Translations under genes and position numbers: made by a program
The notes under the pieces: model-generated
The model's database searches: none
What the model was told of the DNA's origin: nothing
What the model saw: only the letters and a program-made list of their open reading frames with translations
Shown: piece after piece, positions 1 through 64,000 of the stretch
How positions within the stretch are numbered: position 1 is the first letter of the stretch
How the letters are laid out: each line of letters begins with the position of its first letter
Source of the DNA: Geothrix sp. 21YS21S-2
Lineage (GTDB): Bacteria; Acidobacteriota; Holophagae; Holophagales; Holophagaceae
Direction: 5' to 3'
Assembly (NCBI RefSeq): GCF_030846775.1
Contig: NZ_CP132910.1
Span: forward strand, 2,824,001 to 2,888,000
Length of the DNA: 64,000 nucleotides

Positions 1-129
1 ATGATCACGGGCTCCCTCACCACCAAGGACGGCAGCACCTGGTTCCTCAAGCTCGTGGGCGACGCGGTACCCGTGGCCAAGGCCAAGCCCGACTTCATGC
101 GCTACCTGGAGACCCTCCACCTTGATTAA
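1..129 (+). CDS. C-terminal end of a gene entering from the left edge (hypothetical)
   Basis: Frame 1 is open from the first base and ends in TAA at 127-129, giving at most 43 visible residues (ending ETLHLD). The first codon of the window happens to be ATG, but there is no upstream sequence to test it as a start and the segment looks like the tail of a longer protein. The stop overlaps the TTG start of the ResB gene by 8 bp, so it is probably the upstream member of the cytochrome c assembly operon. Function cannot be called from this fragment. Confidence 0.55.
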   Translation: MITGSLTTKDGSTWFLKLVGDAVPVAKAKPDFMRYLETLHLD

Positions 130-1291
130 GACATACGCCCTCCGCTTCTGGAACGGCCTGGCGTCCATGCAGGTCACCATCGTCTCCCTGGTGCTCCTGA
201 TGGCCCTGGTCGTGCTCTGCACCCTGGCCCAGACCGACCTGGGAACCTTCGGCGCCGTCAAGGTGTACATGCGTTCCTTCCTGGTCTGGCGCTACTTCCC
301 GGGACTGCCCTTCCCCCTGCCCATCTTCCCGGGCGGAGCCCTGGTGGGCCTGGTGCTCCTGTTCAACCTCTCCGTGGCGGGCTTCAAGCGCCTGGAGCCC
401 AACTGGTCGAAGTGCGGGCTCTGGCTGGCCCACGGCGGCCTGATCCTCCTGGTGGCCGGGGAGTTCTCCACCGGCGCCTTCCAGGTGGAGACGAACATGT
501 CCATCGAGACCGGTCAGACCGTGAACTGGCTGGAGAGCCCCCGGGACTTCGAGCTGACCGTCACCGACGTCACCGATCCCGGGCAGCCCCAGGCCTACGG
601 GGTGCCGGAGAGCCTCCTGGCCAAGGGCCGGGACGTGGCCCTGCCCGGCACGCCCCTGACCATCCGGGTGAAGAAGTTCTTCCCCAACGCGAACCTGACC
701 CGCCTGGGCCCGGGCGATCCCCCGCCCCTGGCCACCCAGGGCGTCGGCACGGGCGTCAAGGTCACCGAGGCGCCCCTGGCCGCCACGGAGACCGAGGTCA
801 ACATGGTCACCGCCGTCGTCGAGCCCATGGCCGGTGGGCACAGCTACGGCACCTGGCTGGCCTCCAACGGCATCGGCGCGCCCCAGAGCTTCATCCACGA
901 AGGGCGCACCTACACCCTGGGCATCCACAACCGGCGCTACTACCTGCCCTACTCCATCACGCTCAAGAAGTTCAGCCACGACCTCTACCCCGGAACCCAG
1001 ATCCCGAAGAACTTCTCCAGCCTGGTCCACATTTCCGATCCCGCCCGGGGCGAGGAGCGGGACGTGCTCATCTCCATGAACCAGCCCCTGCGCTACGACG
1101 GCCGGGCCTTCTACCAGGCCAGCTTCGGCAAGGGGGACCAGCTGAGCATCCTCCAGGTGGTGAAGAACCCCGGGTGGCTGCTCCCCTACATCTCCTGCAC
1201 GCTCATCACCCTGGGCCTGCTCATCCACTTCGGGATCACCCTCCGGCGCTCCACGAAAAAGCGCAATGAAACCCAGGAGGTGACGGCATGA
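122..1291 (+). CDS. resB: Cytochrome c biogenesis protein ResB (CcsB-like)
   Basis: This is the ResB half of system II cytochrome c maturation, which with CcsA moves heme across the inner membrane and presents it for attachment to apocytochromes. The 389-residue protein has an N-terminal membrane segment (about 15-38), a second pair around 70-120 that includes an HGG motif, a long periplasmic domain (about 125-345) and a last membrane helix (about 350-372) followed by a basic tail. The start is TTG, chosen because upstream is the end of the preceding gene. Its stop overlaps the next ATG (ATGA), which fits translational coupling to ccsA. Family assignment is solid; the heme ligands cannot be assigned by eye. 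Confidence 0.85.
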   Translation: MIKTYALRFWNGLASMQVTIVSLVLLMALVVLCTLAQTDLGTFGAVKVYMRSFLVWRYFPGLPFPLPIFPGGALVGLVLLFNLSVAGFKRLEPNWSKCGLWLAHGGLILLVAGEFSTGAFQVETNMSIETGQTVNWLESPRDFELTVTDVTDPGQPQAYGVPESLLAKGRDVALPGTPLTIRVKKFFPNANLTRLGPGDPPPLATQGVGTGVKVTEAPLAATETEVNMVTAVVEPMAGGHSYGTWLASNGIGAPQSFIHEGRTYTLGIHNRRYYLPYSITLKKFSHDLYPGTQIPKNFSSLVHISDPARGEERDVLISMNQPLRYDGRAFYQASFGKGDQLSILQVVKNPGWLLPYISCTLITLGLLIHFGITLRRSTKKRNETQEVTA

Positions 1292-3042
1292 ACCTCAACC
1301 GCCTCGCCAAGTGGCTGCCCGCGGTCCTCACCCTCGCGGCCGCCCTTTTCGTCATGATGCCGCCGCGCCCCGTGCGCGGCATGGAGATCGAGAAGTTCTG
1401 CCGCATGCCGGTGCTCGAGGGCGGTCGCGTCAAGCCCCTGGACTCGGTGGCGCGCAACGCCATCCTGGTCATCCAGGAGCGGCAGACCGTCCGCTTCGAG
1501 AACCGCACGCTCAGCCCCGACGAGTGGATCCTGGACGTCATGTTCCGCCCCGCCGTGGCCGACCAGCAGCCCATCTTCAGCATCGACGATCCCGACGTGC
1601 TGGGTCTCATGGGCATGGCCCAGAGCAACCAGCGGCGCTTCAGCTTCGCCACCCTCGGCCCCCACCTCGACGAGATCGTCAAGCAGGCCCAGACCGCCAT
1701 GGGCATCGAGGCCATCAAGCGCTCCCGCTTCCAGGCCGCGGTGGTCAAGCTCTACGGCCGGCTCGAGAAGTACCACGGCCTGCGCAACTCCATGCAGCTC
1801 ATGGACACCCCGGGGCTCTTCATGGAGCTCCAGACGCTCCAGACCCCCGACGCCCCGGCGCGCCACAGGGCCCTTGCGGAGCTGGCGCAGTTCAAGCCCC
1901 TGGCCCCCCTGGCCGGGCAGGATCCCGACGCGTGGATTTCCGTGGGCACGGCCCTGGACAACGCCGCCGCCGGCTCCATGCACCCCGCCCTGGTGCCCCT
2001 GGCCCGGGCCGGCGCCGCCTACACGGTGGGCGACGCGGCCTCGTTCAACGCCGCCACCGACGACCTCAAGCGCCAGGTGAGCGCCGCCCGCCCCGAGGCC
2101 CTCAGCCGCGCGGGCTCCGAGCTGCTCTTCAACCGGGTGGAGCCCTTCTACATCGGCATGGTCTTCTACCTCCTGGCGCTGGGCGGGATCTTCTTCTCCT
2201 GGCTGGGCCGGCGGGAGTTCTTCCAGGAGGGGGCCTTCTCCTTCCTGTGGGGCGCCGCCATCATCCACACCCTGGGCCTGGCCTCCCGCATCATCCTGCA
2301 GGGCCGTCCCCCGGTCACCAACCTCTACTCCTCGGCCGTGTTCGTGGGCTGGGGCGCGGTGATCCTGGCCATCGTCCTGGAGCGGATGTACCGCCGGGGC
2401 TTCGCCACCGCGGTGGGCGCGGCCTCCGGCTTCGTCTCGCTGATCATCGCCCACCACCTCGCCATGGAAGGCGACACCATGGAGATGATGCGCGCCGTGC
2501 TGGACTCCAACTTCTGGCTGGCCACGCACGTGGTGACCATCACCATCGGCTACAGCGCCACCTTCCTGGCCGGCGCCATCGCCATCGCCTTCACCCTGCG
2601 CAAGCTCTTCGGCAGGAACCGCGACGAGGCCACCACCAAGGTCCTCGTGGACATGACCTACGGCATCATCTGCTTCGCCCTGCTCTTCAGCTTCGTGGGC
2701 ACGGTGCTGGGCGGGATCTGGGCCGACCAGTCCTGGGGCCGGTTCTGGGGCTGGGATCCCAAGGAGAACGGCGCGCTGCTGATCGTGCTGTGGAACGCCG
2801 TCATCCTCCACGCGCGCTGGGCCGGCTACATCAAGGAGAAGGGCCTCATGGCCTGCGCCATCTTCGGCAACATCATCACCAGCCTCTCCTGGTTCGGGGT
2901 GAACATGCTGGGCGTGGGGCTCCACTCCTACGGGTTCACCGACGCGGCCTTCCTGTGGCTGTTCCTGTTCATCGGAAGCCAGCTGGTGCTGATCGGGATG
3001 TGCCTGCTGCCGGATACCTTCCACGTGGGCGCCAAGGCCTGA
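1288..3042 (+). CDS. ccsA: Cytochrome c biogenesis protein CcsA/ResC with long N-terminal domain
   Basis: Heme-handling partner of ResB. The C-terminal half (about residue 285 onward) carries the multi-helix CcsA membrane domain with the tryptophan-rich WWD motif (GRFWGWDPKE, near residues 483-492) and conserved membrane histidines, including one in GLHSYGF near the end. The N-terminal 280 residues are unusual next to a minimal CcsA (roughly 250-350 residues in total): a signal-like hydrophobic stretch, then a soluble, presumably periplasmic region containing RVKPLDSVAR (about 47-56). This architecture resembles the large CcsA proteins of Bacteroidetes and Planctomycetes. It overlaps resB by 4 bp and is followed by a strong terminator. 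Confidence 0.88.
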   Translation: MNLNRLAKWLPAVLTLAAALFVMMPPRPVRGMEIEKFCRMPVLEGGRVKPLDSVARNAILVIQERQTVRFENRTLSPDEWILDVMFRPAVADQQPIFSIDDPDVLGLMGMAQSNQRRFSFATLGPHLDEIVKQAQTAMGIEAIKRSRFQAAVVKLYGRLEKYHGLRNSMQLMDTPGLFMELQTLQTPDAPARHRALAELAQFKPLAPLAGQDPDAWISVGTALDNAAAGSMHPALVPLARAGAAYTVGDAASFNAATDDLKRQVSAARPEALSRAGSELLFNRVEPFYIGMVFYLLALGGIFFSWLGRREFFQEGAFSFLWGAAIIHTLGLASRIILQGRPPVTNLYSSAVFVGWGAVILAIVLERMYRRGFATAVGAASGFVSLIIAHHLAMEGDTMEMMRAVLDSNFWLATHVVTITIGYSATFLAGAIAIAFTLRKLFGRNRDEATTKVLVDMTYGIICFALLFSFVGTVLGGIWADQSWGRFWGWDPKENGALLIVLWNAVILHARWAGYIKEKGLMACAIFGNIITSLSWFGVNMLGVGLHSYGFTDAAFLWLFLFIGSQLVLIGMCLLPDTFHVGAKA

Positions 3043-3062
3043 TGCAAGGCACCCACGGTCAC

Positions 3063-3092
3063 GCGGCCCCTGCGGGGGCCGCGATTTTTTTT
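3063..3092 (+). terminator. Rho-independent terminator after ccsA
   Basis: An 8-bp perfect GC stem (3063-3070 with 3075-3082), a 4-base loop and a run of eight T (3085-3092), 21 bp after the ccsA stop. It ends the cytochrome c assembly operon. Confidence 0.9.
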
Positions 3093-3274
3093 CGAGGAAG
3101 GCATCGCCCCCGCGGTCCGCCGGGCCTCAGCTCCCCCCGCCCAGGCTCCGGAAGAAGCTGAATCGCCATGCAGATCAAGAGGAACGCGCATCTGGCCATG
3201 GACCGCACCCACCTTTCCCTTGTGTCTGCACTGGAGTTTCAAGAATCTTAACCTAGAGCCTTTCTGGGAGTCCC

Positions 3275-4516
3275 GTGAACATCCTCCGCCGCGTCCTGCC
3301 CCTCCTCCTCTGCCCCGCGCTGGCTGCCGCGCCCCGGGCCTTCGCCATCGAGGATCTCTACCGCCTCAAGGATGTGGCCCACCTCGCCCTCTCGCCGGAC
3401 GGCTCCAAGCTCCTCTTCGAAGTCTCCTCCCAGGACCTGCGCAGGTCCACCCGGGCCACCCACGTGTGGATGGCCGATCTGCGCGGCGGTGCCGTGCGGC
3501 AGCTGACCTTCGCGGGCACGTCGGACACCTGGCCCCGCTGGTCGGCGGATGGCCGGTCCTTCACCTTCCTCTCCAACCGGGAGGAGGGCTCCCAGCTGTG
3601 GCGCCTGGACATGGCCGGCGGGGAGGCGAAGCAGGTCACCGCGTTCGGCCCGGGCATCGCGGACCCCCAGGTGGTGGGGAAGACCGTCTTCTTCCAGTCC
3701 ACCGTCTTCCCGGAGGCCCTGGCGGACGAGGCCCGGAACAAGGCCATGGCCGAAAAGCTGGAGAAGGGGCCCGTGCAGGCCCACCTGGCCGACGGACTGC
3801 TCTACCGCCACTGGACCTCGTACCGGGACTTCCAGTACACCCACCTGTTCAAGGCCCCCGCCGACGGCGGGGCCGTGACGGCGCTCACCTCAGGCCCGCG
3901 GGATTTCCCGGGCTACGACCAGAGCTACGACGTCGCTCCCGACGGCCGGGAGGTCTGCGTGGCCACCCCCAACGGCCCGGAACCGGCCCGGTCCACCAAC
4001 GTCGACCTCTTCCTCATCCGCCTGGACGGTGACCGCACGCCCCTCTGCATCACTGGCGCCAACCCCGCGGCCGACGGCGCCCCGCGCTATTCGCCGGACG
4101 GGCGCTGGATCGCCTACAAGTTCCAGAAGGTCCCCGGGTTCGAATCCGACCGCTTCCGACTCGGCGTCTACGACCGCTCCGCCAAGGCCTTCCGGAACCT
4201 CACCGAGGCCCTGGACAACCCCATCGAGGCCTTCCAGTGGTCGGCGGACGGCAGGTCCCTGTGGTTCACCGTCCAGGAGAAGGGCCGCTACCCCCTCTAC
4301 CGCGTGGACCTTCCCTCCGGCCAGCCCGTGCGGGTGCTTGACGGCCAGAGCATCCGGGAGTTCGTGGTGGCCCCGGACCAGGCCTCGGTCCTGTTCGTGC
4401 GCAACCGCGTGGGCGAGGCCTCGGAGATCTGGCGCTGCCGCTTCCCCGGCAAGGAGCTGGCGAAGCTCACCTCCTTCAACGACGCCGTGGCGGCGGATCA
4501 GGTCTTCGGCGACTGA
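3275..4516 (+). CDS. Exported beta-propeller (PD40/S9-peptidase N-terminal type) without a catalytic domain
   Basis: The 413-residue product starts at GTG with GGGAG 4 bp upstream and has a signal peptide (about 1-24, ending AFA). The rest is WD40-like PD40 blades with repeated SPDG/SADG turns (for example near 46, 90, 276 and 327), as in TolB and in the propeller of S9 oligopeptidases such as DPP5. It stops after LTSFNDA, the place where S9 enzymes pass from propeller into the alpha/beta-hydrolase. No serine nucleophile motif (GxSxGG) follows in any frame before the next gene. It may be a free-standing propeller or, more likely, the remnant of a full S9 peptidase cut by a deletion. Confidence 0.6.
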   Translation: MNILRRVLPLLLCPALAAAPRAFAIEDLYRLKDVAHLALSPDGSKLLFEVSSQDLRRSTRATHVWMADLRGGAVRQLTFAGTSDTWPRWSADGRSFTFLSNREEGSQLWRLDMAGGEAKQVTAFGPGIADPQVVGKTVFFQSTVFPEALADEARNKAMAEKLEKGPVQAHLADGLLYRHWTSYRDFQYTHLFKAPADGGAVTALTSGPRDFPGYDQSYDVAPDGREVCVATPNGPEPARSTNVDLFLIRLDGDRTPLCITGANPAADGAPRYSPDGRWIAYKFQKVPGFESDRFRLGVYDRSAKAFRNLTEALDNPIEAFQWSADGRSLWFTVQEKGRYPLYRVDLPSGQPVRVLDGQSIREFVVAPDQASVLFVRNRVGEASEIWRCRFPGKELAKLTSFNDAVAADQVFGD

Positions 4517-4650
4517 GACTCGCTCGCCCGGATTATCGAAGGACCGATCCGAAATTACCCGGCCCGGAACGTCCCGGCATAGGCATAATGGGGAAATTTC
4601 CCAGGAGGGCTCGTGGTTCCCAAGGAGAATCAGGTCGATGTCGCCTGGTC

Positions 4651-4678
4651 TTGACATATGTGACCCAATAGGTAACAT
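4651..4678 (+). promoter_or_regulatory. Promoter with overlapping dyad operator for the Rrf2 gene
   Basis: TTGACA at 4651-4656 and TAACAT at 4673-4678 are separated by 16 bp, a good sigma-70 promoter. An inverted repeat with 8-bp arms (4658-4665 and 4671-4678, one mismatched pair, 5-bp spacer) covers the spacer and the -10 box. A regulator bound there would block RNA polymerase, so autorepression by the Rrf2 protein encoded just downstream is the simplest reading. Confidence 0.65.
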
Positions 4679-4704
4679 TGGTCATCAAGCAACCGAAAGA
4701 CCCC

Positions 4705-5067
4705 ATGATCGGCATTTCCCGCCAGACGGACTACGCGGCGCGGCTCGTTCTACACCTGGCCTGCCTCGAGCCCGGAACCCGGGTCTCCATTCCGGAGATC
4801 GCCAGGACCCGCCTGCTGCCCGCCCCCTTCACCCGGAGGCTCATCGCCCTCCTCATCCAGGCGGGCATCCTTCAGACCACCCGGGGCACCCTCGGCGGCG
4901 TCAGCCTCGCCCGCCCCGCCTCGGAGATCTCCCTCCTGGACCTCCTGGAGGCCCTGGAGGGGGGCGTCGCGCTCAACGACTGCCTGAACGGGGGCGAACC
5001 CTGCGTCTTCGGTCCGGGGTGCACCGTTCAGCGCGCCTGGGGCCACGCCACCACCGTGCTGCCCTGA
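4705..5067 (+). CDS. Rrf2-family Fe-S transcriptional regulator, C-terminally truncated
   Basis: The 120-residue product shows the Rrf2 winged-helix fold (SRQTDYAARLVLHLA start, GGVSLARP wing) and three cysteines (93, 100, 106) spaced as in Fe-S-binding members such as IscR and NsrR. ATG at 4705 is chosen because the in-frame TTG at 4678 lies inside the -10 box. The family is normally 140-160 residues. Here the sequence after the last cysteine diverges within about 10 residues, stops at 5067, and the DNA continues in another frame as the end of an OmpW-like gene. The dimer helix may therefore be damaged. Whether it still functions is uncertain. Confidence 0.75.
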   Translation: MIGISRQTDYAARLVLHLACLEPGTRVSIPEIARTRLLPAPFTRRLIALLIQAGILQTTRGTLGGVSLARPASEISLLDLLEALEGGVALNDCLNGGEPCVFGPGCTVQRAWGHATTVLP

Positions 5068-5189
5068 ACCTCGACGTCAAGTACGCCAAGCTCGGCTCGG
5101 ACGTGAAGCTCGCCGCGAACGGCGCCAAGGTCTCGGCCGTGCAGCTCGATCCCATGCTCATCGGCGTGGGCGTGGGCTACCGGTTCTAG
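5061..5189 (+). pseudogene. 3' remnant of an OmpW-family outer membrane protein gene
   Basis: Forty-two codons in the frame +1 to the Rrf2 gene encode LNLDVKYAKLGSDVK and end GVGVGYRF, the typical last beta-strands of OmpW-type eight-stranded barrels with a C-terminal aromatic residue. No start, signal peptide or other strands precede them. The fragment begins exactly where the Rrf2 sequence loses family resemblance, so a deletion has probably fused the two genes. Confidence 0.65.
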
Positions 5190-5273
5190 GGGCTGCCGGC
5201 TAGCCAGGGGCTTCCTCGATACAGGATGAAGGGGGCAGTCCAAAGCAGAAAGATCCCCTTCCATCCCCTGGAT

Positions 5274-5383
5274 CCGGTTCATCCCTGTTTCAGCAGGGCG
5301 AGTGCAGGATTGGGTCGGCAATAGCAGGTAGCTTGCGCGCCTTCTCATCCCTGGCTGGCCCTGCTGGAACAGGGATGAATCGG
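5274..5383. repeat. 26-bp imperfect inverted repeat between convergent genes
   Basis: Arms at 5274-5299 and 5358-5383 are reverse complements at 24 of 26 positions, separated by 58 bp. There is no T-run, and the loop is too long for a classical terminator. It sits between the OmpW remnant and the convergent 4Fe-4S gene and could be a REP-like element or the scar of a small mobile element. Confidence 0.6.
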
Positions 5384-5436
5384 ATTGAAGGGAAAGGGCA
5401 GGATAAGGCCTGGCGGGTTTGCCTGCAGGGCCCAGC

Positions 5437-6399
5437 CTACTCGGCGGGCCTGTCCTGCATGCGGATCAGTTCCTGGTAGTCCTCGGCCGTGAGGACGTTC
5501 CGCCAGTGGCCCGTGAGCATGGCCAGGCCCGTCACGGCCAGGAAGAGCCCCGCCACCAGCGCCGCGAACACCGCCCTGGGCACGGCCTTGCCGCCCGGGG
5601 CGCGCATCTCCAGCGTGTCCTTCACGGGGCAGGCCTCCACGCACCGGTAGCAGCCGGTGCACTCGTCGCTCCCCACCCGGGTGGCCTCGTGCACCTGGAT
5701 CCGCGAGGGGCAGGCCTTCGTGCAGAGCTTGCAGTCGATGCAGGTGGCTTTGGACCGGGTGATGCGCAGCGGGCTCGCCAGGCTCAGCAGGCCCAGCAGG
5801 GCTCCGTAGGGGCAGAGGTAGCGGCACCAGACGTTCTTCACCGCCAGGGATAGGGCGGCCAGGACGAGCACGACCGCCAGGGCCGTGCCGGAGATGCGGG
5901 CGAAGAAGAGGTACATGCGCAGGTCCGCCGCCGCGTTGAAGGGGCTGTAGAGGAAGCCCTGCAGGGCGGGCCCGTCCATCTTCCAGGCGGCCCAGAGGAA
6001 AAAGAGCAGGACCAGGTACTTCAGGGAGCGCAGGGGGTAGTCCAGCCACCGGGGCGGCTCGAAGTTCCGCCCGAAGAGCCTTGCCCCCAGGCGCCACAGG
6101 ACCTCGCTGAGGGTCCCCACGGGGCACAGCCAGCTGCAGAAGGCCTTCTTCAGGAACAGGCCCAGGGCCAGGATGGCCAGGAAGATGAACAGGCCCGCCG
6201 GATGGAGCTCGCAGATGCGGCCGGTGGCGGCCCAGAACTTGAGGCTCAGCAGCGCGCTGATGGGCAGGAACCCCTCCGCCCCGGGCGGATGGGCCCCGCG
6301 GCCGTGCATGAAGAGCGCGAACTCGACCCCGATCCAGGCGCACAGGGCCAGGAACGCGGCCTGCACCGCGGCGCGCAGGGGGAAGGGACGCTTCTTCAT
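5437..6399 (-). CDS. Polytopic membrane 4Fe-4S protein (NapH/CcoG-like)
   Basis: The 320-residue protein has about five membrane segments and two classes of cysteine motif. Two CxxxCP pairs lie at membrane boundaries (C88/C92 and C192/C196), as in NapH, NosR and related quinol-linked electron-transfer proteins. A cytoplasmic pair of [4Fe-4S] ferredoxin sites follows (C220/223/226/230 and C247/250/253/257). A last membrane helix precedes the C-terminus. It probably moves electrons between quinone or flavin and cytoplasmic Fe-S carriers. No partner reductase gene is adjacent, so the pathway cannot be named. Confidence 0.75.
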   Translation of the reverse strand: MKKRPFPLRAAVQAAFLALCAWIGVEFALFMHGRGAHPPGAEGFLPISALLSLKFWAATGRICELHPAGLFIFLAILALGLFLKKAFCSWLCPVGTLSEVLWRLGARLFGRNFEPPRWLDYPLRSLKYLVLLFFLWAAWKMDGPALQGFLYSPFNAAADLRMYLFFARISGTALAVVLVLAALSLAVKNVWCRYLCPYGALLGLLSLASPLRITRSKATCIDCKLCTKACPSRIQVHEATRVGSDECTGCYRCVEACPVKDTLEMRAPGGKAVPRAVFAALVAGLFLAVTGLAMLTGHWRNVLTAEDYQELIRMQDRPAE

Positions 6400-6524
6400 G
6401 CTTCGAGGCTAGCATCGCCCCGGGCCGATTTCGGACTAGTTGATCCGATTTGTGATCTTCGCCACGCCGCTTCTCCCCGGAGCCGCTCCATGCCAAGCTT
6501 TCCGATGCAGACATGGAGAGACCG

Positions 6525-7904
6525 ATGACCAACGACAGCCCCCGGGGCGGCGCGCAGCCTGGATTCCCGAGCAGCTTCTGGACCGCCAACGGCACCGAGC
6601 TCTGCGAGCGCGCCGCCTACTACGCCATGGCCAGCTTCGTGGTCCTCTATCTGGGCCAGCTGGGCTTCGGGGCCTACTGGCCCAGCTTCCTGAACAGCTC
6701 CGTGCTGTGGTTCCTGGTGTACTTCCTGCCCATCCTCTCGGGCTCCCTGGCGGACCAGTACGGCTTCAGGAGGTCCCTGCTGGTGGCCTTCGTGCTGCTG
6801 GCCATCGCCTACTTCCTCATGGGCTATCCGGTGTGGTTCGGGGGGGCGAAGCTGGCCTCCGTGTTCTCCTCCGAGGTGACCGTGGGCTGGCGCACTGCCG
6901 TGCCCATCGTCGGCGGCGTGGTCATGATCGGCCTGGGCGGAAGCATCGTGAAGCCCTGCATCGCCGGCACGGTCCAGAAGACCGCCGGCGCCCGCAAGAC
7001 CCTGGGCTTCGCCATCTTCTACATGATCATCAACGTGGGCAGCCTGGTGGGCCGGGGCGTGGCGTTCTTCTTCCGCCGCCGCTTCGACCTGAGCGCGATC
7101 TTCGCGGTGTCCATGGCCGCGGCCGCGGTGGCCTTCTTCGTGGTGCTCCTGGTGTACAAGGACCCCGACGTGGAGATGGGCAACACGGAAAGGAAGCCCG
7201 CCCGGTCCATGGCCGAGATCCTCCTGGGCATGGTCAAGGTGCTGGGCAGCGGCCGCTTCGCCATGTTCCTGCTGGTATCGAGCGGCTTCTACTTCATCTA
7301 CAACCAGGTGTACAACCTCCTGCCGCTCTACGTGAAGCGCACCGTCGAACTGACCCCGGCCATGGACATCTACACCATGGCCAACCCCTTCGTCATCGTC
7401 ACCTGCCAGCTGCTGATCACCATGGCCTTCGGCAAGCTGCCCCCCATCAAGTCCATCATCGTGGGCACGGTGATCATCGGGTTCTCCATGCTCATCAACA
7501 TCGCGCCGCTCTACATGGCCGGCGGCGTGGGACTGCGGATGATGGACCTGCTCCCGCTGGGCTCCCTCTTCATCGTCCTGACGGTGGCGCTGATCGCCTT
7601 CGGCGAGCTGTTCGCGTCCTCCCGCCTCTACGAGTACATCGGCTCCCTCGCCCCCAAGGGCCAGGAGGGGCTCTTCCTGGGCTACGCCAACATCCCCATG
7701 GCGGTGGGCGCCCTCGTCGGCGGGCCCGCGGGGGCCTGGCTCTTCAATGCGGTCATGTGCAAGGGTGCCACGAAGCTCCCCAGCGGCCTGCTCAAGCTGG
7801 ACCCCAGGGCCGCGGCCACCGGGTGGGTGATCCTCACGGGCATCGGCCTGTGCAGCGCGGCGAGCATGTACGCCTACAACGCCTGGCTCAAGCGCCAAGG
7901 ATAG
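6525..7904 (+). CDS. Proton-dependent oligopeptide (POT/PTR) transporter
   Basis: A 459-residue MFS protein with about 12 or more hydrophobic segments. The POT signature ExxERxxYY is present at residues 25-33 (ELCERAAYY), which binds the proton and peptide ends in this family, so import of di- and tripeptides with H+ is expected. ATG at 6525 has GGAGAG 4 bp upstream; an in-frame ATG at 6513 has no ribosome site. The 3' end overlaps the convergent HD-hydrolase gene by 17 bp. Peptide uptake would feed the branched-chain acyl-CoA pathway encoded further right, but that link is only inference. Confidence 0.88.
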   Translation: MTNDSPRGGAQPGFPSSFWTANGTELCERAAYYAMASFVVLYLGQLGFGAYWPSFLNSSVLWFLVYFLPILSGSLADQYGFRRSLLVAFVLLAIAYFLMGYPVWFGGAKLASVFSSEVTVGWRTAVPIVGGVVMIGLGGSIVKPCIAGTVQKTAGARKTLGFAIFYMIINVGSLVGRGVAFFFRRRFDLSAIFAVSMAAAAVAFFVVLLVYKDPDVEMGNTERKPARSMAEILLGMVKVLGSGRFAMFLLVSSGFYFIYNQVYNLLPLYVKRTVELTPAMDIYTMANPFVIVTCQLLITMAFGKLPPIKSIIVGTVIIGFSMLINIAPLYMAGGVGLRMMDLLPLGSLFIVLTVALIAFGELFASSRLYEYIGSLAPKGQEGLFLGYANIPMAVGALVGGPAGAWLFNAVMCKGATKLPSGLLKLDPRAAATGWVILTGIGLCSAASMYAYNAWLKRQG

Positions 7905-8466
7905 CCTTCTCCAGCTCCCCCACCACGGCATCCAGCTGGTCCAGGAGCGGCGTCCGGCCCTTCTCCCCCAGGATCTCCACCACGCTCCGGTAGTACCACG
8001 CCGTCTCCCCGGGGCCCGCGTTGAAGCGGTCCCAGAGCGCGGACCCGGCCGCGCGCAGGTCCCGCACCAGGGACGAGGCGTTGTGCAGCTTGTCCCCCAG
8101 GACGATGAGCCGGGCCCCGGCGCTGGCCACCGCCAGGTGCGCCAGGTAGGCCTCCTTGCGCGCCCGCCAGGGGGGCTTGGGGGTGACCGTGGCGTCGGTG
8201 CACTCCAGCACCAGGTCGGCCACCCGGGGGCCGAACCGGGTCCGGATCTCCTCCAGTACCGGCAGCCCCCCGCCGTCCTCCACCGCATCGTGGAGAAGGC
8301 ACGCGATGGCCACCTCCTCGTCCGCGCCGTGCTCCAGGACCGTCGCGGTCGCCGCCAGCACGTGGGAGACGTAGGGGATCGCGGTCCCCTTCCGGTACTG
8401 GCCGGTGTGCACCTGGGCGGCGAAGGCCAGGGCCTCCTGGAACCGCGGGCCAAGGGGGAACGCCAT
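7888..8466 (-). CDS. HD-domain (p)ppGpp-hydrolase-like protein (small SpoT/MESH1 type)
   Basis: This 192-residue single-domain protein carries the RelA/SpoT hydrolase HD pattern: H20 in HTGQYRKG, H35 after PYVS, H59-D60 with E63-D64 (LLHDAVED) and a later LGDKLHN. These are the Mn2+ and substrate residues of the SpoT HD domain. No synthetase, TGS or ACT domain is attached, so it resembles small alarmone hydrolases. Other nucleotide substrates are possible, as MESH1 proteins also hydrolyse NADPH. It is monocistronic and convergent with the transporter. Confidence 0.78.
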   Translation of the reverse strand: MAFPLGPRFQEALAFAAQVHTGQYRKGTAIPYVSHVLAATATVLEHGADEEVAIACLLHDAVEDGGGLPVLEEIRTRFGPRVADLVLECTDATVTPKPPWRARKEAYLAHLAVASAGARLIVLGDKLHNASSLVRDLRAAGSALWDRFNAGPGETAWYYRSVVEILGEKGRTPLLDQLDAVVGELEKAILGA

Positions 8467-8506
8467 GGGGACTCCGGGGATGCTTCCAGTATGCTGGGGG
8501 GTTCGC

Positions 8507-8534
8507 TTGAAGAAGTGTACAAAATTTTTATATT
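8507..8534 (+). promoter_or_regulatory. Promoter for the Ig-domain lipoprotein gene
   Basis: TTGAAG (8507-8512) and TATATT (8529-8534) are spaced by 16 bp in an AT-rich patch unlike its surroundings. Transcription from here would give a leader of about 130 nt. That leader contains two small stem-loops: 8592-8596 with 8618-8622, and a CCCTG/CAGGG stem with a 4-base loop at 8628-8641. Confidence 0.55.
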
Positions 8535-8592
8535 GATTTGATCCCTTGATGACCCAGATTTCAGGACAGCACCGTACCCACCCAGGCCGTGC

Positions 8593-8679
8593 ATGCTTAA
8601 TAATAATGCATTTACCAGCATGTCGAACCCTGAAACCAGGGATCCCGGCGGGTCAGCACCATCGGAGATTTATGCTTAA
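8593..8679 (+). other. Possible leader mini-ORF duplicating the start of the downstream gene
   Basis: A 28-codon reading frame begins MLNNNAF and overlaps the real start (8672, MLNAF) by 8 bp in another frame. The DNA around both starts repeats (ATGCTTAAT then AATGCATTT, at 8593-8613 and 8672-8687), with several bases missing from the second copy. No convincing ribosome site precedes it. It may be a short local duplication rather than a translated leader. Confidence 0.25.
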
Positions 8680-11566
8680 TGCATTTGAGACGCGTTTCCT
8701 GACGGCGCTGCTCCTGGGACTCCTGATCCACTGCGGCGGGGGCCGCACGGACGTGCCGCTCACGCCCCTGGAACCCCTGGTCACCTCCCAGCCCCAGGAC
8801 CAGGCCGTCAAGGCCCCCGCCTCCGCCACCTTCGCCGCCACGGTTTCGGGCAACCCCGCCCCGACCTACCAGTGGACCCTGGACGGAGTCCCCATCCCGG
8901 GGGCCACCTCGAACACCTACACGACGCCCGGCACCGACTCGAGCATGACCGGCAGGGCCTATGCCCTGGTCGCCACCAACAGCCTCGGGTCGGTCACCAG
9001 CGCTCCGGCCGTCCTCACGGTGACCGGCCCCCCGGTCGTCACCGCCCAGCCCGCGGCCATCACCGTGCGGGTGGGCGAAAGGGCCACCTTCACCGTCGCG
9101 GCGGCGGGAGCCGGCGGGCTCACCTACAGGTGGTCCAGGGACGGCTCGGCCCTCGACGATGCCACGGCAGCCACGTACACCACGTCCGCCGCGACCCGGG
9201 AGATGACCGATGCCAGATACACCGTGGAGGTGACCAGCCCCTCCGGTTCGGTCACCAGCTCTCCGGCTGTCCTCACCGTGGCCTACGGCCCCACCATCAA
9301 GGTCCAGCCCGCGACCGAGAACGTCCTCTCCCCCGCCCCGGCCACCTTCCGGGTGGAGGCGGAGGGCAATCCGCTCGCCTACCAGTGGAACCGCAACGGC
9401 ACGCCCATCGTCGGCGCCACCTCGGCCTCCTGGACCATCCCCGCCAGCACCATCGCCATGAACGGGGACCTCTTCACCGTCACCGTCTCCTGCGCGGGAA
9501 CGTCCGTCACCAGCGCCCCGGCCGCCCTGAACGTCACGAGCGTCCCGGTGATCACCACCCAGCCCCTGGGCCGGAGCCTTCCGGCGGGGACGGCGTTCAC
9601 CCTCTCGGTCGAGGCCGTGGGGCTGCCCAACCTCCTCGCCTACCAGTGGAACAGGAATGGCGAGGCTCTGCCCGGGGCCACCGCCGCCAGCTACACCGTC
9701 GACAGGGCCACCGCGGAGGACAGCGGCAGCTACACGGTGACCGTGACCAACGGAGCGGGGTCCACCGAAAGCCAGAAGGCCATCGTCCAGGTCGCCGCGG
9801 GCTACACGGTGTCCGGCACCGTGACGGCCGGGGGCGCCGGCGTCACGGGGGCCGTCCTCACCCTCGACACGAACCCGGCCAGGACCGCCACCACGGACTC
9901 CAGCGGAGTCTACACCCTCTCCCACGTGCCCCCCGGCTCCTACACCCTCACGCCCTCCATCCCCGCCTTCTCCTCGGTCTTCGCGCCCACCTCCCGGCCC
10001 GTCACGGTCGTCGCCGGCGATGTGGAGGCCAGCTTCACGGCCACCCTGGGCTACACCGTCTCCGGCGTCATCACGAATTCCGACCCCGATTCCGGCACCA
10101 TCTACCTGACCCTCCGGCCCGCCGGGGAGGGCTTCGCCCTGGGCGAGGCCCACCTGGACCTGGCCGGTGGGCACGCCTTCGCCTTCAGGGGGGTGCCGCC
10201 GGGCACCTACACCCTTTCGGGCCGCGCCGACCTCTTCGACAAGGGCACGGTGAACGCCCACGACCCGTCCGGAACCCTGGCCGCACCCGTCACCGTGGCC
10301 GCGGCGAACGTGACAGGCCTCACCCTGCCCCTGGCGCCCGCCGTCCCGGACCTGTCCGCCCTGGCCGCCCCCGCCTTCTCGGTGAGCGCCATGGATTCCG
10401 GAGCCGTCATCGACTACCGGCCCGTCACCTCCGGGGGCGTCGAACAGCCCAGGTCCTACCAGCTGGACTGGAGCACCGACCCCGCCTTCGCCTCCCTTTC
10501 GGGGACGCGGCGGGTGACGCCCTCCCCCGCGCACCTCGTGGTGCTCTCGGGCGACTCGCTCGTCAACGGCACGACCTATCACGTCCGCATGAGGGGCCTG
10601 GGAGTCGCCTCCGCCACGGCCTGGTCCGCTTCCAGGGCAGTGACGGTGGGGGCCGGCACGGGCGCCTTCTCCGCCTCGGGCACGGTGAGCTTCGCCACGC
10701 CCCCCGAAGGCCCGCTCCTGGTGGGCCTGCGGGACCCCGCGACGGGCCGGGCCTGGATGACCCGGATCCAGGCCCCCGCGAGCCCCCAGGCCTTCGCGGT
10801 CAGCGGCGTCCCCGCCTCCACCCCGGGCGCCTTCGAGCTGGTGGCCTTCCTGGACCAGGACCTGAACGGCCTCCTCTCCCTCGGGGATCCCGCCCGGACC
10901 CTCCCCGCCGTCGTCGCCTCGGACCTGCGGGACCAGGCCCTGGTCCTGCCCTCGGCCTCCTGCACCGCGGCGGTCACCACGCGCCACGCCAGGTACGGGG
11001 ACACGGAGACCTGCACTCTCCTCTTCACCGTGCGCGACGGCGCCAACCATGTGGCTTCGGCCCAGCTCTCCTCGGGCCCCAATCTGCCCATGCCCGCGAG
11101 CCTCGGCGCCGGCAACGGCGGCTCCGTGCTGACCTTCGAGGCCACCCCCACGGCCCGGCCCACCGCAGGGGACGCCTACACGATCGTCGTCAATTTCTAC
11201 GATGGCACCACCGAGACCCTCACGGTCCAGGTCACCGGCGTCCTCGATGCCTTCCCGGAGCTGCAGGCGCCCGATCTCCAGGGCGCCGGCTCCCCCGGCG
11301 ACCTGGAACCGGCCTTCGCCTGGGCGGCGCCGCTGGCGCCCCCCCCGTCCTACCACTACGACTTCACCCTGAAAGGCAGTGGGGTTTCCTGGACCGTCAC
11401 CGGACTCCCTTCCACCACCACCACCCTCGACTGGTCCGTGGATCCCGGCGACTCCGCCAACACCGTCACCGGAGGCCTGACGGCGCGGGTCCCGTGCACC
11501 TGGACCCTGGCCCTGGTGGACGCGTCCGGAAACTCGGCGCAGGTGGTCCGGACCTACACCCCTTGA
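8672..11566 (+). CDS. Large cell-surface lipoprotein with Ig-like and carboxypeptidase-regulatory-like domains
   Basis: The 964-residue product starts at ATG with a GGAG site and has a lipoprotein signal (lipobox ending LLIHC, Cys21). Four Ig-like repeats follow (about 30-330), each built around YQW-x-x-x-G and ending near VTSAPAVLTV. Two CarboxypepD_reg-like beta-sandwiches begin YTVSGTV and YTVSGVI (about 335-500). Further beta-rich, fibronectin-like segments run to the C-terminus. This is an adhesion or surface-scaffold architecture; no catalytic motif is visible. It ends 104 bp before icmF and is probably transcribed separately. Confidence 0.75.
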   Translation: MLNAFETRFLTALLLGLLIHCGGGRTDVPLTPLEPLVTSQPQDQAVKAPASATFAATVSGNPAPTYQWTLDGVPIPGATSNTYTTPGTDSSMTGRAYALVATNSLGSVTSAPAVLTVTGPPVVTAQPAAITVRVGERATFTVAAAGAGGLTYRWSRDGSALDDATAATYTTSAATREMTDARYTVEVTSPSGSVTSSPAVLTVAYGPTIKVQPATENVLSPAPATFRVEAEGNPLAYQWNRNGTPIVGATSASWTIPASTIAMNGDLFTVTVSCAGTSVTSAPAALNVTSVPVITTQPLGRSLPAGTAFTLSVEAVGLPNLLAYQWNRNGEALPGATAASYTVDRATAEDSGSYTVTVTNGAGSTESQKAIVQVAAGYTVSGTVTAGGAGVTGAVLTLDTNPARTATTDSSGVYTLSHVPPGSYTLTPSIPAFSSVFAPTSRPVTVVAGDVEASFTATLGYTVSGVITNSDPDSGTIYLTLRPAGEGFALGEAHLDLAGGHAFAFRGVPPGTYTLSGRADLFDKGTVNAHDPSGTLAAPVTVAAANVTGLTLPLAPAVPDLSALAAPAFSVSAMDSGAVIDYRPVTSGGVEQPRSYQLDWSTDPAFASLSGTRRVTPSPAHLVVLSGDSLVNGTTYHVRMRGLGVASATAWSASRAVTVGAGTGAFSASGTVSFATPPEGPLLVGLRDPATGRAWMTRIQAPASPQAFAVSGVPASTPGAFELVAFLDQDLNGLLSLGDPARTLPAVVASDLRDQALVLPSASCTAAVTTRHARYGDTETCTLLFTVRDGANHVASAQLSSGPNLPMPASLGAGNGGSVLTFEATPTARPTAGDAYTIVVNFYDGTTETLTVQVTGVLDAFPELQAPDLQGAGSPGDLEPAFAWAAPLAPPPSYHYDFTLKGSGVSWTVTGLPSTTTTLDWSVDPGDSANTVTGGLTARVPCTWTLALVDASGNSAQVVRTYTP

Positions 11567-11578
11567 CCTCCGTCCAGG

Positions 11579-11592
11579 TTATGGACCCATAA
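11579..11592. promoter_or_regulatory. Operator-like palindrome upstream of icmF
   Basis: TTATGG-AC-CCATAA is a perfect 6+6 dyad between the lipoprotein stop and the icmF leader hairpin. Position and symmetry suit a regulator of the acyl-CoA operon (for example a TetR-type protein), but no such regulator gene is adjacent. Confidence 0.35.
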
Positions 11593-11597
11593 ATATT

Positions 11598-11663
11598 CCG
11601 GAAGGCCGTGTCGGGTTTTGAGCGAGAATGAGAACCCATCTCGCTCAAAACCCGCCCTTCCGG
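11598..11663 (+). promoter_or_regulatory. Long leader hairpin touching the icmF ribosome-binding site
   Basis: Two nested perfect stems, 16 bp (11612-11627 with 11639-11654) and 8 bp (11598-11605 with 11656-11663), form one long hairpin with an 11-base loop. The downstream strand ends in the first two bases of the GGAGAG ribosome site (11662-11667) of icmF. There is no T-run, so it is not a standard terminator. It could act as a translation switch, mRNA stabiliser or large operator. Confidence 0.6.
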
Positions 11664-11670
11664 AGAGTAC

Positions 11671-14600
11671 ATGAGTGGATCCAGCCAGCCCTTGAGGATC
11701 GTCACCGCCGCCGCCCTGTTCGATGGCCACGACGCCGCCATCAACCTCGTGCGGCGCCTCCTGGTGGCCCAGGGCGCCCAGGTCGTCCACCTGGGGCACA
11801 ACCGGAGCGTGGCGGAGATCGCCAAGGCCGCGGTGGAGGAGGACGCCGACGCCGTGTGCGTGTCCTCCTACCAGGGCGGCCACATGGAGTTCTTCACCTA
11901 CCTGGCAGCGAGCCTGCGGGCCATGGGCGCCGGCCACATCAAGGTCTTCGGCGGGGGCGGCGGCGTGATCATGCCCGAAGAGGCCCAGACCCTGGAGGCC
12001 TCCGGCGTGGAGAAGATCTACACCCCCGACGACGGGATGCTGCTGGGGGTGGAGGGCATGATCGCCGATCTCTTGGCGCGCGCCCGGAAGGGCCGCGGCC
12101 CGTCGGCCGCCCCCGGGGAGCGGCTCGCGCTCTCATGGCGCCTCACCGCGGCCCTGGCCGGTGCCGCCCCGGAGGGCGAAGCGCCCCGGGTCCCGGTGGT
12201 GGGCCTGACCGGCACCGGCGGGGCCGGCAAGAGCTCCCTCGCCGACGAGCTGGTGCGCCGGCTCCTCCTGGACTTCCCCGCCCTGAAGGTGGCGGTGCTG
12301 GCCATCGACCCCACCCGCAAGGCCTCGGGCGGCGCCCTGCTGGGAGACCGCCTGCGCATGGGGTCCACCGCCAGCGACCGGGTCTTCTTCCGCAGCGTGG
12401 CGGCCTCCGGGGACAGCTCGGCCATGGTGCGCGCCGGGGCCGGCCTCCTGAAGGGCTGGGCGGACCTGATCCTGGTGGAGACCAGCGGCATCGGCCAGGG
12501 CGACACCGAGATCCTGGAGATGGCCGACGTGCCGGTCTACGTCATGACCAGCGAGTTCGGCGCGGGCACGCAGCTCGAGAAGATCAACATGCTGGACTAC
12601 GCCCGGCTGGTGGTGATCAACAAGTACGAGGACAAGCGGGCCGAGGACGCCCTGCAGGCGGTGCGCCGGCAGGTGCGGCGCAACCGGAACATCCCCGCCT
12701 CGGTTCCCGACGACCGGCTCCCGGTGTACGGCACCGCCGCCGGCCACTTCAACGACGCCGGGGTGGACCGGTTCTACCTGGACCTTCTGGCCCACCTGCG
12801 GGAGGCCTTCGGGCTCGACCTGCAATCGGCCTTGCCGGACCCGGGGCCCGCGGCGTTCTCCTGCGAAAGGGCGGCGCCCATCGTGCCCTTCGAAAGGGGC
12901 AAGTACCTCCAGGAGATCGTGAAGGCGGTGAGGGACTACCGGCACCACACCGAGGGCCTCGCAGCCCGCGCGGACCGTCTCCAGGCGCTCGAAGGCGCCT
13001 GCGCGGCCATGGCCGAGGCCCCCGAGGCCCTGAAGGCCGAGGCGGCCAGGGCCAGGAAGGACCTGGGGGAGGGCGTCGCGCTGCTGGAGCGGTGGAGCCG
13101 CCTCAAGGCGGCCTACGCCGGGGAGACCTTCACCTACCGGGTGCGGGACCGGGACGTCCACGTGCCCCTGACCGTCACGTCCCTGTCGGGCACCCAGGTG
13201 CGCAAGGTGGAGCTGCCGCGCACGGACCGGGCCGGGGACATCATCCGGTTCCTCCGGCAGGAGAACGTGCCCGGGAGCTTCCCCTACACGGCCGGAGCCT
13301 TCCCCTTCCGCCGCACCGACGAGGATCCCAAGCGCCAGTTCGCGGGCGAGGGGGGCCCGGAGCGCACCAACCGGAGGTTCCATTTCCTCTGCCAGGGGGA
13401 TGCCTCCAGGCGCCTGTCCACCGCCTTCGACTCCGTGACGCTCTATGGCGAGGACCCCCACGAGCGCCCCGACATCTACGGGAAGGTGGGGGAATCCGGC
13501 GTCAGCATCGCCACCCTCGACGACATGAAGACCCTCTTCCGGGGCTTCGACCTGTGCGACCCGAACACCTCGGTCTCCATGACCATCAACGGTCCGGCGC
13601 CGGTCATCCTGGCCATGTTCTTCAACGCGGCCATCGACCAGCAGCTCGAGAAGGGCATCGACCGGGAGACCACCCTGCGCAACCTGAGGGGCACCGTCCA
13701 GGCCGACATCCTCAAGGAGGACCAGGCCCAGAACACCTGCATCTTCTCCATCGAGTTCGCCCTTCGCATGATGGGCGACATGCAGGCCTTCCTCATCGCG
13801 CACGGCATGCGGAACTACTACTCGGTGAGCGTCTCGGGCTACCACATCGCCGAGGCCGGGGCCAATCCCGTCGCCCAGCTGGCCTTCACCCTGGCCAACG
13901 GCTTCACCCTGGTGGAGTACTACCTGAGCCGCGGCATGGCCATCGACGACATCGCGCCGAGCCTCTCCTTCTTCTTCAGCTCGGGGCTGGACCCGGAATA
14001 CTCCGTCCTGGGCCGGGTGGCCCGGCGCATCTGGGCCATCGCCCTGCGGGACGTCTACGGCGCCAGCGACAAGAACCAGAAGCTCAAGTACCACATCCAG
14101 ACCTCCGGGCGCTCCCTGCACCTGAAGGAGATGAAGTTCAACGACATCCGCACCACCCTCCAGGCCCTCACGGCCCTGCTGGACAACTGCAACTCTCTAC
14201 ATACCAATGCTTACGACGAAGCCCTCACGACCCCCACCGAGGAGTCGGTGCGCCTTGCCATGGCCATCCAGCTCATCCTGACCAAGGAGTGGGGCGTCTA
14301 CTGGAACGAGAACGCCCTGCAGGGCTCCTACTTCTTCAGCCACCTTACGGACGAGGTGGAGGAGGCCGTGCTGGAGGAGTTCAGCCGCCTCAACGGCCGG
14401 GGCGGGGTCCTGCGGGCCATGGAGACCCAGTACCAGCGCTTCCGCATCCAGGAGCAGTCCCTCCTGTACGAGACCCGCAAGCACTCCGGGGAGCTCCCGG
14501 TGGTGGGGGTCAACACCTTCGTGCGCGAGGAGGAGCCCGGGGCCGAGCCCCGCCCCGTGAGCCGGGCCACGCCGGAGGAGAAGGACGACCGCCTCCGGGC

Positions 14601-14784
14601 GCTGCGCGCCTTCCAGGAGCTCCACGCCGCCGAGGCGGGCCCGGCCCTGGAGCGCCTCCGGGACCAGGTGCGCCGGGGGGGCAACCTCTTCGACGTCCTC
14701 ATGGACACGGTCCGGGTGGCGAGCCTGGGCCAGATCACTTCCGTGCTCTACGAGATGGGAGGAAAATACCGGCGCTCCATGTGA
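11671..14784 (+). CDS. icmF: Fused isobutyryl-CoA mutase IcmF (B12 domain - G-protein chaperone - mutase)
   Basis: The 1037-residue protein has all three IcmF parts in order. The N-terminal adenosylcobalamin-binding domain contains LFDGHDAA, with His20 as expected lower ligand, and SYQGGH. A MeaI-type GTPase follows with a P-loop GTGGAGKSS near 181-190. The large acyl-CoA mutase TIM barrel fills roughly the last 560 residues (SVSVSGYHIAEAGANP, SFFFSSGLDPE). It interconverts isobutyryl-CoA and butyryl-CoA, and some relatives act on isovaleryl/pivalyl-CoA. Substrate residues were not assigned. As first gene of a beta-oxidation operon it probably feeds valine-derived isobutyryl-CoA into straight-chain oxidation. 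The start has GGAGAG 3 bp upstream. Confidence 0.92.
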   Translation: MSGSSQPLRIVTAAALFDGHDAAINLVRRLLVAQGAQVVHLGHNRSVAEIAKAAVEEDADAVCVSSYQGGHMEFFTYLAASLRAMGAGHIKVFGGGGGVIMPEEAQTLEASGVEKIYTPDDGMLLGVEGMIADLLARARKGRGPSAAPGERLALSWRLTAALAGAAPEGEAPRVPVVGLTGTGGAGKSSLADELVRRLLLDFPALKVAVLAIDPTRKASGGALLGDRLRMGSTASDRVFFRSVAASGDSSAMVRAGAGLLKGWADLILVETSGIGQGDTEILEMADVPVYVMTSEFGAGTQLEKINMLDYARLVVINKYEDKRAEDALQAVRRQVRRNRNIPASVPDDRLPVYGTAAGHFNDAGVDRFYLDLLAHLREAFGLDLQSALPDPGPAAFSCERAAPIVPFERGKYLQEIVKAVRDYRHHTEGLAARADRLQALEGACAAMAEAPEALKAEAARARKDLGEGVALLERWSRLKAAYAGETFTYRVRDRDVHVPLTVTSLSGTQVRKVELPRTDRAGDIIRFLRQENVPGSFPYTAGAFPFRRTDEDPKRQFAGEGGPERTNRRFHFLCQGDASRRLSTAFDSVTLYGEDPHERPDIYGKVGESGVSIATLDDMKTLFRGFDLCDPNTSVSMTINGPAPVILAMFFNAAIDQQLEKGIDRETTLRNLRGTVQADILKEDQAQNTCIFSIEFALRMMGDMQAFLIAHGMRNYYSVSVSGYHIAEAGANPVAQLAFTLANGFTLVEYYLSRGMAIDDIAPSLSFFFSSGLDPEYSVLGRVARRIWAIALRDVYGASDKNQKLKYHIQTSGRSLHLKEMKFNDIRTTLQALTALLDNCNSLHTNAYDEALTTPTEESVRLAMAIQLILTKEWGVYWNENALQGSYFFSHLTDEVEEAVLEEFSRLNGRGGVLRAMETQYQRFRIQEQSLLYETRKHSGELPVVGVNTFVREEEPGAEPRPVSRATPEEKDDRLRALRAFQELHAAEAGPALERLRDQVRRGGNLFDVLMDTVRVASLGQITSVLYEMGGKYRRSM

Positions 14785-14870
14785 CCTTCCAATTCATCAT
14801 TACCCCCACCGTCCCGAATCATGTTCAACTTCATCACCATCCCCATACCCGATACCCACCGGAGCTAAGA

Positions 14871-16010
14871 ATGAGCATGCCCCTGACCCAGCTTGGCGAG
14901 GAGGAACTCGCCTTCCAGGAACTGGTAGCCGACTTCGCGAAGAACGAGATCGAACCCCTGCGCGACGCCATGGACGAGCAGCAGGAGATGCGCCCGGACC
15001 TGGTGAAGAAGTTCTTCGGCCTGGACATCATGGGCATCGAGGTGCCCGAGGAATACGGCGGCGCCGGTTCCACCTTCTTCAACGCCATCCTCGTCATCGA
15101 GGAGCTCAGCAAGGTCGACGCCTCCGTGGGCGTGCTGGTGGACGTGCAGAACACCCTCGTGGACAACTGCTTCATGCGCTGGGGCAGCGAGGCCCAGAAG
15201 AAGAAGTACCTGCCCCGGCTCTGCAAGGACACCGTGGGCGCCTACGCCCTGTCCGAGGCGGGCTCGGGCTCGGACGCCTTCGCCCTGGCCACCCGGGCCA
15301 CGCCCAACGCCGGCGGGTTCCTGCTCAACGGCAGCAAGCTCTTCATCACCAGCGCCCAGGAGGCGGGGATCTTCGTGGTCTTCGCCACGGTGGACCCCGC
15401 GGCGGGCTACAAGGGCATCACCGCCTTCATCGTGGAGCGCGGCATGCCGGGCTTCTCGGTCTCCAAAAAGGAGAACAAGCTGGGCATCCGCGCCAGCTCC
15501 ACCTGCGAGCTGAGCCTGGCCGACGTCCAGGTGGGGCCGGACCAGGTGCTCGGCGAAGTCGGCAAGGGCTACAAGGTGGCCATCGAGACCCTCAACGAGG
15601 GCCGCATCGGCATCGCCGCCCAGATGCTGGGCCTGGCCGAAGGCGCCCTGGCCCACGCCCTGGCCTACACGAAGGAGCGCCGGCAGTTCGGCAAGCCCAT
15701 CTTCAGCTTCCAGGCCGTCCAGATGCGCCTGGCCGAGTGCGCCAGCCGCGTGGAGGCCGCGCGCCTCATGACCTACAACGCCGCCCGCATGAAGGACGCG
15801 GGTCTCCCTTTCATCCGGGAGGCCGCCATGGCCAAGTACTTCACGAGCCAGGTGGCGGAATGGGTGTCCAGCGAGTGCCTGGAACTCTTTGGCGGCTACG
15901 GCTTCACCAAGGACTACCCGGCCGAGAAGTATTTCCGGGACAGCAAGATCGGAAAGATCTACGAAGGCACGACGTTCATGCAGCTGCAGACGATTGCCAA
16001 ATTGCTGTAA
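14871..16010 (+). CDS. Acyl-CoA dehydrogenase, short/branched-chain type
   Basis: FAD flavoenzyme of 379 residues introducing the alpha,beta double bond into acyl-CoA. Visible features are the YALSEAGSGSDA flavin/substrate loop, ERRQFGKPI, and the C-terminal IYEGT whose Glu365 is in the position of the catalytic base of SCAD/MCAD-type enzymes. The ASVGVLVDVQNTL segment resembles 2-methylbutyryl/isobutyryl-CoA dehydrogenases, which fits its place after icmF. GGAG lies 6 bp before ATG. It ends just before the 47-bp palindrome. The exact chain preference is inferred from context. Confidence 0.88.
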   Translation: MSMPLTQLGEEELAFQELVADFAKNEIEPLRDAMDEQQEMRPDLVKKFFGLDIMGIEVPEEYGGAGSTFFNAILVIEELSKVDASVGVLVDVQNTLVDNCFMRWGSEAQKKKYLPRLCKDTVGAYALSEAGSGSDAFALATRATPNAGGFLLNGSKLFITSAQEAGIFVVFATVDPAAGYKGITAFIVERGMPGFSVSKKENKLGIRASSTCELSLADVQVGPDQVLGEVGKGYKVAIETLNEGRIGIAAQMLGLAEGALAHALAYTKERRQFGKPIFSFQAVQMRLAECASRVEAARLMTYNAARMKDAGLPFIREAAMAKYFTSQVAEWVSSECLELFGGYGFTKDYPAEKYFRDSKIGKIYEGTTFMQLQTIAKLL

Positions 16011-16042
16011 AACATGGGGATCTATTTGGATGAAGGCTTCTT

Positions 16043-16181
16043 TTCTCGGCGATCCTCGGCAACCCCGGCGCCTCGGCGATAGGCTTTTCGCCGGTTGCTT
16101 CGGCGCAGCGACCCGTTGCCCCGCAGCATCATATGAAAAGCCTATCGCCGAGGCGCCGGGGTTGCCGAGGATCGCCGAGAA
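16043..16181. repeat. Perfect 47-bp inverted repeat (large intergenic palindrome)
   Basis: Arms 16043-16089 and 16135-16181 are exact reverse complements over 47 bp, with a 45-bp loop. Each arm contains a roughly repeated CGGCGAT/CTCGGC unit. It lies between two genes of the same operon and has no coding potential on inspection. Perfect arms of this size suggest a recently inserted REP-like or MITE-like element. As RNA it would form a very stable hairpin able to lower expression of the downstream carboxylase genes. Confidence 0.85.
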
Positions 16182-16214
16182 GGGAAAAGAAATGAAATCA
16201 TCACGGGAGGGCCA

Positions 16215-17771
<1,557 letters not shown>

Positions 17772-17782
17772 GGACTCCGACC

Positions 17783-19303
17783 ATGTTCAAGAAGATTCTC
17801 ATCGCCAACCGGGGCGAGATCACCATCCGGGTCATCCGCGCCTGCAAGGAGCTGGGGGTGCCCACCGTGGCCGTCTACTCCGAGGCGGACCGGGCCGCCC
17901 TGCACGTGAGGGCGGCGGACGAGGCCTACTGCATCGGGCCCGCCCCCAGCCGGGATTCCTACCTGCGCTACGACCGGATTCTCGAGGTGGCCGCGAAGTG
18001 CGGCGCCGACGCCATCCACCCGGGCTACGGGTTCCTGTCGGAGAACGTGGCCTTCGCGGAGGCCTGCGCCGCCCAGGGCGTCACCTTCATCGGGCCCAAT
18101 CCCAGGGCCATCCGCGTCATGGGCAACAAGACCACCTCCCGGGTGGCGGTCTTCGAGATGGGGGTGCCCCTGGTGCCCGGCATGCGGGAGAACCTCCAGT
18201 CCGAGGACCAGGCCCTGGAATGGGCCGACCGGATCGGGTTTCCCATCATGATGAAGGCCGCCGCCGGCGGCGGCGGCAAGGGCCTGCGCCAGATCCTGCG
18301 CCGCGAGGACGTGGTGGCCGCCTACCGCGCCGCCAAGTCCGAGAGCCTGGCGTCCTTCGGCGACGACGCGGTCTACATGGAGCGGTACATCGAGAACCCC
18401 CGGCACATCGAGATCCAGGTGCTGGGCGACAAGCACGGCAACCTCATCTACTGCCCGGAGCGCGAGTGCTCCATCCAGCGCCGGCACCAGAAGGTCATCG
18501 AGGAGGCCCCTTCGACCATCGTGGACCCCGTGATGCGCAAGGCCATGGGCGAGGCCGCCATCAAGGCGGCCCGGGCCGTGGACTACGACTCGGCGGGCAC
18601 GGTGGAATTCATCGTCTCGGGCAAGTCCAGGGAGTTCTTCTTCCTCGAGATGAACACGCGCCTCCAGGTGGAGCACCCCATCACCGAGATGATCACGGGC
18701 ATCGACCTGTGCAAGGAGATGATCCGCAGCGCTGCGGGCTACGTCCTGCCCTTCCGGCAGGAGGACATCCCGTGCCACGGCCACGCGCTCGAATGCCGCA
18801 TCTACGCCGAGGACCCCGACAACCGCTTCCTTCCCACGCCGGGCAGGATCATCGGCCTGCGGGTCCCGGGCGGCCCCTGGGTGCGGGACGAGTCCGGCAT
18901 GTACGAGGGCCTGGACGTGCCCATCCACTACGACCCCATGCTCAGCAAGCTGGTGGTCTGGGGCAGCACCCGGGAGCGCATGATCACCCGCATGCAGCGG
19001 GCCCTGTCGGAATACGCCGTGAAGGGCATCAAGACCACCATCCCCTTCCACGCCCGCATGCTGAAGAACGAACGCTTCCTCTCCGGGGACATCGACACCA
19101 ACTTCATCGACAACGAGTTCCAGCCCCTCGACGAGGCCCGGGAAAAGCCCAACGAGGACATCGCGCTGGTGGCCGCGGCCATCGGGGCCTACCGCAGGGA
19201 CAAGGAGAAGGCGCTGGGCCGGGTCGGCGGCGAGGGCGGCCCGGCGGGGGACGTCTCGGCCTGGAAGGCCAGCGGCAGGGTCAAGCGGGATCCGGGATTC
19301 TGA
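17783..19303 (+). CDS. Biotin carboxylase subunit of acyl-CoA carboxylase
   Basis: ATP-grasp enzyme of 506 residues that carboxylates the biotin of the carrier protein with bicarbonate. It begins KILIANRGEI, carries the glycine-rich ATP loop AAAGGGGKG, the catalytic EMNTRLQVEHP segment and the biotin-carboxylase C-terminal domain (ALECRIYAEDP). The last 60 residues are a tail beyond the usual AccC length of about 450, without the biotinyl domain found in fused PccA. The next gene supplies that domain. Confidence 0.9.
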   Translation: MFKKILIANRGEITIRVIRACKELGVPTVAVYSEADRAALHVRAADEAYCIGPAPSRDSYLRYDRILEVAAKCGADAIHPGYGFLSENVAFAEACAAQGVTFIGPNPRAIRVMGNKTTSRVAVFEMGVPLVPGMRENLQSEDQALEWADRIGFPIMMKAAAGGGGKGLRQILRREDVVAAYRAAKSESLASFGDDAVYMERYIENPRHIEIQVLGDKHGNLIYCPERECSIQRRHQKVIEEAPSTIVDPVMRKAMGEAAIKAARAVDYDSAGTVEFIVSGKSREFFFLEMNTRLQVEHPITEMITGIDLCKEMIRSAAGYVLPFRQEDIPCHGHALECRIYAEDPDNRFLPTPGRIIGLRVPGGPWVRDESGMYEGLDVPIHYDPMLSKLVVWGSTRERMITRMQRALSEYAVKGIKTTIPFHARMLKNERFLSGDIDTNFIDNEFQPLDEAREKPNEDIALVAAAIGAYRRDKEKALGRVGGEGGPAGDVSAWKASGRVKRDPGF

Positions 19304-19313
19304 GGAGATAGCC

Positions 19314-19847
19314 ATGGTCTACATCGGCACCCACCAAGGCCGCACCACCAAGGCGAAAGTCGTGGAACCCCGCCCGGGCATCTTCACGGTGACCCTGGGC
19401 GAGGCGGAGTACCACGTCGACTTCCTGGAGCCCCAGCCCAACATCTACTCCCTGATCATCGACGGCCGCTCCTTCGAGGTGGACGTGGACGCCAGGCCCG
19501 ACGGCGACGTGTTCGACGTCTTCATCAAGGGCGACCACTACGAGGTCGAGATGGTGGAGGAGAAGAAGAAGAAGCTGGCCATGAAGATGAGCAAGGGCGC
19601 CACGGGCCGGCAGGACATGAAGTCCCCCATGGCCGGCAACGTGAGGGCCGTCCTGGTCCAGCCCGGGGACCGCGTCGTCGCTGGCCAGGTGGTGCTGATC
19701 CTCGAGGCCATGAAGATGCAGAACGAGCTCAAGTCCGCCATCGACGGGATCGTGGCCTCCGTCACCGCCCGCGAGGGCGTGGCCGTGGCCGCCGGCGACC
19801 CCCTGCTGGTGGTGGAGCCCTGGGAACCGCAGTTCCCCACCGGTTGA
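19314..19847 (+). CDS. Biotin carboxyl carrier protein of acyl-CoA carboxylase
   Basis: The 177-residue protein ends in a biotinyl domain (about 101-171) with the canonical EAMKM site, Lys134 being the biotinylated residue. The N-terminal 95 residues are a separate beta-rich region ending in a lysine-rich linker and resemble the BT domain that docks carrier to carboxylase in propionyl-CoA carboxylase. It sits 10 bp after the biotin carboxylase, completing a three-subunit enzyme. Confidence 0.88.
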   Translation: MVYIGTHQGRTTKAKVVEPRPGIFTVTLGEAEYHVDFLEPQPNIYSLIIDGRSFEVDVDARPDGDVFDVFIKGDHYEVEMVEEKKKKLAMKMSKGATGRQDMKSPMAGNVRAVLVQPGDRVVAGQVVLILEAMKMQNELKSAIDGIVASVTAREGVAVAAGDPLLVVEPWEPQFPTG

Positions 19848-19862
19848 AGGCACGGAGACGAC

Positions 19863-20639
19863 ATGAGCGACCATGTGAGACTTGTCATCGAGAACGGCAT
19901 CGGCATCGTGACGATCGATCGCCAGGAGGTACTCAACGCCCTGGACGACGGGATCCTCGCGGGTCTCGAGGAGGCCTTCCTCGCGCTGGGGCGCGACCCC
20001 TCGATCCGCGCCGTGATCCTCACCGGAGCGGGCAAGGCCTTCGTGGCCGGGGCCGACATCAAGGCCATGGCGGCGTTCACGCCGGTGGAGGCCCGGAGCT
20101 TCGCCCAGCGCGGCCAGCGGATCTTCACGCTCATCGAGGACTACCCGCACCCCGTCATCGCCGCGATCAACGGCTACGCCCTGGGCGGCGGCTGCGAGCT
20201 GGCCATGACCTGCGACATCCGCATCGCCAGCGAGAAGGCCAAGGCCGGCCAGCCCGAGGCGAACCTGGGCGTCCTCCCCGGCTTCGGGGGCACCCAGCGG
20301 CTGGCCCGCATCCTGGGGCGGTCCGCAGCGAAGTACCTCCTCTTCACGGGCGAGGTGATCAGCGCCGCCCGGGGCCTGGAACTGGGCCTCTTCAACGAGG
20401 TGGTGGCGCCGGAGAACCTCATGCCCCGCTGCATGGAGATCGCCACCGCCATCGCCGCCAAGGCCCCGGTGGCGGTCTCCAGCGTCAAGCGGGCCGTGAA
20501 CGAGGGCACCGACGGCCCCCTGGCCCACGGCCTCGCCCTGGAGGCCGAGCTCTTCTCCCGGACCTTTTCCACGCTCGACCAGAAGGAAGGCATGCAGGCC
20601 TTCATCGACAAACGACCCGCCCGGTTCCTGGGCAAGTAG
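19863..20639 (+). CDS. Enoyl-CoA hydratase (crotonase)
   Basis: A 258-residue crotonase-fold hydratase. Oxyanion-hole segments (FVAGADIKAM and GYALGGGCE) and both catalytic glutamates in the spacing of rat enoyl-CoA hydratase are present (Glu112 in GGGCE, Glu132 in GQPE). It hydrates 2-enoyl-CoA to 3-hydroxyacyl-CoA, the step after the dehydrogenase. It lies 15 bp downstream of the carrier protein and 12 bp upstream of the hydroxyacyl-CoA dehydrogenase. Confidence 0.9.
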   Translation: MSDHVRLVIENGIGIVTIDRQEVLNALDDGILAGLEEAFLALGRDPSIRAVILTGAGKAFVAGADIKAMAAFTPVEARSFAQRGQRIFTLIEDYPHPVIAAINGYALGGGCELAMTCDIRIASEKAKAGQPEANLGVLPGFGGTQRLARILGRSAAKYLLFTGEVISAARGLELGLFNEVVAPENLMPRCMEIATAIAAKAPVAVSSVKRAVNEGTDGPLAHGLALEAELFSRTFSTLDQKEGMQAFIDKRPARFLGK

Positions 20640-20651
20640 AGGTAATTCCAA

Positions 20652-21983
20652 ATGGACCTGAACACCCGAATGCAGAACGTCGCCGTGGTCGGCGCCGCGG
20701 GCAAGATGGGCAGCGGCATCGCCCTGCTGCTCGCCCTGGAACTGGCCTACCGCGCCCTGGAGGACCGGCAGGCCACCTTCGTTCTCAGCCTCATCGACAT
20801 GAACGACGCCGGCCTCCAGGGCCTGCTGCGCTACGTGCGCGACCAGGCCCGCAAGGACGGGGAGCGGCAGATGAACCGCCTGCGCGCCCTGTACAAGGAC
20901 CGGCGCGACCTGGTGGAGAACGCCGAGATGGTCGACGAGTTCGTGGCCGAGGTCATGCTCCACGTGCGCACGGGCAAGACCCTGGCCCTGGCCAAGGACG
21001 CCCTTCTGGTCTTCGAGGCAGCCTTCGAGAAGGAGGAGATCAAGTTCCAGATCTACAACGAGCTGGCCGTGCTGTGTCCGCCTTCGGCCTGGTTCCTCAC
21101 CAACACCTCCAGCATCCCCCTCCACGTGCTCACCGACCACTGCGGCATCCAGGGCCGCATGATCGGCTTCCACTTCTACAACCCGCCCGCGGTCCAGAAG
21201 CTGGTCGAGCTGATCCCCCCCGAGGGCTGCGACCCCGACCTGGTGGCCGCTTCGGAGGAACTGGCCCTGGTGCTGCGCAAGAAGACCGTGCCGGCCCGTG
21301 ACATCGCCGGCTTCATCGGCAACGGCCACTTCATGCGGGACGGCCTCCACTGCATCCGCGAGATGGAGCACCTCGCCGAGGACTACGGCTTCGTCCAGGC
21401 CGTGTACATGGTCGAGAAGGTGAGCCGGGACTGGCTCCTGCGGCCCATGGGCATGTTCCAGCTCATCGACTACGTGGGCATCGACGTGTTCCAGCTGATC
21501 CTGCGGGTCATGGACAAGTACCTTAAGGAGGGCCTCCATTCCGACCTGGTGGACGCGTTCCTGGAGATGGGCGTCAAGGGCGGCCAGACCTCCTCCGGGG
21601 CCCAGAAGGACGGCTTCCTGCGCTACGAGAAGGGCCGCCCCGTGGGCATCTTCGATCCGGCCATCCGGGACTACGTGCCCATGGACGCCGCCTTCACGGC
21701 GGACCTGGACGGGCGCCTGGGGCCCCACCCCGACCCGTCCCTCACCTGGAAGGGCCTCTCCCGGGATGCCGGCAGGGAGGAGAAGCTGCGCGCCTACTTC
21801 AAGGCCCTCAAGGGCCTGGATTCCCTGGGCGCCGGCATGGCCCGGAACCACGTGGAGGACAGCCGGGAGGTCGCCCTGGACCTGGTGCGCCAGGGCGTGG
21901 CGGCCCGGGCCGAGGACGTGAACGCCGTCCTGACCCTGGGCTTCTTCCACCTGTACGGCCCCGTCAACGACTACCTGGACTGA
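20652..21983 (+). CDS. 3-hydroxyacyl-CoA dehydrogenase (divergent)
   Basis: NAD-dependent enzyme of 443 residues oxidising 3-hydroxyacyl- to 3-ketoacyl-CoA. The N-terminal Rossmann loop is VVGAAGKMGSG, and the family motif FHFYNPP and the ARDIAGFIGN segment mark the 3HCDH fold. Compared with the usual domain of about 280-300 residues it carries an insertion after the nucleotide loop (about 55-110, charged and helical) and a longer C-terminal half. Operon position between hydratase and thiolase supports the call. Confidence 0.82.
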   Translation: MDLNTRMQNVAVVGAAGKMGSGIALLLALELAYRALEDRQATFVLSLIDMNDAGLQGLLRYVRDQARKDGERQMNRLRALYKDRRDLVENAEMVDEFVAEVMLHVRTGKTLALAKDALLVFEAAFEKEEIKFQIYNELAVLCPPSAWFLTNTSSIPLHVLTDHCGIQGRMIGFHFYNPPAVQKLVELIPPEGCDPDLVAASEELALVLRKKTVPARDIAGFIGNGHFMRDGLHCIREMEHLAEDYGFVQAVYMVEKVSRDWLLRPMGMFQLIDYVGIDVFQLILRVMDKYLKEGLHSDLVDAFLEMGVKGGQTSSGAQKDGFLRYEKGRPVGIFDPAIRDYVPMDAAFTADLDGRLGPHPDPSLTWKGLSRDAGREEKLRAYFKALKGLDSLGAGMARNHVEDSREVALDLVRQGVAARAEDVNAVLTLGFFHLYGPVNDYLD

Positions 21984-21993
21984 GAGAAGAGCC

Positions 21994-23229
21994 ATGAAGA
22001 CCATGCACAAGCCCGTCTACCTCGCCGCAGGCGCCTACACCATGAGCCTGGGCACCGGCCGCCCCGAGTTCAATCCCCGGACCCCGAGGCCGGGCCTGGA
22101 CCACTACATCCGCCAGGCCGGCGCGGCCACCCTGGCCCAGGTCGGGGACCCCGAAGCCATCGACGAGAGCGTCATCGGCAACTTCATGGCCGCGCGGTTC
22201 AACCGCCAGGGCCACCTGGGTTCGCTCATGACCATCGTCCACCCCGCGCTGGAGTACAAGCCCAGCCTGCGGGTGGAGGGGGCCTGCGCCTCCGGCGGCC
22301 TCGCCCTGGCCTCGGCGGTCAAGAGCGTCCTCAGCGGCATGGCCGACGCCGTGCTGGTCATGGGCGTGGAGGTGCAGAACACCGTCAAGGCCATCTACTG
22401 CGCCGACTTCCTCGCCGGGGCCGGGTGGTACGACGGGGAGCGCAAGGACGGCCACACCTACTTCTTCCCCGGGAAGTTCTCCGACCGCGCCGGGGCGTAT
22501 TCCGCCAAGGTGGGCCCGGAGAAGGCCCGGCAGGCCTTCGCCCACTGGTACCGCAACGCCGTGGAGTCCGCCCGGCTCAACCCCGACGCCCAGGAGCACT
22601 TCAACAGGACGGCGGACCTCGTGGCCCAGGGCCTCACCCCGCCCAATCCCAAGGGCTTCACCGACCACCTGAACCTCTTCGACTGCTCCAAGGTCTCCGA
22701 CGGCGCGGCCTCGATCATCGTGGCCTCCGAGGAGGGCTGGCGCCGCCTCGGGCTGGCCCGGCAGGACGTGGTGGAGCTGGCCGGGTACGGCCAGATGGCC
22801 GCCAACCTCACGGCGCCCCCGCCCGACCTCACGGAGATGACCACCTGCCGCAGGGCCGCCGAGCAGGCCATGGCCATGGCCGGCACCGGCATCGCCGACA
22901 TGGGCGTAGCCGAGGTCCACGACTGCTTCACCGTATCGGGCGTGCTGCTCACCGAGGCCCTGGGCATGGCCGGGCCCGGGGGCGGCGCCGACGCCGTGCT
23001 GGAGGGCCTCACCCGCCGCGACGGGCGCTGGCCCACCAACACGGGCGGCGGCCTCGTGGGCTACGGCCACCCCACCGGCGCCACCGGCGTGCGCATGGCC
23101 GTGGATCTGTGGCGCCAGCTCACGGGCCGGGCGGCCGGTTACCAGGTGGACGTGAAGAAGGACCACGGCATCCTGGTGTCCATGGGCGGCAACGACAAGA
23201 CCGTGGTGTCGATGATCCTCAAACGCTAG
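21994..23229 (+). CDS. Thiolase-family acetyl/acyl-CoA acyltransferase (SCP-x-like)
   Basis: The 411-residue thiolase-fold protein has its nucleophile Cys98 in VEGACASGG, an EVHDCF motif and the C-terminal GGGLVGYGHPTGATG loop carrying the catalytic His. The SCP-x-like pattern (VHD rather than NEAF) is common in enzymes that cleave 2-methyl-branched 3-ketoacyl-CoA, in keeping with an isoleucine/branched-chain pathway. It is the last gene of the operon and overlaps the convergent kinase gene by 4 bp. Confidence 0.85.
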   Translation: MKTMHKPVYLAAGAYTMSLGTGRPEFNPRTPRPGLDHYIRQAGAATLAQVGDPEAIDESVIGNFMAARFNRQGHLGSLMTIVHPALEYKPSLRVEGACASGGLALASAVKSVLSGMADAVLVMGVEVQNTVKAIYCADFLAGAGWYDGERKDGHTYFFPGKFSDRAGAYSAKVGPEKARQAFAHWYRNAVESARLNPDAQEHFNRTADLVAQGLTPPNPKGFTDHLNLFDCSKVSDGAASIIVASEEGWRRLGLARQDVVELAGYGQMAANLTAPPPDLTEMTTCRRAAEQAMAMAGTGIADMGVAEVHDCFTVSGVLLTEALGMAGPGGGADAVLEGLTRRDGRWPTNTGGGLVGYGHPTGATGVRMAVDLWRQLTGRAAGYQVDVKKDHGILVSMGGNDKTVVSMILKR

Positions 23230-24512
23230 CAGGGCAGGAAGACCTGGAACAGCGCGCCCTCCCCTTCCCGGCTGGAGCAGCGCACCTGGCCCCCGTGGGC
23301 CTTGACGATGCGGTCCACCACCGCCAGGCCGAGGCCTGTGCCCTTGCCTGCCCCCTTGGTGGTGAAGAAGGGCTCGAACATGCGCCCCAGCACCTCCGCC
23401 GGGATCCCCGTGCCCGTGTCCTGGACCTCCAGGAGGACCACGGGGCGCGGCAGGCCGGGGGCCTCCCCCGGACCTGCCAGGCGGGTGCGGAAGGTGAGGT
23501 CCCCGCCCCCGGGCATGGCGTCCCGTGCGTTGGTGCCCAGATTCATGATCACCTGGTGGATCTCGGTGGGCTCCACCAGGGGGGCCGGCAAGTCCGGATC
23601 CAGCTGGCACCGGAAGCTCACCGAGGAACCGGCCGATTCCTTGAGAAGCGCGGCGACCTCCAGCACCAGTTCGTTCAGGTCCGTGCACTGACGCTCGGTC
23701 GGGGCCTTGCGCACGTACCGCAGGAGGCGGGCCGCCAGGGCATGGCCCCGGCTTGCGCCTCTCCTCATGACCTCCAGCCGGCGCTTCTGCTCGGGACTCA
23801 GGTGGGGATCCCGGAGCAGGAGCTCGTTGCAGCCCAGGATGCTCGTGAGGATGGTGTTGACGTCGTGGGTGACGCTGCTCAGGAACTCCCCCGCGGTCTC
23901 CAGCTTCTGGCTGTGCAGGAGCTGCTGCTCGAGGTTCCGGGCCTCGGTGGCGTCGAGGAGGATCACCAGCACGGCTTCCACGCGGTTGCCTGCCCCGCGG
24001 AGGGGGGTCATGTGGAGGGTCAGGGGGAAGGCGGGGCCGGCGCTGGGCCTTCCCTGGCCCTGGATGCCGCCGATGGGCTCCCCGAGGAAGGCCCGCTCCA
24101 GGAGGTGGCCGAGCTCCTGCCCCAGGCCGGGCAGGGCCACGGGCATGGGCCGGCCCATCACCTCAGCGGCGGCGAGCCGGAAGCGGCTTTCGGCCGCCGG
24201 GTTCCAATACCGCTGGATCCGGCCCTCCCGGTCCAGGGCGAAGATGGGCAGGGGCGAGCCCTGGAAGGCCTTCACCAGGGCCCGGTCGTCCCGTTTCGCG
24301 CGGTGGGCATGGCGCACTTCGAAGGCCAATACGGGCATGAAGGCGGCCGCCATCAGGGCCGCCGCCAGGAGCAGCGTTCGCTCGATTCCCTCGTTCAGCC
24401 GGTTTGCAGCCACCAGCCCGAAGGCTGCGATGAGGGCACAGGCAGCCAGGAGTCCCCAGCCCAGTCCCGGGCCTGATCGGGAGAACACGGATTGCAACCA
24501 CGGTATGCGCAT
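23226..24512 (-). CDS. Membrane histidine kinase with PAS domain (NtrB-like)
   Basis: The 428-residue protein has two membrane helices (about 16-36 and 45-65), a PAS domain (about 76-190), a dimerisation helix with the phospho-acceptor His216 in an HDVNT box typical of the NtrB-like class, and an ATPase domain with N-box NLGTNARDAM, DTGTGIP and GKGTGLGLA. No response regulator is adjacent, so it is an orphan kinase. ATG at 24512 is used; an in-frame GTG at 24551 would add 13 residues. The short AT-rich gap (24552-24605) probably holds its promoter. Confidence 0.82.
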   Translation of the reverse strand: MRIPWLQSVFSRSGPGLGWGLLAACALIAAFGLVAANRLNEGIERTLLLAAALMAAAFMPVLAFEVRHAHRAKRDDRALVKAFQGSPLPIFALDREGRIQRYWNPAAESRFRLAAAEVMGRPMPVALPGLGQELGHLLERAFLGEPIGGIQGQGRPSAGPAFPLTLHMTPLRGAGNRVEAVLVILLDATEARNLEQQLLHSQKLETAGEFLSSVTHDVNTILTSILGCNELLLRDPHLSPEQKRRLEVMRRGASRGHALAARLLRYVRKAPTERQCTDLNELVLEVAALLKESAGSSVSFRCQLDPDLPAPLVEPTEIHQVIMNLGTNARDAMPGGGDLTFRTRLAGPGEAPGLPRPVVLLEVQDTGTGIPAEVLGRMFEPFFTTKGAGKGTGLGLAVVDRIVKAHGGQVRCSSREGEGALFQVFLPC

Positions 24513-24605
24513 TGGGTGACGACGCTCGGATGGGGCCGGAGATCGGCGCACCCTTCAGTATTATTAATTAATAACATGCCGCAACCCATACCGCCCCCCT
24601 GGATC

Positions 24606-25748
24606 TCATTTTTTAGATACCTTGAAATAAAACTGCAGATCCGAATCCATCCTGTTCGGCTGCCCCCACTGGGTCCAGCCCTTCCATCCCTCCCCGTCAT
24701 TGAACTCAGCATGACCATCCCCGAATACGGTGGCTGTGGTGAACCCCTTGTCCGACCCTTTCCGCATGGGGAAGGCCTCAAAGCGCCCATCCCCCCGGGC
24801 CGCCAGCACCAGGCGGTAGGTGTGGCCCACCTGGAGACTGGGCGGCGGCCGCGGGAAGACGGCCTCCACCCAGCCGCACCCGCCCAGGGCGCAGGAGGCG
24901 CTGGCCGCCGGGACGGCTTCCGGGCAGGAGGCCTCCGCCAGGGGTTGGCCCTCGCGGGATTCCAGCCGCGCCGCCAAGGGCCCCCTTCCGGCCAGCCGCC
25001 GGACCCGCAGGTGAACGGCCTCCACCTTCCGGGTGGTTCCCGTGGCCGTGAAGACCTCGCCCACCGTGGCGGTCCCTCCGATGGGCCGGGGCGCCCCCAT
25101 CCAGAACTCCAGGTACCCCACCCCCTGGGACCCGCCGCCCTCGTAGTAGACCTCCAGGATCGGCGTGAACGCTTCGGACGTGCCCGGGGTGCGCCGGGGC
25201 TCCCAGCGGGGGTGCGCCGAATTCCGGAAGAGCATGGCCCAGTCCTCGTCCGGCAGGGCGGGCTGGGCGGGGGTCTCCCGGGTGCGGGAGAAGATGGCGT
25301 TGACCGAGACGAAGTTCACGGCCCCGCGGGGGTCCACGTTGGAGAAAACGGCATGGTAGAGGCTTCCGGCCTTCAGCACCGGCTCCCGGTCGAAGGCGAT
25401 GAGGGGGTAGAACCGGTCGCTGGCGGGAACCAGGTTGAGCGTCTGCCGGCTGGTGGCCAGCACCCGGCCCGAGGGGGCATGGGAGGCGGTGCCGTCGTCC
25501 GGCTGGATCTCGATGCGAAGGGTCCCGCCTGTGCCGCCGTGGTAGCCGGCCTTGCGGAAACTCCAGATGAGGAACGGCCGGACGCCCAGGAGGGGGCCGC
25601 CCGGCCCGGCGCGGAAACGATAGCTAACCTGGTTGCCCGACGGGCCGATGGGGGTGTTCGCCAGGGAATCCCCCTGGATACAAGGCCCGTAGAACCCGGC
25701 CTGGGCCTGGAGAAGCAGGGGAAGCAGCAGGAGGGCCGGCACACGCAT
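24606..25748 (-). CDS. Secreted protein of unknown family, paralogue of its upstream neighbour
   Basis: I do not recognise a named family. The 380-residue product has a signal peptide (about 1-17, cleavage near AQA) and is otherwise beta-rich. It shares an ordered set of motifs with the 25789-27237 gene: SLANT, VSYRF, a GGT-R...DDGT stretch, LYHxVF-N-D, and FPMRKGxDKGF near the C-terminus. It lacks that protein's lipobox and N-terminal Ig-like part. The two genes are 40 bp apart on the same strand, so a tandem duplication is likely. A surface carbohydrate- or matrix-binding role is possible but unsupported. Confidence 0.6.
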   Translation of the reverse strand: MRVPALLLLPLLLQAQAGFYGPCIQGDSLANTPIGPSGNQVSYRFRAGPGGPLLGVRPFLIWSFRKAGYHGGTGGTLRIEIQPDDGTASHAPSGRVLATSRQTLNLVPASDRFYPLIAFDREPVLKAGSLYHAVFSNVDPRGAVNFVSVNAIFSRTRETPAQPALPDEDWAMLFRNSAHPRWEPRRTPGTSEAFTPILEVYYEGGGSQGVGYLEFWMGAPRPIGGTATVGEVFTATGTTRKVEAVHLRVRRLAGRGPLAARLESREGQPLAEASCPEAVPAASASCALGGCGWVEAVFPRPPPSLQVGHTYRLVLAARGDGRFEAFPMRKGSDKGFTTATVFGDGHAEFNDGEGWKGWTQWGQPNRMDSDLQFYFKVSKK

Positions 25749-25788
25749 GGCATCACGATCGTCGGAGCTTGGATGCCGCCCGGGACGC

Positions 25789-27237
25789 TCAGGGTACGAA
25801 GGCGAACTGCAGATCGCTGAAGGTGAGGTTCGGCGTGCCCCACATGTCCCAGCCCTGCCAGCCGGTGGCGCCGGTGGTGGTGAACTGGGCGTAGCCGTCG
25901 GGGAAGAAGGTCGTGTTGGCGAACCCCTTGTCCCGGCCCTTGCGCATGGGGAAGGCGGAGAAGGACGTGTCCGCGGCACAGGCCAGGACCAGGTTGTAGG
26001 CGACGCCCGTATTGAGCACGTGGCTGAGGGGGAAGGTGGCGGTGACCCAGGTGGGGACGCCCTGGGGGAACAGGGCGGCGGGGAGGGCGGCCTGGTCCAC
26101 GAGGGTGCCGTCCGCCTCCTCCACCCGCACCGTCAAGGGGCCGGAGCCGCTGGTTCGGCTGAGGCGCACGTTGACCTTGCTGAAGTCCCGGCTGGGCCCG
26201 GTGACCTTGAAGGTCTCCCGCACGGAGGCTGCCCCGGAAATGGACTTGGGGTTGGTGGACCACACTTCCATGTAGCCGTTGCCCTGGCTGCCGGTGGTGT
26301 AGTCCAGCTCCAGCGTGGGGGTGTAGCCCTGCCGGACCCTCCAGGCGCCCCCGGCGGGCTTGAAGAGCACCGCGAAGGTGGCGTCGCTGGTGACGGGCTG
26401 CATGGGCGCGGTCTGGGCGTTGGTGTAGAGGGTGTCCAGGGAGATGTAGTTGGCGACGGGATCCTGGTCGATGTTCGTGAACACCAGATGGTAGAGGCCC
26501 CCGCCGGTGAGGGCCACCGGGTTGGGGAAGGTGAGCTTCGGGTAGAAGTTGTTCTGGGGGATGATATTTCCGTACGAGGTGGAGGCCAGCGCAGGCCCGG
26601 TGGGCAGGTGGGCGCCGGTCCCGTCGTCGGCCAGGAGGTCCACCCGCACCGTGCCGCCCAGGCCCGCGTTGTAGCCGGATTTCGTGGACGACCAGATGAA
26701 GAAGATGCGGAAGCCCTCCAGGGGCGTGGTGTGCTTGGCCTGGAAGCGGTAGCTCACCACGTTGGCGCTGGGCCCGCCCACGACCGTGTTGGCCAGGGAG
26801 TCGGCGCTGAAGCCCGAACCGTAGAAGAACGGCGTGACGGGCATGACGGGCACCACCGGCACGGTCTGGGTGGTGGTGGTCGCCACCCCCGCCAGGGTGA
26901 CGGTGCAGGCAAGGGCGACCACGCCGGAGGCCGGGGCGTTGTAGTAGACCGCGGCGTTCGTCGCCACGCCGGGGAGGGTCCCGTTTCCCACCGACCACAG
27001 GTAGGTGGCGCCGGGCTGGGTCGGGACGAAGGCCTGGATCTGGGTCATGCCCGCGGATACCAGGGCCGGGGTGCGGATGGTGCCGGTGTCGGCCACCGTC
27101 GGGCCTAGGGTCACCGGGGCGGGCGCGGTCACCTGGGGGTTGGCGGCCTTGGGGGTGCTTGTGCCCTGGGCGGACTGCCCCGAACAGCCAAGGGCCACAA
27201 GGCTCGTGGTGAACAGAACGGTGTTGAGCGTTTTCAT
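25789..27237 (-). CDS. Lipoprotein of unknown family with Ig-like N-terminal segment
   Basis: The 482-residue product starts at ATG behind an AGGAGG ribosome site. It has a lipobox (LVALGC, Cys18), a low-complexity linker, a PKD/Ig-like segment (about 55-135, containing YLWSVGNG), and then the roughly 340-residue region shared with the downstream paralogue (SLANT, VSYRF, FPMRKGRDKGF). It is likely anchored at the outer membrane or cell surface. No enzymatic motif is seen. The 266-bp upstream gap contains an AT-rich patch near 27378-27405 that probably holds its promoter. Confidence 0.65.
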   Translation of the reverse strand: MKTLNTVLFTTSLVALGCSGQSAQGTSTPKAANPQVTAPAPVTLGPTVADTGTIRTPALVSAGMTQIQAFVPTQPGATYLWSVGNGTLPGVATNAAVYYNAPASGVVALACTVTLAGVATTTTQTVPVVPVMPVTPFFYGSGFSADSLANTVVGGPSANVVSYRFQAKHTTPLEGFRIFFIWSSTKSGYNAGLGGTVRVDLLADDGTGAHLPTGPALASTSYGNIIPQNNFYPKLTFPNPVALTGGGLYHLVFTNIDQDPVANYISLDTLYTNAQTAPMQPVTSDATFAVLFKPAGGAWRVRQGYTPTLELDYTTGSQGNGYMEVWSTNPKSISGAASVRETFKVTGPSRDFSKVNVRLSRTSGSGPLTVRVEEADGTLVDQAALPAALFPQGVPTWVTATFPLSHVLNTGVAYNLVLACAADTSFSAFPMRKGRDKGFANTTFFPDGYAQFTTTGATGWQGWDMWGTPNLTFSDLQFAFVP

Positions 27238-27423
27238 GGGCGCACCTCCTCCAGGGCCCCGCCGGAACGGCGGCGGGCCGAATCGCAAACCAGTCCGTGG
27301 TTCCCTCGGTCGCCTCACCCGGCAGGGTTGGGCTATCGGGAAGGAGCAAGGGCGGTGCCAGCCTGGCAGAGAATGGTTTGTCCTTTAATTGCAGTGTTTA
27401 AATATTCGTCTCCCATCGACGAT

Positions 27424-27456
27424 TCCCGATCCTGGATCCGGAATCCAGAATCGGGA
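27424..27456. repeat. Inverted repeat upstream of the HTH gene
   Basis: Arms 27424-27437 and 27443-27456 pair at 13 of 14 positions around a 5-base loop. It lies between the divergent lipoprotein and HTH genes, so it may be an operator for the HTH protein or an intergenic hairpin. No T-run follows. Confidence 0.45.
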
Positions 27457-27503
27457 CAGGCGAACGCCATCCGGATGGGCGGAGTGAAGGGGAAATCAGC
27501 AGG

Positions 27504-27791
27504 ATGCTTGCCGGGCGGGCGAAATCGCTCCGGCTCCGGGAACCCTGGACCCGGGAGACCCTCGCGGCACGGGCAGGCCTGACCAGCGCCTCCTTGAAGC
27601 GGTTCGAAACCACCGGATCCGCCTCCCTGGACCTGGTCCTGAAGGTGGCGTTCGCCCTGGGCCGCCTCGAGGATTTCGCCGGGGCGCCGCGGCCTTCCGA
27701 CCCCGCCAGCCTTGCCGACCTGGAGGCCCGCCAGGACCTTCAGCAGGGACCCGGGGAACTGGCGGCGGAAATCACCCGGACCCTGGGCTGA
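27504..27791 (+). CDS. Small XRE-type helix-turn-helix protein (HipB-like)
   Basis: The 95-residue product has an XRE/Cro fold over residues 5-55 (WTRETLAARAGLTSASLKRFE as recognition core, then LDLVLKVAFALG). This organisation is common in HipB-type antitoxins and small repressors. No toxin gene (HipA, HigB, RelE) follows: the next gene is convergent and abuts it exactly. The start ATG has only a weak site (AGCAGG directly upstream), so the N-terminus is uncertain. Confidence 0.6.
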   Translation: MLAGRAKSLRLREPWTRETLAARAGLTSASLKRFETTGSASLDLVLKVAFALGRLEDFAGAPRPSDPASLADLEARQDLQQGPGELAAEITRTLG

Positions 27792-28913
27792 TCAGCCCTT
27801 CCGCAGGCTCCTCCCAAGCACCGCCAGCACGTGGTCCACGTCGGCCTCCCCGAGGCGGTTGTGAAACGGAAGGGCCAGGGTGCGTCGCGCCAGGCGCTCG
27901 GTGACCGGGAGGGTCCCCGCCAGGTTCCCCAGGCGCTCGCGGATGTAGGGCTGGGTGTGGATGGGGGCGAAGTAGCCCCGGGCGGGGACGCCCTCGGCCG
28001 CCATGGCCTCGATGGTGCGGTCCCGGTCGAGGCCCTCGTCCAGGGTCACCACGTACACGAACCGGCTCACGCGGACGTGGGGCAGGATCCTGGGGGGCTG
28101 GACGCCGGGCACGCGGTGCAGGCGCTCGCCGTACATCGTCGCCACCCGCTCGCGGCGGGCCAGGATGTTCTCCAGGCGCGCCATCTGGCTCAGGCCCAGG
28201 CTGGCGCTCATCTCGTCCATGCGGTAGTTGTGGCCCAGGAGGCCGTGGTGGAGCCAGCCGGCGCCCTCCTCCCGCCCCTGGTTGGCCAGGCTGCGGCAGA
28301 GGGAGGCCAGGCGCGGGTCGGAGGTGACGACCATTCCCCCCTCCCCGGTGGTGATCTGCTTGTTGGGGTAGAACGCGAAGGCGCCGGCGGCGCCGAAGGA
28401 GCCCAGCCTGCGGCCCCGGTACTCGGCGCCCAGGGCCTCGCAGCAGTCGTCCACCAGGATCAGCCCGTGCCGGCGCGCCACCCGGGCCAGGCCGTCCCAC
28501 TCGGCGGGATGGCCGAAGACGTCCACGGCCAGGATGGCCCGGGTGCGGGGGGTGACCCGGCGCTCCAGGTCGTCCACGTCCAGGTTGAAGGTGACGGGCT
28601 CCGCCTCGGCGAACACGGGCGTGGCGCCTTCGTAGAGAATGGCGTTGACCGAGGCGGCGAAGGTGAAGCTGGGCACCAGCACCTCGTCCCCAGGGCCCAG
28701 CCCCAGGGCCTTGATGACGAGGTGAAGGGCGGCGGTGCCCGAGCTCACCGCGACGGCGTGCGCCACCCCGGCGTAGGCGGCCACGGCCGCCTCGAAGGCG
28801 GAGGCCACGGGGCCCAGGGCGAGGCGCCCGCCGCGCAGGACCTCCACGACGGAGCGGATGTCGCTCTCGTCCAGGTCGGCGCTGGACATGGAGATTTCGG
28901 AAGTTCGGAGCAT
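27792..28913 (-). CDS. DegT/DnrJ/EryC1-family nucleotide-sugar aminotransferase
   Basis: A 373-residue PLP enzyme of the sugar aminotransferase family. The cofactor lysine is in FAFYPNKQITTGEGG; SSGTAALHL and VDDCCEALGA line the PLP site. It is likely to transaminate a 4-keto (PglE/ArnB-type) or 3-keto nucleotide sugar. A second such enzyme sits at 37669-38793, so the operon makes two amino sugars or two amino positions. With the FlaA1-type dehydratase at the head of the operon, a 4-amino-4,6-dideoxy sugar is the best guess. It is the last gene of the operon, with a GGAGG site before ATG. Confidence 0.83.
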   Translation of the reverse strand: MLRTSEISMSSADLDESDIRSVVEVLRGGRLALGPVASAFEAAVAAYAGVAHAVAVSSGTAALHLVIKALGLGPGDEVLVPSFTFAASVNAILYEGATPVFAEAEPVTFNLDVDDLERRVTPRTRAILAVDVFGHPAEWDGLARVARRHGLILVDDCCEALGAEYRGRRLGSFGAAGAFAFYPNKQITTGEGGMVVTSDPRLASLCRSLANQGREEGAGWLHHGLLGHNYRMDEMSASLGLSQMARLENILARRERVATMYGERLHRVPGVQPPRILPHVRVSRFVYVVTLDEGLDRDRTIEAMAAEGVPARGYFAPIHTQPYIRERLGNLAGTLPVTERLARRTLALPFHNRLGEADVDHVLAVLGRSLRKG

Positions 28914-28927
28914 GGGATCCCTCCCCG

Positions 28928-29599
28928 TCAGGCGACGGTGCGAATGGTGACGAAGGCCTCGGCCGCCGCCAGGCCCACGGTTGCGCCCCTCAGGACGGCC
29001 AGGGCGCGAAGCGTTCCGAGGGAGCGCTCGTGGGGCGGCGGCCGGACCTGGGACCGGAACAGGGCGAAGGCGTCCAGCTTGTCCTCCAGGGTGCCGCTGA
29101 TGTCCACGAAGTGGTTGGGGATGAAACCCGGAGTCAGCTGCGGCGCGTTCCAGTTGGTTTCGGAAAGCGTCTCGTAGGCGTAGAGCCTGCGCGGGAAGCC
29201 GGGGCTGCCGGGGCGCGCGGCCACCAGCGCCGAATGGAACACCAGCTGGTGGTCCCGGTGCAGGTCGCCCGGGAAGGGCAGGTACAGCTCCTCGGGAGAA
29301 AGGCTCCGCACCGCCTCCAGGAGGTGGTGGTTCAGCTCCCGGTGCATGAGCGTGTCCAGCTCCGCGGCCGGCAGGTCGAGGAACCGGGCCGAGGCCACCC
29401 CCAGCCGGGCATGGGCCCGCAGGGCCTCCGCGCGGCAGGCGTTCTCCTCCTCGGGGGACCAAACGGGGGGGTAGCCCCGGGTGGCCACCACCACGTGCAC
29501 GGCGTGGCCCTCCCGGGCCCACCGCGCGATGGAGCCCCCCAGCCCCAGGACCTCGTCGTCCGCATGGGGGGCCAGCACGAGCTTGATGACGGGCCTCAT
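28928..29599 (-). CDS. PIG-L/LmbE-type deacetylase
   Basis: The 223-residue protein has the zinc-binding APHADDEVLG motif near its N-terminus and the DLHRDH motif around residue 114, both standard for the PIG-L N-acetylglucosaminyl deacetylase family. It probably removes an acetyl group from an amino sugar on a nucleotide or lipid carrier during polysaccharide assembly. It overlaps the sugar transferase gene by 4 bp (ATGA). Confidence 0.82.
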   Translation of the reverse strand: MRPVIKLVLAPHADDEVLGLGGSIARWAREGHAVHVVVATRGYPPVWSPEEENACRAEALRAHARLGVASARFLDLPAAELDTLMHRELNHHLLEAVRSLSPEELYLPFPGDLHRDHQLVFHSALVAARPGSPGFPRRLYAYETLSETNWNAPQLTPGFIPNHFVDISGTLEDKLDAFALFRSQVRPPPHERSLGTLRALAVLRGATVGLAAAEAFVTIRTVA

Positions 29600-30207
29600 G
29601 GCCGCTCCCGGGGGGCCCCGTCGGGGATTCCGCTGCGCTGGGACCCGTCCGGGGCGTAGGCGGTGTCGGCGCGCAGCACCACGCCCACGGTGCGCAGCAG
29701 GATCCACAGGTCCAGCAGGAAGCTCCGGTGGTCCACGTACCAGACGTCCAGCTCCACCCGCTCCCGCCAGCCGTGGCGGGAGGCGCCGTTGACCTGCTGC
29801 CACCCGGTCATCCCCGGAGGCACCTCCAGGCGGCGGAGGTCCAGGGCGGAGTAGTAGGGCAGGAAGCGCTCCAGGAGGGGCCGCGGCCCCACGAGGCTCA
29901 TCTCCCCCCGCAGCACGTTCACCAGCTGGGGCAGCTCGTCGATGCGCCAGGCCCGCAGCACCGCCCCCGCCCGGGTGATGCGAGGATCGTCGCGGCGGGT
30001 CTCAGCCTCCGGGTCCCCGGCGGCCATGGTCCGGAACTTGAGGATGGTGAAGGGGCGGCCCCGCAGGCCCAGGCGCCGCTGCCTGAAGAGGACGGGCCCG
30101 GGTCCGTCCCGTGCCACGGCCAGGGCCGCCCCGGCCAGGACGGGCCCCAGGACCGCCAGCAGCGCGAGGCTCCCGGCCACGTCGAAAACGCGCTTGAGCC
30201 CGCTCAC
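29596..30207 (-). CDS. Initiating sugar transferase (monotopic phosphoglycosyl transferase)
   Basis: The 203-residue protein matches PglC/WcaJ-C-terminal-like enzymes that place the first sugar phosphate on undecaprenyl phosphate. It has one N-terminal re-entrant hydrophobic helix (about 5-30), the KFRTM motif, the IDELPQL-NVLRGEMSLVGPRP block and a GWQQVNG segment. The short form without extra membrane helices resembles PglC. The start is GTG, overlapping the HAD gene stop (GTGA). Confidence 0.87.
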   Translation of the reverse strand: MSGLKRVFDVAGSLALLAVLGPVLAGAALAVARDGPGPVLFRQRRLGLRGRPFTILKFRTMAAGDPEAETRRDDPRITRAGAVLRAWRIDELPQLVNVLRGEMSLVGPRPLLERFLPYYSALDLRRLEVPPGMTGWQQVNGASRHGWRERVELDVWYVDHRSFLLDLWILLRTVGVVLRADTAYAPDGSQRSGIPDGAPRERP

Positions 30208-30884
30208 AGGAGGCCCCCGAGGTCCCGGAGATCGGTCACGAGCCGCTCGGGGGACTGCCCCGGCGGCACCGGCCGCCCCGCGAAGGGTCCCGTCGGCACG
30301 CCGATGGTGAGCATCCCCAGGCGCATGGGCCCCTCGAAGTCGCACAGGGGGTTGTCCCCCACGTAGGCGCACTGCCGGGGCCTCACGCCCAGCCTCCGGC
30401 AGGCCAGGAGGAACGGGAACGGGCTGGGTTTCCGGAGGATCCGGGGAAAGTCCCCCGTGAAGACCAGCTCGTCGAACCAGGGCCGCAGGCCCAGGGCCTC
30501 GACCTTGTACCGCTGGGTGTCGCTCATGCCGTCGGTGACCAGGAAGGTCCGGTAGCCCCGGTCCCGGAGCCGGCTCAGCGCATCGAGCGCACCGGGGTAG
30601 GGCCTCAGCGGGGGCCGGTGCCGGTGGTAGCGGTCCACCAGCTCCGCCACCAGGCCCGGGTCCTCGATGCCCATGCGCCGCAGGGCCTCGTCGAAGACCC
30701 GCGGGTGGCCCAGGGTGAGCCTGGCCAGGGTGTCCGACAGCACGCGCTCGACGCGGCGCCCGCTGCAGCCCAGGCGCCCCCCCAGCTCCCAGGCGATGGA
30801 GCCGAAGAAGGACTCCGCGAAGTCGCCGTGGTCCCAGAGGGTGTAGTCCAGGTCGAAGCCCACCGCCAGCAGGGTGCCGCTCAT
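30204..30884 (-). CDS. HAD-family hydrolase of the polysaccharide operon
   Basis: The 226-residue HAD protein has motif I FDLDYTLWD with both aspartates, motif II LVTDG, a KPSPFPF lysine motif and motif III GDNPLCDFEG, so phosphatase chemistry is expected. The helical cap is type C1. A sugar phosphate or a phosphorylated intermediate of the neighbouring ATP-grasp reaction could be the substrate. It overlaps both neighbours by 4 bp, so it belongs to the operon. Confidence 0.75.
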   Translation of the reverse strand: MSGTLLAVGFDLDYTLWDHGDFAESFFGSIAWELGGRLGCSGRRVERVLSDTLARLTLGHPRVFDEALRRMGIEDPGLVAELVDRYHRHRPPLRPYPGALDALSRLRDRGYRTFLVTDGMSDTQRYKVEALGLRPWFDELVFTGDFPRILRKPSPFPFLLACRRLGVRPRQCAYVGDNPLCDFEGPMRLGMLTIGVPTGPFAGRPVPPGQSPERLVTDLRDLGGLL

Positions 30885-31855
30885 GCCCCGCCCCCGGGCG
30901 CCAGGAAGAACTCCTCCCAGTACCGGTACATGACCAGCGGCACGGCCGGCTTGAGCCAGGGTTCCGGGGCCCGCCCCTCGCAGAGGTCCAGGATCCCCTG
31001 GAAGTAGGGCACCCCCGCGGCCTGGGTGAGGATGGCGGTGCCGGCGATCCGGGCGTTGATCTCGGTGAAGCGCGCACCGCCGTCGACGAAGCACTGCACG
31101 TTCACAGGCCCCACCAGGCCCAGGGCCTTGACCATGCGCCGCACCGGCGGCAGGAGATCGTCCCTCCAGCAGGTCGCGCCCTTGGAGGAGATGCCCGAGT
31201 CCACGGCCAGGCGCCTCCGCGGGGAGAGGATCACCACCTCGCTGTCCAGGTCCGCCAGCACGTCCAGGGTCAGCTCCTCGCCCGGGCAGTGCTCCTGCAC
31301 CACCGCCCCGGCCACGTAGGACGCGAAAAAGGCCGCCTCCGCATGGGTGCGCGCCAGGTGCACCCCGGCGCCTCCCCGGCCGGCCCGGGGCTTGACCACC
31401 ACGGGATAGGACGGGAAGGCGCCCTCCCGGTAATCGGCCGCGGGCAGGGTGCGGGGCGTGGGGATCCCCAGCTCCCTGAACAGCTCGAAGGTCCGCAGCT
31501 TGTCGGTGCACACCGCCAGCGCCTCGGGCCCGGACACCAGGACCCGGGTGCCGATGGAGGCGAACCGCGCGCGGTGCATGGAGCACAGCGCCAGCTCCTC
31601 GTCCAGCGCGGGCAGGAAGAGGTCGACCGCCTCGAGCCGGCAGATCTCCACCATGCGGTCGAGGTAGCCGGGATCGCCCACGCGCGGAACGACATGGGAA
31701 GCGTCCGCGAAGGGGAAGCCCACGCTCCGCCCGTCGCAGTCGGCGGCCACGATGCGGCAGCCCAGGTCGTGGAAGGCGCGGTACTGGGTCACCGTGGGCG
31801 GGGAGCCCGCGGCGGTGCGCAGCAGGGTCAGGGGGCGGGGGTTCAGGGGATCCAT
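30881..31855 (-). CDS. ATP-grasp ligase of the polysaccharide operon
   Basis: The 324-residue protein has a pre-ATP-grasp Rossmann-like N-terminus, an ATP-binding region (VVVKPRAGRGGAGVH) and Mg2+ residues in VQCFVDGGARFTEINAR. Such CarB-like enzymes form amide or acyl-phosphate bonds. In a sugar-biosynthesis operon it could join an amino acid to an amino sugar or act in carbamoylation. The pairing with a HAD protein and, 7 bp upstream, a FemAB/GNAT protein supports a decoration role, which is inference. Confidence 0.72.
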   Translation of the reverse strand: MDPLNPRPLTLLRTAAGSPPTVTQYRAFHDLGCRIVAADCDGRSVGFPFADASHVVPRVGDPGYLDRMVEICRLEAVDLFLPALDEELALCSMHRARFASIGTRVLVSGPEALAVCTDKLRTFELFRELGIPTPRTLPAADYREGAFPSYPVVVKPRAGRGGAGVHLARTHAEAAFFASYVAGAVVQEHCPGEELTLDVLADLDSEVVILSPRRRLAVDSGISSKGATCWRDDLLPPVRRMVKALGLVGPVNVQCFVDGGARFTEINARIAGTAILTQAAGVPYFQGILDLCEGRAPEPWLKPAVPLVMYRYWEEFFLAPGGGA

Positions 31856-31862
31856 GGGCTCC

Positions 31863-32870
31863 TCAGGGGTGGCGGTAGGCTGGAAAGAAGTCGTCGTCGG
31901 GGTCCCCGGCGAGCTCCCGGTAGACCCCGGGGAGGAGGACCATGCGGTAGGTGGAGAAGCGGGCCCGGAGGCGCGAGAAGCCCTGCTTGAAGAAGGCCAG
32001 GGAGTCCTCGGCGCAGCCCACCCCGCCGCCGAGGTGGAGCCGCCGGGCGCCCCAGTCCCGGGCCTGGTCCCGCATGTGCAGGAGCATGAGCTTGGCCGGG
32101 CCGGCCCTGCGGTAGGCCGAGGCGGTGCCGGCCAGGTGGAACTGCATCAGGCCGTCCACGTTGGTGAACAGCCCTCCCGACGCGGGCTCCCCCCCCGGGC
32201 CTAGCACCATGCACAGGTGGAGGCGGTCCCCCAGGCACCTGCGCAGGTCGCGGAAGTAGTCGGCGTCGAAGCGGTAGGCGTCGCCCGAGCCCCGGTAGGC
32301 CATGGTCGCCTCGTAGATGGCCACGAAGCCCTCCAGCCGGTCCCAGCCGTCCACCTCGACCCGGAACCCCCCGGCTAGGAGCTTGCGGGCATCGGCGCGG
32401 TGGTTCACGCGGGTCTGGCGCTCCAGCTCCTCGGCGGGGAGTCCCAGGTCCAGGAAGACGGTCTGGCCGTGGTCCACGAGGGCGCCGAACCGCTCGAAGG
32501 GACCTGCCGGGCCCGGCAACAGCGGATGCAACCGGAAGAAGGCGCTCACCAGGCCCTCGCCGGCGCCGGTTTCTGCGAAGGCCCCGAGGAAGGCCCCGAC
32601 CGTGTCCGGAGAGGGCCCGCCGCCAAACAGCGGACAGGGGTAGCCGTACGGTGCGCACGCGTCGCGCCACCCCGTGCCCGGCACGGGGCGCAGCACCAGC
32701 GGCATGAGCATGGCGCAGCCGCCCTCCTCGGCCAGGAAGGCCGCGGCTTCGCCGCCGTCCCGCCGGGCGCAGAGTTCAACGTAGCCGGGGAGGTGGTAGA
32801 AGTCGTGGGGCGCCGACTCCAGGAACGAGGTCCAGGCATGATCGCCGGGACCGATGAACTCACGACGCAT
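31863..32870 (-). CDS. FemAB/GNAT-type acyltransferase
   Basis: The 335-residue protein resembles GNAT/FemAB enzymes of polysaccharide clusters: an N-terminal half with HDFYHLPGYVELCAR, a central NHRADARKL helix and a C-terminal GNAT core (GGLFTNVDG, then an HLGGGVG motif followed by FFKQGFS). It would transfer an acyl or aminoacyl group to a sugar or lipid-linked intermediate. ATG at 32870 lies inside the end of the preceding glycosyltransferase gene, an 11-bp overlap. Confidence 0.72.
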   Translation of the reverse strand: MRREFIGPGDHAWTSFLESAPHDFYHLPGYVELCARRDGGEAAAFLAEEGGCAMLMPLVLRPVPGTGWRDACAPYGYPCPLFGGGPSPDTVGAFLGAFAETGAGEGLVSAFFRLHPLLPGPAGPFERFGALVDHGQTVFLDLGLPAEELERQTRVNHRADARKLLAGGFRVEVDGWDRLEGFVAIYEATMAYRGSGDAYRFDADYFRDLRRCLGDRLHLCMVLGPGGEPASGGLFTNVDGLMQFHLAGTASAYRRAGPAKLMLLHMRDQARDWGARRLHLGGGVGCAEDSLAFFKQGFSRLRARFSTYRMVLLPGVYRELAGDPDDDFFPAYRHP

Positions 32871-34107
32871 GGGTGCCTCCGCAACCCGCCCCCAGGGCCT
32901 CCAGAAGGGCCGACTCGAAGGCCTCCGCCAGCCTGCGCACGTCGAAGTGGGCCTCCACGAAGCTCCTCGCCTTCGCACCCATCGCCAGGCGGCGCGCGTG
33001 ACCCTCCGCCAGGAGCCGCTCCACCCCTTCGGCCATGGCCGGGGCACTGCCGGGGAGCACCGTGAGGCCGCCTCCGGAGAGGAGGATCGGGTTGGTGGAG
33101 CAGCGCACGCCGATGAGGGTGGGGCGCCCCATGGCCATGTAGTCGTAGAGCTTGTTGAAGCTGATGCCGTGCTCCCAGAGCTCGGAGTCCGCCGAACTGA
33201 CCCAGAACGCGTCGGCCTGCCCCAGGGTTGCGTAGATCTCCCGCTTGGGCACCGGGGGCCGGAAGGCGAGGTTGGCCAGGCCCAGGCTCCGGGCCCGAGC
33301 CTCCAGGCGGGGCTTCTCGGGGCCGGTGCCCACCAGCACCAGGGCCAGGCGCCGGGGCAGGAGCCGCGCGCGCCCCTGGAGGATGGCGGCGGCGTCCACC
33401 AGCACGTCCAGGGCGTTGGTGACCCCGTGGGCCCCCGCGTACATCACCGTGAAGGGGTCCCCGTCCCGGGGCTCGGCCAGGGGCGGAACCATGGCCAGGT
33501 CGATGCCGTTGGGCACCCAGGTGATGGTTCCGGGATCCCCGCCCCGCTCGGCCACGCGCCGCGCCACCTTGGGGAGGAGGGTGACGATGTGGTCCGCCCC
33601 CCGGTACAGCTCCCGCTCGATGCGCTCCAGGACCCAGATGATGGGGTGCAGGGGGGACACGCCCATCACCGCGGTGAGGGACTGGGGCCACACGTCCCGG
33701 ATCTCCAGGACGAAGGGCACCCCCAGCCCCCGGGCCAGGCGCAGCGCGGCCCGGGCGCCGAAGGGGTGGGGGCTGCTGCCCACCACCACGTCCGGCCAGG
33801 TGCCCAGGAAGCGCGGGAGGACCGTCCCCACGCTTCGCGCGAAGGCCAGCATGTTCCAGAGCCGCCCGGCCCGGTTGTCCCGGTAGGGGGGGGTGCGCAG
33901 GCGGATGAAGGTCACGCCTTCCCGCGTCTCGCGCCGAGCCGGTTCCCCGGCGGGCACGGACGCGGTGCGGGTGAGGTGGTCGAAACCGGAGGCGGCGATC
34001 ACCACGGAGTGCCCCAGGCCCATGAGGGCCCGGGCCAGGGAGAAGTGGCGGGTGCCCCCGGGCTGGTCCGGGGCGAGCGCGTACGGATTGACGATGAGGA
34101 TGTTCAT
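32860..34107 (-). CDS. Glycosyltransferase family 4 (WbuB-like)
   Basis: A 415-residue GT-B retaining glycosyltransferase. The N-terminal acceptor domain has PGGTRHFSLARAL and EIRDVWPQSL, the C-terminal donor domain has VGTGPEKPRLE and the SFNKLYDYMAMGRP motif where an acidic/EX7E-type residue binds the nucleotide sugar. The pattern resembles WbuB-type transferases of O-antigen clusters. It has a strong GGAGG site and overlaps the next upstream transferase by 4 bp. Confidence 0.85.
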   Translation of the reverse strand: MNILIVNPYALAPDQPGGTRHFSLARALMGLGHSVVIAASGFDHLTRTASVPAGEPARRETREGVTFIRLRTPPYRDNRAGRLWNMLAFARSVGTVLPRFLGTWPDVVVGSSPHPFGARAALRLARGLGVPFVLEIRDVWPQSLTAVMGVSPLHPIIWVLERIERELYRGADHIVTLLPKVARRVAERGGDPGTITWVPNGIDLAMVPPLAEPRDGDPFTVMYAGAHGVTNALDVLVDAAAILQGRARLLPRRLALVLVGTGPEKPRLEARARSLGLANLAFRPPVPKREIYATLGQADAFWVSSADSELWEHGISFNKLYDYMAMGRPTLIGVRCSTNPILLSGGGLTVLPGSAPAMAEGVERLLAEGHARRLAMGAKARSFVEAHFDVRRLAEAFESALLEALGAGCGGTHAS

Positions 34108-35246
34108 GAGGTTTCCTCCGAGGGGATCCGTTCCAGGGCGCCGGCCCGCTCCAGGTGCCACCGGAGGTTGGGGGCTTCGGCCTCCCACCGGTACCGCTCC
34201 AGGTAGGCGGCCCGCCCCCGCCGGGCGAAGGCCTGGAGGGCTTCGGGATCCCGGGCCATCTCCACCAGCGCCCGGGCCAGGGGGCCGGGCTCCGGCCGCA
34301 CCACGCGCCCGGCGCCGCTTTCCTCCACCAGCCGGCGCCACAGCGGGAAGTCCGAGGCCAGCACCGGGACGCCCAGGGCCATGTACTCGAAGAGCTTGGT
34401 GGGGAGGGACTCCAGGTAGTTGGGCAGGGGGAGCAGGGTCACCAGGCCGATGCCGGCCCCCGCGGCGTGCTCGGCCAGGGCCCCGGCCTCCAGGGTGGGC
34501 AGGTGGCGGCACCAGCCTTCCCGGACCGCCCCGGCCACGAGGCGTCCCACCTCCGGTTCCAGGATCCAGCCCGCCAGTTCCAGGCGCAGGCCCGGAAGAC
34601 GCACGCGGGCCAGGCGCATGGCCTCCAGGGCCAGGGGGATGCCCCTGCCCCGGGAGAGCCCGCCCATGTAGAGCACCCGCATCGGATCCGGCGCCCGGGG
34701 CGCGACGCAGAAGACCGCCCGGGGGTAGTTGTGCACCACCCGGGTGGACGCCCGGGGCCACTGGCGGGCGATGGCCTCGGTGGCCGGGGCGAAGCCGTCG
34801 AAGACCCTCCCCGCCAGGCCCATGGCCCAGGCCCCCAGGTGCGCCATGGGCTCCCGCGCCCAGGCGGGCAGGTACGCCTTGGACCGGAACTGCAGCGGCA
34901 GGTCCTCGTGGATGTCGTAGAGGAGGAAGGTCCGCGGCGCCAGGAGACCCAGGAGCGCCATGGCCGGCAGCAGCTCGGGGTCGTGGAAGTGCACCACCTC
35001 GAACGGGCCCTCCCGGACCACGGCGCGCCAGACGCCCAGGGCCGAACAGATCCGCCCCAGGCGGCTGGCGCGCAACGGCAGGGGATGGAGCCGGAACCCC
35101 GGCTCCGGGCGCCAGCCCTCCCGGGCCGGCGGCACCGCGAAGAGGTGCACCTCCAGGCCCCACTCCAGGCACGCGGCCAGCTCGCGTCCGAAGACCCGGG
35201 GATCCCCCCAGGGATGGGCGGTGGTCACCACGGCCATGCGGCTCAT
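34104..35246 (-). CDS. Glycosyltransferase family 4
   Basis: The 380-residue GT-B enzyme begins MAVVTTAHPWGDPRVFGRE, has a VVHFHDPELLP acceptor motif, a GGLSRGRG hinge and a C-terminal LPTKLFEYMALGVPVLASD donor-site motif. This is typical of retaining transferases extending lipid-linked oligosaccharides at the cytoplasmic face. Donor and acceptor cannot be deduced. Its 4-bp overlaps on both sides place it firmly in the operon. Confidence 0.85.
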   Translation of the reverse strand: MSRMAVVTTAHPWGDPRVFGRELAACLEWGLEVHLFAVPPAREGWRPEPGFRLHPLPLRASRLGRICSALGVWRAVVREGPFEVVHFHDPELLPAMALLGLLAPRTFLLYDIHEDLPLQFRSKAYLPAWAREPMAHLGAWAMGLAGRVFDGFAPATEAIARQWPRASTRVVHNYPRAVFCVAPRAPDPMRVLYMGGLSRGRGIPLALEAMRLARVRLPGLRLELAGWILEPEVGRLVAGAVREGWCRHLPTLEAGALAEHAAGAGIGLVTLLPLPNYLESLPTKLFEYMALGVPVLASDFPLWRRLVEESGAGRVVRPEPGPLARALVEMARDPEALQAFARRGRAAYLERYRWEAEAPNLRWHLERAGALERIPSEETS

Positions 35247-36397
35247 GGGGCCCCCAGGCAAAGGGCGGCGGAGACGAACGCGAAGAGGGGCCGGTTGTCG
35301 TTCACGTCCCCGCTCACCAGGGCGTTGATGATCCAGAAGACCAGCCCCGCGAAAAGGATCCGGCCCTCCGGCCGGTCCGCGCGCGCCCGGGCGGCGCCCA
35401 GGGCCGCCCCCAGCACCAGCGCGGTGCAGGCGCCGCAGGCCCACCCGGACTCGAGGGTGACCTCCAGGAGGAGGTTGTGGGGGTATTGGCGGACGGTGCC
35501 CCCGTCCAGATCCACCAGGGCGGCGAATCCGCCCCAGCCTGTGCCCCAGGGTTCCGACCCCAGGCGCTCCCAGGAGGCCCGGGCCGCCAGGGCGCGGTAC
35601 TGCTCGGAGGACCCGAACTCGCCCCGCAGGAAGCTGGCGGTGCGGCGGAGGGAGCCCGGGGGCGCCAGGGCCAGGGAGAGGCCCACCGCCAGGGCCAGGG
35701 CCCCCCCGCACAGCAGGAGCTTGCGTACCGCCATCCCCGCCCCGCGCCTACCCAGCGCGAAGGTCAGCGCCAGGGCCACGACGGCCCCCGCCATGGGCCC
35801 CCGGGAGCCGGAGAAGACCGCCGCGACGGCCGCGGCGCCGGTGAGGCCCAGGATGGGCAGGGACACCGGCCCGGGCCGCGCGAGGAGGAGCGCGCCGAAG
35901 AGGAAGAGGAACCCCGCCGACCGCCCCAGGGCGATGGTCCCGCCTCCGGCTGTCTCCAGGCGCTGCGCGCCTTGGCCCGCGCCCAGGAGGCCGTCCACCG
36001 TGAGCACCAGGCAGAAGAAGGCCACCGCGTCCAGGAAGGGGCGCAGGTCCTCCCGCTCCCGCAGGAGGACGAAGGGGGCCAGGGAGGCCAGGAGGCTGAA
36101 GCTGAAGAGCGTGGCCACCTTCTGGAAGGCGTACGACGTGGGCGCGGCCAGCGCGGCCCCCGGCAGGAAGGTGGCGTACCAGAGGCCGGTGAGCCCGAGG
36201 CCCCGGCAGGAGGCGGCGCGGGCCCCCCCGATCCAGGCCCGGAGGAGGACCCATGCGAGCCCGCCCCCGGCCAGGAGGGTCAGGTCCACCGGCAGGCGCG
36301 ACAGCGTGGGCCCGGCCTTCAGGACCCCGGCGAACAGGAAGGCCCCCAGCACCAGGAAGCGCGCCGGGACGCGCTTGGACGCGGCCCAGGCCCTCAT
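35243..36397 (-). CDS. O-antigen ligase/polymerase-like membrane protein (Wzy/WaaL family)
   Basis: The 384-residue protein has about ten hydrophobic segments and the large periplasmic loop expected of the Wzy_C family (around 230-300), with GSRGP before it and EPWGTGWGGF and YPHNLLLEV after it; the HN pair is conserved in ligases and polymerases. With Wzx and Wzz in the same operon it is most likely the polymerase Wzy; WaaL-type ligase activity is the alternative. Confidence 0.78.
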   Translation of the reverse strand: MRAWAASKRVPARFLVLGAFLFAGVLKAGPTLSRLPVDLTLLAGGGLAWVLLRAWIGGARAASCRGLGLTGLWYATFLPGAALAAPTSYAFQKVATLFSFSLLASLAPFVLLREREDLRPFLDAVAFFCLVLTVDGLLGAGQGAQRLETAGGGTIALGRSAGFLFLFGALLLARPGPVSLPILGLTGAAAVAAVFSGSRGPMAGAVVALALTFALGRRGAGMAVRKLLLCGGALALAVGLSLALAPPGSLRRTASFLRGEFGSSEQYRALAARASWERLGSEPWGTGWGGFAALVDLDGGTVRQYPHNLLLEVTLESGWACGACTALVLGAALGAARARADRPEGRILFAGLVFWIINALVSGDVNDNRPLFAFVSAALCLGAP

Positions 36398-37665
36398 GGC
36401 AGCGCCCGGGTCAGGTCGTGGCGCCGGATGGCGTACCAGGTGATCCACCCGTAGAGGGCGTAGGAAAGCGTCCCCGTCAGGCCGAACAGGCCCACCGCGC
36501 GCGGGGCGTCCCACTTCAGGAGCCAGGCCGCCCCGATGCCGCCGAAAAAGAGCAGGGAGCGGATCACCTCCCGCAGGAGGGCGAGGTCCTGGCGCTCCAG
36601 GACCACCAGGGCGCTGGAGACGCAGGCCCCGGTGAACTGGGCCAGGGCCATGGGTGCGATGGCCACGAGAAACACCCCCGCGCTCTTCCAGGCCGCCCCG
36701 AAGATGGCCGGGAAGAGGAACCACCCCGCCGCCGAGGACAGGGCCATGAGCGGCAGGCCCAGGAGGAACATGCGCCTGACGGTGCCCCGGAACAGCGGCA
36801 TGAGGCTCGCCCCCTTCAGCTGCGCCGATTCCCCGAAGAACACCTGGGCCACCGACTCCCCGATGATGGAGCTGGGCAGCGCGAAGACCCGCTGGGCCAG
36901 GGCGAAGCAGCCCGCGGTCGCGGGCCCGTAGCAGATGGCCAGGAGGAGCCCGGGCATGCGCAGGTTGATGGTGTTCAGCAGGGCCGTGCCGCTGGAATAG
37001 AGGGGGAAGTGCCGGTAGCGCCGCGCCGCGCCCAGCAGGTCCGCGGGCCCCGCCCGGCGCACCTGGGCCCAGTCCCGGCGCCAGTCCAGGAGGGCCAGGG
37101 TCCGGGTGCCGTTGGTGCGGCCCAGGGCGTCCCCCGCCAGGAGCCCGGCGGGCCCCTGCCCCAGCAGCCCCGCGGCCACCTGCACCGTCAGCTGGGTCAG
37201 GCCCTGCGTGATGCGGGTTCTGGCGATGCGGTCGTAGCGTTCCTTCCGGATGGCCCAGCAGGTGAACACCTGGTAGAGCCCGGCGCCCAGCGTGCTCACG
37301 GGCACCAGCCAGAGGAAGGGCCCCAGGCCAGGCGCCTCCATCCAGCCCAGGATCCGGTCCCGGAACAGGTGGATGGCCAGGGCGCCCGCGATCGTGGTGA
37401 GGGCCACGAGGCCCACGCAGAGCAGGAGCAGCCCCGCCGCCTCGGCCTCGCCCACCGGCAGGGGCAGGGCCAGCTCGAAACGCAGGGAGGCCACGGTCAC
37501 CAGCAGGGAGACCAGGGACACGTAGACCACCAGAACGCCGAAGTCGGCAGGCGTGTAGAGCCGCGTCAGGAGGGGCGAGGCCGCCACCAGGAGGCCCTGG
37601 GCCACGGCGGTGCCCCCCGCGACCTGCAGGACCTTCAGGCGGAACCCCGTGAAGGAGGTCGGCAC
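36394..37665 (-). CDS. Polysaccharide flippase (Wzx/MATE-like)
   Basis: The 423-residue protein has about 12 membrane helices and the N-terminal VAGGTAVAQGLLVAASPLLTRLY segment typical of the PST/Wzx family (LTRLYTPADFG is the signature end of helix 2). It flips undecaprenyl-linked repeat units to the periplasm for Wzy. The start is GTG, 3 bp from the upstream gene's stop. Confidence 0.85.
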   Translation of the reverse strand: MPTSFTGFRLKVLQVAGGTAVAQGLLVAASPLLTRLYTPADFGVLVVYVSLVSLLVTVASLRFELALPLPVGEAEAAGLLLLCVGLVALTTIAGALAIHLFRDRILGWMEAPGLGPFLWLVPVSTLGAGLYQVFTCWAIRKERYDRIARTRITQGLTQLTVQVAAGLLGQGPAGLLAGDALGRTNGTRTLALLDWRRDWAQVRRAGPADLLGAARRYRHFPLYSSGTALLNTINLRMPGLLLAICYGPATAGCFALAQRVFALPSSIIGESVAQVFFGESAQLKGASLMPLFRGTVRRMFLLGLPLMALSSAAGWFLFPAIFGAAWKSAGVFLVAIAPMALAQFTGACVSSALVVLERQDLALLREVIRSLLFFGGIGAAWLLKWDAPRAVGLFGLTGTLSYALYGWITWYAIRRHDLTRALP

Positions 37666-37668
37666 GGT

Positions 37669-38793
37669 TCACCCTTCCCGCAGGATGCGGTGGAGGGTCG
37701 AGGCAACCTGGGCCTGGACCTCCGCATCCATGCCCGGCCACAGGGGCAGGCTCAGCACTTCGGAGGCGGCCAGCTCGGCCTCGGGGCAGATGACCTCGGC
37801 GTGGCTCTGCCCGTAGACCTTCAGGCGGTGGCAGGGCACGGGATAGTACACCATCGTGTCGATGCCCTCATCTCCCAGCCTTGCGCGCACCCGGTCCCGG
37901 TCCAGGGAGCGGCTGCGCATGCGGACCGTGTACTGGTTGAACACATGGCCGTCGCTGATCTCCGGCGGCACCAGGAGCCCATCCCCTCCCAGGAGGCCCT
38001 GGTAGTTCCGCGCCGCCCGCACCCGCGCCTCGTTCCAAGCCGCCACCCGGGGCAGCTTCACCCGCAGCAGCGCGGCCTGCAGCTCGTCCAGGCGGGAGTT
38101 GCAGCCCACGGCCTCGTTGTGGTACTTCCGCCGGCTCCCGTGCACCCTCAGCATCCGGGCCGTCTGGGCCAGGCCCTCGTCGTCGGTGGCCAGGAGGCCG
38201 CCGTCACCGAACCCCGACAGGTTCTTGGTCGGGAAGAAGCTGAAGCACCCCGCATGCCCGAGGGTGCCCACGGGCTTGCCGTGGTAGCGGGCCCCGAAGG
38301 CCTGGGCACAGTCCTCCACCACCCTGAGCCCGTGGCGGGCCGCGGCGCCCAGCACGCCGGCCATGTCGCAGGGCCGCCCGAAGAGGTGCACGGGGATGAT
38401 GGCCCGGGTGCGGGAGGTGACCGCGGCGTCCACGAGGCGGGGATCCAGGTTGAAGGTGTCGGGGTCGATGTCCACGAAGACCGGCCGCGCCCCGACGTTG
38501 CTGACCGCCTCGGGGGTGGCGAAGAAGGTGAAGGGGGTGGTGATCACCTCGTCCCCGGGGCCGACGCCCACGGCGCGCAGGGCCAGCACCAGGGCGTCCG
38601 TGCCGGAGTTGCAGGACACCGCGTGCCGCGTGCCCAGGAACCGGGCCACTTCCTCCTCGAAGGCGGCCACCTCGGGGCCCAGGATGTAGTGGGCGGAGCG
38701 GAGAACCTTCTCCACCGCCCCCAAGAGTTCCGGCCAGAGGGCCTCCACCGGTCCGGAGAGGTCCAGGCTGGGAATGCGGGCCTGCGTGCTCAT
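37669..38793 (-). CDS. wbpE: DegT/DnrJ/EryC1 aminotransferase, WbpE-like
   Basis: A 374-residue PLP sugar aminotransferase with its cofactor lysine in FSFFPTKNLSGFGDGG and SCNSGTDALVLAL at the phosphate site. In the WbpA-B-E-D pathway this enzyme aminates C3 of UDP-3-keto-GlcNAcA using glutamate. Immediate linkage to WbpD-, WbpB- and WbpA-like genes makes this assignment stronger than sequence alone. It overlaps the WbpD gene by 4 bp. Confidence 0.85.
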   Translation of the reverse strand: MSTQARIPSLDLSGPVEALWPELLGAVEKVLRSAHYILGPEVAAFEEEVARFLGTRHAVSCNSGTDALVLALRAVGVGPGDEVITTPFTFFATPEAVSNVGARPVFVDIDPDTFNLDPRLVDAAVTSRTRAIIPVHLFGRPCDMAGVLGAAARHGLRVVEDCAQAFGARYHGKPVGTLGHAGCFSFFPTKNLSGFGDGGLLATDDEGLAQTARMLRVHGSRRKYHNEAVGCNSRLDELQAALLRVKLPRVAAWNEARVRAARNYQGLLGGDGLLVPPEISDGHVFNQYTVRMRSRSLDRDRVRARLGDEGIDTMVYYPVPCHRLKVYGQSHAEVICPEAELAASEVLSLPLWPGMDAEVQAQVASTLHRILREG

Positions 38794-39392
38794 GGCGCCT
38801 CCTTGCGGACGATGCCGTCGGCCATGCGGCGGTAGGCCTGCCCGTAGCTGGTGCGCGCGAATCCCTCGGCGTCGAAGCGCAGGCGCTCCCCCCGTTCGCA
38901 CATGTGGCCCACCACGCGGGCCGGGACCCCGGCCACCATGGCAAAGGGCGGCACGTCGCGGGTGACCACGGACCCGGCGGCCACGAAGGCGCACTCGTGG
39001 AGGGTCACGCCGCAGACGATGGTGGCGTTGGCCCCGATGCTGGCCCCGCGCTTGACGCGGGTGGGCGCGTAGTCCTCCGGGGTGTTGCGGGGGTACAGGC
39101 ACCGCGGGGTGCGCACGTTGGTGAAGACCATGCTGGGCCCGCAGAAGACATAGTCCTCCAGCACGACGCCCCCGTACAGGGAGACGTTGTTCTGGATCTT
39201 GCAGTGGTCGCCGATGGTCACGCCCGAGGCCACCATGACGTTCTGGCCCAGGACGCAGTGGGCGCCGATGACGGCGCCTCCGTACACGTGGCTGAAGTGC
39301 CAGACGCGGGTGCCGTCGCCCAGGGCGGCGCCCTCGTCGACCACGGCCAGGGGATGCACCAGGCAGGGCGGGGTTTCGGTAAGGCTGTTCAT
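38790..39392 (-). CDS. wbpD: Left-handed beta-helix N-acetyltransferase, WbpD-like
   Basis: The 200-residue protein consists largely of hexapeptide repeats ([LIV]-G-x4 coils such as VIGAHC, TIGDHC and SIGANA), as in trimeric acetyl-CoA-dependent sugar acetyltransferases, with AAGSVVTRDVPPFAMVAG near the C-terminus. WbpD acetylates the C3 amino group of UDP-GlcNAc(3NH2)A. The preceding and following genes supply the other steps. Confidence 0.85.
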   Translation of the reverse strand: MNSLTETPPCLVHPLAVVDEGAALGDGTRVWHFSHVYGGAVIGAHCVLGQNVMVASGVTIGDHCKIQNNVSLYGGVVLEDYVFCGPSMVFTNVRTPRCLYPRNTPEDYAPTRVKRGASIGANATIVCGVTLHECAFVAAGSVVTRDVPPFAMVAGVPARVVGHMCERGERLRFDAEGFARTSYGQAYRRMADGIVRKEAP

Positions 39393-40391
39393 TCAAACCT
39401 CCTTCAGGGTGGGTGGAAGGGCCCCGAGGAGCTGGGCATCGGCCCGCTCCAGGACCCGGATCACGTCGAGGCCGCTGCGGCCGTCGCTCATGGGCCTGCT
39501 GCCGCTGGCCAGGCAGTGGAGGAAATGCTCGTCCTCCAGCCGCAGGGGCTCTCCCGGCCCCTCGAAGACGCGAACGGTCCCGTCGTCCACGGCATCCAGC
39601 CGCCGGAGGGTGTCCCCGCCCAGCAGCCGCTTCCGGTGCAGGGTGAGGCTCTGGTCGGCCTCGTCGTAGACGAGCATGCCGCGCTCGCCCAGGACCCGGA
39701 GCGCGCGGCGCCGCCCCGGCCAGTACCAGGAGACGTGCACGTGGGCGCTGCGCCCCCCGGAGAAGGCCAGCTCCAGGTGGACGTCGTCGTGGAGGCCGGG
39801 CTGCAGGAAGGCCGCGCCCGAAGCCGCGACCCGGAGGGGGGCCTCGCCCATCAGGTGGATGAGCACGGCCACGTCGTGCGGAGCGAGGCTCCAAAGCGCG
39901 CTCTCCGTGGACCGCACGCGCCCCAGGTTGGCGCGCTCCTGGTGGATCCGGTACACCTGCCCCAGGAGCCCGGAGTCGAGGAGCCGCTTGAGTTCCCTCA
40001 CGGCGGGCTGGTAGAGGAGGAGGTGTCCGACCATCAGCACCCGGCCGGCGGCCTCGGCCTGGTCCACGAGCCCCTGGGCCTCCCGGGCTTCCAGCGTCAT
40101 GGGCTTCTCCACCAGGACCCCCCTTCCTTCCCGGAGGACCTGGGCGGCCAGGCCCGCGTGGGTGGGCGCGGGGGTGGCGATGACCACCCCGTCCACGGGC
40201 CCGCCGTGCCGGAAGGCCTCCCCGAGGGATCCCCACACGGGCAGCCCCGGGTAGTCCCGGCGCACCTGGTCCCGGGACGCCTCGCACACCTCGACCGCCC
40301 CGGCCAGGGCCCCCAGGCCGTGGAGGACGCGCAGGTGGTTGCGCCCCCAGGCGCCCGCCCCTGCCACGGCCACCCTCGCCGGGGCACTCAC
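39393..40391 (-). CDS. wbpB: Gfo/Idh/MocA-family dehydrogenase, WbpB-like
   Basis: The 332-residue protein has a Rossmann N-terminus (VAVAGAGAWGRNHLRVL), the EKPMT motif of the Gfo/Idh/MocA family and a C-terminal beta-sheet domain. WbpB oxidises C3 of UDP-GlcNAcA with NAD+ recycled through 2-oxoglutarate. The start is GTG, overlapping the WbpA stop (GTGA); it abuts the WbpD start. Context makes the specific role likely. Confidence 0.82.
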   Translation of the reverse strand: MSAPARVAVAGAGAWGRNHLRVLHGLGALAGAVEVCEASRDQVRRDYPGLPVWGSLGEAFRHGGPVDGVVIATPAPTHAGLAAQVLREGRGVLVEKPMTLEAREAQGLVDQAEAAGRVLMVGHLLLYQPAVRELKRLLDSGLLGQVYRIHQERANLGRVRSTESALWSLAPHDVAVLIHLMGEAPLRVAASGAAFLQPGLHDDVHLELAFSGGRSAHVHVSWYWPGRRRALRVLGERGMLVYDEADQSLTLHRKRLLGGDTLRRLDAVDDGTVRVFEGPGEPLRLEDEHFLHCLASGSRPMSDGRSGLDVIRVLERADAQLLGALPPTLKEV

Positions 40392-41722
40392 AGGAGCACC
40401 AGCCGGTCCCGGTCCGCCTGGAGCCCGCGGGTGGCGTTCCGGGTGTCCAGGACGAGGCGGGCGTGGCGGAGCACGAAGGCGTAGTCCACGTCCGAGTGGT
40501 CCGTGAGGATCACCACGAGGTCGGCCAGGTCCAGGGCGTCGGCGGTCAGGGCCACGCTGCGCAGGTCGAAGCGATTGTCGATGTACCGCGGCACGTGGGG
40601 GTCGTGGTACTCCACCCGCGCGCCCCGGGCCGCGAGCAGCTCCAGCACCTCGGCGCCGGGGCTTTCCCGGGCGTCGTCCACGTCCTTCTTGTAGGCCAGG
40701 CCCAGCACCAGCACCCGCGCCGACCGCAGGCCCAGGCCGTGGTCGCTGAGGATGCGCATGGCCTTGCCCACCACGAACTCCGGCATGCGCCTGTTGATCT
40801 CGCCGGCCAGGGCGATGAAACGGGTGTTGAAGTTGAACTCCCGGGCCTTCCATTCCAGGTAGTGGGGATCCAGGGGGATGCAGTGGCCCCCCACCCCGGG
40901 GCCGGGGTAGAACGGCATGATCCCGAAGGGCTTGGTGCCCGCGGCGTCCAGCACCTCCCACACGTCCAGTTCCATGCGGTCGCAGAGCATGGCCAGCTCG
41001 TTCACCAGGGCGATGTTCACCGCCCGGAAGGTGTTCTCGAAGACCTTGACCATCTCCGCCACCCGCGAGGAGCTGACGGGGACCACCTCCTGGATGGTCT
41101 GCCGGTAGAAGGCCAGGGCCACCTCCAGGCTGGAGGGGCTGGCCGCGCCCACCACCTTGCTCGTGTTGCGCGTGGTGAAGCGCTTGTTGCCCGGGTCCAC
41201 CCGCTCCGGGCTGAAGGCCAGGTGGAAGTCCTCGCCCTCGCGCAGGCCCGTGGATTCCAGGATGGGCTTGATGACCTCCTCCGTCGTACCGGGGTAGGTG
41301 GTGCTCTCCAGGCTCACGAACTGCCCCGGCCGCAGGCGCCTGGCCACCTCGCGGGTGACGGCCTCCACGAACTGGAGGTCGGGGGTCAGGTTGCGGGTCA
41401 GCGGGGTGGGCACGCAGATCACGATCGCGTCCATCTCCCCCAGCCGGCTCCATTCCGTGGCGGCCTCCAGGCGCTTGTGGTCCAGCACCAGGTCCCGCAG
41501 TTCCGCGTCCAGCACGTCCTCGATGTAGTTGACGCCGAGGTTCACGCTGGCCACCCGGGAGGCGTTCCGGTCGAAGCCGACCACCTGGAAGCCCACCTTG
41601 GCCTTCTCGACCGCGAGGGGCAGGCCCACGTACCCCAGGCCCACCACCCCGACCAGGGCGGTGCGGTTTCCGAACTTGCGGATCAGGTCCCCGGCGTGCG
41701 CCGGGGCGGTGCGAGTGCTCAT
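40388..41722 (-). CDS. wbpA: UDP-N-acetyl-D-glucosamine 6-dehydrogenase, WbpA-like
   Basis: The 444-residue UDP-glucose/GDP-mannose dehydrogenase-family enzyme has VGVVGLGYVGLPLA, a catalytic-cysteine motif GPGVGGHCIPLDPHY and the C-terminal UDP-binding domain. The FYPGPGVGGHCIP form is typical of enzymes acting on N-acetylhexosamines (WbpA, WbpO) rather than UDP-glucose. It makes UDP-GlcNAcA by two successive oxidations and is the entry step to the WbpB/E/D branch. It overlaps the Wzz-like gene by 4 bp. Confidence 0.87.
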   Translation of the reverse strand: MSTRTAPAHAGDLIRKFGNRTALVGVVGLGYVGLPLAVEKAKVGFQVVGFDRNASRVASVNLGVNYIEDVLDAELRDLVLDHKRLEAATEWSRLGEMDAIVICVPTPLTRNLTPDLQFVEAVTREVARRLRPGQFVSLESTTYPGTTEEVIKPILESTGLREGEDFHLAFSPERVDPGNKRFTTRNTSKVVGAASPSSLEVALAFYRQTIQEVVPVSSSRVAEMVKVFENTFRAVNIALVNELAMLCDRMELDVWEVLDAAGTKPFGIMPFYPGPGVGGHCIPLDPHYLEWKAREFNFNTRFIALAGEINRRMPEFVVGKAMRILSDHGLGLRSARVLVLGLAYKKDVDDARESPGAEVLELLAARGARVEYHDPHVPRYIDNRFDLRSVALTADALDLADLVVILTDHSDVDYAFVLRHARLVLDTRNATRGLQADRDRLVLL

Positions 41723-42660
41723 GGCTTCTCCTTGGCGATGAAAAGGTCGTGGACCTTGGTGCGGTTGAGGGCGGCCCAGGTGGCCGTGCCGGTGACGACC
41801 ATGGCGCCGAACACGATGAAGGACCGGTGGGGCCGGCTCTTGGCCCGGGGCAGGTCGCCGGCGTCCAGGACCAGCAGGGTCTGGGCGTCGTTGCGCGCCT
41901 CCAGGAGGGCCTGCTCCTGGTTGAGGGTGAGGTTCTCCTGGACCCGCCTCCACAGGACCAGCTGCTCGCGCAGGCGAAGCCCCTGGTAGCGAAGGTTGGG
42001 CGAGGCGCTGGTCTCCCAGTTGCGGTTGGCGTCCTGGAACCGCTGGAAGGCCTCGTCCCTCGCCGAGCAGATGGCGCCCACCTCCTCCAGCCGCGCCTGG
42101 GTGGCCCGGGCCCGGTTCCTGCCCTCGGCCTGGGCCAGGTCCACCAGGGCGCGGCGCAGCTCCTCCGTGGCAAGGCGCACCACCTGGAGGCTCAGCTCGG
42201 GGGAGCGGGTCTCGGCCGTGACGGTGAGCAGGCCGGACTTGGGGTTGCGCTCCACCCGCAGGAGGCGCCGGAAGTCCCCCAGGGCCCGGTCCACGTCCGC
42301 GGCGCCCAGGTACTGGAGCAGGGTCCCCCGGCGGCTGCGGAGCCGGCCGAAGCGCCAGGAACGGGCCCCGTATTCGTACACCGCCGACAGGACGCCGTCG
42401 GCCACCCTCCGGCTCCGGAGGATGTCGTCGTAGATCACGGTGGGTCCGTCCTCCCGCGTCCCCGGGACCACCGGCGGGGCCGTCGGGGCCCAAATGCCCG
42501 TGTGGCCCTGGGAGCCCGCGTGCCCGGCGTCCGGCAGGATGCGGGCCTCCGCCCGGAACTGGTCGGGCAGGAGCAGCGAGAGGCACCCCGCGAGAAGGCC
42601 CGCCAGGGCGGCGTGGGCGAGGGGCCTGCGGAGGCCGGGGGGGAGGGGCGGAAGGCGCAT
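41719..42660 (-). CDS. Wzz-type chain-length regulator
   Basis: The 313-residue protein has a membrane helix at each end (about 12-30 and 280-300) bracketing a largely helical periplasmic domain with predicted coiled coil (about 165-265). This is the Wzz/PCP layout. The proline-rich motif near the second helix is weak, so it is a divergent member. No Wzc-type kinase domain is attached, suggesting O-antigen-like rather than capsule-type control. Confidence 0.72.
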   Translation of the reverse strand: MRLPPLPPGLRRPLAHAALAGLLAGCLSLLLPDQFRAEARILPDAGHAGSQGHTGIWAPTAPPVVPGTREDGPTVIYDDILRSRRVADGVLSAVYEYGARSWRFGRLRSRRGTLLQYLGAADVDRALGDFRRLLRVERNPKSGLLTVTAETRSPELSLQVVRLATEELRRALVDLAQAEGRNRARATQARLEEVGAICSARDEAFQRFQDANRNWETSASPNLRYQGLRLREQLVLWRRVQENLTLNQEQALLEARNDAQTLLVLDAGDLPRAKSRPHRSFIVFGAMVVTGTATWAALNRTKVHDLFIAKEKP

Positions 42661-42662
42661 GG

Positions 42663-44612
42663 CTAGGTGTGGACCGTTTCGGAGGCCGGGATCGCTCGGG
42701 GGGCGGCCAGCCACCGTCCCAGGCCCTCCGGGGACGGGACGTAGGCCGGCACGAGCCGGCGGAACCAGAGGATGATCCGCCGCTGGCGCTCCCCGTCCGG
42801 CAGCGCCGAGGCCTCCTCCAGGGCCTGCAGGCCCCGCTCCAGCAGGTCCGGATCCTGCCGGTCCTGTCCGGCCTCGAACACCTTGGGGTGGATGTCGGCC
42901 TTGCGCGACTCCCGATCGGAGAAGAGCTCCTCGAAGAGCTTCTCCCCGGGACGGGTCCCGGTGATCTTGATGTCGATGTCCACCCCGGCGCTGAACCCCG
43001 AGAGCCGCGCCATGTCCTCGGCCAGGTCCATGATCCGCACCGGGGCCCCCATGTCCAGGGCGAAGACCTTGGCAGTCTCCCCCAGGATCCCCGCCTGGAG
43101 GACCAGCTGCACCGCCTCGGGGATCGTCATGAAATAGCGCACCATGTCCGGGTGGGTGACGGTGATGGGCCCGCCCCGGGCGATCTGCTCGCGGAAGAGG
43201 GGGATGACGCTTCCGCGGCTCCCCAGGACATTGCCGAAGCGCACGCTCACGTACCGCGCCCCGGCCGGAGCGTGGCCGGCGGCGAGGGTCACGAGGTGCT
43301 CCCCGATGTGCTTGCTCACCCCCAGGGCGTTCACGGGGTTGACGGCCTTGTCCGTGGACACGTTCACGAACACCTCCGTGCCCGCGGCCAGCGCCGCGTC
43401 CAGCACGTTGCGGGTTCCGAGGATGTTGTTCACGACCGCCTCCTCCGGATGCTTCTCCAGGTAGGGGACATGCTTGTGGGCCGCGGCGTGGAAGACGGCC
43501 CTGGGCCGCCAGGCCTCGAACACCTGCCGGAGCCGGGCCGGATCCCGAACGTCGCAGAGGGCCACCTCCGTGGCCAGGCCGGGGAACCTGCGGGCCAGAT
43601 CCCCCTCGATCTCCCAGAGGCTGTTCTCGCCGCGGCCCAGCAGGACGATGCGGCTGGGCCCGAAGGCGGCCACCCTGCGGGCCAGCTCGCTCCCGATGGA
43701 GCCCCCCGCCCCGGTGATGAGGGCCACGGAGCCCTCCAGGGCCTTCCGGATCGCCGTGGTGTCGAGGACCACGGGCTCCCGCCGCAGGAGGTCCTCGATG
43801 GCCACGTCCCGCCACTGCGGCTTCCAGGGCAGGTCCCCGACCAGGTCCAGGATCCCCGGCACGATCTTCACCTTCACGCCCAGGGCCTGCACCTCCCGGC
43901 ACATCTCCCGCACCCGCGCGCCCGGGGCGCTGGCCAGGCCCAGGATCACGAGGGAGATCTCCCGGTCGCGCACGAGCTCCCTGAGCTGGCACGTCGCGCC
44001 CAGGACGGGCACGCCCTCGATGCGGACGCCCAGCTTTTCCGGCGCGTCGTCCACGAATCCCACCACCTGGAACCGGACCTTCGGGTGCTCGAGCACCTCC
44101 TGGCAGAGGCGGAGACCCGCTCGTCCCGCGCCCACGATGAGGGCGCGCTCCGAGAACCCGTTTCCGCCCGGCCGGTTCCCGAGGAGCGCGCCCATGAGGA
44201 TCCGGGCCATGAACCACAGGACCCCGCACAGGAGGCTGGCCTCCATGAATACGTCCTTCCCGGCCACCGGACCGTCGCCGCGCAGTGCGCAGAAGGCCAT
44301 GGACGCCGCGATCAGCGCCAGATCGGCGTACAGGATGGCCTTGGCCTCCCGCAGGTCCAACAGCCGGTAGTGCTGGGCCGTCAGCTGCATGGCCAGGTTG
44401 ACGGCCAGCGCCAGGCTGACGAAGAAAAGCCGGCTCCCCGGAAAGGGTTCCGCCTTCCCGCCCCCGCCCTCGGCCAGCTCCCAAGCCAGGCAGGCCAGCC
44501 CCGCGTCCAGCAGCACTTTTCCGCACCGCCGGGCCCAGGGCGCCTTGTGGAGCCGCCCCCAGCCCAGCCCGAAGACCTGTTTGGGTTTCTGGATGCACGC
44601 GAGACCCGACAT
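42663..44612 (-). CDS. Membrane nucleotide-sugar 4,6-dehydratase (FlaA1/CapD/WbpM-like)
   Basis: First gene of the operon, 649 residues. It has about four N-terminal membrane helices, a CoA-binding-like Rossmann domain (ALIVGAGRAGLRL) and a catalytic SDR domain (ITGAGGSIGSE). It removes water from UDP-GlcNAc to give a 4-keto-6-deoxy sugar, feeding a PglE-type aminotransferase. The catalytic segment reads STDKAVNPVNALGVSK: where WbpM-type enzymes have Met four residues before Lys (the S-M-K triad), this one has Leu. AAGGA precedes ATG. Confidence 0.85.
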   Translation of the reverse strand: MSGLACIQKPKQVFGLGWGRLHKAPWARRCGKVLLDAGLACLAWELAEGGGGKAEPFPGSRLFFVSLALAVNLAMQLTAQHYRLLDLREAKAILYADLALIAASMAFCALRGDGPVAGKDVFMEASLLCGVLWFMARILMGALLGNRPGGNGFSERALIVGAGRAGLRLCQEVLEHPKVRFQVVGFVDDAPEKLGVRIEGVPVLGATCQLRELVRDREISLVILGLASAPGARVREMCREVQALGVKVKIVPGILDLVGDLPWKPQWRDVAIEDLLRREPVVLDTTAIRKALEGSVALITGAGGSIGSELARRVAAFGPSRIVLLGRGENSLWEIEGDLARRFPGLATEVALCDVRDPARLRQVFEAWRPRAVFHAAAHKHVPYLEKHPEEAVVNNILGTRNVLDAALAAGTEVFVNVSTDKAVNPVNALGVSKHIGEHLVTLAAGHAPAGARYVSVRFGNVLGSRGSVIPLFREQIARGGPITVTHPDMVRYFMTIPEAVQLVLQAGILGETAKVFALDMGAPVRIMDLAEDMARLSGFSAGVDIDIKITGTRPGEKLFEELFSDRESRKADIHPKVFEAGQDRQDPDLLERGLQALEEASALPDGERQRRIILWFRRLVPAYVPSPEGLGRWLAAPRAIPASETVHT

Positions 44613-45139
44613 GGCGTTTTCCGTCCTTTCAAGGAAGGGGCAGCCTCCCGCCGCTACCCGGAACGGAAGCGCGGCGGCAGTTGGGGAATTAAGCCCGCCC
44701 GCAGAAGAGCCAGGGCCTGGCCTTTGGGCAGGACGAATCAGAATTTTTGTTAGGGTGGATACCCTTGGATTTCTTGGATAAAATTGATTGTTATGACTTG
44801 CAACTTATTAAGGTATCGGCGGATGGTTCACGACGGATACGAATGCAATTAAACTCCAAAAGAAAGGAATGTCAATCAAATCCTGGATTATAAAATTATT
44901 GATTCTGCATAATAAAACAAGTAGGACACCTGATGAATATGGCGTAAGGTCACAGGTTATGCTGGCACATGCACCATCGTGAAGAGTATAAATAGTATTA
45001 GAATTTTCAGAGATTAATAATTATTACAAAAGTAATATACTTGATATTTTATGAAATAGTTGATGGAATTATTTCATTTGTGGTCATATATGACGTATCT
45101 ACACTTCAGAATTTGGTACTTTCCCAGTGGTATATCTTC

Positions 45140-45200
45140 GGCTTACCCGATGGCGCTGATAAGCCATGGAAGGGGTCAAGCCCAGAGGCTACGAGGGCTT
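45140..45200 (+). other. Pair of GC-rich hairpins in the AT-rich island (possible structured RNA)
   Basis: Two perfect 6-bp stems stand in tandem: GGCTTA 45140-45145 with TAAGCC 45160-45165, and AAGCCC 45178-45183 with GGGCTT 45195-45200. They are the only GC-rich stretch in the surrounding AT-rich DNA. Similar TCATATATG motifs flank them (45084-45092 and 45209-45217). A conserved RNA element or DNA-structure signal is possible. I could not match it to a known riboswitch by eye, and its strand is uncertain. Confidence 0.35.
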
Positions 45201-45301
45201 AAAGAATGTCATATATGGCTTAATTCAATTGAGTTATCGAATAAAATGGACCGTCACAAAGGTCAGAATTAATGCAGCGGAATCATGATAATTATCAATA
45301 T

Positions 45302-45320
45302 GAAATTTACAGTAAATTTC
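45302..45320. promoter_or_regulatory. AT-rich palindrome upstream of rex
   Basis: GAAATTTA-CAG-TAAATTTC is a perfect 8-bp dyad with a 3-base centre, about 220 bp upstream of rex. Its ends resemble half of a Rex box (TTTCACAA on the right), but the spacing between half-sites is too long for a standard Rex operator. It could bind another regulator. Confidence 0.35.
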
Positions 45321-45539
45321 ACAACTTTTATTTGTTGTTTATTTTTACACTACAATACTACCGCTTCAATTTTTTTTAACCAAGTCTAAACCTTAATATC
45401 AGTTCCATTTCAGAACACAGCACATCCTATTTTTACTCAATTCCCCACCCGAGCCGTTGACAGAGCGCCGACCGGGGCGATACCTTTAATCATGATTTTT
45501 GTATCGACTCAAAAATCTTGAATCATCCTGGAGGCCACC

Positions 45540-46187
45540 TTGACCGGCCCATCGGTTCCGATCCCCACCCTGAGAAGGCTGCCGCGGTACTACCAGTACC
45601 TGGCGCGCCTCAAGGGTTCCGGCCAGGAACAGGTCTCGGCGGCCCACATGGCGGAGGTGCTCGGCGTGCACCACACGCAGGTCCGCAAGGACCTGGCCAT
45701 CACGGGGTGCCAGGGGCGGCCCAAGACGGGGCACAAGGTGTCCGAGCTCATGTCCGCCATCGAGGGGTTCCTGCACTGGGACAGCCACTCCGACGCGTTC
45801 CTCGTGGGCGTCGGGAGCCTGGGCACGGCACTCATCAAATATCCCGGTTTCGACAGGGCCGGCGCGCGCATCGTCGCGGCCTTCGACGCGGACCCCGCCA
45901 AGGCGGGCCAGCGCGTGGGTGAAACCCCCGTGCTGCCCATGGAGAAGTTCTCCAGCCTGGCCGAACGCATGCACATCTCCGTGGGCATCCTCACCGTGCC
46001 GCCCGAAGCCGCCCAGGCCACGGCCGACCTCATGGTGGGCAGCGGCATCCGGGCCATCTGGAACTTCGCGCCCGTGAACCTGGACCTCCCGGATGACGTC
46101 ATCGTCGAGAACCTCGAGCTCTTCACCAGCCTCGCCTACCTTCTCCGCAGGCTCTCGGACAGCCGCTCCCCGGCGCCCCTGAGCTAG
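45540..46187 (+). CDS. rex: Redox-sensing transcriptional repressor Rex
   Basis: The 215-residue protein has the Rex N-terminal winged helix (RRLPRYYQYLARL, then HTQVRKDLA) and a Rossmann domain with VGVGSLGTAL that binds NADH or NAD+. Rex represses fermentative and hydrogenase genes at low NADH and lets go when NADH rises. Placement directly before hydC-hydB-hydA makes these the likely targets. The start is TTG with an ideal GGAGG at 45530-45534. Two GC hairpins separate it from the hydrogenase genes. Confidence 0.92.
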   Translation: MTGPSVPIPTLRRLPRYYQYLARLKGSGQEQVSAAHMAEVLGVHHTQVRKDLAITGCQGRPKTGHKVSELMSAIEGFLHWDSHSDAFLVGVGSLGTALIKYPGFDRAGARIVAAFDADPAKAGQRVGETPVLPMEKFSSLAERMHISVGILTVPPEAAQATADLMVGSGIRAIWNFAPVNLDLPDDVIVENLELFTSLAYLLRRLSDSRSPAPLS

Positions 46188-46191
46188 CGTT

Positions 46192-46243
46192 CCGGCCCAC
46201 GGGGCCGGGCAAAGAACATGACCCGCGTCCGGCGAACCGCCGG
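46192..46243 (+). promoter_or_regulatory. Two GC hairpins between rex and hydC
   Basis: Stem 1 pairs 46192-46198 with 46202-46208 (7 bp, 3-base loop); stem 2 pairs 46229-46234 with 46238-46243 (6 bp, 3-base loop). Neither has a T-run. They could set the transcript ratio between rex and the hydrogenase genes by pausing or processing. Confidence 0.4.
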
Positions 46244-46279
46244 CAGGGGAGCTCTGTCCCGAACGAAAGGAGTCCCAGC

Positions 46280-46786
46280 ATGGAAGCAACGGCACCCATG
46301 GCCCAGGAAGCAGGCCGCAGATTCGAGAAGGTGATCCAGATCCTGGACGGCCACCACCGCGACCGCACGCGGCTGGTGCCCATCCTCCAGGCGGTGCAGG
46401 AGGAGTACCGGTTCCTCCCCGAGGAGGTCATGACCCTGGTGGCCACCTCCCTGGGCATCTCCCCCGCCAAGGTCTACGGCGTGGCGACCTTCTACAGCCA
46501 CTTCGCCCTGCAGCCCAAGGGCAAGTACGTCATCCGGGTGTGCGACGGCACCGCCTGCCACGTGAAGGGCAGCCAGGACCTGGTGGATGCGCTCCAGGCG
46601 AAGCTGGGCCTGGGCGGCGCGCGCAAGACGACGCCGGACATGATGTTCACGCTCGAGACCGTCTCGTGCCTGGGGGCCTGCGGGCTGGCCCCGGCGATGG
46701 TGGTCAACGAGGACGTGCACGGGCAGGTCGGGCCTGACCAGGCCTGCGAAATCCTCGAGGGCATCCGGCAGCAGGAGGGCATGTGA
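46280..46786 (+). CDS. hydC: NADH-linked [FeFe] hydrogenase subunit HydC (NuoE-like)
   Basis: The 168-residue thioredoxin-like ferredoxin has the NuoE/HndA [2Fe-2S] cysteines C88, C93, C130 and C134 (CDGTACH and CLGACG). In bifurcating hydrogenases it relays electrons between HydB flavin and HydA. GAAAGGAG precedes ATG by 6 bp, and the stop overlaps the GTG start of hydB. Confidence 0.9.
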   Translation: MEATAPMAQEAGRRFEKVIQILDGHHRDRTRLVPILQAVQEEYRFLPEEVMTLVATSLGISPAKVYGVATFYSHFALQPKGKYVIRVCDGTACHVKGSQDLVDALQAKLGLGGARKTTPDMMFTLETVSCLGACGLAPAMVVNEDVHGQVGPDQACEILEGIRQQEGM

Positions 46787-48684
46787 GCACAGCGGTGATG
46801 GAACTCCAGGCCATGGGCGAGGCCTACAGCGAAGCGTCCAAGCACTTCAAGCGCCGGGTCGTCATCTGCGCCGGCACGGGCTGCATGGCCAACGGGGCGA
46901 TGAAGGTCCTCGAGGCCCTCCGCAACGAGGCCGGTGACCACGGCCTCTCCCTGGACATCGAGCTGGACTTCGAGGAGACGCGGAACCGGGACGGCCTGCT
47001 CACCAAGAGCGGCTGCCAGGGCTTCTGCCAGATGGGGCCCCTCCTCAGCATCGAGCCCGACGGCATCCTCTACTGCAAGGTGCGCCCCTCCGACGTGGCC
47101 GAGATCGTGGGCCAGACGCTCCTGGACGGCAAGCCCGTGGAGCGCCTCCTCTATCCGCACCCGGTCACGGGCAAGCCCTGCCGCGGCCGCAACGAGATCC
47201 CCTTCTACGCCCTCCAGCAGCGCACCGTGCTCAAGAGCTGCGGCAGCCTGGACCCCGAGGACATCCGCGAATACCTCTCCCAGGGCGGCTACGAATCGGC
47301 CGCCAAGGCCTACCTCCGGATGCAGCCCGAAGGCGTGTGCGGCGAGATCCTGGCTTCGGGCCTCCGCGGCCGGGGCGGCGGGGGCTTCCCCACGGGACGG
47401 AAGTGGGAGATGGCCCGGGTGCAGCCCGGCCCCAAGAAGTACATCGTGTGCAACGGCGACGAAGGCGATCCGGGAGCCTTCATGGACCGCTCGGTCATGG
47501 AGGGCAATCCCCACGCCGTCCTCGAGGGGATGATGATCGCGGCCCGCGCCATCGGCGCCGACGAAGGCTACGTCTACGTGCGGGCCGAGTACCCCCTGGC
47601 CGTGGCCCGGGTGCGCCGGGCCGTGGCCGACGCCGAAAGGCTGGGGCTCCTGGGCGACGACCTGTTCGGCACGGGCCTGGGCTTCCGGGTCCACGTCATG
47701 GAAGGCGCCGGCGCGTTCGTGTGCGGCGAGGAGACCGCGCTGCTGGCCTCCATCGAGGGCCAGCGGGGCATGCCCATGCCCAAGCCGCCCTTCCCCGCCC
47801 AGTGCGGCCTCTTCGGCAAGCCAACCATCATCAACAACGTCGAGACCCTCGCCTCGGTGCCGCTCATCCTGGCCCAGGGCGCGGCGGCCTTCAAGGCCAC
47901 CGGCACCCCGGCCAGCCCGGGCACCAAGACCTTCGCCCTCACCGGCCACGTGGCCAACACCGGCCTGATCGAGGTGCCCTTCGGCACCAGCCTGCGCCAC
48001 ATCGTCTACGCGGTGGGCGGGGGCGTCACGGGCAAGGACGGCCGGGTCTCCGAGGAGGGCTTCAAGGCGGTGCAGATCGGCGGGCCTTCCGGGGGCTGCC
48101 TCACCCGGGACCACCTGGACCTCCCCATGGACTTCGACAACCTCACGGGCATCGGCGCCATGGTGGGCTCGGGCGGCCTGGTGGTGATGAACCAGGACAC
48201 CTGCATGGTGCAGGTGGCGAAGTTCTTCATGCAGTTCACGCAGAACGAGAGCTGCGGCAAGTGCGTCCCCTGCCGGGAGGGCACGCGCCAGATGCTGGCC
48301 CTGCTCGACGACATCACCGAGGGCCGGGCCACCGAGGAGACCCTCCCGCTCCTGGAGATGCTGGCCCGCAACGTCAAGGTCGGGGCCCTCTGCGGTCTGG
48401 GCAAGACCGCGCCCAACCCGGTGCTGAGCACCCTGAAGCACTTCCGCCACGAGTACGAGGCCCACGTGCACCGCAAGGTCTGCCCCAGCCGGGTGTGCAA
48501 GGCCCTCATGACCCCGGCCATCGAGGCCGCGCTCTGCAAGGGCTGCACGCTGTGCGCCCGCAAGTGCCCGGTGGGCGCCATCATCGGCGAGCGCAAGACG
48601 GCCCACACCATCGACACCGGCAAGTGCATCCGCTGCGGAGCCTGCGTGGACGCCTGCAAATTCAACGCGATCACTGGAGCCTGA
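46783..48684 (+). CDS. hydB: NADH-linked [FeFe] hydrogenase subunit HydB (NuoF-like, extended)
   Basis: The 633-residue protein has the HydB/HndC order: an N-terminal thioredoxin-like [2Fe-2S] domain (CAGTGCMANG and GCQGFC), the NuoF core with FMN/NADH site (GRGGGGFPTGRKW, CNGDEGDPGAF), the SLBB and [4Fe-4S] module (SCGKCVPCREGTRQM) and two C-terminal ferredoxin clusters (CKGCTLCARKCP and CIRCGACVDAC). This set is characteristic of electron-bifurcating hydrogenases, where the flavin couples NADH and ferredoxin to H2. The start is GTG, overlapping hydC. Confidence 0.92.
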   Translation: MSTAVMELQAMGEAYSEASKHFKRRVVICAGTGCMANGAMKVLEALRNEAGDHGLSLDIELDFEETRNRDGLLTKSGCQGFCQMGPLLSIEPDGILYCKVRPSDVAEIVGQTLLDGKPVERLLYPHPVTGKPCRGRNEIPFYALQQRTVLKSCGSLDPEDIREYLSQGGYESAAKAYLRMQPEGVCGEILASGLRGRGGGGFPTGRKWEMARVQPGPKKYIVCNGDEGDPGAFMDRSVMEGNPHAVLEGMMIAARAIGADEGYVYVRAEYPLAVARVRRAVADAERLGLLGDDLFGTGLGFRVHVMEGAGAFVCGEETALLASIEGQRGMPMPKPPFPAQCGLFGKPTIINNVETLASVPLILAQGAAAFKATGTPASPGTKTFALTGHVANTGLIEVPFGTSLRHIVYAVGGGVTGKDGRVSEEGFKAVQIGGPSGGCLTRDHLDLPMDFDNLTGIGAMVGSGGLVVMNQDTCMVQVAKFFMQFTQNESCGKCVPCREGTRQMLALLDDITEGRATEETLPLLEMLARNVKVGALCGLGKTAPNPVLSTLKHFRHEYEAHVHRKVCPSRVCKALMTPAIEAALCKGCTLCARKCPVGAIIGERKTAHTIDTGKCIRCGACVDACKFNAITGA

Positions 48685-48685
48685 C

Positions 48686-50710
48686 ATGAGCGCTTCCGAA
48701 ACCCTCACCATCGACGGCTTCAAGGTCCCCATCCAGGGCGAGCGCAACCTGCTGGAGGTGATCCGCAAGGCCCACATCGAGCTGCCCACCTTCTGCTACC
48801 ACAGCGAGCTGAGCATCTACGGCGCCTGCCGCCTGTGCGTGGTGGAGGTGGAGGGCCGCGGGATGATCGCGGCCTGCTCCACCCTGCCCGAGCCCGGCAT
48901 GCGGGTGCGCACCCAGACCGGCCCCGTCCGGGAACTGCGCAAGGTCAACCTCGAGCTCCTCCTGGCCAGCGGCGACCACGACTGCCCCACCTGCGGCAAG
49001 AGCGGCTCCTGCAAGCTCCAGTCCCTGGCCCAGCGCCTGGGCGTGGACAAGGTGCGCTTCAACGCCCCCCGGGAGACGAAGCCCCTGGACACCTCCAGCC
49101 ACGGCCTGGTGCGCGACCCCAACAAGTGCGTCCTCTGCGGCGACTGCGTGCGGGTGTGCCAGGAGATCCAGGGCCTGGGGGTGCTCGACTTCACCCGCCG
49201 CGGCTCCCAGGTGACCGTGGCTCCGGCCTTCGACAAGGCCATGGCCGACGTGGAATGCGTGCAGTGCGGCCAGTGCGCCGCCGTCTGCCCCACGGGCGCC
49301 ATCACCGTCAAGCAGGACGTGGACGCGGTCCACGCGGCCCTCAACGACGCCTCGAAGACCGTGGTGGTGCAGGTGGCCCCGGCGGTGCGGGTGGCCCTGG
49401 GCGAGCTCTTCGGCCTGGGCGACGACAGCCACGTCATGGGCCGCACCGTCGCCGCCCTGCGGCGCCTGGGCTTCCACAAGGTCTTCGACACCGCCTTCGC
49501 CGCCGACCTCACCATCATGGAGGAGGGCGCGGAGTTCCTCGCCCGGCGTGCCAAGGGGGAGAAGCTGCCCCTGTTCACCTCCTGCTGCCCGGCCTGGGTG
49601 CAGTTCATGGAGCAGGAGTACGCGGGCGAGCTGCCCCACCTCTCCAGCTGCCGCAGCCCCCAGCAGATGTTCGGTTCCCTGGCCAAGGACACCCTGCCCG
49701 GGGAGCTGGGCATCGGCCGCAAGGACCTCGTGGTGGTGGCCATCATGCCCTGCACCGCCAAGAAGTCCGAAGCCAGGCGCCCCGAGTTCGGCGTGGAGGG
49801 CAACCCCGACGTGGACTTCGTCCTCACCACCCAGGAACTGGGCCGCATGATCCAGGACGCCGGGCTGGCCCTGGGCGAGCTGGAGCCCGAGGGCATGGAC
49901 ATGCCCTTCGGCTTCAAGACCGGCGGCGGCATCATTTTCGGCAACTCGGGCGGCGTGACCGAAGCGGTCCTCCGCAACGTGGTGGGCGTCCTGGGCGAAG
50001 GCCCCATCCTCGAGCAGGTGCGCTCCACCAAGGGCCGGCGCACGGCCGTCCTGGACCTCCCCGGAGGTGAGGTGCGCATCGCGGTGGTCCACGGCCTGGC
50101 CAACGCCCGGGAGCTCATGGAGGACGTGCGTGCCGGACGCGAGCACTACGACTTCGTGGAAGTCATGGCCTGCCCCGGAGGGTGCTCGGGGGGCGCGGGC
50201 CAGCCCGTGGCCACGGATTCCCGCATCCGGGCGCGCCGGGCGGATTCCCTGCGCCGCCTGGACGCGTCCATGGACCTGCGCGTCTCCAGGGACAACTCCC
50301 TGGTCACCCAGGCCTACAAGGACCACCTGGGCGAGCCCAACTCGCCCGAGGCCCACCGCCTCCTGCACACCCACTACCGGATCCGCCGCCGCATCCAGGG
50401 CGAGGGCATCGCCCTCACCGAGGAGGGCGGGGCCCGGATCCCCGTGAGCGTCTGCGTGGGCACCTCCTGCCACATCCGGGGCTCCCAGAAGCTGCTGCAG
50501 GCCCTGCTCCACCACGTGGAGGACCAGGACCTGGGCGAGGCGGTGGAGATCCGCGCCACCTTCTGCATGGAGGCCTGCGACCGGGGCCCCTCGGTGCGCG
50601 TGGCCGGGCACGTCCTGCACCGGGCCGGCCTGGAGGACGTCAAGGCGCTGATCGGCAAGGCCCTCAAGGGCGAACTGGAACCCGTCGAGGCGGGCCATGG
50701 CTGCCATTGA
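48686..50710 (+). CDS. hydA: [FeFe] hydrogenase catalytic subunit HydA (group A, with C-terminal [2Fe-2S] domain)
   Basis: The 674-residue protein has an N-terminal [2Fe-2S] site (C37, C48, C51, C64), a His-Cys3 [4Fe-4S] site (H98, C100, C103, C109) and two ferredoxin clusters (C148-C158, C191-C201). All three H-cluster motifs are intact: TSCCPAW (298-304), MPCTAKKSE (354-362, Cys356) and MACPGGCSGGAGQP (Cys496, Cys500). A thioredoxin-like [2Fe-2S] domain follows (C590, C595, C627, C631). This is the active H2-forming or H2-oxidising subunit. Maturases HydE/F/G are not in the window. Confidence 0.94.
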   Translation: MSASETLTIDGFKVPIQGERNLLEVIRKAHIELPTFCYHSELSIYGACRLCVVEVEGRGMIAACSTLPEPGMRVRTQTGPVRELRKVNLELLLASGDHDCPTCGKSGSCKLQSLAQRLGVDKVRFNAPRETKPLDTSSHGLVRDPNKCVLCGDCVRVCQEIQGLGVLDFTRRGSQVTVAPAFDKAMADVECVQCGQCAAVCPTGAITVKQDVDAVHAALNDASKTVVVQVAPAVRVALGELFGLGDDSHVMGRTVAALRRLGFHKVFDTAFAADLTIMEEGAEFLARRAKGEKLPLFTSCCPAWVQFMEQEYAGELPHLSSCRSPQQMFGSLAKDTLPGELGIGRKDLVVVAIMPCTAKKSEARRPEFGVEGNPDVDFVLTTQELGRMIQDAGLALGELEPEGMDMPFGFKTGGGIIFGNSGGVTEAVLRNVVGVLGEGPILEQVRSTKGRRTAVLDLPGGEVRIAVVHGLANARELMEDVRAGREHYDFVEVMACPGGCSGGAGQPVATDSRIRARRADSLRRLDASMDLRVSRDNSLVTQAYKDHLGEPNSPEAHRLLHTHYRIRRRIQGEGIALTEEGGARIPVSVCVGTSCHIRGSQKLLQALLHHVEDQDLGEAVEIRATFCMEACDRGPSVRVAGHVLHRAGLEDVKALIGKALKGELEPVEAGHGCH

Positions 50711-50960
50711 GCTGGTAGTCTGCATGGGCAGCGCCTGCTTCTCCCGGGGCAACATCAAGGCCCTGGATCTCATCCAGGGCTACCTGAGGGAGCACGGCCT
50801 GGAGCAGGACGTCCAGGTCACCGGCACCCTTTGCCAGGACCGCTGCCGCCAGGGACCCAACGTCACGGTCCAGGGCGAGTGCTTCTGCGGGATGGAGCCC
50901 AAGGCCATCCTCCAGGTCCTGGAAGAACGCCTGGGGCAGGCCGCCGGAGGCAGCAGGTGA
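50697..50960 (+). CDS. Small thioredoxin-like [2Fe-2S] ferredoxin
   Basis: This 87-residue protein carries four cysteines in the NuoE-type pattern (C9, C14, C46, C50) and nothing else. It resembles the C-terminal domain of HydA just upstream, with which its start overlaps by 14 bp. It probably shuttles electrons between the hydrogenase complex and the HydS-like protein that follows, or serves as a HydS partner. Confidence 0.78.
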   Translation: MAAIELVVCMGSACFSRGNIKALDLIQGYLREHGLEQDVQVTGTLCQDRCRQGPNVTVQGECFCGMEPKAILQVLEERLGQAAGGSR

Positions 50961-52666
50961 ACACCGAGATGCCCATCTTCACGGAAAAGACGCAGTGCCA
51001 GGACTGCTACAAGTGCGTCCGGCAGTGCCCGGTCAAGGCCATCAAGGTCCAGAACGGCAGCGCCCAGGTCATTCCCGAGAGATGCGTCTACTGCGGCACC
51101 TGCGTCAACGTCTGCCCCGTGGGCGCCAAGAAGGTGCGGGACGACCTGTACCGGGCCCGGCTCCTGCTCAAGCGCAGGCCGAAGGTGGTGGCCTCCCTGG
51201 CGCCGTCCTTCGTCTCCGAGTTCCCCGGCGTCGCCCCGGGCTCCATGGTCGCGGCCCTCAAGGCCCTGGGCTTCTGGGGCGTCTCCGAGACGGCCCTGGG
51301 GGCCCAGCAGGTCTCGGGCGCCTGCGCCGCGGCCCTGGCGAGGGATCCCTCCGGGCTCTCCATCTCCTCGGCCTGCCCCACGGCCGTCGAGCTCATCCGG
51401 AAGTACCACCCGGAACACCTGGGCGCCGTCACCCGCTACCTCTCCCCGCTCCTGGCCCACTGCAGGCTGCTCAAGCACGAATACGGGGAGGAGGTGGGCA
51501 TCGTCTTCCTGGGCCCCTGCATCTCCAAGAAGCTGGAGGCCGACGCCAACCCCCTGCTCCTGGACGTGGCGCTGACCTTCGCCGACCTGCGGCGCTGGTT
51601 CGAGGACCGGGGCATCGACCCGGCCGCCCAGGCCCCCGGGGAGGAATTCATCCCGGGTCCGGCCCGGGAGGGCGCCCTCTACCCCATGGACGGCGGCATG
51701 ATCCGGGGCATCCGGGGCGCCGGCGGCTCCGGCGCGAACTTCATGGCCTTCTCAGGCATCCCCAGCCTCCAGGAGGCCCTCAAGGGTCTGGACGCGGACG
51801 CGCGGGGCCTCTTCCTGGAGCTCCTGGCCTGCGAGGGGGGCTGCGTCAACGGGCCCCAGGCCTCGCGCGCCTGCGGCACCGCCCTCAAGTGGCTGCGCGT
51901 CATGGACCACTTCCCCGGGGAGGTGGGGCCGCCCCCGGCCCCCACCGTGGACCTGGCGGCCCCCGTGCACGAGGCCCCCATCCTCCCCCCCGCCCACAGT
52001 TCCGCCGACATCAAGCGGGCCCTGCGCCTGGTGGGCAAGACCCTGCCCGAGGACCAGCTCAACTGCGGCGGCTGCGGCTACGACGACTGCAGATCCCTCG
52101 CCCTGGCCCTCCTGGAGGGCCGGGCCGAGCCCGGCATGTGCGTCTCGCACATGCGCAAGCTGGCCATGAACAAGGCCAACGCGCTCATCCGCGCCATGCC
52201 CAGCGGCGTGGTCATCGCCGACGAGAACCTGACCATCGTGGAGTGCAACCGCCTCTTCGCGGAGATGATGGGCCCCGACTGCCTCATGATCTACGAGGCC
52301 CGCCCGGGCATGGAGGGCGCGTCCCTGGCCAAGGTGGCCCCCTTCAGCCGCCTCTTCCTCGAGGCCCTGGACTCCCACGGGGAGCCCATCCGCAAGGACC
52401 TGCGCGTGGGCGACCGGGTCATCCGGCTCATGGTCTTCCCCATCGAGTCCGGGCACATGGTGGGCGGCATCCTCCAGGACATCACCGAACCCGCGGTGGT
52501 CCGGGAGCAGATCATCCAGAAGACCCAGGACGTCATCCGCAAGAACGTCACCACCGTGCAGCAGATCGCCTTCCTGCTGGGCGAGAACGCGGCCGAGACC
52601 GAGCTGATCCTGGGCTCGATCATCGAGTCCTTCCAGCTGCCCCCCGTGAAGAGGCCGGAAAAATGA
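50957..52666 (+). CDS. Sensory [FeFe] hydrogenase HydS-like protein with PAS domain
   Basis: The 569-residue product has two ferredoxin clusters (C14-C24, C43-C53), an H-cluster domain, an extra [4Fe-4S] site (C370, C373, C378, C395) and a PAS domain (about 405-500). The H-cluster motifs are modified: SSACPTA (Cys140) replaces TSCCPxW, losing the proton-relay cysteine; GPCISKKLE (Cys188) replaces MPCxxKKxE; CEGGCVNGP supplies Cys292 and Cys296. Reported HydS proteins share such changes and turn over H2 slowly, as sensors. The start is GTG with GGAGG 6 bp upstream. The phosphatase gene overlaps by 4 bp. Confidence 0.85.
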   Translation: MNTEMPIFTEKTQCQDCYKCVRQCPVKAIKVQNGSAQVIPERCVYCGTCVNVCPVGAKKVRDDLYRARLLLKRRPKVVASLAPSFVSEFPGVAPGSMVAALKALGFWGVSETALGAQQVSGACAAALARDPSGLSISSACPTAVELIRKYHPEHLGAVTRYLSPLLAHCRLLKHEYGEEVGIVFLGPCISKKLEADANPLLLDVALTFADLRRWFEDRGIDPAAQAPGEEFIPGPAREGALYPMDGGMIRGIRGAGGSGANFMAFSGIPSLQEALKGLDADARGLFLELLACEGGCVNGPQASRACGTALKWLRVMDHFPGEVGPPPAPTVDLAAPVHEAPILPPAHSSADIKRALRLVGKTLPEDQLNCGGCGYDDCRSLALALLEGRAEPGMCVSHMRKLAMNKANALIRAMPSGVVIADENLTIVECNRLFAEMMGPDCLMIYEARPGMEGASLAKVAPFSRLFLEALDSHGEPIRKDLRVGDRVIRLMVFPIESGHMVGGILQDITEPAVVREQIIQKTQDVIRKNVTTVQQIAFLLGENAAETELILGSIIESFQLPPVKRPEK

Positions 52667-53844
52667 CCCGCCACTTCATGGAGGTGGACCACTACCAGGA
52701 GCGCAAGCAGGGCCAGGCCGCCTGCGGGGACGTGTTCCTCTCCGAGAAGATCGCCGAGGACCACCGGGTGATCTCGGTCCTCGCCGACGGCCTGGGCTCG
52801 GGCATCAAGGCCAACGTGCTGGCCAACCTCACCTCCACCATGGCCATCCGGTACATGGAGTCGGACATGGACGTGCGCAAGGCCGCGCGCACCATCATGG
52901 CCACCCTCCCGGTGTGCCGGGAGCGCCAGATCGCCTACTCCACCTTCACCATCGTGGAGATGGACCCCTGGGGCGCCACCCGCGTGCTGGAGTACGACAA
53001 CCCCCCGAGCATCCTCATGCGCGGCGCGGACCCCGTGGCCATCACCCCCGAGATCCTGCCCCTGCCCGACACCGAGGGGCGCCAGGCCGAACTGCGCCAC
53101 GCCCGGTTCGAGGTGCGCCCCGGGGACCGCATCATCTTCTTCTCCGACGGCGTCACCCAGGCCGGGGTGGGAAGCGAAGGCACCCCCCTGGGCTGGGGCC
53201 AGACGGCGGTGACGGCCTACCTCGGCAAGGTGATCCGGGAACGCCCCCGCATTTCCGCTCGTCAGCTTGCACGCACCCTCGTCCTCCGGGCCAAGGCCAT
53301 CGACGGCGGCAAAGCCAAGGACGACATCAGTTGCGCCGTCATGTACTACCGCGAGCCCCGGGAGGTCCTCATCCTCACCGGCGCCCCGGTCTCCCGGGAC
53401 CGGGATCCGGAGATGGCCGAGATCGCCCAGGCCTTCACCGGCCGCAAGGTCATCTGCGGCGGCACCACCTCGGCCATCCTGGGCCGGGAGCTGGGCCGGA
53501 CCCTCAGCATGGACCTGCGCAACCTCGACCCCGACGTGCCGCCCATCTCGCGCATGGACGGCTTCGACCTGGTCACCGAGGGCGCCATCACCCTGGCCCG
53601 CATGGTGCGCCTCCTGGAGGACGAGGAGTCCCCCGACCTCCTCAAACCCAACGCCGCGACCCAGTTGGCCGGCATCCTCCTGGACAGCGACATCATCCAC
53701 ATCGTCGCCGGCACCAAGATCAACGAGGCCCTCCAGGATCCCAGCCTTCCCGAGGACCTGGACATCCGCAGGAACATCCTCCGGGGGCTAAAGAAGGTGC
53801 TGACCGAGAAGTTCCTCAAGGAAGTGCGGATCCGGTTCATCTGA
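52663..53844 (+). CDS. SpoIIE/PP2C-type serine phosphatase of the hydrogenase module
   Basis: The 393-residue protein has an N-terminal PP2C-like SpoIIE domain with metal-binding segments VLADGLGSG, FFSDGVTQ and KDDISCAV (to about residue 225). A C-terminal domain of about 165 residues without obvious family follows. Phosphatases of this type commonly follow hydS genes and are thought to pass the H2 signal to phospho-proteins. The target is not visible here. A hairpin with 8-bp arms follows the stop. Confidence 0.82.
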   Translation: MTRHFMEVDHYQERKQGQAACGDVFLSEKIAEDHRVISVLADGLGSGIKANVLANLTSTMAIRYMESDMDVRKAARTIMATLPVCRERQIAYSTFTIVEMDPWGATRVLEYDNPPSILMRGADPVAITPEILPLPDTEGRQAELRHARFEVRPGDRIIFFSDGVTQAGVGSEGTPLGWGQTAVTAYLGKVIRERPRISARQLARTLVLRAKAIDGGKAKDDISCAVMYYREPREVLILTGAPVSRDRDPEMAEIAQAFTGRKVICGGTTSAILGRELGRTLSMDLRNLDPDVPPISRMDGFDLVTEGAITLARMVRLLEDEESPDLLKPNAATQLAGILLDSDIIHIVAGTKINEALQDPSLPEDLDIRRNILRGLKKVLTEKFLKEVRIRFI

Positions 53845-53855
53845 ATTTATCCTTG

Positions 53856-53891
53856 TCAGAAGGAGAATCTTGGCCTAAATTCCCCTTCTGA
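53856..53891. repeat. Inverted repeat between hydrogenase operon and ATPase gene
   Basis: TCAGAAGG (53856-53863) pairs perfectly with CCTTCTGA (53884-53891) across a 20-base loop. An AAGGAGAAT direct repeat overlaps it. It may help end the hydrogenase transcript or regulate the ATPase gene 18 bp downstream. No strong T-run. Confidence 0.4.
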
Positions 53892-53908
53892 AAAGGAGAA
53901 TTTCGGTC

Positions 53909-55243
53909 ATGGTTGATGCCCGCCTCAAGGACGTCCTGCTCGAGAAGCTGGCCGATTCCCTGGCTTCCCCGATCCCGGAGGGAACGCCCCGCGAGGTCCA
54001 CGGCCTGAAGGCGTTTGCCGGAAAAGCTACGGTGGTGGTGGGCATGCGCCGGTCCGGCAAGACCACCCTCATCCACCAGATGAGGCTGGAACGACTGGCG
54101 AGGGGGGTTGGACGCGACCGCCTTCCCTACGTGAACTTCGAGGATGAGCGCCTGGCTGGGCTGGAGGGTGCCCAGCTGGGCTTCCTCGTGGAGGAATATG
54201 GCCGCCGGGTTCCCGGGGCCCGGCCCGGGGAACCGGTCACCTGGAGCTTCGACGAGATCCAGGTGGTCCCCGGCTGGGAACGGTTCGTGCGCCGCCTCCT
54301 GGATGGCGGGGAGGCAGAGGTCCTCCTCACGGGGTCCTCGGCGGCCCTGCTGTCGCACGAGATCGCTACGGCCCTCAGGGGGCGGGCCTGGGAGGTCCCG
54401 CTCTACCCGTTCAGCTTCCCGGAGGCGCTCCGTCACCAGGGCCGGGCCGTTCCGGAAAGGCCAGGCTTCGCCACCGCCGCTGGGCGCGTGGAAATGGAGA
54501 AGGCCTTCCTTGCCTGGCTCACGGTGGGCGGCTTCCCTGAAGTCCAGGGGCTGGACCCCGCCGCACGGGGCCAGCTGCTGAAGGACTACGTGGACGTGGC
54601 CATGCTGAGGGATGTCATGGAGCGCCACGGGGTCACCAACCTGACCGGCCTGAGGTGGCTGGTGCGCCATCTCCTGGGAAATGCGGGAGGCCTTTTCAGC
54701 GTCGAGAAGTTCCATGGAGCCCTGAAGAGCCAGGGCGTGGCCATCGCGCGTGACACCGTCCACGACCTGCTGGCCCACCTCGAGGACTGTTTCCTGGTGC
54801 GCACGGTCTGGATGGAATCGAACTCGGAGCGCCAGCGCATGGTGAATCCGCGCAAGGCCTACCCGGCGGACCCCGGCCTGATCCCGATCTACGACCGCAG
54901 CGGCCGGAGCAACCTTGGACATGCCCTGGAAGCGGCTGTGCTCATCGAACTGCAGCGGCGGCGGGCCGAGGTGACCTACGTGCGCACGCCGGAGGACCAC
55001 GAGGTCGACTTCCTTGCCCGCACCCCGGAGGGCGGGATGGAACTGGTCCAGGTCTGCGCCGACGCATCCGACCCGGCCGTGGCGGACCGGGAACTCAGGG
55101 CCCTGGCCGAAGCGGCAATACGCTTCCCCGGCGCAGGGCAGCGCCTTCTGACACTGACCCGGGACGGCGCCCCCTCCGCGGTGCCCCCGGGAATCGCCGT
55201 TCAGCCGGCCTATGAGTGGATGCTCTCCCGAAATGCCCCTTGA
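53909..55243 (+). CDS. AAA_14/DUF4143 ATP-binding protein
   Basis: The 444-residue P-loop protein has Walker A GMRRSGKTT (about 45-53), Walker B SFDEIQ, an LTGSSA sensor and a C-terminal DUF4143 domain with DHEVDFL, a nuclease-like D-x-D-F motif. Such ATPases are scattered accessory genes with no settled function and are often horizontally mobile. Its position between the hydrogenase operon and a tRNA gene, with AAGGAG before ATG, suits an inserted cargo gene. Confidence 0.78.
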   Translation: MVDARLKDVLLEKLADSLASPIPEGTPREVHGLKAFAGKATVVVGMRRSGKTTLIHQMRLERLARGVGRDRLPYVNFEDERLAGLEGAQLGFLVEEYGRRVPGARPGEPVTWSFDEIQVVPGWERFVRRLLDGGEAEVLLTGSSAALLSHEIATALRGRAWEVPLYPFSFPEALRHQGRAVPERPGFATAAGRVEMEKAFLAWLTVGGFPEVQGLDPAARGQLLKDYVDVAMLRDVMERHGVTNLTGLRWLVRHLLGNAGGLFSVEKFHGALKSQGVAIARDTVHDLLAHLEDCFLVRTVWMESNSERQRMVNPRKAYPADPGLIPIYDRSGRSNLGHALEAAVLIELQRRRAEVTYVRTPEDHEVDFLARTPEGGMELVQVCADASDPAVADRELRALAEAAIRFPGAGQRLLTLTRDGAPSAVPPGIAVQPAYEWMLSRNAP

Positions 55244-55250
55244 CCCAGGA

Positions 55251-55278
55251 GCCGGATCCTTAGGATTCTGGATCCGGC
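55251..55278. repeat. 9-bp perfect inverted repeat upstream of tRNA-Arg
   Basis: GCCGGATCC (55251-55259) and GGATCCGGC (55270-55278) flank a 10-base loop, just after the ATPase stop and 20 bp before the tRNA. It may act as a terminator-like stem or be part of the tRNA promoter region. Confidence 0.4.
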
Positions 55279-55298
55279 CGGCCTCCCGCCGGCAGCCT

Positions 55299-55375
55299 GT
55301 GCCCATAGCTCAGCCGGATAGAGCAACGGCCTTCTAAGCCGTAGGTCGCGCGTTCGAGTCGCGCTGGGCGCACCA
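55299..55375 (+). tRNA. tRNA-Arg (anticodon TCT)
   Basis: A full cloverleaf of 77 nt with encoded CCA. The acceptor stem GTGCCCA pairs with TGGGCGC, the anticodon stem-loop CGGCCTTCTAAGCCG shows TCT, and the T arm is GCGCG-TTCGAGT-CGCGC. It reads AGA arginine codons, rare in this GC-rich genome. No phage or integrase sequence is seen at its 3' end in this window. Confidence 0.95.
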
Positions 55376-55381
55376 GATACG

Positions 55382-55412
55382 AACCCCCGTCACCGCCCGG
55401 TTTCGGGGGTTT
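55382..55412 (+). terminator. Terminator-like hairpin after tRNA-Arg
   Basis: AACCCCCG (55382-55389) pairs perfectly with CGGGGGTT (55404-55411) over a 14-base loop, followed by a short T stretch, 7 bp after the tRNA. Confidence 0.6.
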
Positions 55413-55443
55413 CCTCGATCCGCCCGGAGCGCCGCCGATCCCG

Positions 55444-55707
55444 CTACGCGTGCGAGAAGACCATCTCCTTCACCTCGATGCCCGGGATCGCCCCGAGCCT
55501 GGCGACCATGCCCGTGCGGACTTCGTCGCCGCCCAGGACCTCCAGCAGGACCACGCCCTCCGAGGCGCAGAGGCTGTCGGCGACCTCGTGCAGGCCCAGG
55601 CGGGTCTTGATGTTGCCGCCGTAGTCCGTGAAGACCTTCTGGACCTCGCCTGCGTTGCGCAGGCGATCGGTGATATGGATGCCGAGAATGACGTGATCCG
55701 TCTTCAT
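55444..55707 (-). CDS. TM1266-like ACT-fold small regulator (iron-only hydrogenase system regulator family)
   Basis: The 87-residue protein resembles TM1266-type proteins annotated as iron-only hydrogenase system regulators: VILGIHITDRLRNAGEVQ, then YGGNIKTRLGLHE, a central VVLLEV strand and a C-terminal IPGIEVKEMVF strand, an ACT/NikR-like beta-alpha-beta-beta-alpha-beta pattern. GGAGG lies 5 bp before ATG. It is 1.6 kb from the hydrogenase operon on the other strand, consistent with a hydrogenase-linked role. Identification is by eye, so moderate. Confidence 0.62.
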   Translation of the reverse strand: MKTDHVILGIHITDRLRNAGEVQKVFTDYGGNIKTRLGLHEVADSLCASEGVVLLEVLGGDEVRTGMVARLGAIPGIEVKEMVFSHA

Positions 55708-55759
55708 GGGCGCCTCCGGGGTGGGTTGGACCATTGTAGATCCAATGCCCTGGATGGGG

Positions 55760-56050
55760 TCAGGTGCGCCTTGGCGAGAACGGGATGATGTTGTCCTCCG
55801 CCTCCGGCCGTTCCCCGTCCGCCTCCAGATCCTCCACCCGGTAGCTGTTCTCCACGCCGTTGTCCCACCGGACATAGTAGGGCCGGGGCGCGGCGCCCGG
55901 CTTGTGGGGGCGGTCCCCGGCGAAGAGGATCGTGCCGGGCCGGCCTCCGCCCTGGCCCTGGGGGCAGAAGTTCGGCCACGCGCCGCCGTACAGGGCGTAG
56001 GCGGCCCTGGCGAGGCGGACGCGGTCACCGGCTTTGAAGAGAAGGTCCAT
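55760..56050 (-). CDS. Hypothetical protein with SH3-like features
   Basis: This 96-residue protein has no recognised function. Short beta-strand motifs (VRLARAAYALYGG, then GTILFAG and YYVRWDNGVENSYRVEDLE) look like a small SH3/chromo-type barrel with a DNA- or peptide-binding type of surface. CGGAG precedes ATG. It is divergent from the ThrE-type gene. Confidence 0.6.
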   Translation of the reverse strand: MDLLFKAGDRVRLARAAYALYGGAWPNFCPQGQGGGRPGTILFAGDRPHKPGAAPRPYYVRWDNGVENSYRVEDLEADGERPEAEDNIIPFSPRRT

Positions 56051-56115
56051 GCGGGCTCCGGGGGACGGGCCCATTATGACCCAGGGCGCGGGTCCGGCCG
56101 CTATGCTGGAGGTCC

Positions 56116-57366
56116 ATGAGCGATCAAGGCGCAGCACCCTTCCCGCCCCTGGCGTACCAGGGCCCCAGCTCGATCCCCGAGGTGGCCCTCGTCCTGGAGC
56201 TGGGACGGACCCTGCAGGAGTGCGGCGTCAGCGCCCCCACCCTGGAGAACGCCCTGGGCCGCCTCGCCCAGCATCTGGACCTGGAGGGGGCCATCTACGC
56301 CACGCCCACGGGCTTCCTGGCCTCCCTGCGCAAGGAGGGGCACCACGGGAAGACCTACCTCATCCGGGTGGACGCGGGGCAGTCCTCCCTGGAGAAGCTC
56401 GCGGACGCCGAGGGGCTGGTGGACCAGGTGCTCCAGGACCGCCTGGACGTGGCCACGGCCCGCGACCACCTGGCGAGGCTGGCGGCGCGGCCCATGCGCT
56501 TCCCCCCCTGGCTGCAGGTGCTGGCCTACGGCATGGCCTCCATGGGCATGGCGGTCATCTTCGGAGGGGGCTGGCGCGAAGTCCTGCTGGGCACCCTCAT
56601 CGGGCTCCTGGTGGGCGCCGCGGCGCAGCTCGCCGGAAGGCGGGCGGGGCTGGCCCGCCTCACGCCGCTGCTGGGCGGCGTCATCAGCTCCCTGGGCGGC
56701 GCGCTCCTGGGGCGCTTCCTGCCCTCGGCCTCCCACCCCATCCTCGTCCTCAGCGGCATCATCGTGCTGGTGCCTGGGCTGGGGCTCCTGGTGTCCATGC
56801 AGGAGCTGGGCACCGGCAACCTGGTGGCCGGCACCGCGCGGCTGGCGGGGACCTTCCTGGTGTTCCTGCTCCTGGCCTTCGGGGTGGGCCTGGGCCAGCA
56901 CCTGGGCGGCGCGTGGCTGGTGGGCGTGCCCTCCACCGCGGTCCCGCTGCCCTTCTGGACCGTGGCCCCGGCCCTGGCCCTGGTGGCCCTGGGCTTCCTG
57001 GTGGTCTTCCAGGGGCGCCTGGAGGACTTCGCCTGGACCCTGGGCGCCTGCGTGCTGGCGTGGGGCGCCGCGCGCCTGGGCACGGAGTTCCTGGGCTCCG
57101 AGGCGGGCGCGGGCATCGCGGCCCTGGCCCTGGGCGCCGCGTGCAACCAGTACGCGAGGCGCACCCGGCGCCCCGGCGCGGTTCTCCTGCTGCCCTCGAT
57201 CATGCTGATTCTCCCCGGCAGCGTCGGGGTGCGCGGCATCACCATGATGATGCACGGCCAGACCCTGGAGGGGCTGGAGGCGGGCATCCACGCCCTGTCG
57301 GTCACCGTGGCGCTGATGCTCGGGCTGTTCCTCGCAAACGCCCTGGTGTCGAGAAGGACGTTCTAG
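56116..57366 (+). CDS. ThrE-type threonine/serine exporter
   Basis: The 416-residue protein has an N-terminal soluble DUF1212-like domain (about 25-135) and a C-terminal bundle of about ten membrane helices in two halves (ThrE and ThrE_2 regions), with LVPGLGLL and ILPGSVGVRG at equivalent places in the repeats. Export of threonine and serine is known for ThrE of Corynebacterium. Substrate here is inferred. GGAGG lies 3 bp before ATG. Confidence 0.8.
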   Translation: MSDQGAAPFPPLAYQGPSSIPEVALVLELGRTLQECGVSAPTLENALGRLAQHLDLEGAIYATPTGFLASLRKEGHHGKTYLIRVDAGQSSLEKLADAEGLVDQVLQDRLDVATARDHLARLAARPMRFPPWLQVLAYGMASMGMAVIFGGGWREVLLGTLIGLLVGAAAQLAGRRAGLARLTPLLGGVISSLGGALLGRFLPSASHPILVLSGIIVLVPGLGLLVSMQELGTGNLVAGTARLAGTFLVFLLLAFGVGLGQHLGGAWLVGVPSTAVPLPFWTVAPALALVALGFLVVFQGRLEDFAWTLGACVLAWGAARLGTEFLGSEAGAGIAALALGAACNQYARRTRRPGAVLLLPSIMLILPGSVGVRGITMMMHGQTLEGLEAGIHALSVTVALMLGLFLANALVSRRTF

Positions 57367-57405
57367 CCCTATCATGATGCCGTAACCCCCTCCTGGACCC
57401 AGCCG

Positions 57406-60423
<3,018 letters not shown>

Positions 60424-60444
60424 TGGGGTTTTAAGGCGAGATTC

Positions 60445-60792
60445 ATGATTCTTCGCAAGGAATACGGCTTCGAGGCCGCCCACTTCATCCACAACCACCC
60501 CGGCAAGTGCCGCAACCTCCACGGGCACAGCTACAAGCTCTTCGTGTCCCTGGAAGGCTCCGTGAATCCGGAGACGGGCATGATCATCGACTTCGACGAC
60601 CTGTCCAAGGTGGTGGTCGACAAGGTCATCCAGCGCCTGGACCACCGCTTCCTCAACGACCTCATCCCCCTGTCCACCGCCGAGAACATCTCGGTGTGGA
60701 TCTGGGAGGAGCTCAAGCCGTCCCTGCCCCTGCTCTGCCAGATCGAGGTCTTCGAGACGCTGGACAACAGCGTGATCTACCGGGGGGCCTGA
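60445..60792 (+). CDS. queD: 6-carboxy-5,6,7,8-tetrahydropterin synthase QueD
   Basis: The 115-residue protein has the zinc ligands H13, H26 and H28 (AAHF and LHGHSY), the catalytic Cys22 and the DH pair in RLDHRFLND. It converts dihydroneopterin triphosphate to carboxytetrahydropterin in queuosine synthesis. Other que genes are not in the window. The stop shares a base with the next start. Confidence 0.9.
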   Translation: MILRKEYGFEAAHFIHNHPGKCRNLHGHSYKLFVSLEGSVNPETGMIIDFDDLSKVVVDKVIQRLDHRFLNDLIPLSTAENISVWIWEELKPSLPLLCQIEVFETLDNSVIYRGA

Positions 60793-61289
60793 TGCGCCCG
60801 GCCCGGCTGGCGCTCCCCATCCTGGTCCTGGCCACAGCCTGCGCGCCCGTGAGGGACTACCGGGAGGCCGCCCGCGGCCTCCGCTTCCGCCTGGACCGGG
60901 TGGAGCCCAGCGTCCACCTGGCCCTGCCCCTGGAGCGGTCCCGCATGGCCTTCCGGGTCGTGGTGGGCGTGGACAACCCCTCCGGCGTCCCCTTCCACGT
61001 GACGGCCTTCACCGGTGACCTCAAGCTGGAGACCCGCGGCGCCGTCCACGCCATCGGCCGCATGGAGCTGGCCAGGCCCATCGACCTGCCGCCCCAGGGC
61101 GCCGGCAGCATGGAGGTGGAGGTGTCCTTCTCCTACGGGGACCTCCGGGACAACTGGGTGGCCATCCAGGCCGCGGCCCAGGGCGGTTCCGGCGTCTGGC
61201 TCCTGGAAGGCGCCCTGAGGGCCGAGACCCACGGCTTTCCCATCCAGCTTCCCGTGAGGTCCAGGCGCGCCTTCGGGGGAGCCCCATGA
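60792..61289 (+). CDS. LEA14/WHy-like lipoprotein
   Basis: The 165-residue protein has a lipobox (LATAC, Cys17) and a single beta-sandwich with VGVDNPSGVPFHVT and PPQGAGSMEVEVSF, the pattern of LEA type 2/WHy domains found in bacterial lipoproteins. Its function is unknown, possibly protection or binding at the envelope. It overlaps queD and the following HAD gene by 1 and 4 bp. Confidence 0.7.
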   Translation: MRPARLALPILVLATACAPVRDYREAARGLRFRLDRVEPSVHLALPLERSRMAFRVVVGVDNPSGVPFHVTAFTGDLKLETRGAVHAIGRMELARPIDLPPQGAGSMEVEVSFSYGDLRDNWVAIQAAAQGGSGVWLLEGALRAETHGFPIQLPVRSRRAFGGAP

Positions 61290-61966
61290 TCCGGGCCGTC
61301 GTCTTCGATCTCTGGAACACCCTGGTGCACAGTCAGCACGGCGACCCCTTCCGCCACCTCCAGCGGCTCCTGGACGACGACCAGAGGGCCCTGTACCCCG
61401 AGCTCCGGCGCGAGGCCATGGACCGTCCCCACCCCGACGCCCGCACCTTCATCGCGGGATGGATGGACCGGCTCTCCCTTTCCGGCACCCAGATCCTCGC
61501 CATGGCCGAGGTCTTCCAGACCGCCGCCGACGACGCCGCGTGCTTCCCCGAGGCCCTCGAGGCCGTGGAAGGCACCCGCAAGCTGGCCCGGGTCGGCCTC
61601 CTCTCCAACACCCAGAGCTTCGACATGGAGTTCCTGGACCGCCTGGGCCTGGAGCGGATCCTGCCCACCCGCTGCCTCAGCGCCCTCACCGGGCACCTCA
61701 AGCCCGAGCCCGACGCCTTCCGCACCATGGAGAGGCGCCTGGGTCTCTTCCCCGGCGAGATCGCCATGGTGGGCGACAGCTGGCGGGACGACGTGACCGG
61801 TGCCCTGGAGGCAGGGTGGACCGCCATCTGGGTGAACCGCCCCGGCAATCCCAGGCCGGCCTGCGACCCCGGGGCGGACCTGGTCGAGATCCCCGACCTG
61901 TCCCACGTCCCCCGGATCATCGGCAATCTCCAGAAAGGTGCCCGCTGCAGCACCTGTCTGGGCTGA
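61286..61966 (+). CDS. HAD-family hydrolase with atypical motif I
   Basis: The 226-residue protein has HAD motif I as FDLWNTLV, motif II LLSNT, the KPEPDAF lysine and motif III VGDSWRDDVTGA. The usual second aspartate of DxDxT is replaced by Trp. Such DxWNT members exist, but phosphatase activity cannot be assumed because the acid/base Asp is missing. The C-terminal tail ends CSTCLG. Confidence 0.75.
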   Translation: MIRAVVFDLWNTLVHSQHGDPFRHLQRLLDDDQRALYPELRREAMDRPHPDARTFIAGWMDRLSLSGTQILAMAEVFQTAADDAACFPEALEAVEGTRKLARVGLLSNTQSFDMEFLDRLGLERILPTRCLSALTGHLKPEPDAFRTMERRLGLFPGEIAMVGDSWRDDVTGALEAGWTAIWVNRPGNPRPACDPGADLVEIPDLSHVPRIIGNLQKGARCSTCLG

Positions 61967-62028
61967 TCCGCTGGCAATTCCCCGGGATTCCCGCTAGAAA
62001 ATGAAGTGCGCCTTTGATGGAGTATCCG

Positions 62029-62601
62029 ATGACCGCGACCGTTGACACGATTCTGGCCGAAACCAGGAAGCGCATGAAGTCCTCCCTGGAGACCCTCAAG
62101 AAGGAGATGGCCACCGTCCGCACGGGCCGCGCCAACGCGGGCATCCTGGACACCCTGCACGTGGAGTACTACGGCGCCTCCATGCCGCTGAACCAGATCG
62201 CGGGCGTGAGCGTCCCCGAGGCCTCCATGCTCGTCATCACCCCCTTCGACAAGACCGCCATCAAGGCCATCGAGCACGCCATCCTCAAGTCCGAGCTGGG
62301 GCTCAACCCCGCCAACGACGGCGTCGTGATCCGCCTGCCCATCCCGCCCCTGAACGAGGAGCGGCGCCGGGACCTGGTCAAGGTCGTCAGCCGCATGGGC
62401 GAGGAGATCAAGACCGCCATCCGCAACGTCCGCCGCGACGCCAACGAGGACGTCAAGAAGCTGGAGAAGGACAAGACCGCGCCCCTGGGCGAGGACGCCG
62501 CCAAGAAGGCCCTGGCCGACATCCAGAAGATCACCGACGAGTCGATCAAGGACGTCGAGGACATCGTCAAGCACAAGGACGCCGAGATCATGCACATCTG
62601 A
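62029..62601 (+). CDS. frr: Ribosome recycling factor
   Basis: The 190-residue protein matches RRF across its length: TVRTGRANAGILD, the conserved PLNQIAGVSVPEASML hinge area, and RLPIPPLNEERRRDLVK. ATG at 62029 is chosen because GGAG lies 6 bp upstream; an ATG at 62017 in the same frame lacks a site. The gene has no pyrH upstream, unlike the common pyrH-frr pair. The last stop base overlaps the next ATG. Confidence 0.93.
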   Translation: MTATVDTILAETRKRMKSSLETLKKEMATVRTGRANAGILDTLHVEYYGASMPLNQIAGVSVPEASMLVITPFDKTAIKAIEHAILKSELGLNPANDGVVIRLPIPPLNEERRRDLVKVVSRMGEEIKTAIRNVRRDANEDVKKLEKDKTAPLGEDAAKKALADIQKITDESIKDVEDIVKHKDAEIMHI

Positions 62602-63383
62602 TGGTGCATCCGGCAACCCTGGCGCTGCTGGTGCTGGCGGCGCTCCTGGCAGGCTTCGTCGACGCCATCGTGGGCGGCGGCGGGCTCATCACCATACCCG
62701 CGCTGATGCTGGGGCTTCCCGCCGGCACGCCCATCACCACCGTCCTGGGCACCAACAAGGTGGTGGCCTCCGCCGGCGCCACCTTCGCCACCGCCCAGTT
62801 CCTGCGGGCGAAGATCCTCACGTTCCGCGAAATGCTCGGGCCGGTGGCCTGCGCCATGACCGGGGCGGCCCTGGGGGTGCGCATGGCCTACGTCCTCCAG
62901 GGCAGGGGCGACGCCTGGTTCCGGCCCGTGATGGTCGGGCTGATGGTGGTGATGCTGGCCTTCACGGTGTTCCGGCCGGACCTGGGCAAGGTCCACGCGC
63001 CGAAGTACGGCGTGAACCACCAGCGCGGCCTGGCCGCGCTCATCTCCTTCGCCCTGGGCGCCTACGACGGGTTCTTCGGCCCGGGCACGGGCTCCATCCT
63101 CATCTTCCTGTTCGTGGCGGTGCTGGGCTTCGACTTCCTGCGGTCCTCGGGACTGGCCAAGAGCGTGAACTGGGCCTCCAACATCGCCAGCCTCGCGCTG
63201 TTCGTGAGCCAGGGCAGCTGGATGCCGGTGGTGGGCCTGACCATGGCGGTGGGCAACGGCGTTGGCGGGTACCTGGGAGCCCGCACCGCGCTCACCCGGG
63301 GTAGCGGCCTGGTGCGCGCCGTCTTCATCGCGGTCGTGTCCGTCCTGATCCTGCGCCTGGGCTGGCAGATGATAGGAAAATAG
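62601..63383 (+). CDS. TauE/SafE-family membrane permease (TSUP)
   Basis: The 260-residue protein has about eight membrane helices in two repeats with the family motifs GFVDAIVGGGGLITIPAL and YDGFFGPGTGS. TSUP proteins move sulfonates, sulfite, thiosulfate or similar anions, and the substrate here is not determinable. It starts on the overlapping ATG of the frr stop, so the two genes are cotranscribed. Confidence 0.83.
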   Translation: MVHPATLALLVLAALLAGFVDAIVGGGGLITIPALMLGLPAGTPITTVLGTNKVVASAGATFATAQFLRAKILTFREMLGPVACAMTGAALGVRMAYVLQGRGDAWFRPVMVGLMVVMLAFTVFRPDLGKVHAPKYGVNHQRGLAALISFALGAYDGFFGPGTGSILIFLFVAVLGFDFLRSSGLAKSVNWASNIASLALFVSQGSWMPVVGLTMAVGNGVGGYLGARTALTRGSGLVRAVFIAVVSVLILRLGWQMIGK

Positions 63384-63436
63384 ACTTCCCTGACCGGACG
63401 GGTCGGATATAGTGGTGCCTGCTCCAAGGAGGCACC

Positions 63437-64000
63437 ATGGAACGAAGAGAACTGCTGGGCACCCTCGCCGCCGGGACCCTGGCCCTGGGTCTGGCCCCCC
63501 GTCTCGACGCGGCCCAGGCCGCTCCCACCGACCCCCGGGCCGACTACAAGCCCCGCCCCTTCGCCCTGGAGACGGGCCTGCCCGGCCTCTCCAAGGACAT
63601 GCTGGGCGAGCACCTGGCCCTCTACAAGGGCTACGTGAACCGCACCAACGCCCTGCTCAAGGACCTTCACGCCGCCGAGGCCGAGGGCCGCGCCACCACC
63701 GCCGTGCAGGAATCCCGCCGCCGCCTGGGCTTCGAGTTCAGCGGCATGCGCCTCCACGAACTCTATTTCGAGGCCCTGCGCGACAAGGCCGCCGCCCCCG
63801 GCCCCGGCCACCCCCTGCAGAAGGCCATCCAGGCCGGCTGGGGCAGCTTCGACGCGTGGTGGGGGGCCTTCAAGGCCACGTGCACCATGACCGGCATCGG
63901 CTGGGGCGCACTGGTGAAGGATCCGCTCACGGGCCGGCTCATGAACGCGTGGTTCCAGGACCACGAGAACGCCATCCCCGTGGGGACGGTGCCGATCCTC
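63437..64000 (+). CDS. Exported Fe/Mn superoxide dismutase, 3' end beyond the window
   Basis: The visible 188 residues begin with a twin-arginine-like signal (MERRELLG, cleavage near DAAQA). They show the first metal His59 in GEHLALYKGYV, His107 in the second helix pair (MRLHELYF), WGAFKATC and QDHENAIPVGTVPIL, which leads to the DVWEH ligand motif that lies outside. The ideal AAGGAGG (63426-63432) lies 4 bp before ATG. A TATAGT box (63408-63413) is a likely -10. Such exported SODs are typical of anaerobes meeting oxygen. Confidence 0.85.
   Translation, partial: MERRELLGTLAAGTLALGLAPRLDAAQAAPTDPRADYKPRPFALETGLPGLSKDMLGEHLALYKGYVNRTNALLKDLHAAEAEGRATTAVQESRRRLGFEFSGMRLHELYFEALRDKAAAPGPGHPLQKAIQAGWGSFDAWWGAFKATCTMTGIGWGALVKDPLTGRLMNAWFQDHENAIPVGTVPIL

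Follow-up and report, generated by a model that had tools for sequence, protein, structure and literature searches.

Miniature inverted-repeat elements (MITEs) are non-autonomous elements. The account of REPINs, another class of hairpin-forming repeat, reportedly comes from Bertels and Rainey in 2011. The operator of the Rex repressor of S. aureus is reported to be TTGTGAAW4TTCACAA. REPINs are described as doublets of REP sequences, 16-mers with a spacing of about 71 nt, that form hairpins (PMC3116915).

The locus compared here with these systems lies in a window of 64,000 nucleotides from Geothrix sp. 21YS21S-2 (contig NZ_CP132910.1, positions 2,824,001 to 2,888,000), a host whose genome is a single contig of 5.25 Mb. 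The six genomes of the genus are designated G000 (the window genome) to G005. The explanation that accounts best for the whole locus, and that we regard as likely, is a divergent intergenic region with a conserved right edge and a changing AT-rich spacer that contains a decayed repeat.

The AT-rich spacer and its counterparts in congeners

The initial annotation described an AT-rich island of about 770 bp in 70% GC DNA, free of genes and situated between divergent polysaccharide and hydrogenase operons. All of this agrees with the results obtained. The GC content is 36.8% between 44700 and 45470, and lower still between 44731 and 45440 (Table 1), compared with 69.8% for the whole window. Pfam matches support the setting on both flanks: a polysaccharide biosynthesis gene begins the leftward operon, and on the plus-strand side rex is followed by an [FeFe]-hydrogenase operon, as judged by Rex domains and Fe-hydrogenase/Nuo subunits. 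The longest ORF located fully within 44731-45440 has 70 codons, and none is gene-like. The stretch amounts to ordinary non-coding DNA separating two gene clusters that face in opposite directions.

Table 1. Features of the spacer and its flanks (positions in the window; a full stop in the strand column marks features not assigned to one strand)
Feature	Position	Strand	Basis or remark
capD/WbpM-like polysaccharide biosynthesis gene, first of the leftward operon	42663-44612	-	PF02719 (Polysacc_synt_2), E 1.3e-106
AT-rich non-coding spacer between divergent operons	44731-45440	.	34.1% GC; AT-rich counterpart at the same place in relatives
Probable AT-eroded copy of the dispersed ~140-bp palindromic repeat ("GC hairpin pair")	45082-45220	.	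CM and HMM searches, shuffles, substitution pattern
Left GTCATATATG, inside a 12-bp palindrome	45083-45092	.	
First stem, GGCTTA/TAAGCC, 14-nt loop	45140-45165 (arms 45140-45145/45160-45165)	.	
Second stem, AAGCCC/GGGCTT, 11-nt loop	45178-45200 (arms 45178-45183/45195-45200)	.	
Right GTCATATATG	45208-45217	.	May be the other arm of an outer stem, or a direct repeat
Sigma70-type promoter of the rex-hyd operon, TTGACA-18-TACCTT	45457-45486	+	Read by eye; not among the sites given by the consensus scan
32-bp palindrome TCATGATTTTTGTATCGACTCAAAAATCTTGA, probable Rex operator (candidate)	45490-45521	.	Comparison across relatives
rex, redox-sensing repressor	45540-46187	+	NCBIfam NF003994 equivalog, 253.5 bits (cut-off 130); solved Rex structures

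Within a sample covering 1.264 Mb (24%) of the genome, 44731-45440 is the longest clean AT-rich non-coding stretch, with the exceptions of two stretches reading N, which were disregarded, and of pieces of an AT-rich, gene-poor region at about 4.30-4.31 Mb. Genes for the list of AT-rich islands and for the placement of repeats were called by a simple custom script, which misses genes. By this caller, the region G000:C1:4303000-4314000 (L078) is AT-rich and gene-poor, and it may be acquired DNA. The majority of long intergenic regions in the same sample are not AT-rich.

The rex locus is present in five of the six genus genomes, G004 having only a paralogue, 57% identical. Low-GC islands occupy this position in G003 (~650 bp) and G005 (~550 bp), so that with the window genome included three of the five syntenic genomes have an AT-rich spacer there. 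The spacer of G002 consists of two AT-rich pieces around a GC-rich insert, and that of G001, although syntenic, is short (~350 bp) and mostly of 54-70% GC, the island being nearly gone. The insert in G002 belongs to a second dispersed repeat (~188 bp, GC-rich), for which that genome gives 51 match rows; a copy of this repeat is located at 5252-5408 of the window. In G003, a gene for a 753-aa protein, SLBB/Wza-like by eye (L013 3036-5297), starts at the edge of the island, between it and the capD-like gene, and has no counterpart at the matching place in the window genome.

The island sequences themselves could not be aligned. Global alignment to the window island gave z-scores of -1.2 (G005), 3.1 (G002), 1.1 (G003) and -0.6 (G001); the value for G002 may reflect residual homology. 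Four-fold sites of rex and three hydrogenase genes are identical at 79.5% (737/927) to G005 and at 79.4% (731/921) to G002, and in comparison with these two genomes the spacer sequence turns over faster than the four-fold sites. As to the test for conservation of the island proposed in the initial annotation, three of five genomes have an AT-rich spacer in this position, a fourth has a split one, and it has nearly disappeared from the fifth; its sequence is not alignable.

A composition so sharply unlike that of the genome could point to a remnant of foreign DNA (a phage, plasmid or island), as had also been suggested. The search of the island against phages gave no match at E 1, however, and the plasmid search gave only weak matches to AT-rich DNA in 15 records (E 0.2-0.7 in the best 8 of 15), with Borrelia, Campylobacter, Helicobacter and Spiroplasma as sources. 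The island holds no ORF remnants of note, and congeners have similar spacers in the corresponding position (three of five genomes, the window genome included). A foreign origin has very little probability, and the suggestion was not upheld.

The rex promoter region and the operator candidate

The only conserved part of the spacer is its right edge, at and just beyond the end of the region delimited in the initial annotation. The TTGACA hexamer of the promoter is kept in all five genomes with the rex locus, and the second hexamer varies. The palindrome is likewise kept in five of five, with small changes. A search of the genome for its core, GATTTTTGNNNCGNNNCAAAAATC, gives a single site, also with three mismatches allowed. 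The consensus TTTTGTATCGATACAAAA matches 10 of 31 upstream regions at P <=0.01, five of them from outside the genus (L090, L093, L094, L096, L099), with P-values that are optimistic because the consensus was chosen after an earlier comparison had been seen. In several other genera, rex is preceded at a distance of about 50-110 bp by similar TATCGA-centred sites.

The arrangement resembles known Rex systems in that a rex equivalog is preceded by a palindrome between promoter and start codon. It differs from the TTGTGA-type operator in that the palindrome centres on TTTTGTATCGACTCAAAA and not on TTGTGA and TCACAA. Both elements by which a Rex regulon is recognised were found: the Rex protein itself and, upstream of its gene, a conserved palindrome. 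Judging from the comparison of sequences, the 32-bp palindrome is probably the Rex operator. From established knowledge of Rex we infer self-repression: at low NADH, Rex bound at the palindrome would probably repress the rex-hyd operon, and with it its own gene.

The earlier idea of a long regulatory region is therefore right mainly for an edge that it did not cover: the region is intergenic between divergent operons, and its right edge has a promoter and an operator candidate kept in five of five genomes with the locus. On the polysaccharide side, at 44735-44749, there is a sequence, GAATCAGAATTTTTG, similar to half of the operator candidate (GAATCAAGATTTTTG in relatives); the similarity is weak (E 0.16-0.55) and may be due to chance.

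The hairpin pair and a dispersed palindromic repeat

The two adjacent perfect stems flanked by motifs, which the initial annotation had pointed out, are 6-bp stems between two copies of GTCATATATG (Table 1), with TCATATATG at 45084 and 45209. The role of the right copy is ambiguous because the motif is palindromic. Taken separately, these parts are unremarkable, since at least two such stems appear in 10.7% of 300 dinucleotide shuffles of the island and a repeated 10-mer in 63% of the island shuffles. The 139-nt segment 45082-45220 folds better than its shuffles, with z -3.0 on the plus strand and -2.75 on the minus strand, and the best 137-nt window of the island folds better than the best one of every shuffled island (60 of 60).

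Such folding would be consistent with a structured RNA, a leader or a small RNA, with a closing stem formed by the two GTCATATATG copies. Nevertheless, the Rfam search, which had been proposed as a check, found nothing in the island and, in the whole window, only a tRNA at 55299-55372 above the gathering score. The stems, whose conservation in relatives belonged to the criteria named at the outset, are absent at the syntenic site in four relatives, including a search with a covariance model of the segment, and that model had no match in any of 35 genomes outside the genus. Scans for sigma70 promoters and terminators found promoter-like and terminator-like sites in the island near the shuffle level. 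A structured noncoding RNA, one of the readings first offered, is highly improbable here, given also the match of the hairpin to a dispersed palindromic repeat.

Another reading makes the two GTCATATATG palindromes, which are separated by 125 bp, operators of a looping regulator. In the host genome the motif has only three occurrences, the present pair and a single one in a different AT-rich spacer, and by our own arithmetic the distance is close to 12 helical turns. However, the frequency of repeated 10-mers in the shuffles places the pair at chance level, and none of the spacers of G001, G002, G003 and G005 contains CATATATG. This candidate was rejected as not conserved and within chance, and it is extremely unlikely to be correct.

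The covariance model of the segment alone, run on 41 genomes of the family, matched beyond itself at three places only, all in the genus: in G002 (E 1.1e-4), in the window genome (E 0.005) and in G005 (E 0.05). A blastn search of the segment against its own genome returned only itself. All three matched places are long palindromes of one repeat family of ~140 bp, with arms of ~40 nt like TTTTCCTCAGCGAGCCCTCCGCGCCTCCGCGATTGATCCCTTTCC around a variable centre. With the copy from the window genome as a query, all six genus genomes matched at E 0.001 or better, with 13 match rows in G000, 80 in G001, 19 in G002, 7 in G005 and one each in G003 and G004; rows overcount copies, as most palindromic copies give two. 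All rows shown for G001 (loci L215, L221, L226, L230) are the same 28-nt stretch; many copies of a shorter form of the repeat are suggested for this genome.

The 24 candidate repeat loci include seven with no complete palindrome (L213, L215, L221, L222, L225, L226, L230), which were removed ahead of the counts. Duplicate loci were merged (L210 and L216 with L203, L201 with L211, L229 with L220). Among the loci of the sample, L045 equals L228 and L047 (5135-5283) equals L224; L055 was added, and the profiles do not include L056, which consists of two halves. In the consensus hairpin of 13 copies, 38 pairs are kept, and for 17 of them one copy or more has a change in both partners. Of the 17 elements listed for the sample (island included, half copies counted), 16 are intergenic with genes called by the simple script, and many lie <=35 bp from a gene end. 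The exact arm word is found in two of 230 loci, both in the genus, and a plasmid search with a repeat copy gave no match. A well-preserved copy is located at 16041-16182 of the window and scores 95.2 bits with a 24-copy profile that includes it and 43.1 bits with a 14-copy profile that does not.

The family is similar to REPINs in being made up of dispersed extragenic inverted repeats around a variable spacer, with a predicted long hairpin and compensatory changes (17/38 pairs, 13 copies). The traits that identify a REPIN, an inverted pair, many extragenic copies and a hairpin, were found, as judged from the repeat sequences, at the level of the family as a whole. The dimensions differ: arms of ~40 nt and a total of ~140 bp, against the 16-mers and spacing of about 71 nt reported for REPINs (PMC3116915). 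As judged from the same repeat sequences, the elements are also MITE-like, being short, non-coding, intergenic and multicopy with terminal inverted repeats, but no target-site duplication was seen by eye around L201, L202 and L203. The GTCATATATG flanks of the island segment could be a target duplication but are self-complementary. The family was not found in the literature on palindromic repeats of Acidobacteria, in that on REP/MITE elements in Geothrix, or by the letters of the arm. By its sequences, it is a modest new family of dispersed palindromic repeats, with matches in six of six genus genomes.

Since long hairpins may match a hairpin model by structure alone, the membership of the island in this family was assessed with sequence-only profiles. 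With an HMM of 14 copies that leaves the island out, the island strands scored 15.9 and 15.4 bits, compared with 5.7 bits for the highest-scoring non-member in 1.264 Mb. A 13-copy profile of subfamily A (defined in the present analysis), also without the island, gave 15.0 bits; none of 2000 dinucleotide and none of 5000 structure-preserving shuffles scored as high, the best having 1.6 and 8.0 bits. With the three seed copies removed, that is, those found by the island's own covariance model, the island scored 8.8 bits (E about 1.1 in 1.264 Mb), above the best shuffles (2.9 and 7.5 bits; 0/2000 and 0/5000) and above every non-member in the sample. Even this test is not fully independent, as it was resemblance to the island that led to the family. 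Among single copies outside the seeds, L217, L219, L223 and L227 give alignments to the island with z 4.5-7.2; five of 13 single copies (L212, L214, L220, L228, L055) reach no more than z 1.4. By sequence profile the island matches subfamily A above shuffles, though more weakly with the broader 24-copy profile (only 6.7 bits, E 0.31 in the window); the profile of the B subfamily alone did not match it.

The inner arms align to the family consensus (45104-45199), and the second stem shares positions with the best repeat-arm match (AGAGGC..GAGGGCT); for the outer TCATATATGA arms the family has no counterpart. Compared with the consensus, the island has 23 G/C-to-A/T and 7 A/T-to-G/C differences, and other copies have 1-10 G/C-to-A/T differences. 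The apparent homology of the hairpin to the repeat is weak in absolute terms, as the seed-free E-value indicates. Nonetheless, it is very likely that the segment 45082-45220 is an AT-eroded copy of the repeat.

Composition and history of the spacer

In GC-rich bacteria, an excess of GC-to-AT mutation is reported to be countered by selection (PMC2936529), and an unconstrained spacer may therefore drift to AT. Relaxed selection alone does not explain the island, because AT-richness is not shared by most of the genome's long intergenic regions; either many of those regions are younger or constrained, or the present spacer is special.

The rarity of AT-rich sequence in long intergenic regions elsewhere would suit an island kept AT-rich by selection, a platform for nucleoid proteins or for bending or melting that silences or co-regulates both operons, with the composition fixed and the sequence free. 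So would the recurrence of the AT-rich spacer in this position in three of five genomes (window genome included), split in a fourth, and a sequence turnover exceeding that of four-fold sites (79% identity to both G002 and G005). However, the syntenic spacer of G001 is short and has about 55% GC, and the H-NS and Lsr2 silencer families (PF00816, PF11774) were not found in the host genome, 150 of 239 candidates having been scored for PF00816. We consider such a platform unlikely.

The second longest AT-rich spacer in the sample (L074 18255-18704, also L027) is located upstream of a TonB-like receptor gene and also contains GTCATATATG. Among relatives, the spacer of this locus is AT-rich in G005, over a short stretch only in G001, and not in G002, which means that AT-rich spacers are not uniformly conserved. 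A composition-based function is kept as a live minority reading. In one form of this reading, composition alone would be selected: in this high-GC genus, a few long spacers before cell-surface operons would be held at ~35% GC with a sequence turnover above that of synonymous sites, as platforms for a silencer unlike H-NS/Lsr2, absorbing repeats that are then eroded to AT. This seems distinctly improbable.

In the preferred explanation, the remaining ~700 bp beside the conserved edge is a rapidly changing AT-rich spacer, which probably holds the leftward promoter of the polysaccharide operon. It appears that a palindromic repeat of the REPIN/MITE type was once inserted into this spacer and was worn down by GC-to-AT changes, which would have left the compact hairpin pair. 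Most likely, the hairpin is now without function.

A candidate RNA has accordingly been taken off the list; the better explanation is that small palindromic repeats, having landed in intergenic DNA, decay there to compact hairpins resembling structured RNAs. The palindromic repeat family, not found in the reachable literature, is a by-product of the hairpin analysis. If it were true that the AT-rich spacers are selected for composition alone, this would offer a handle on gene silencing in Acidobacteriota. For the host itself, the locus provides a clear Rex-type operator candidate before the [FeFe]-hydrogenase operon.
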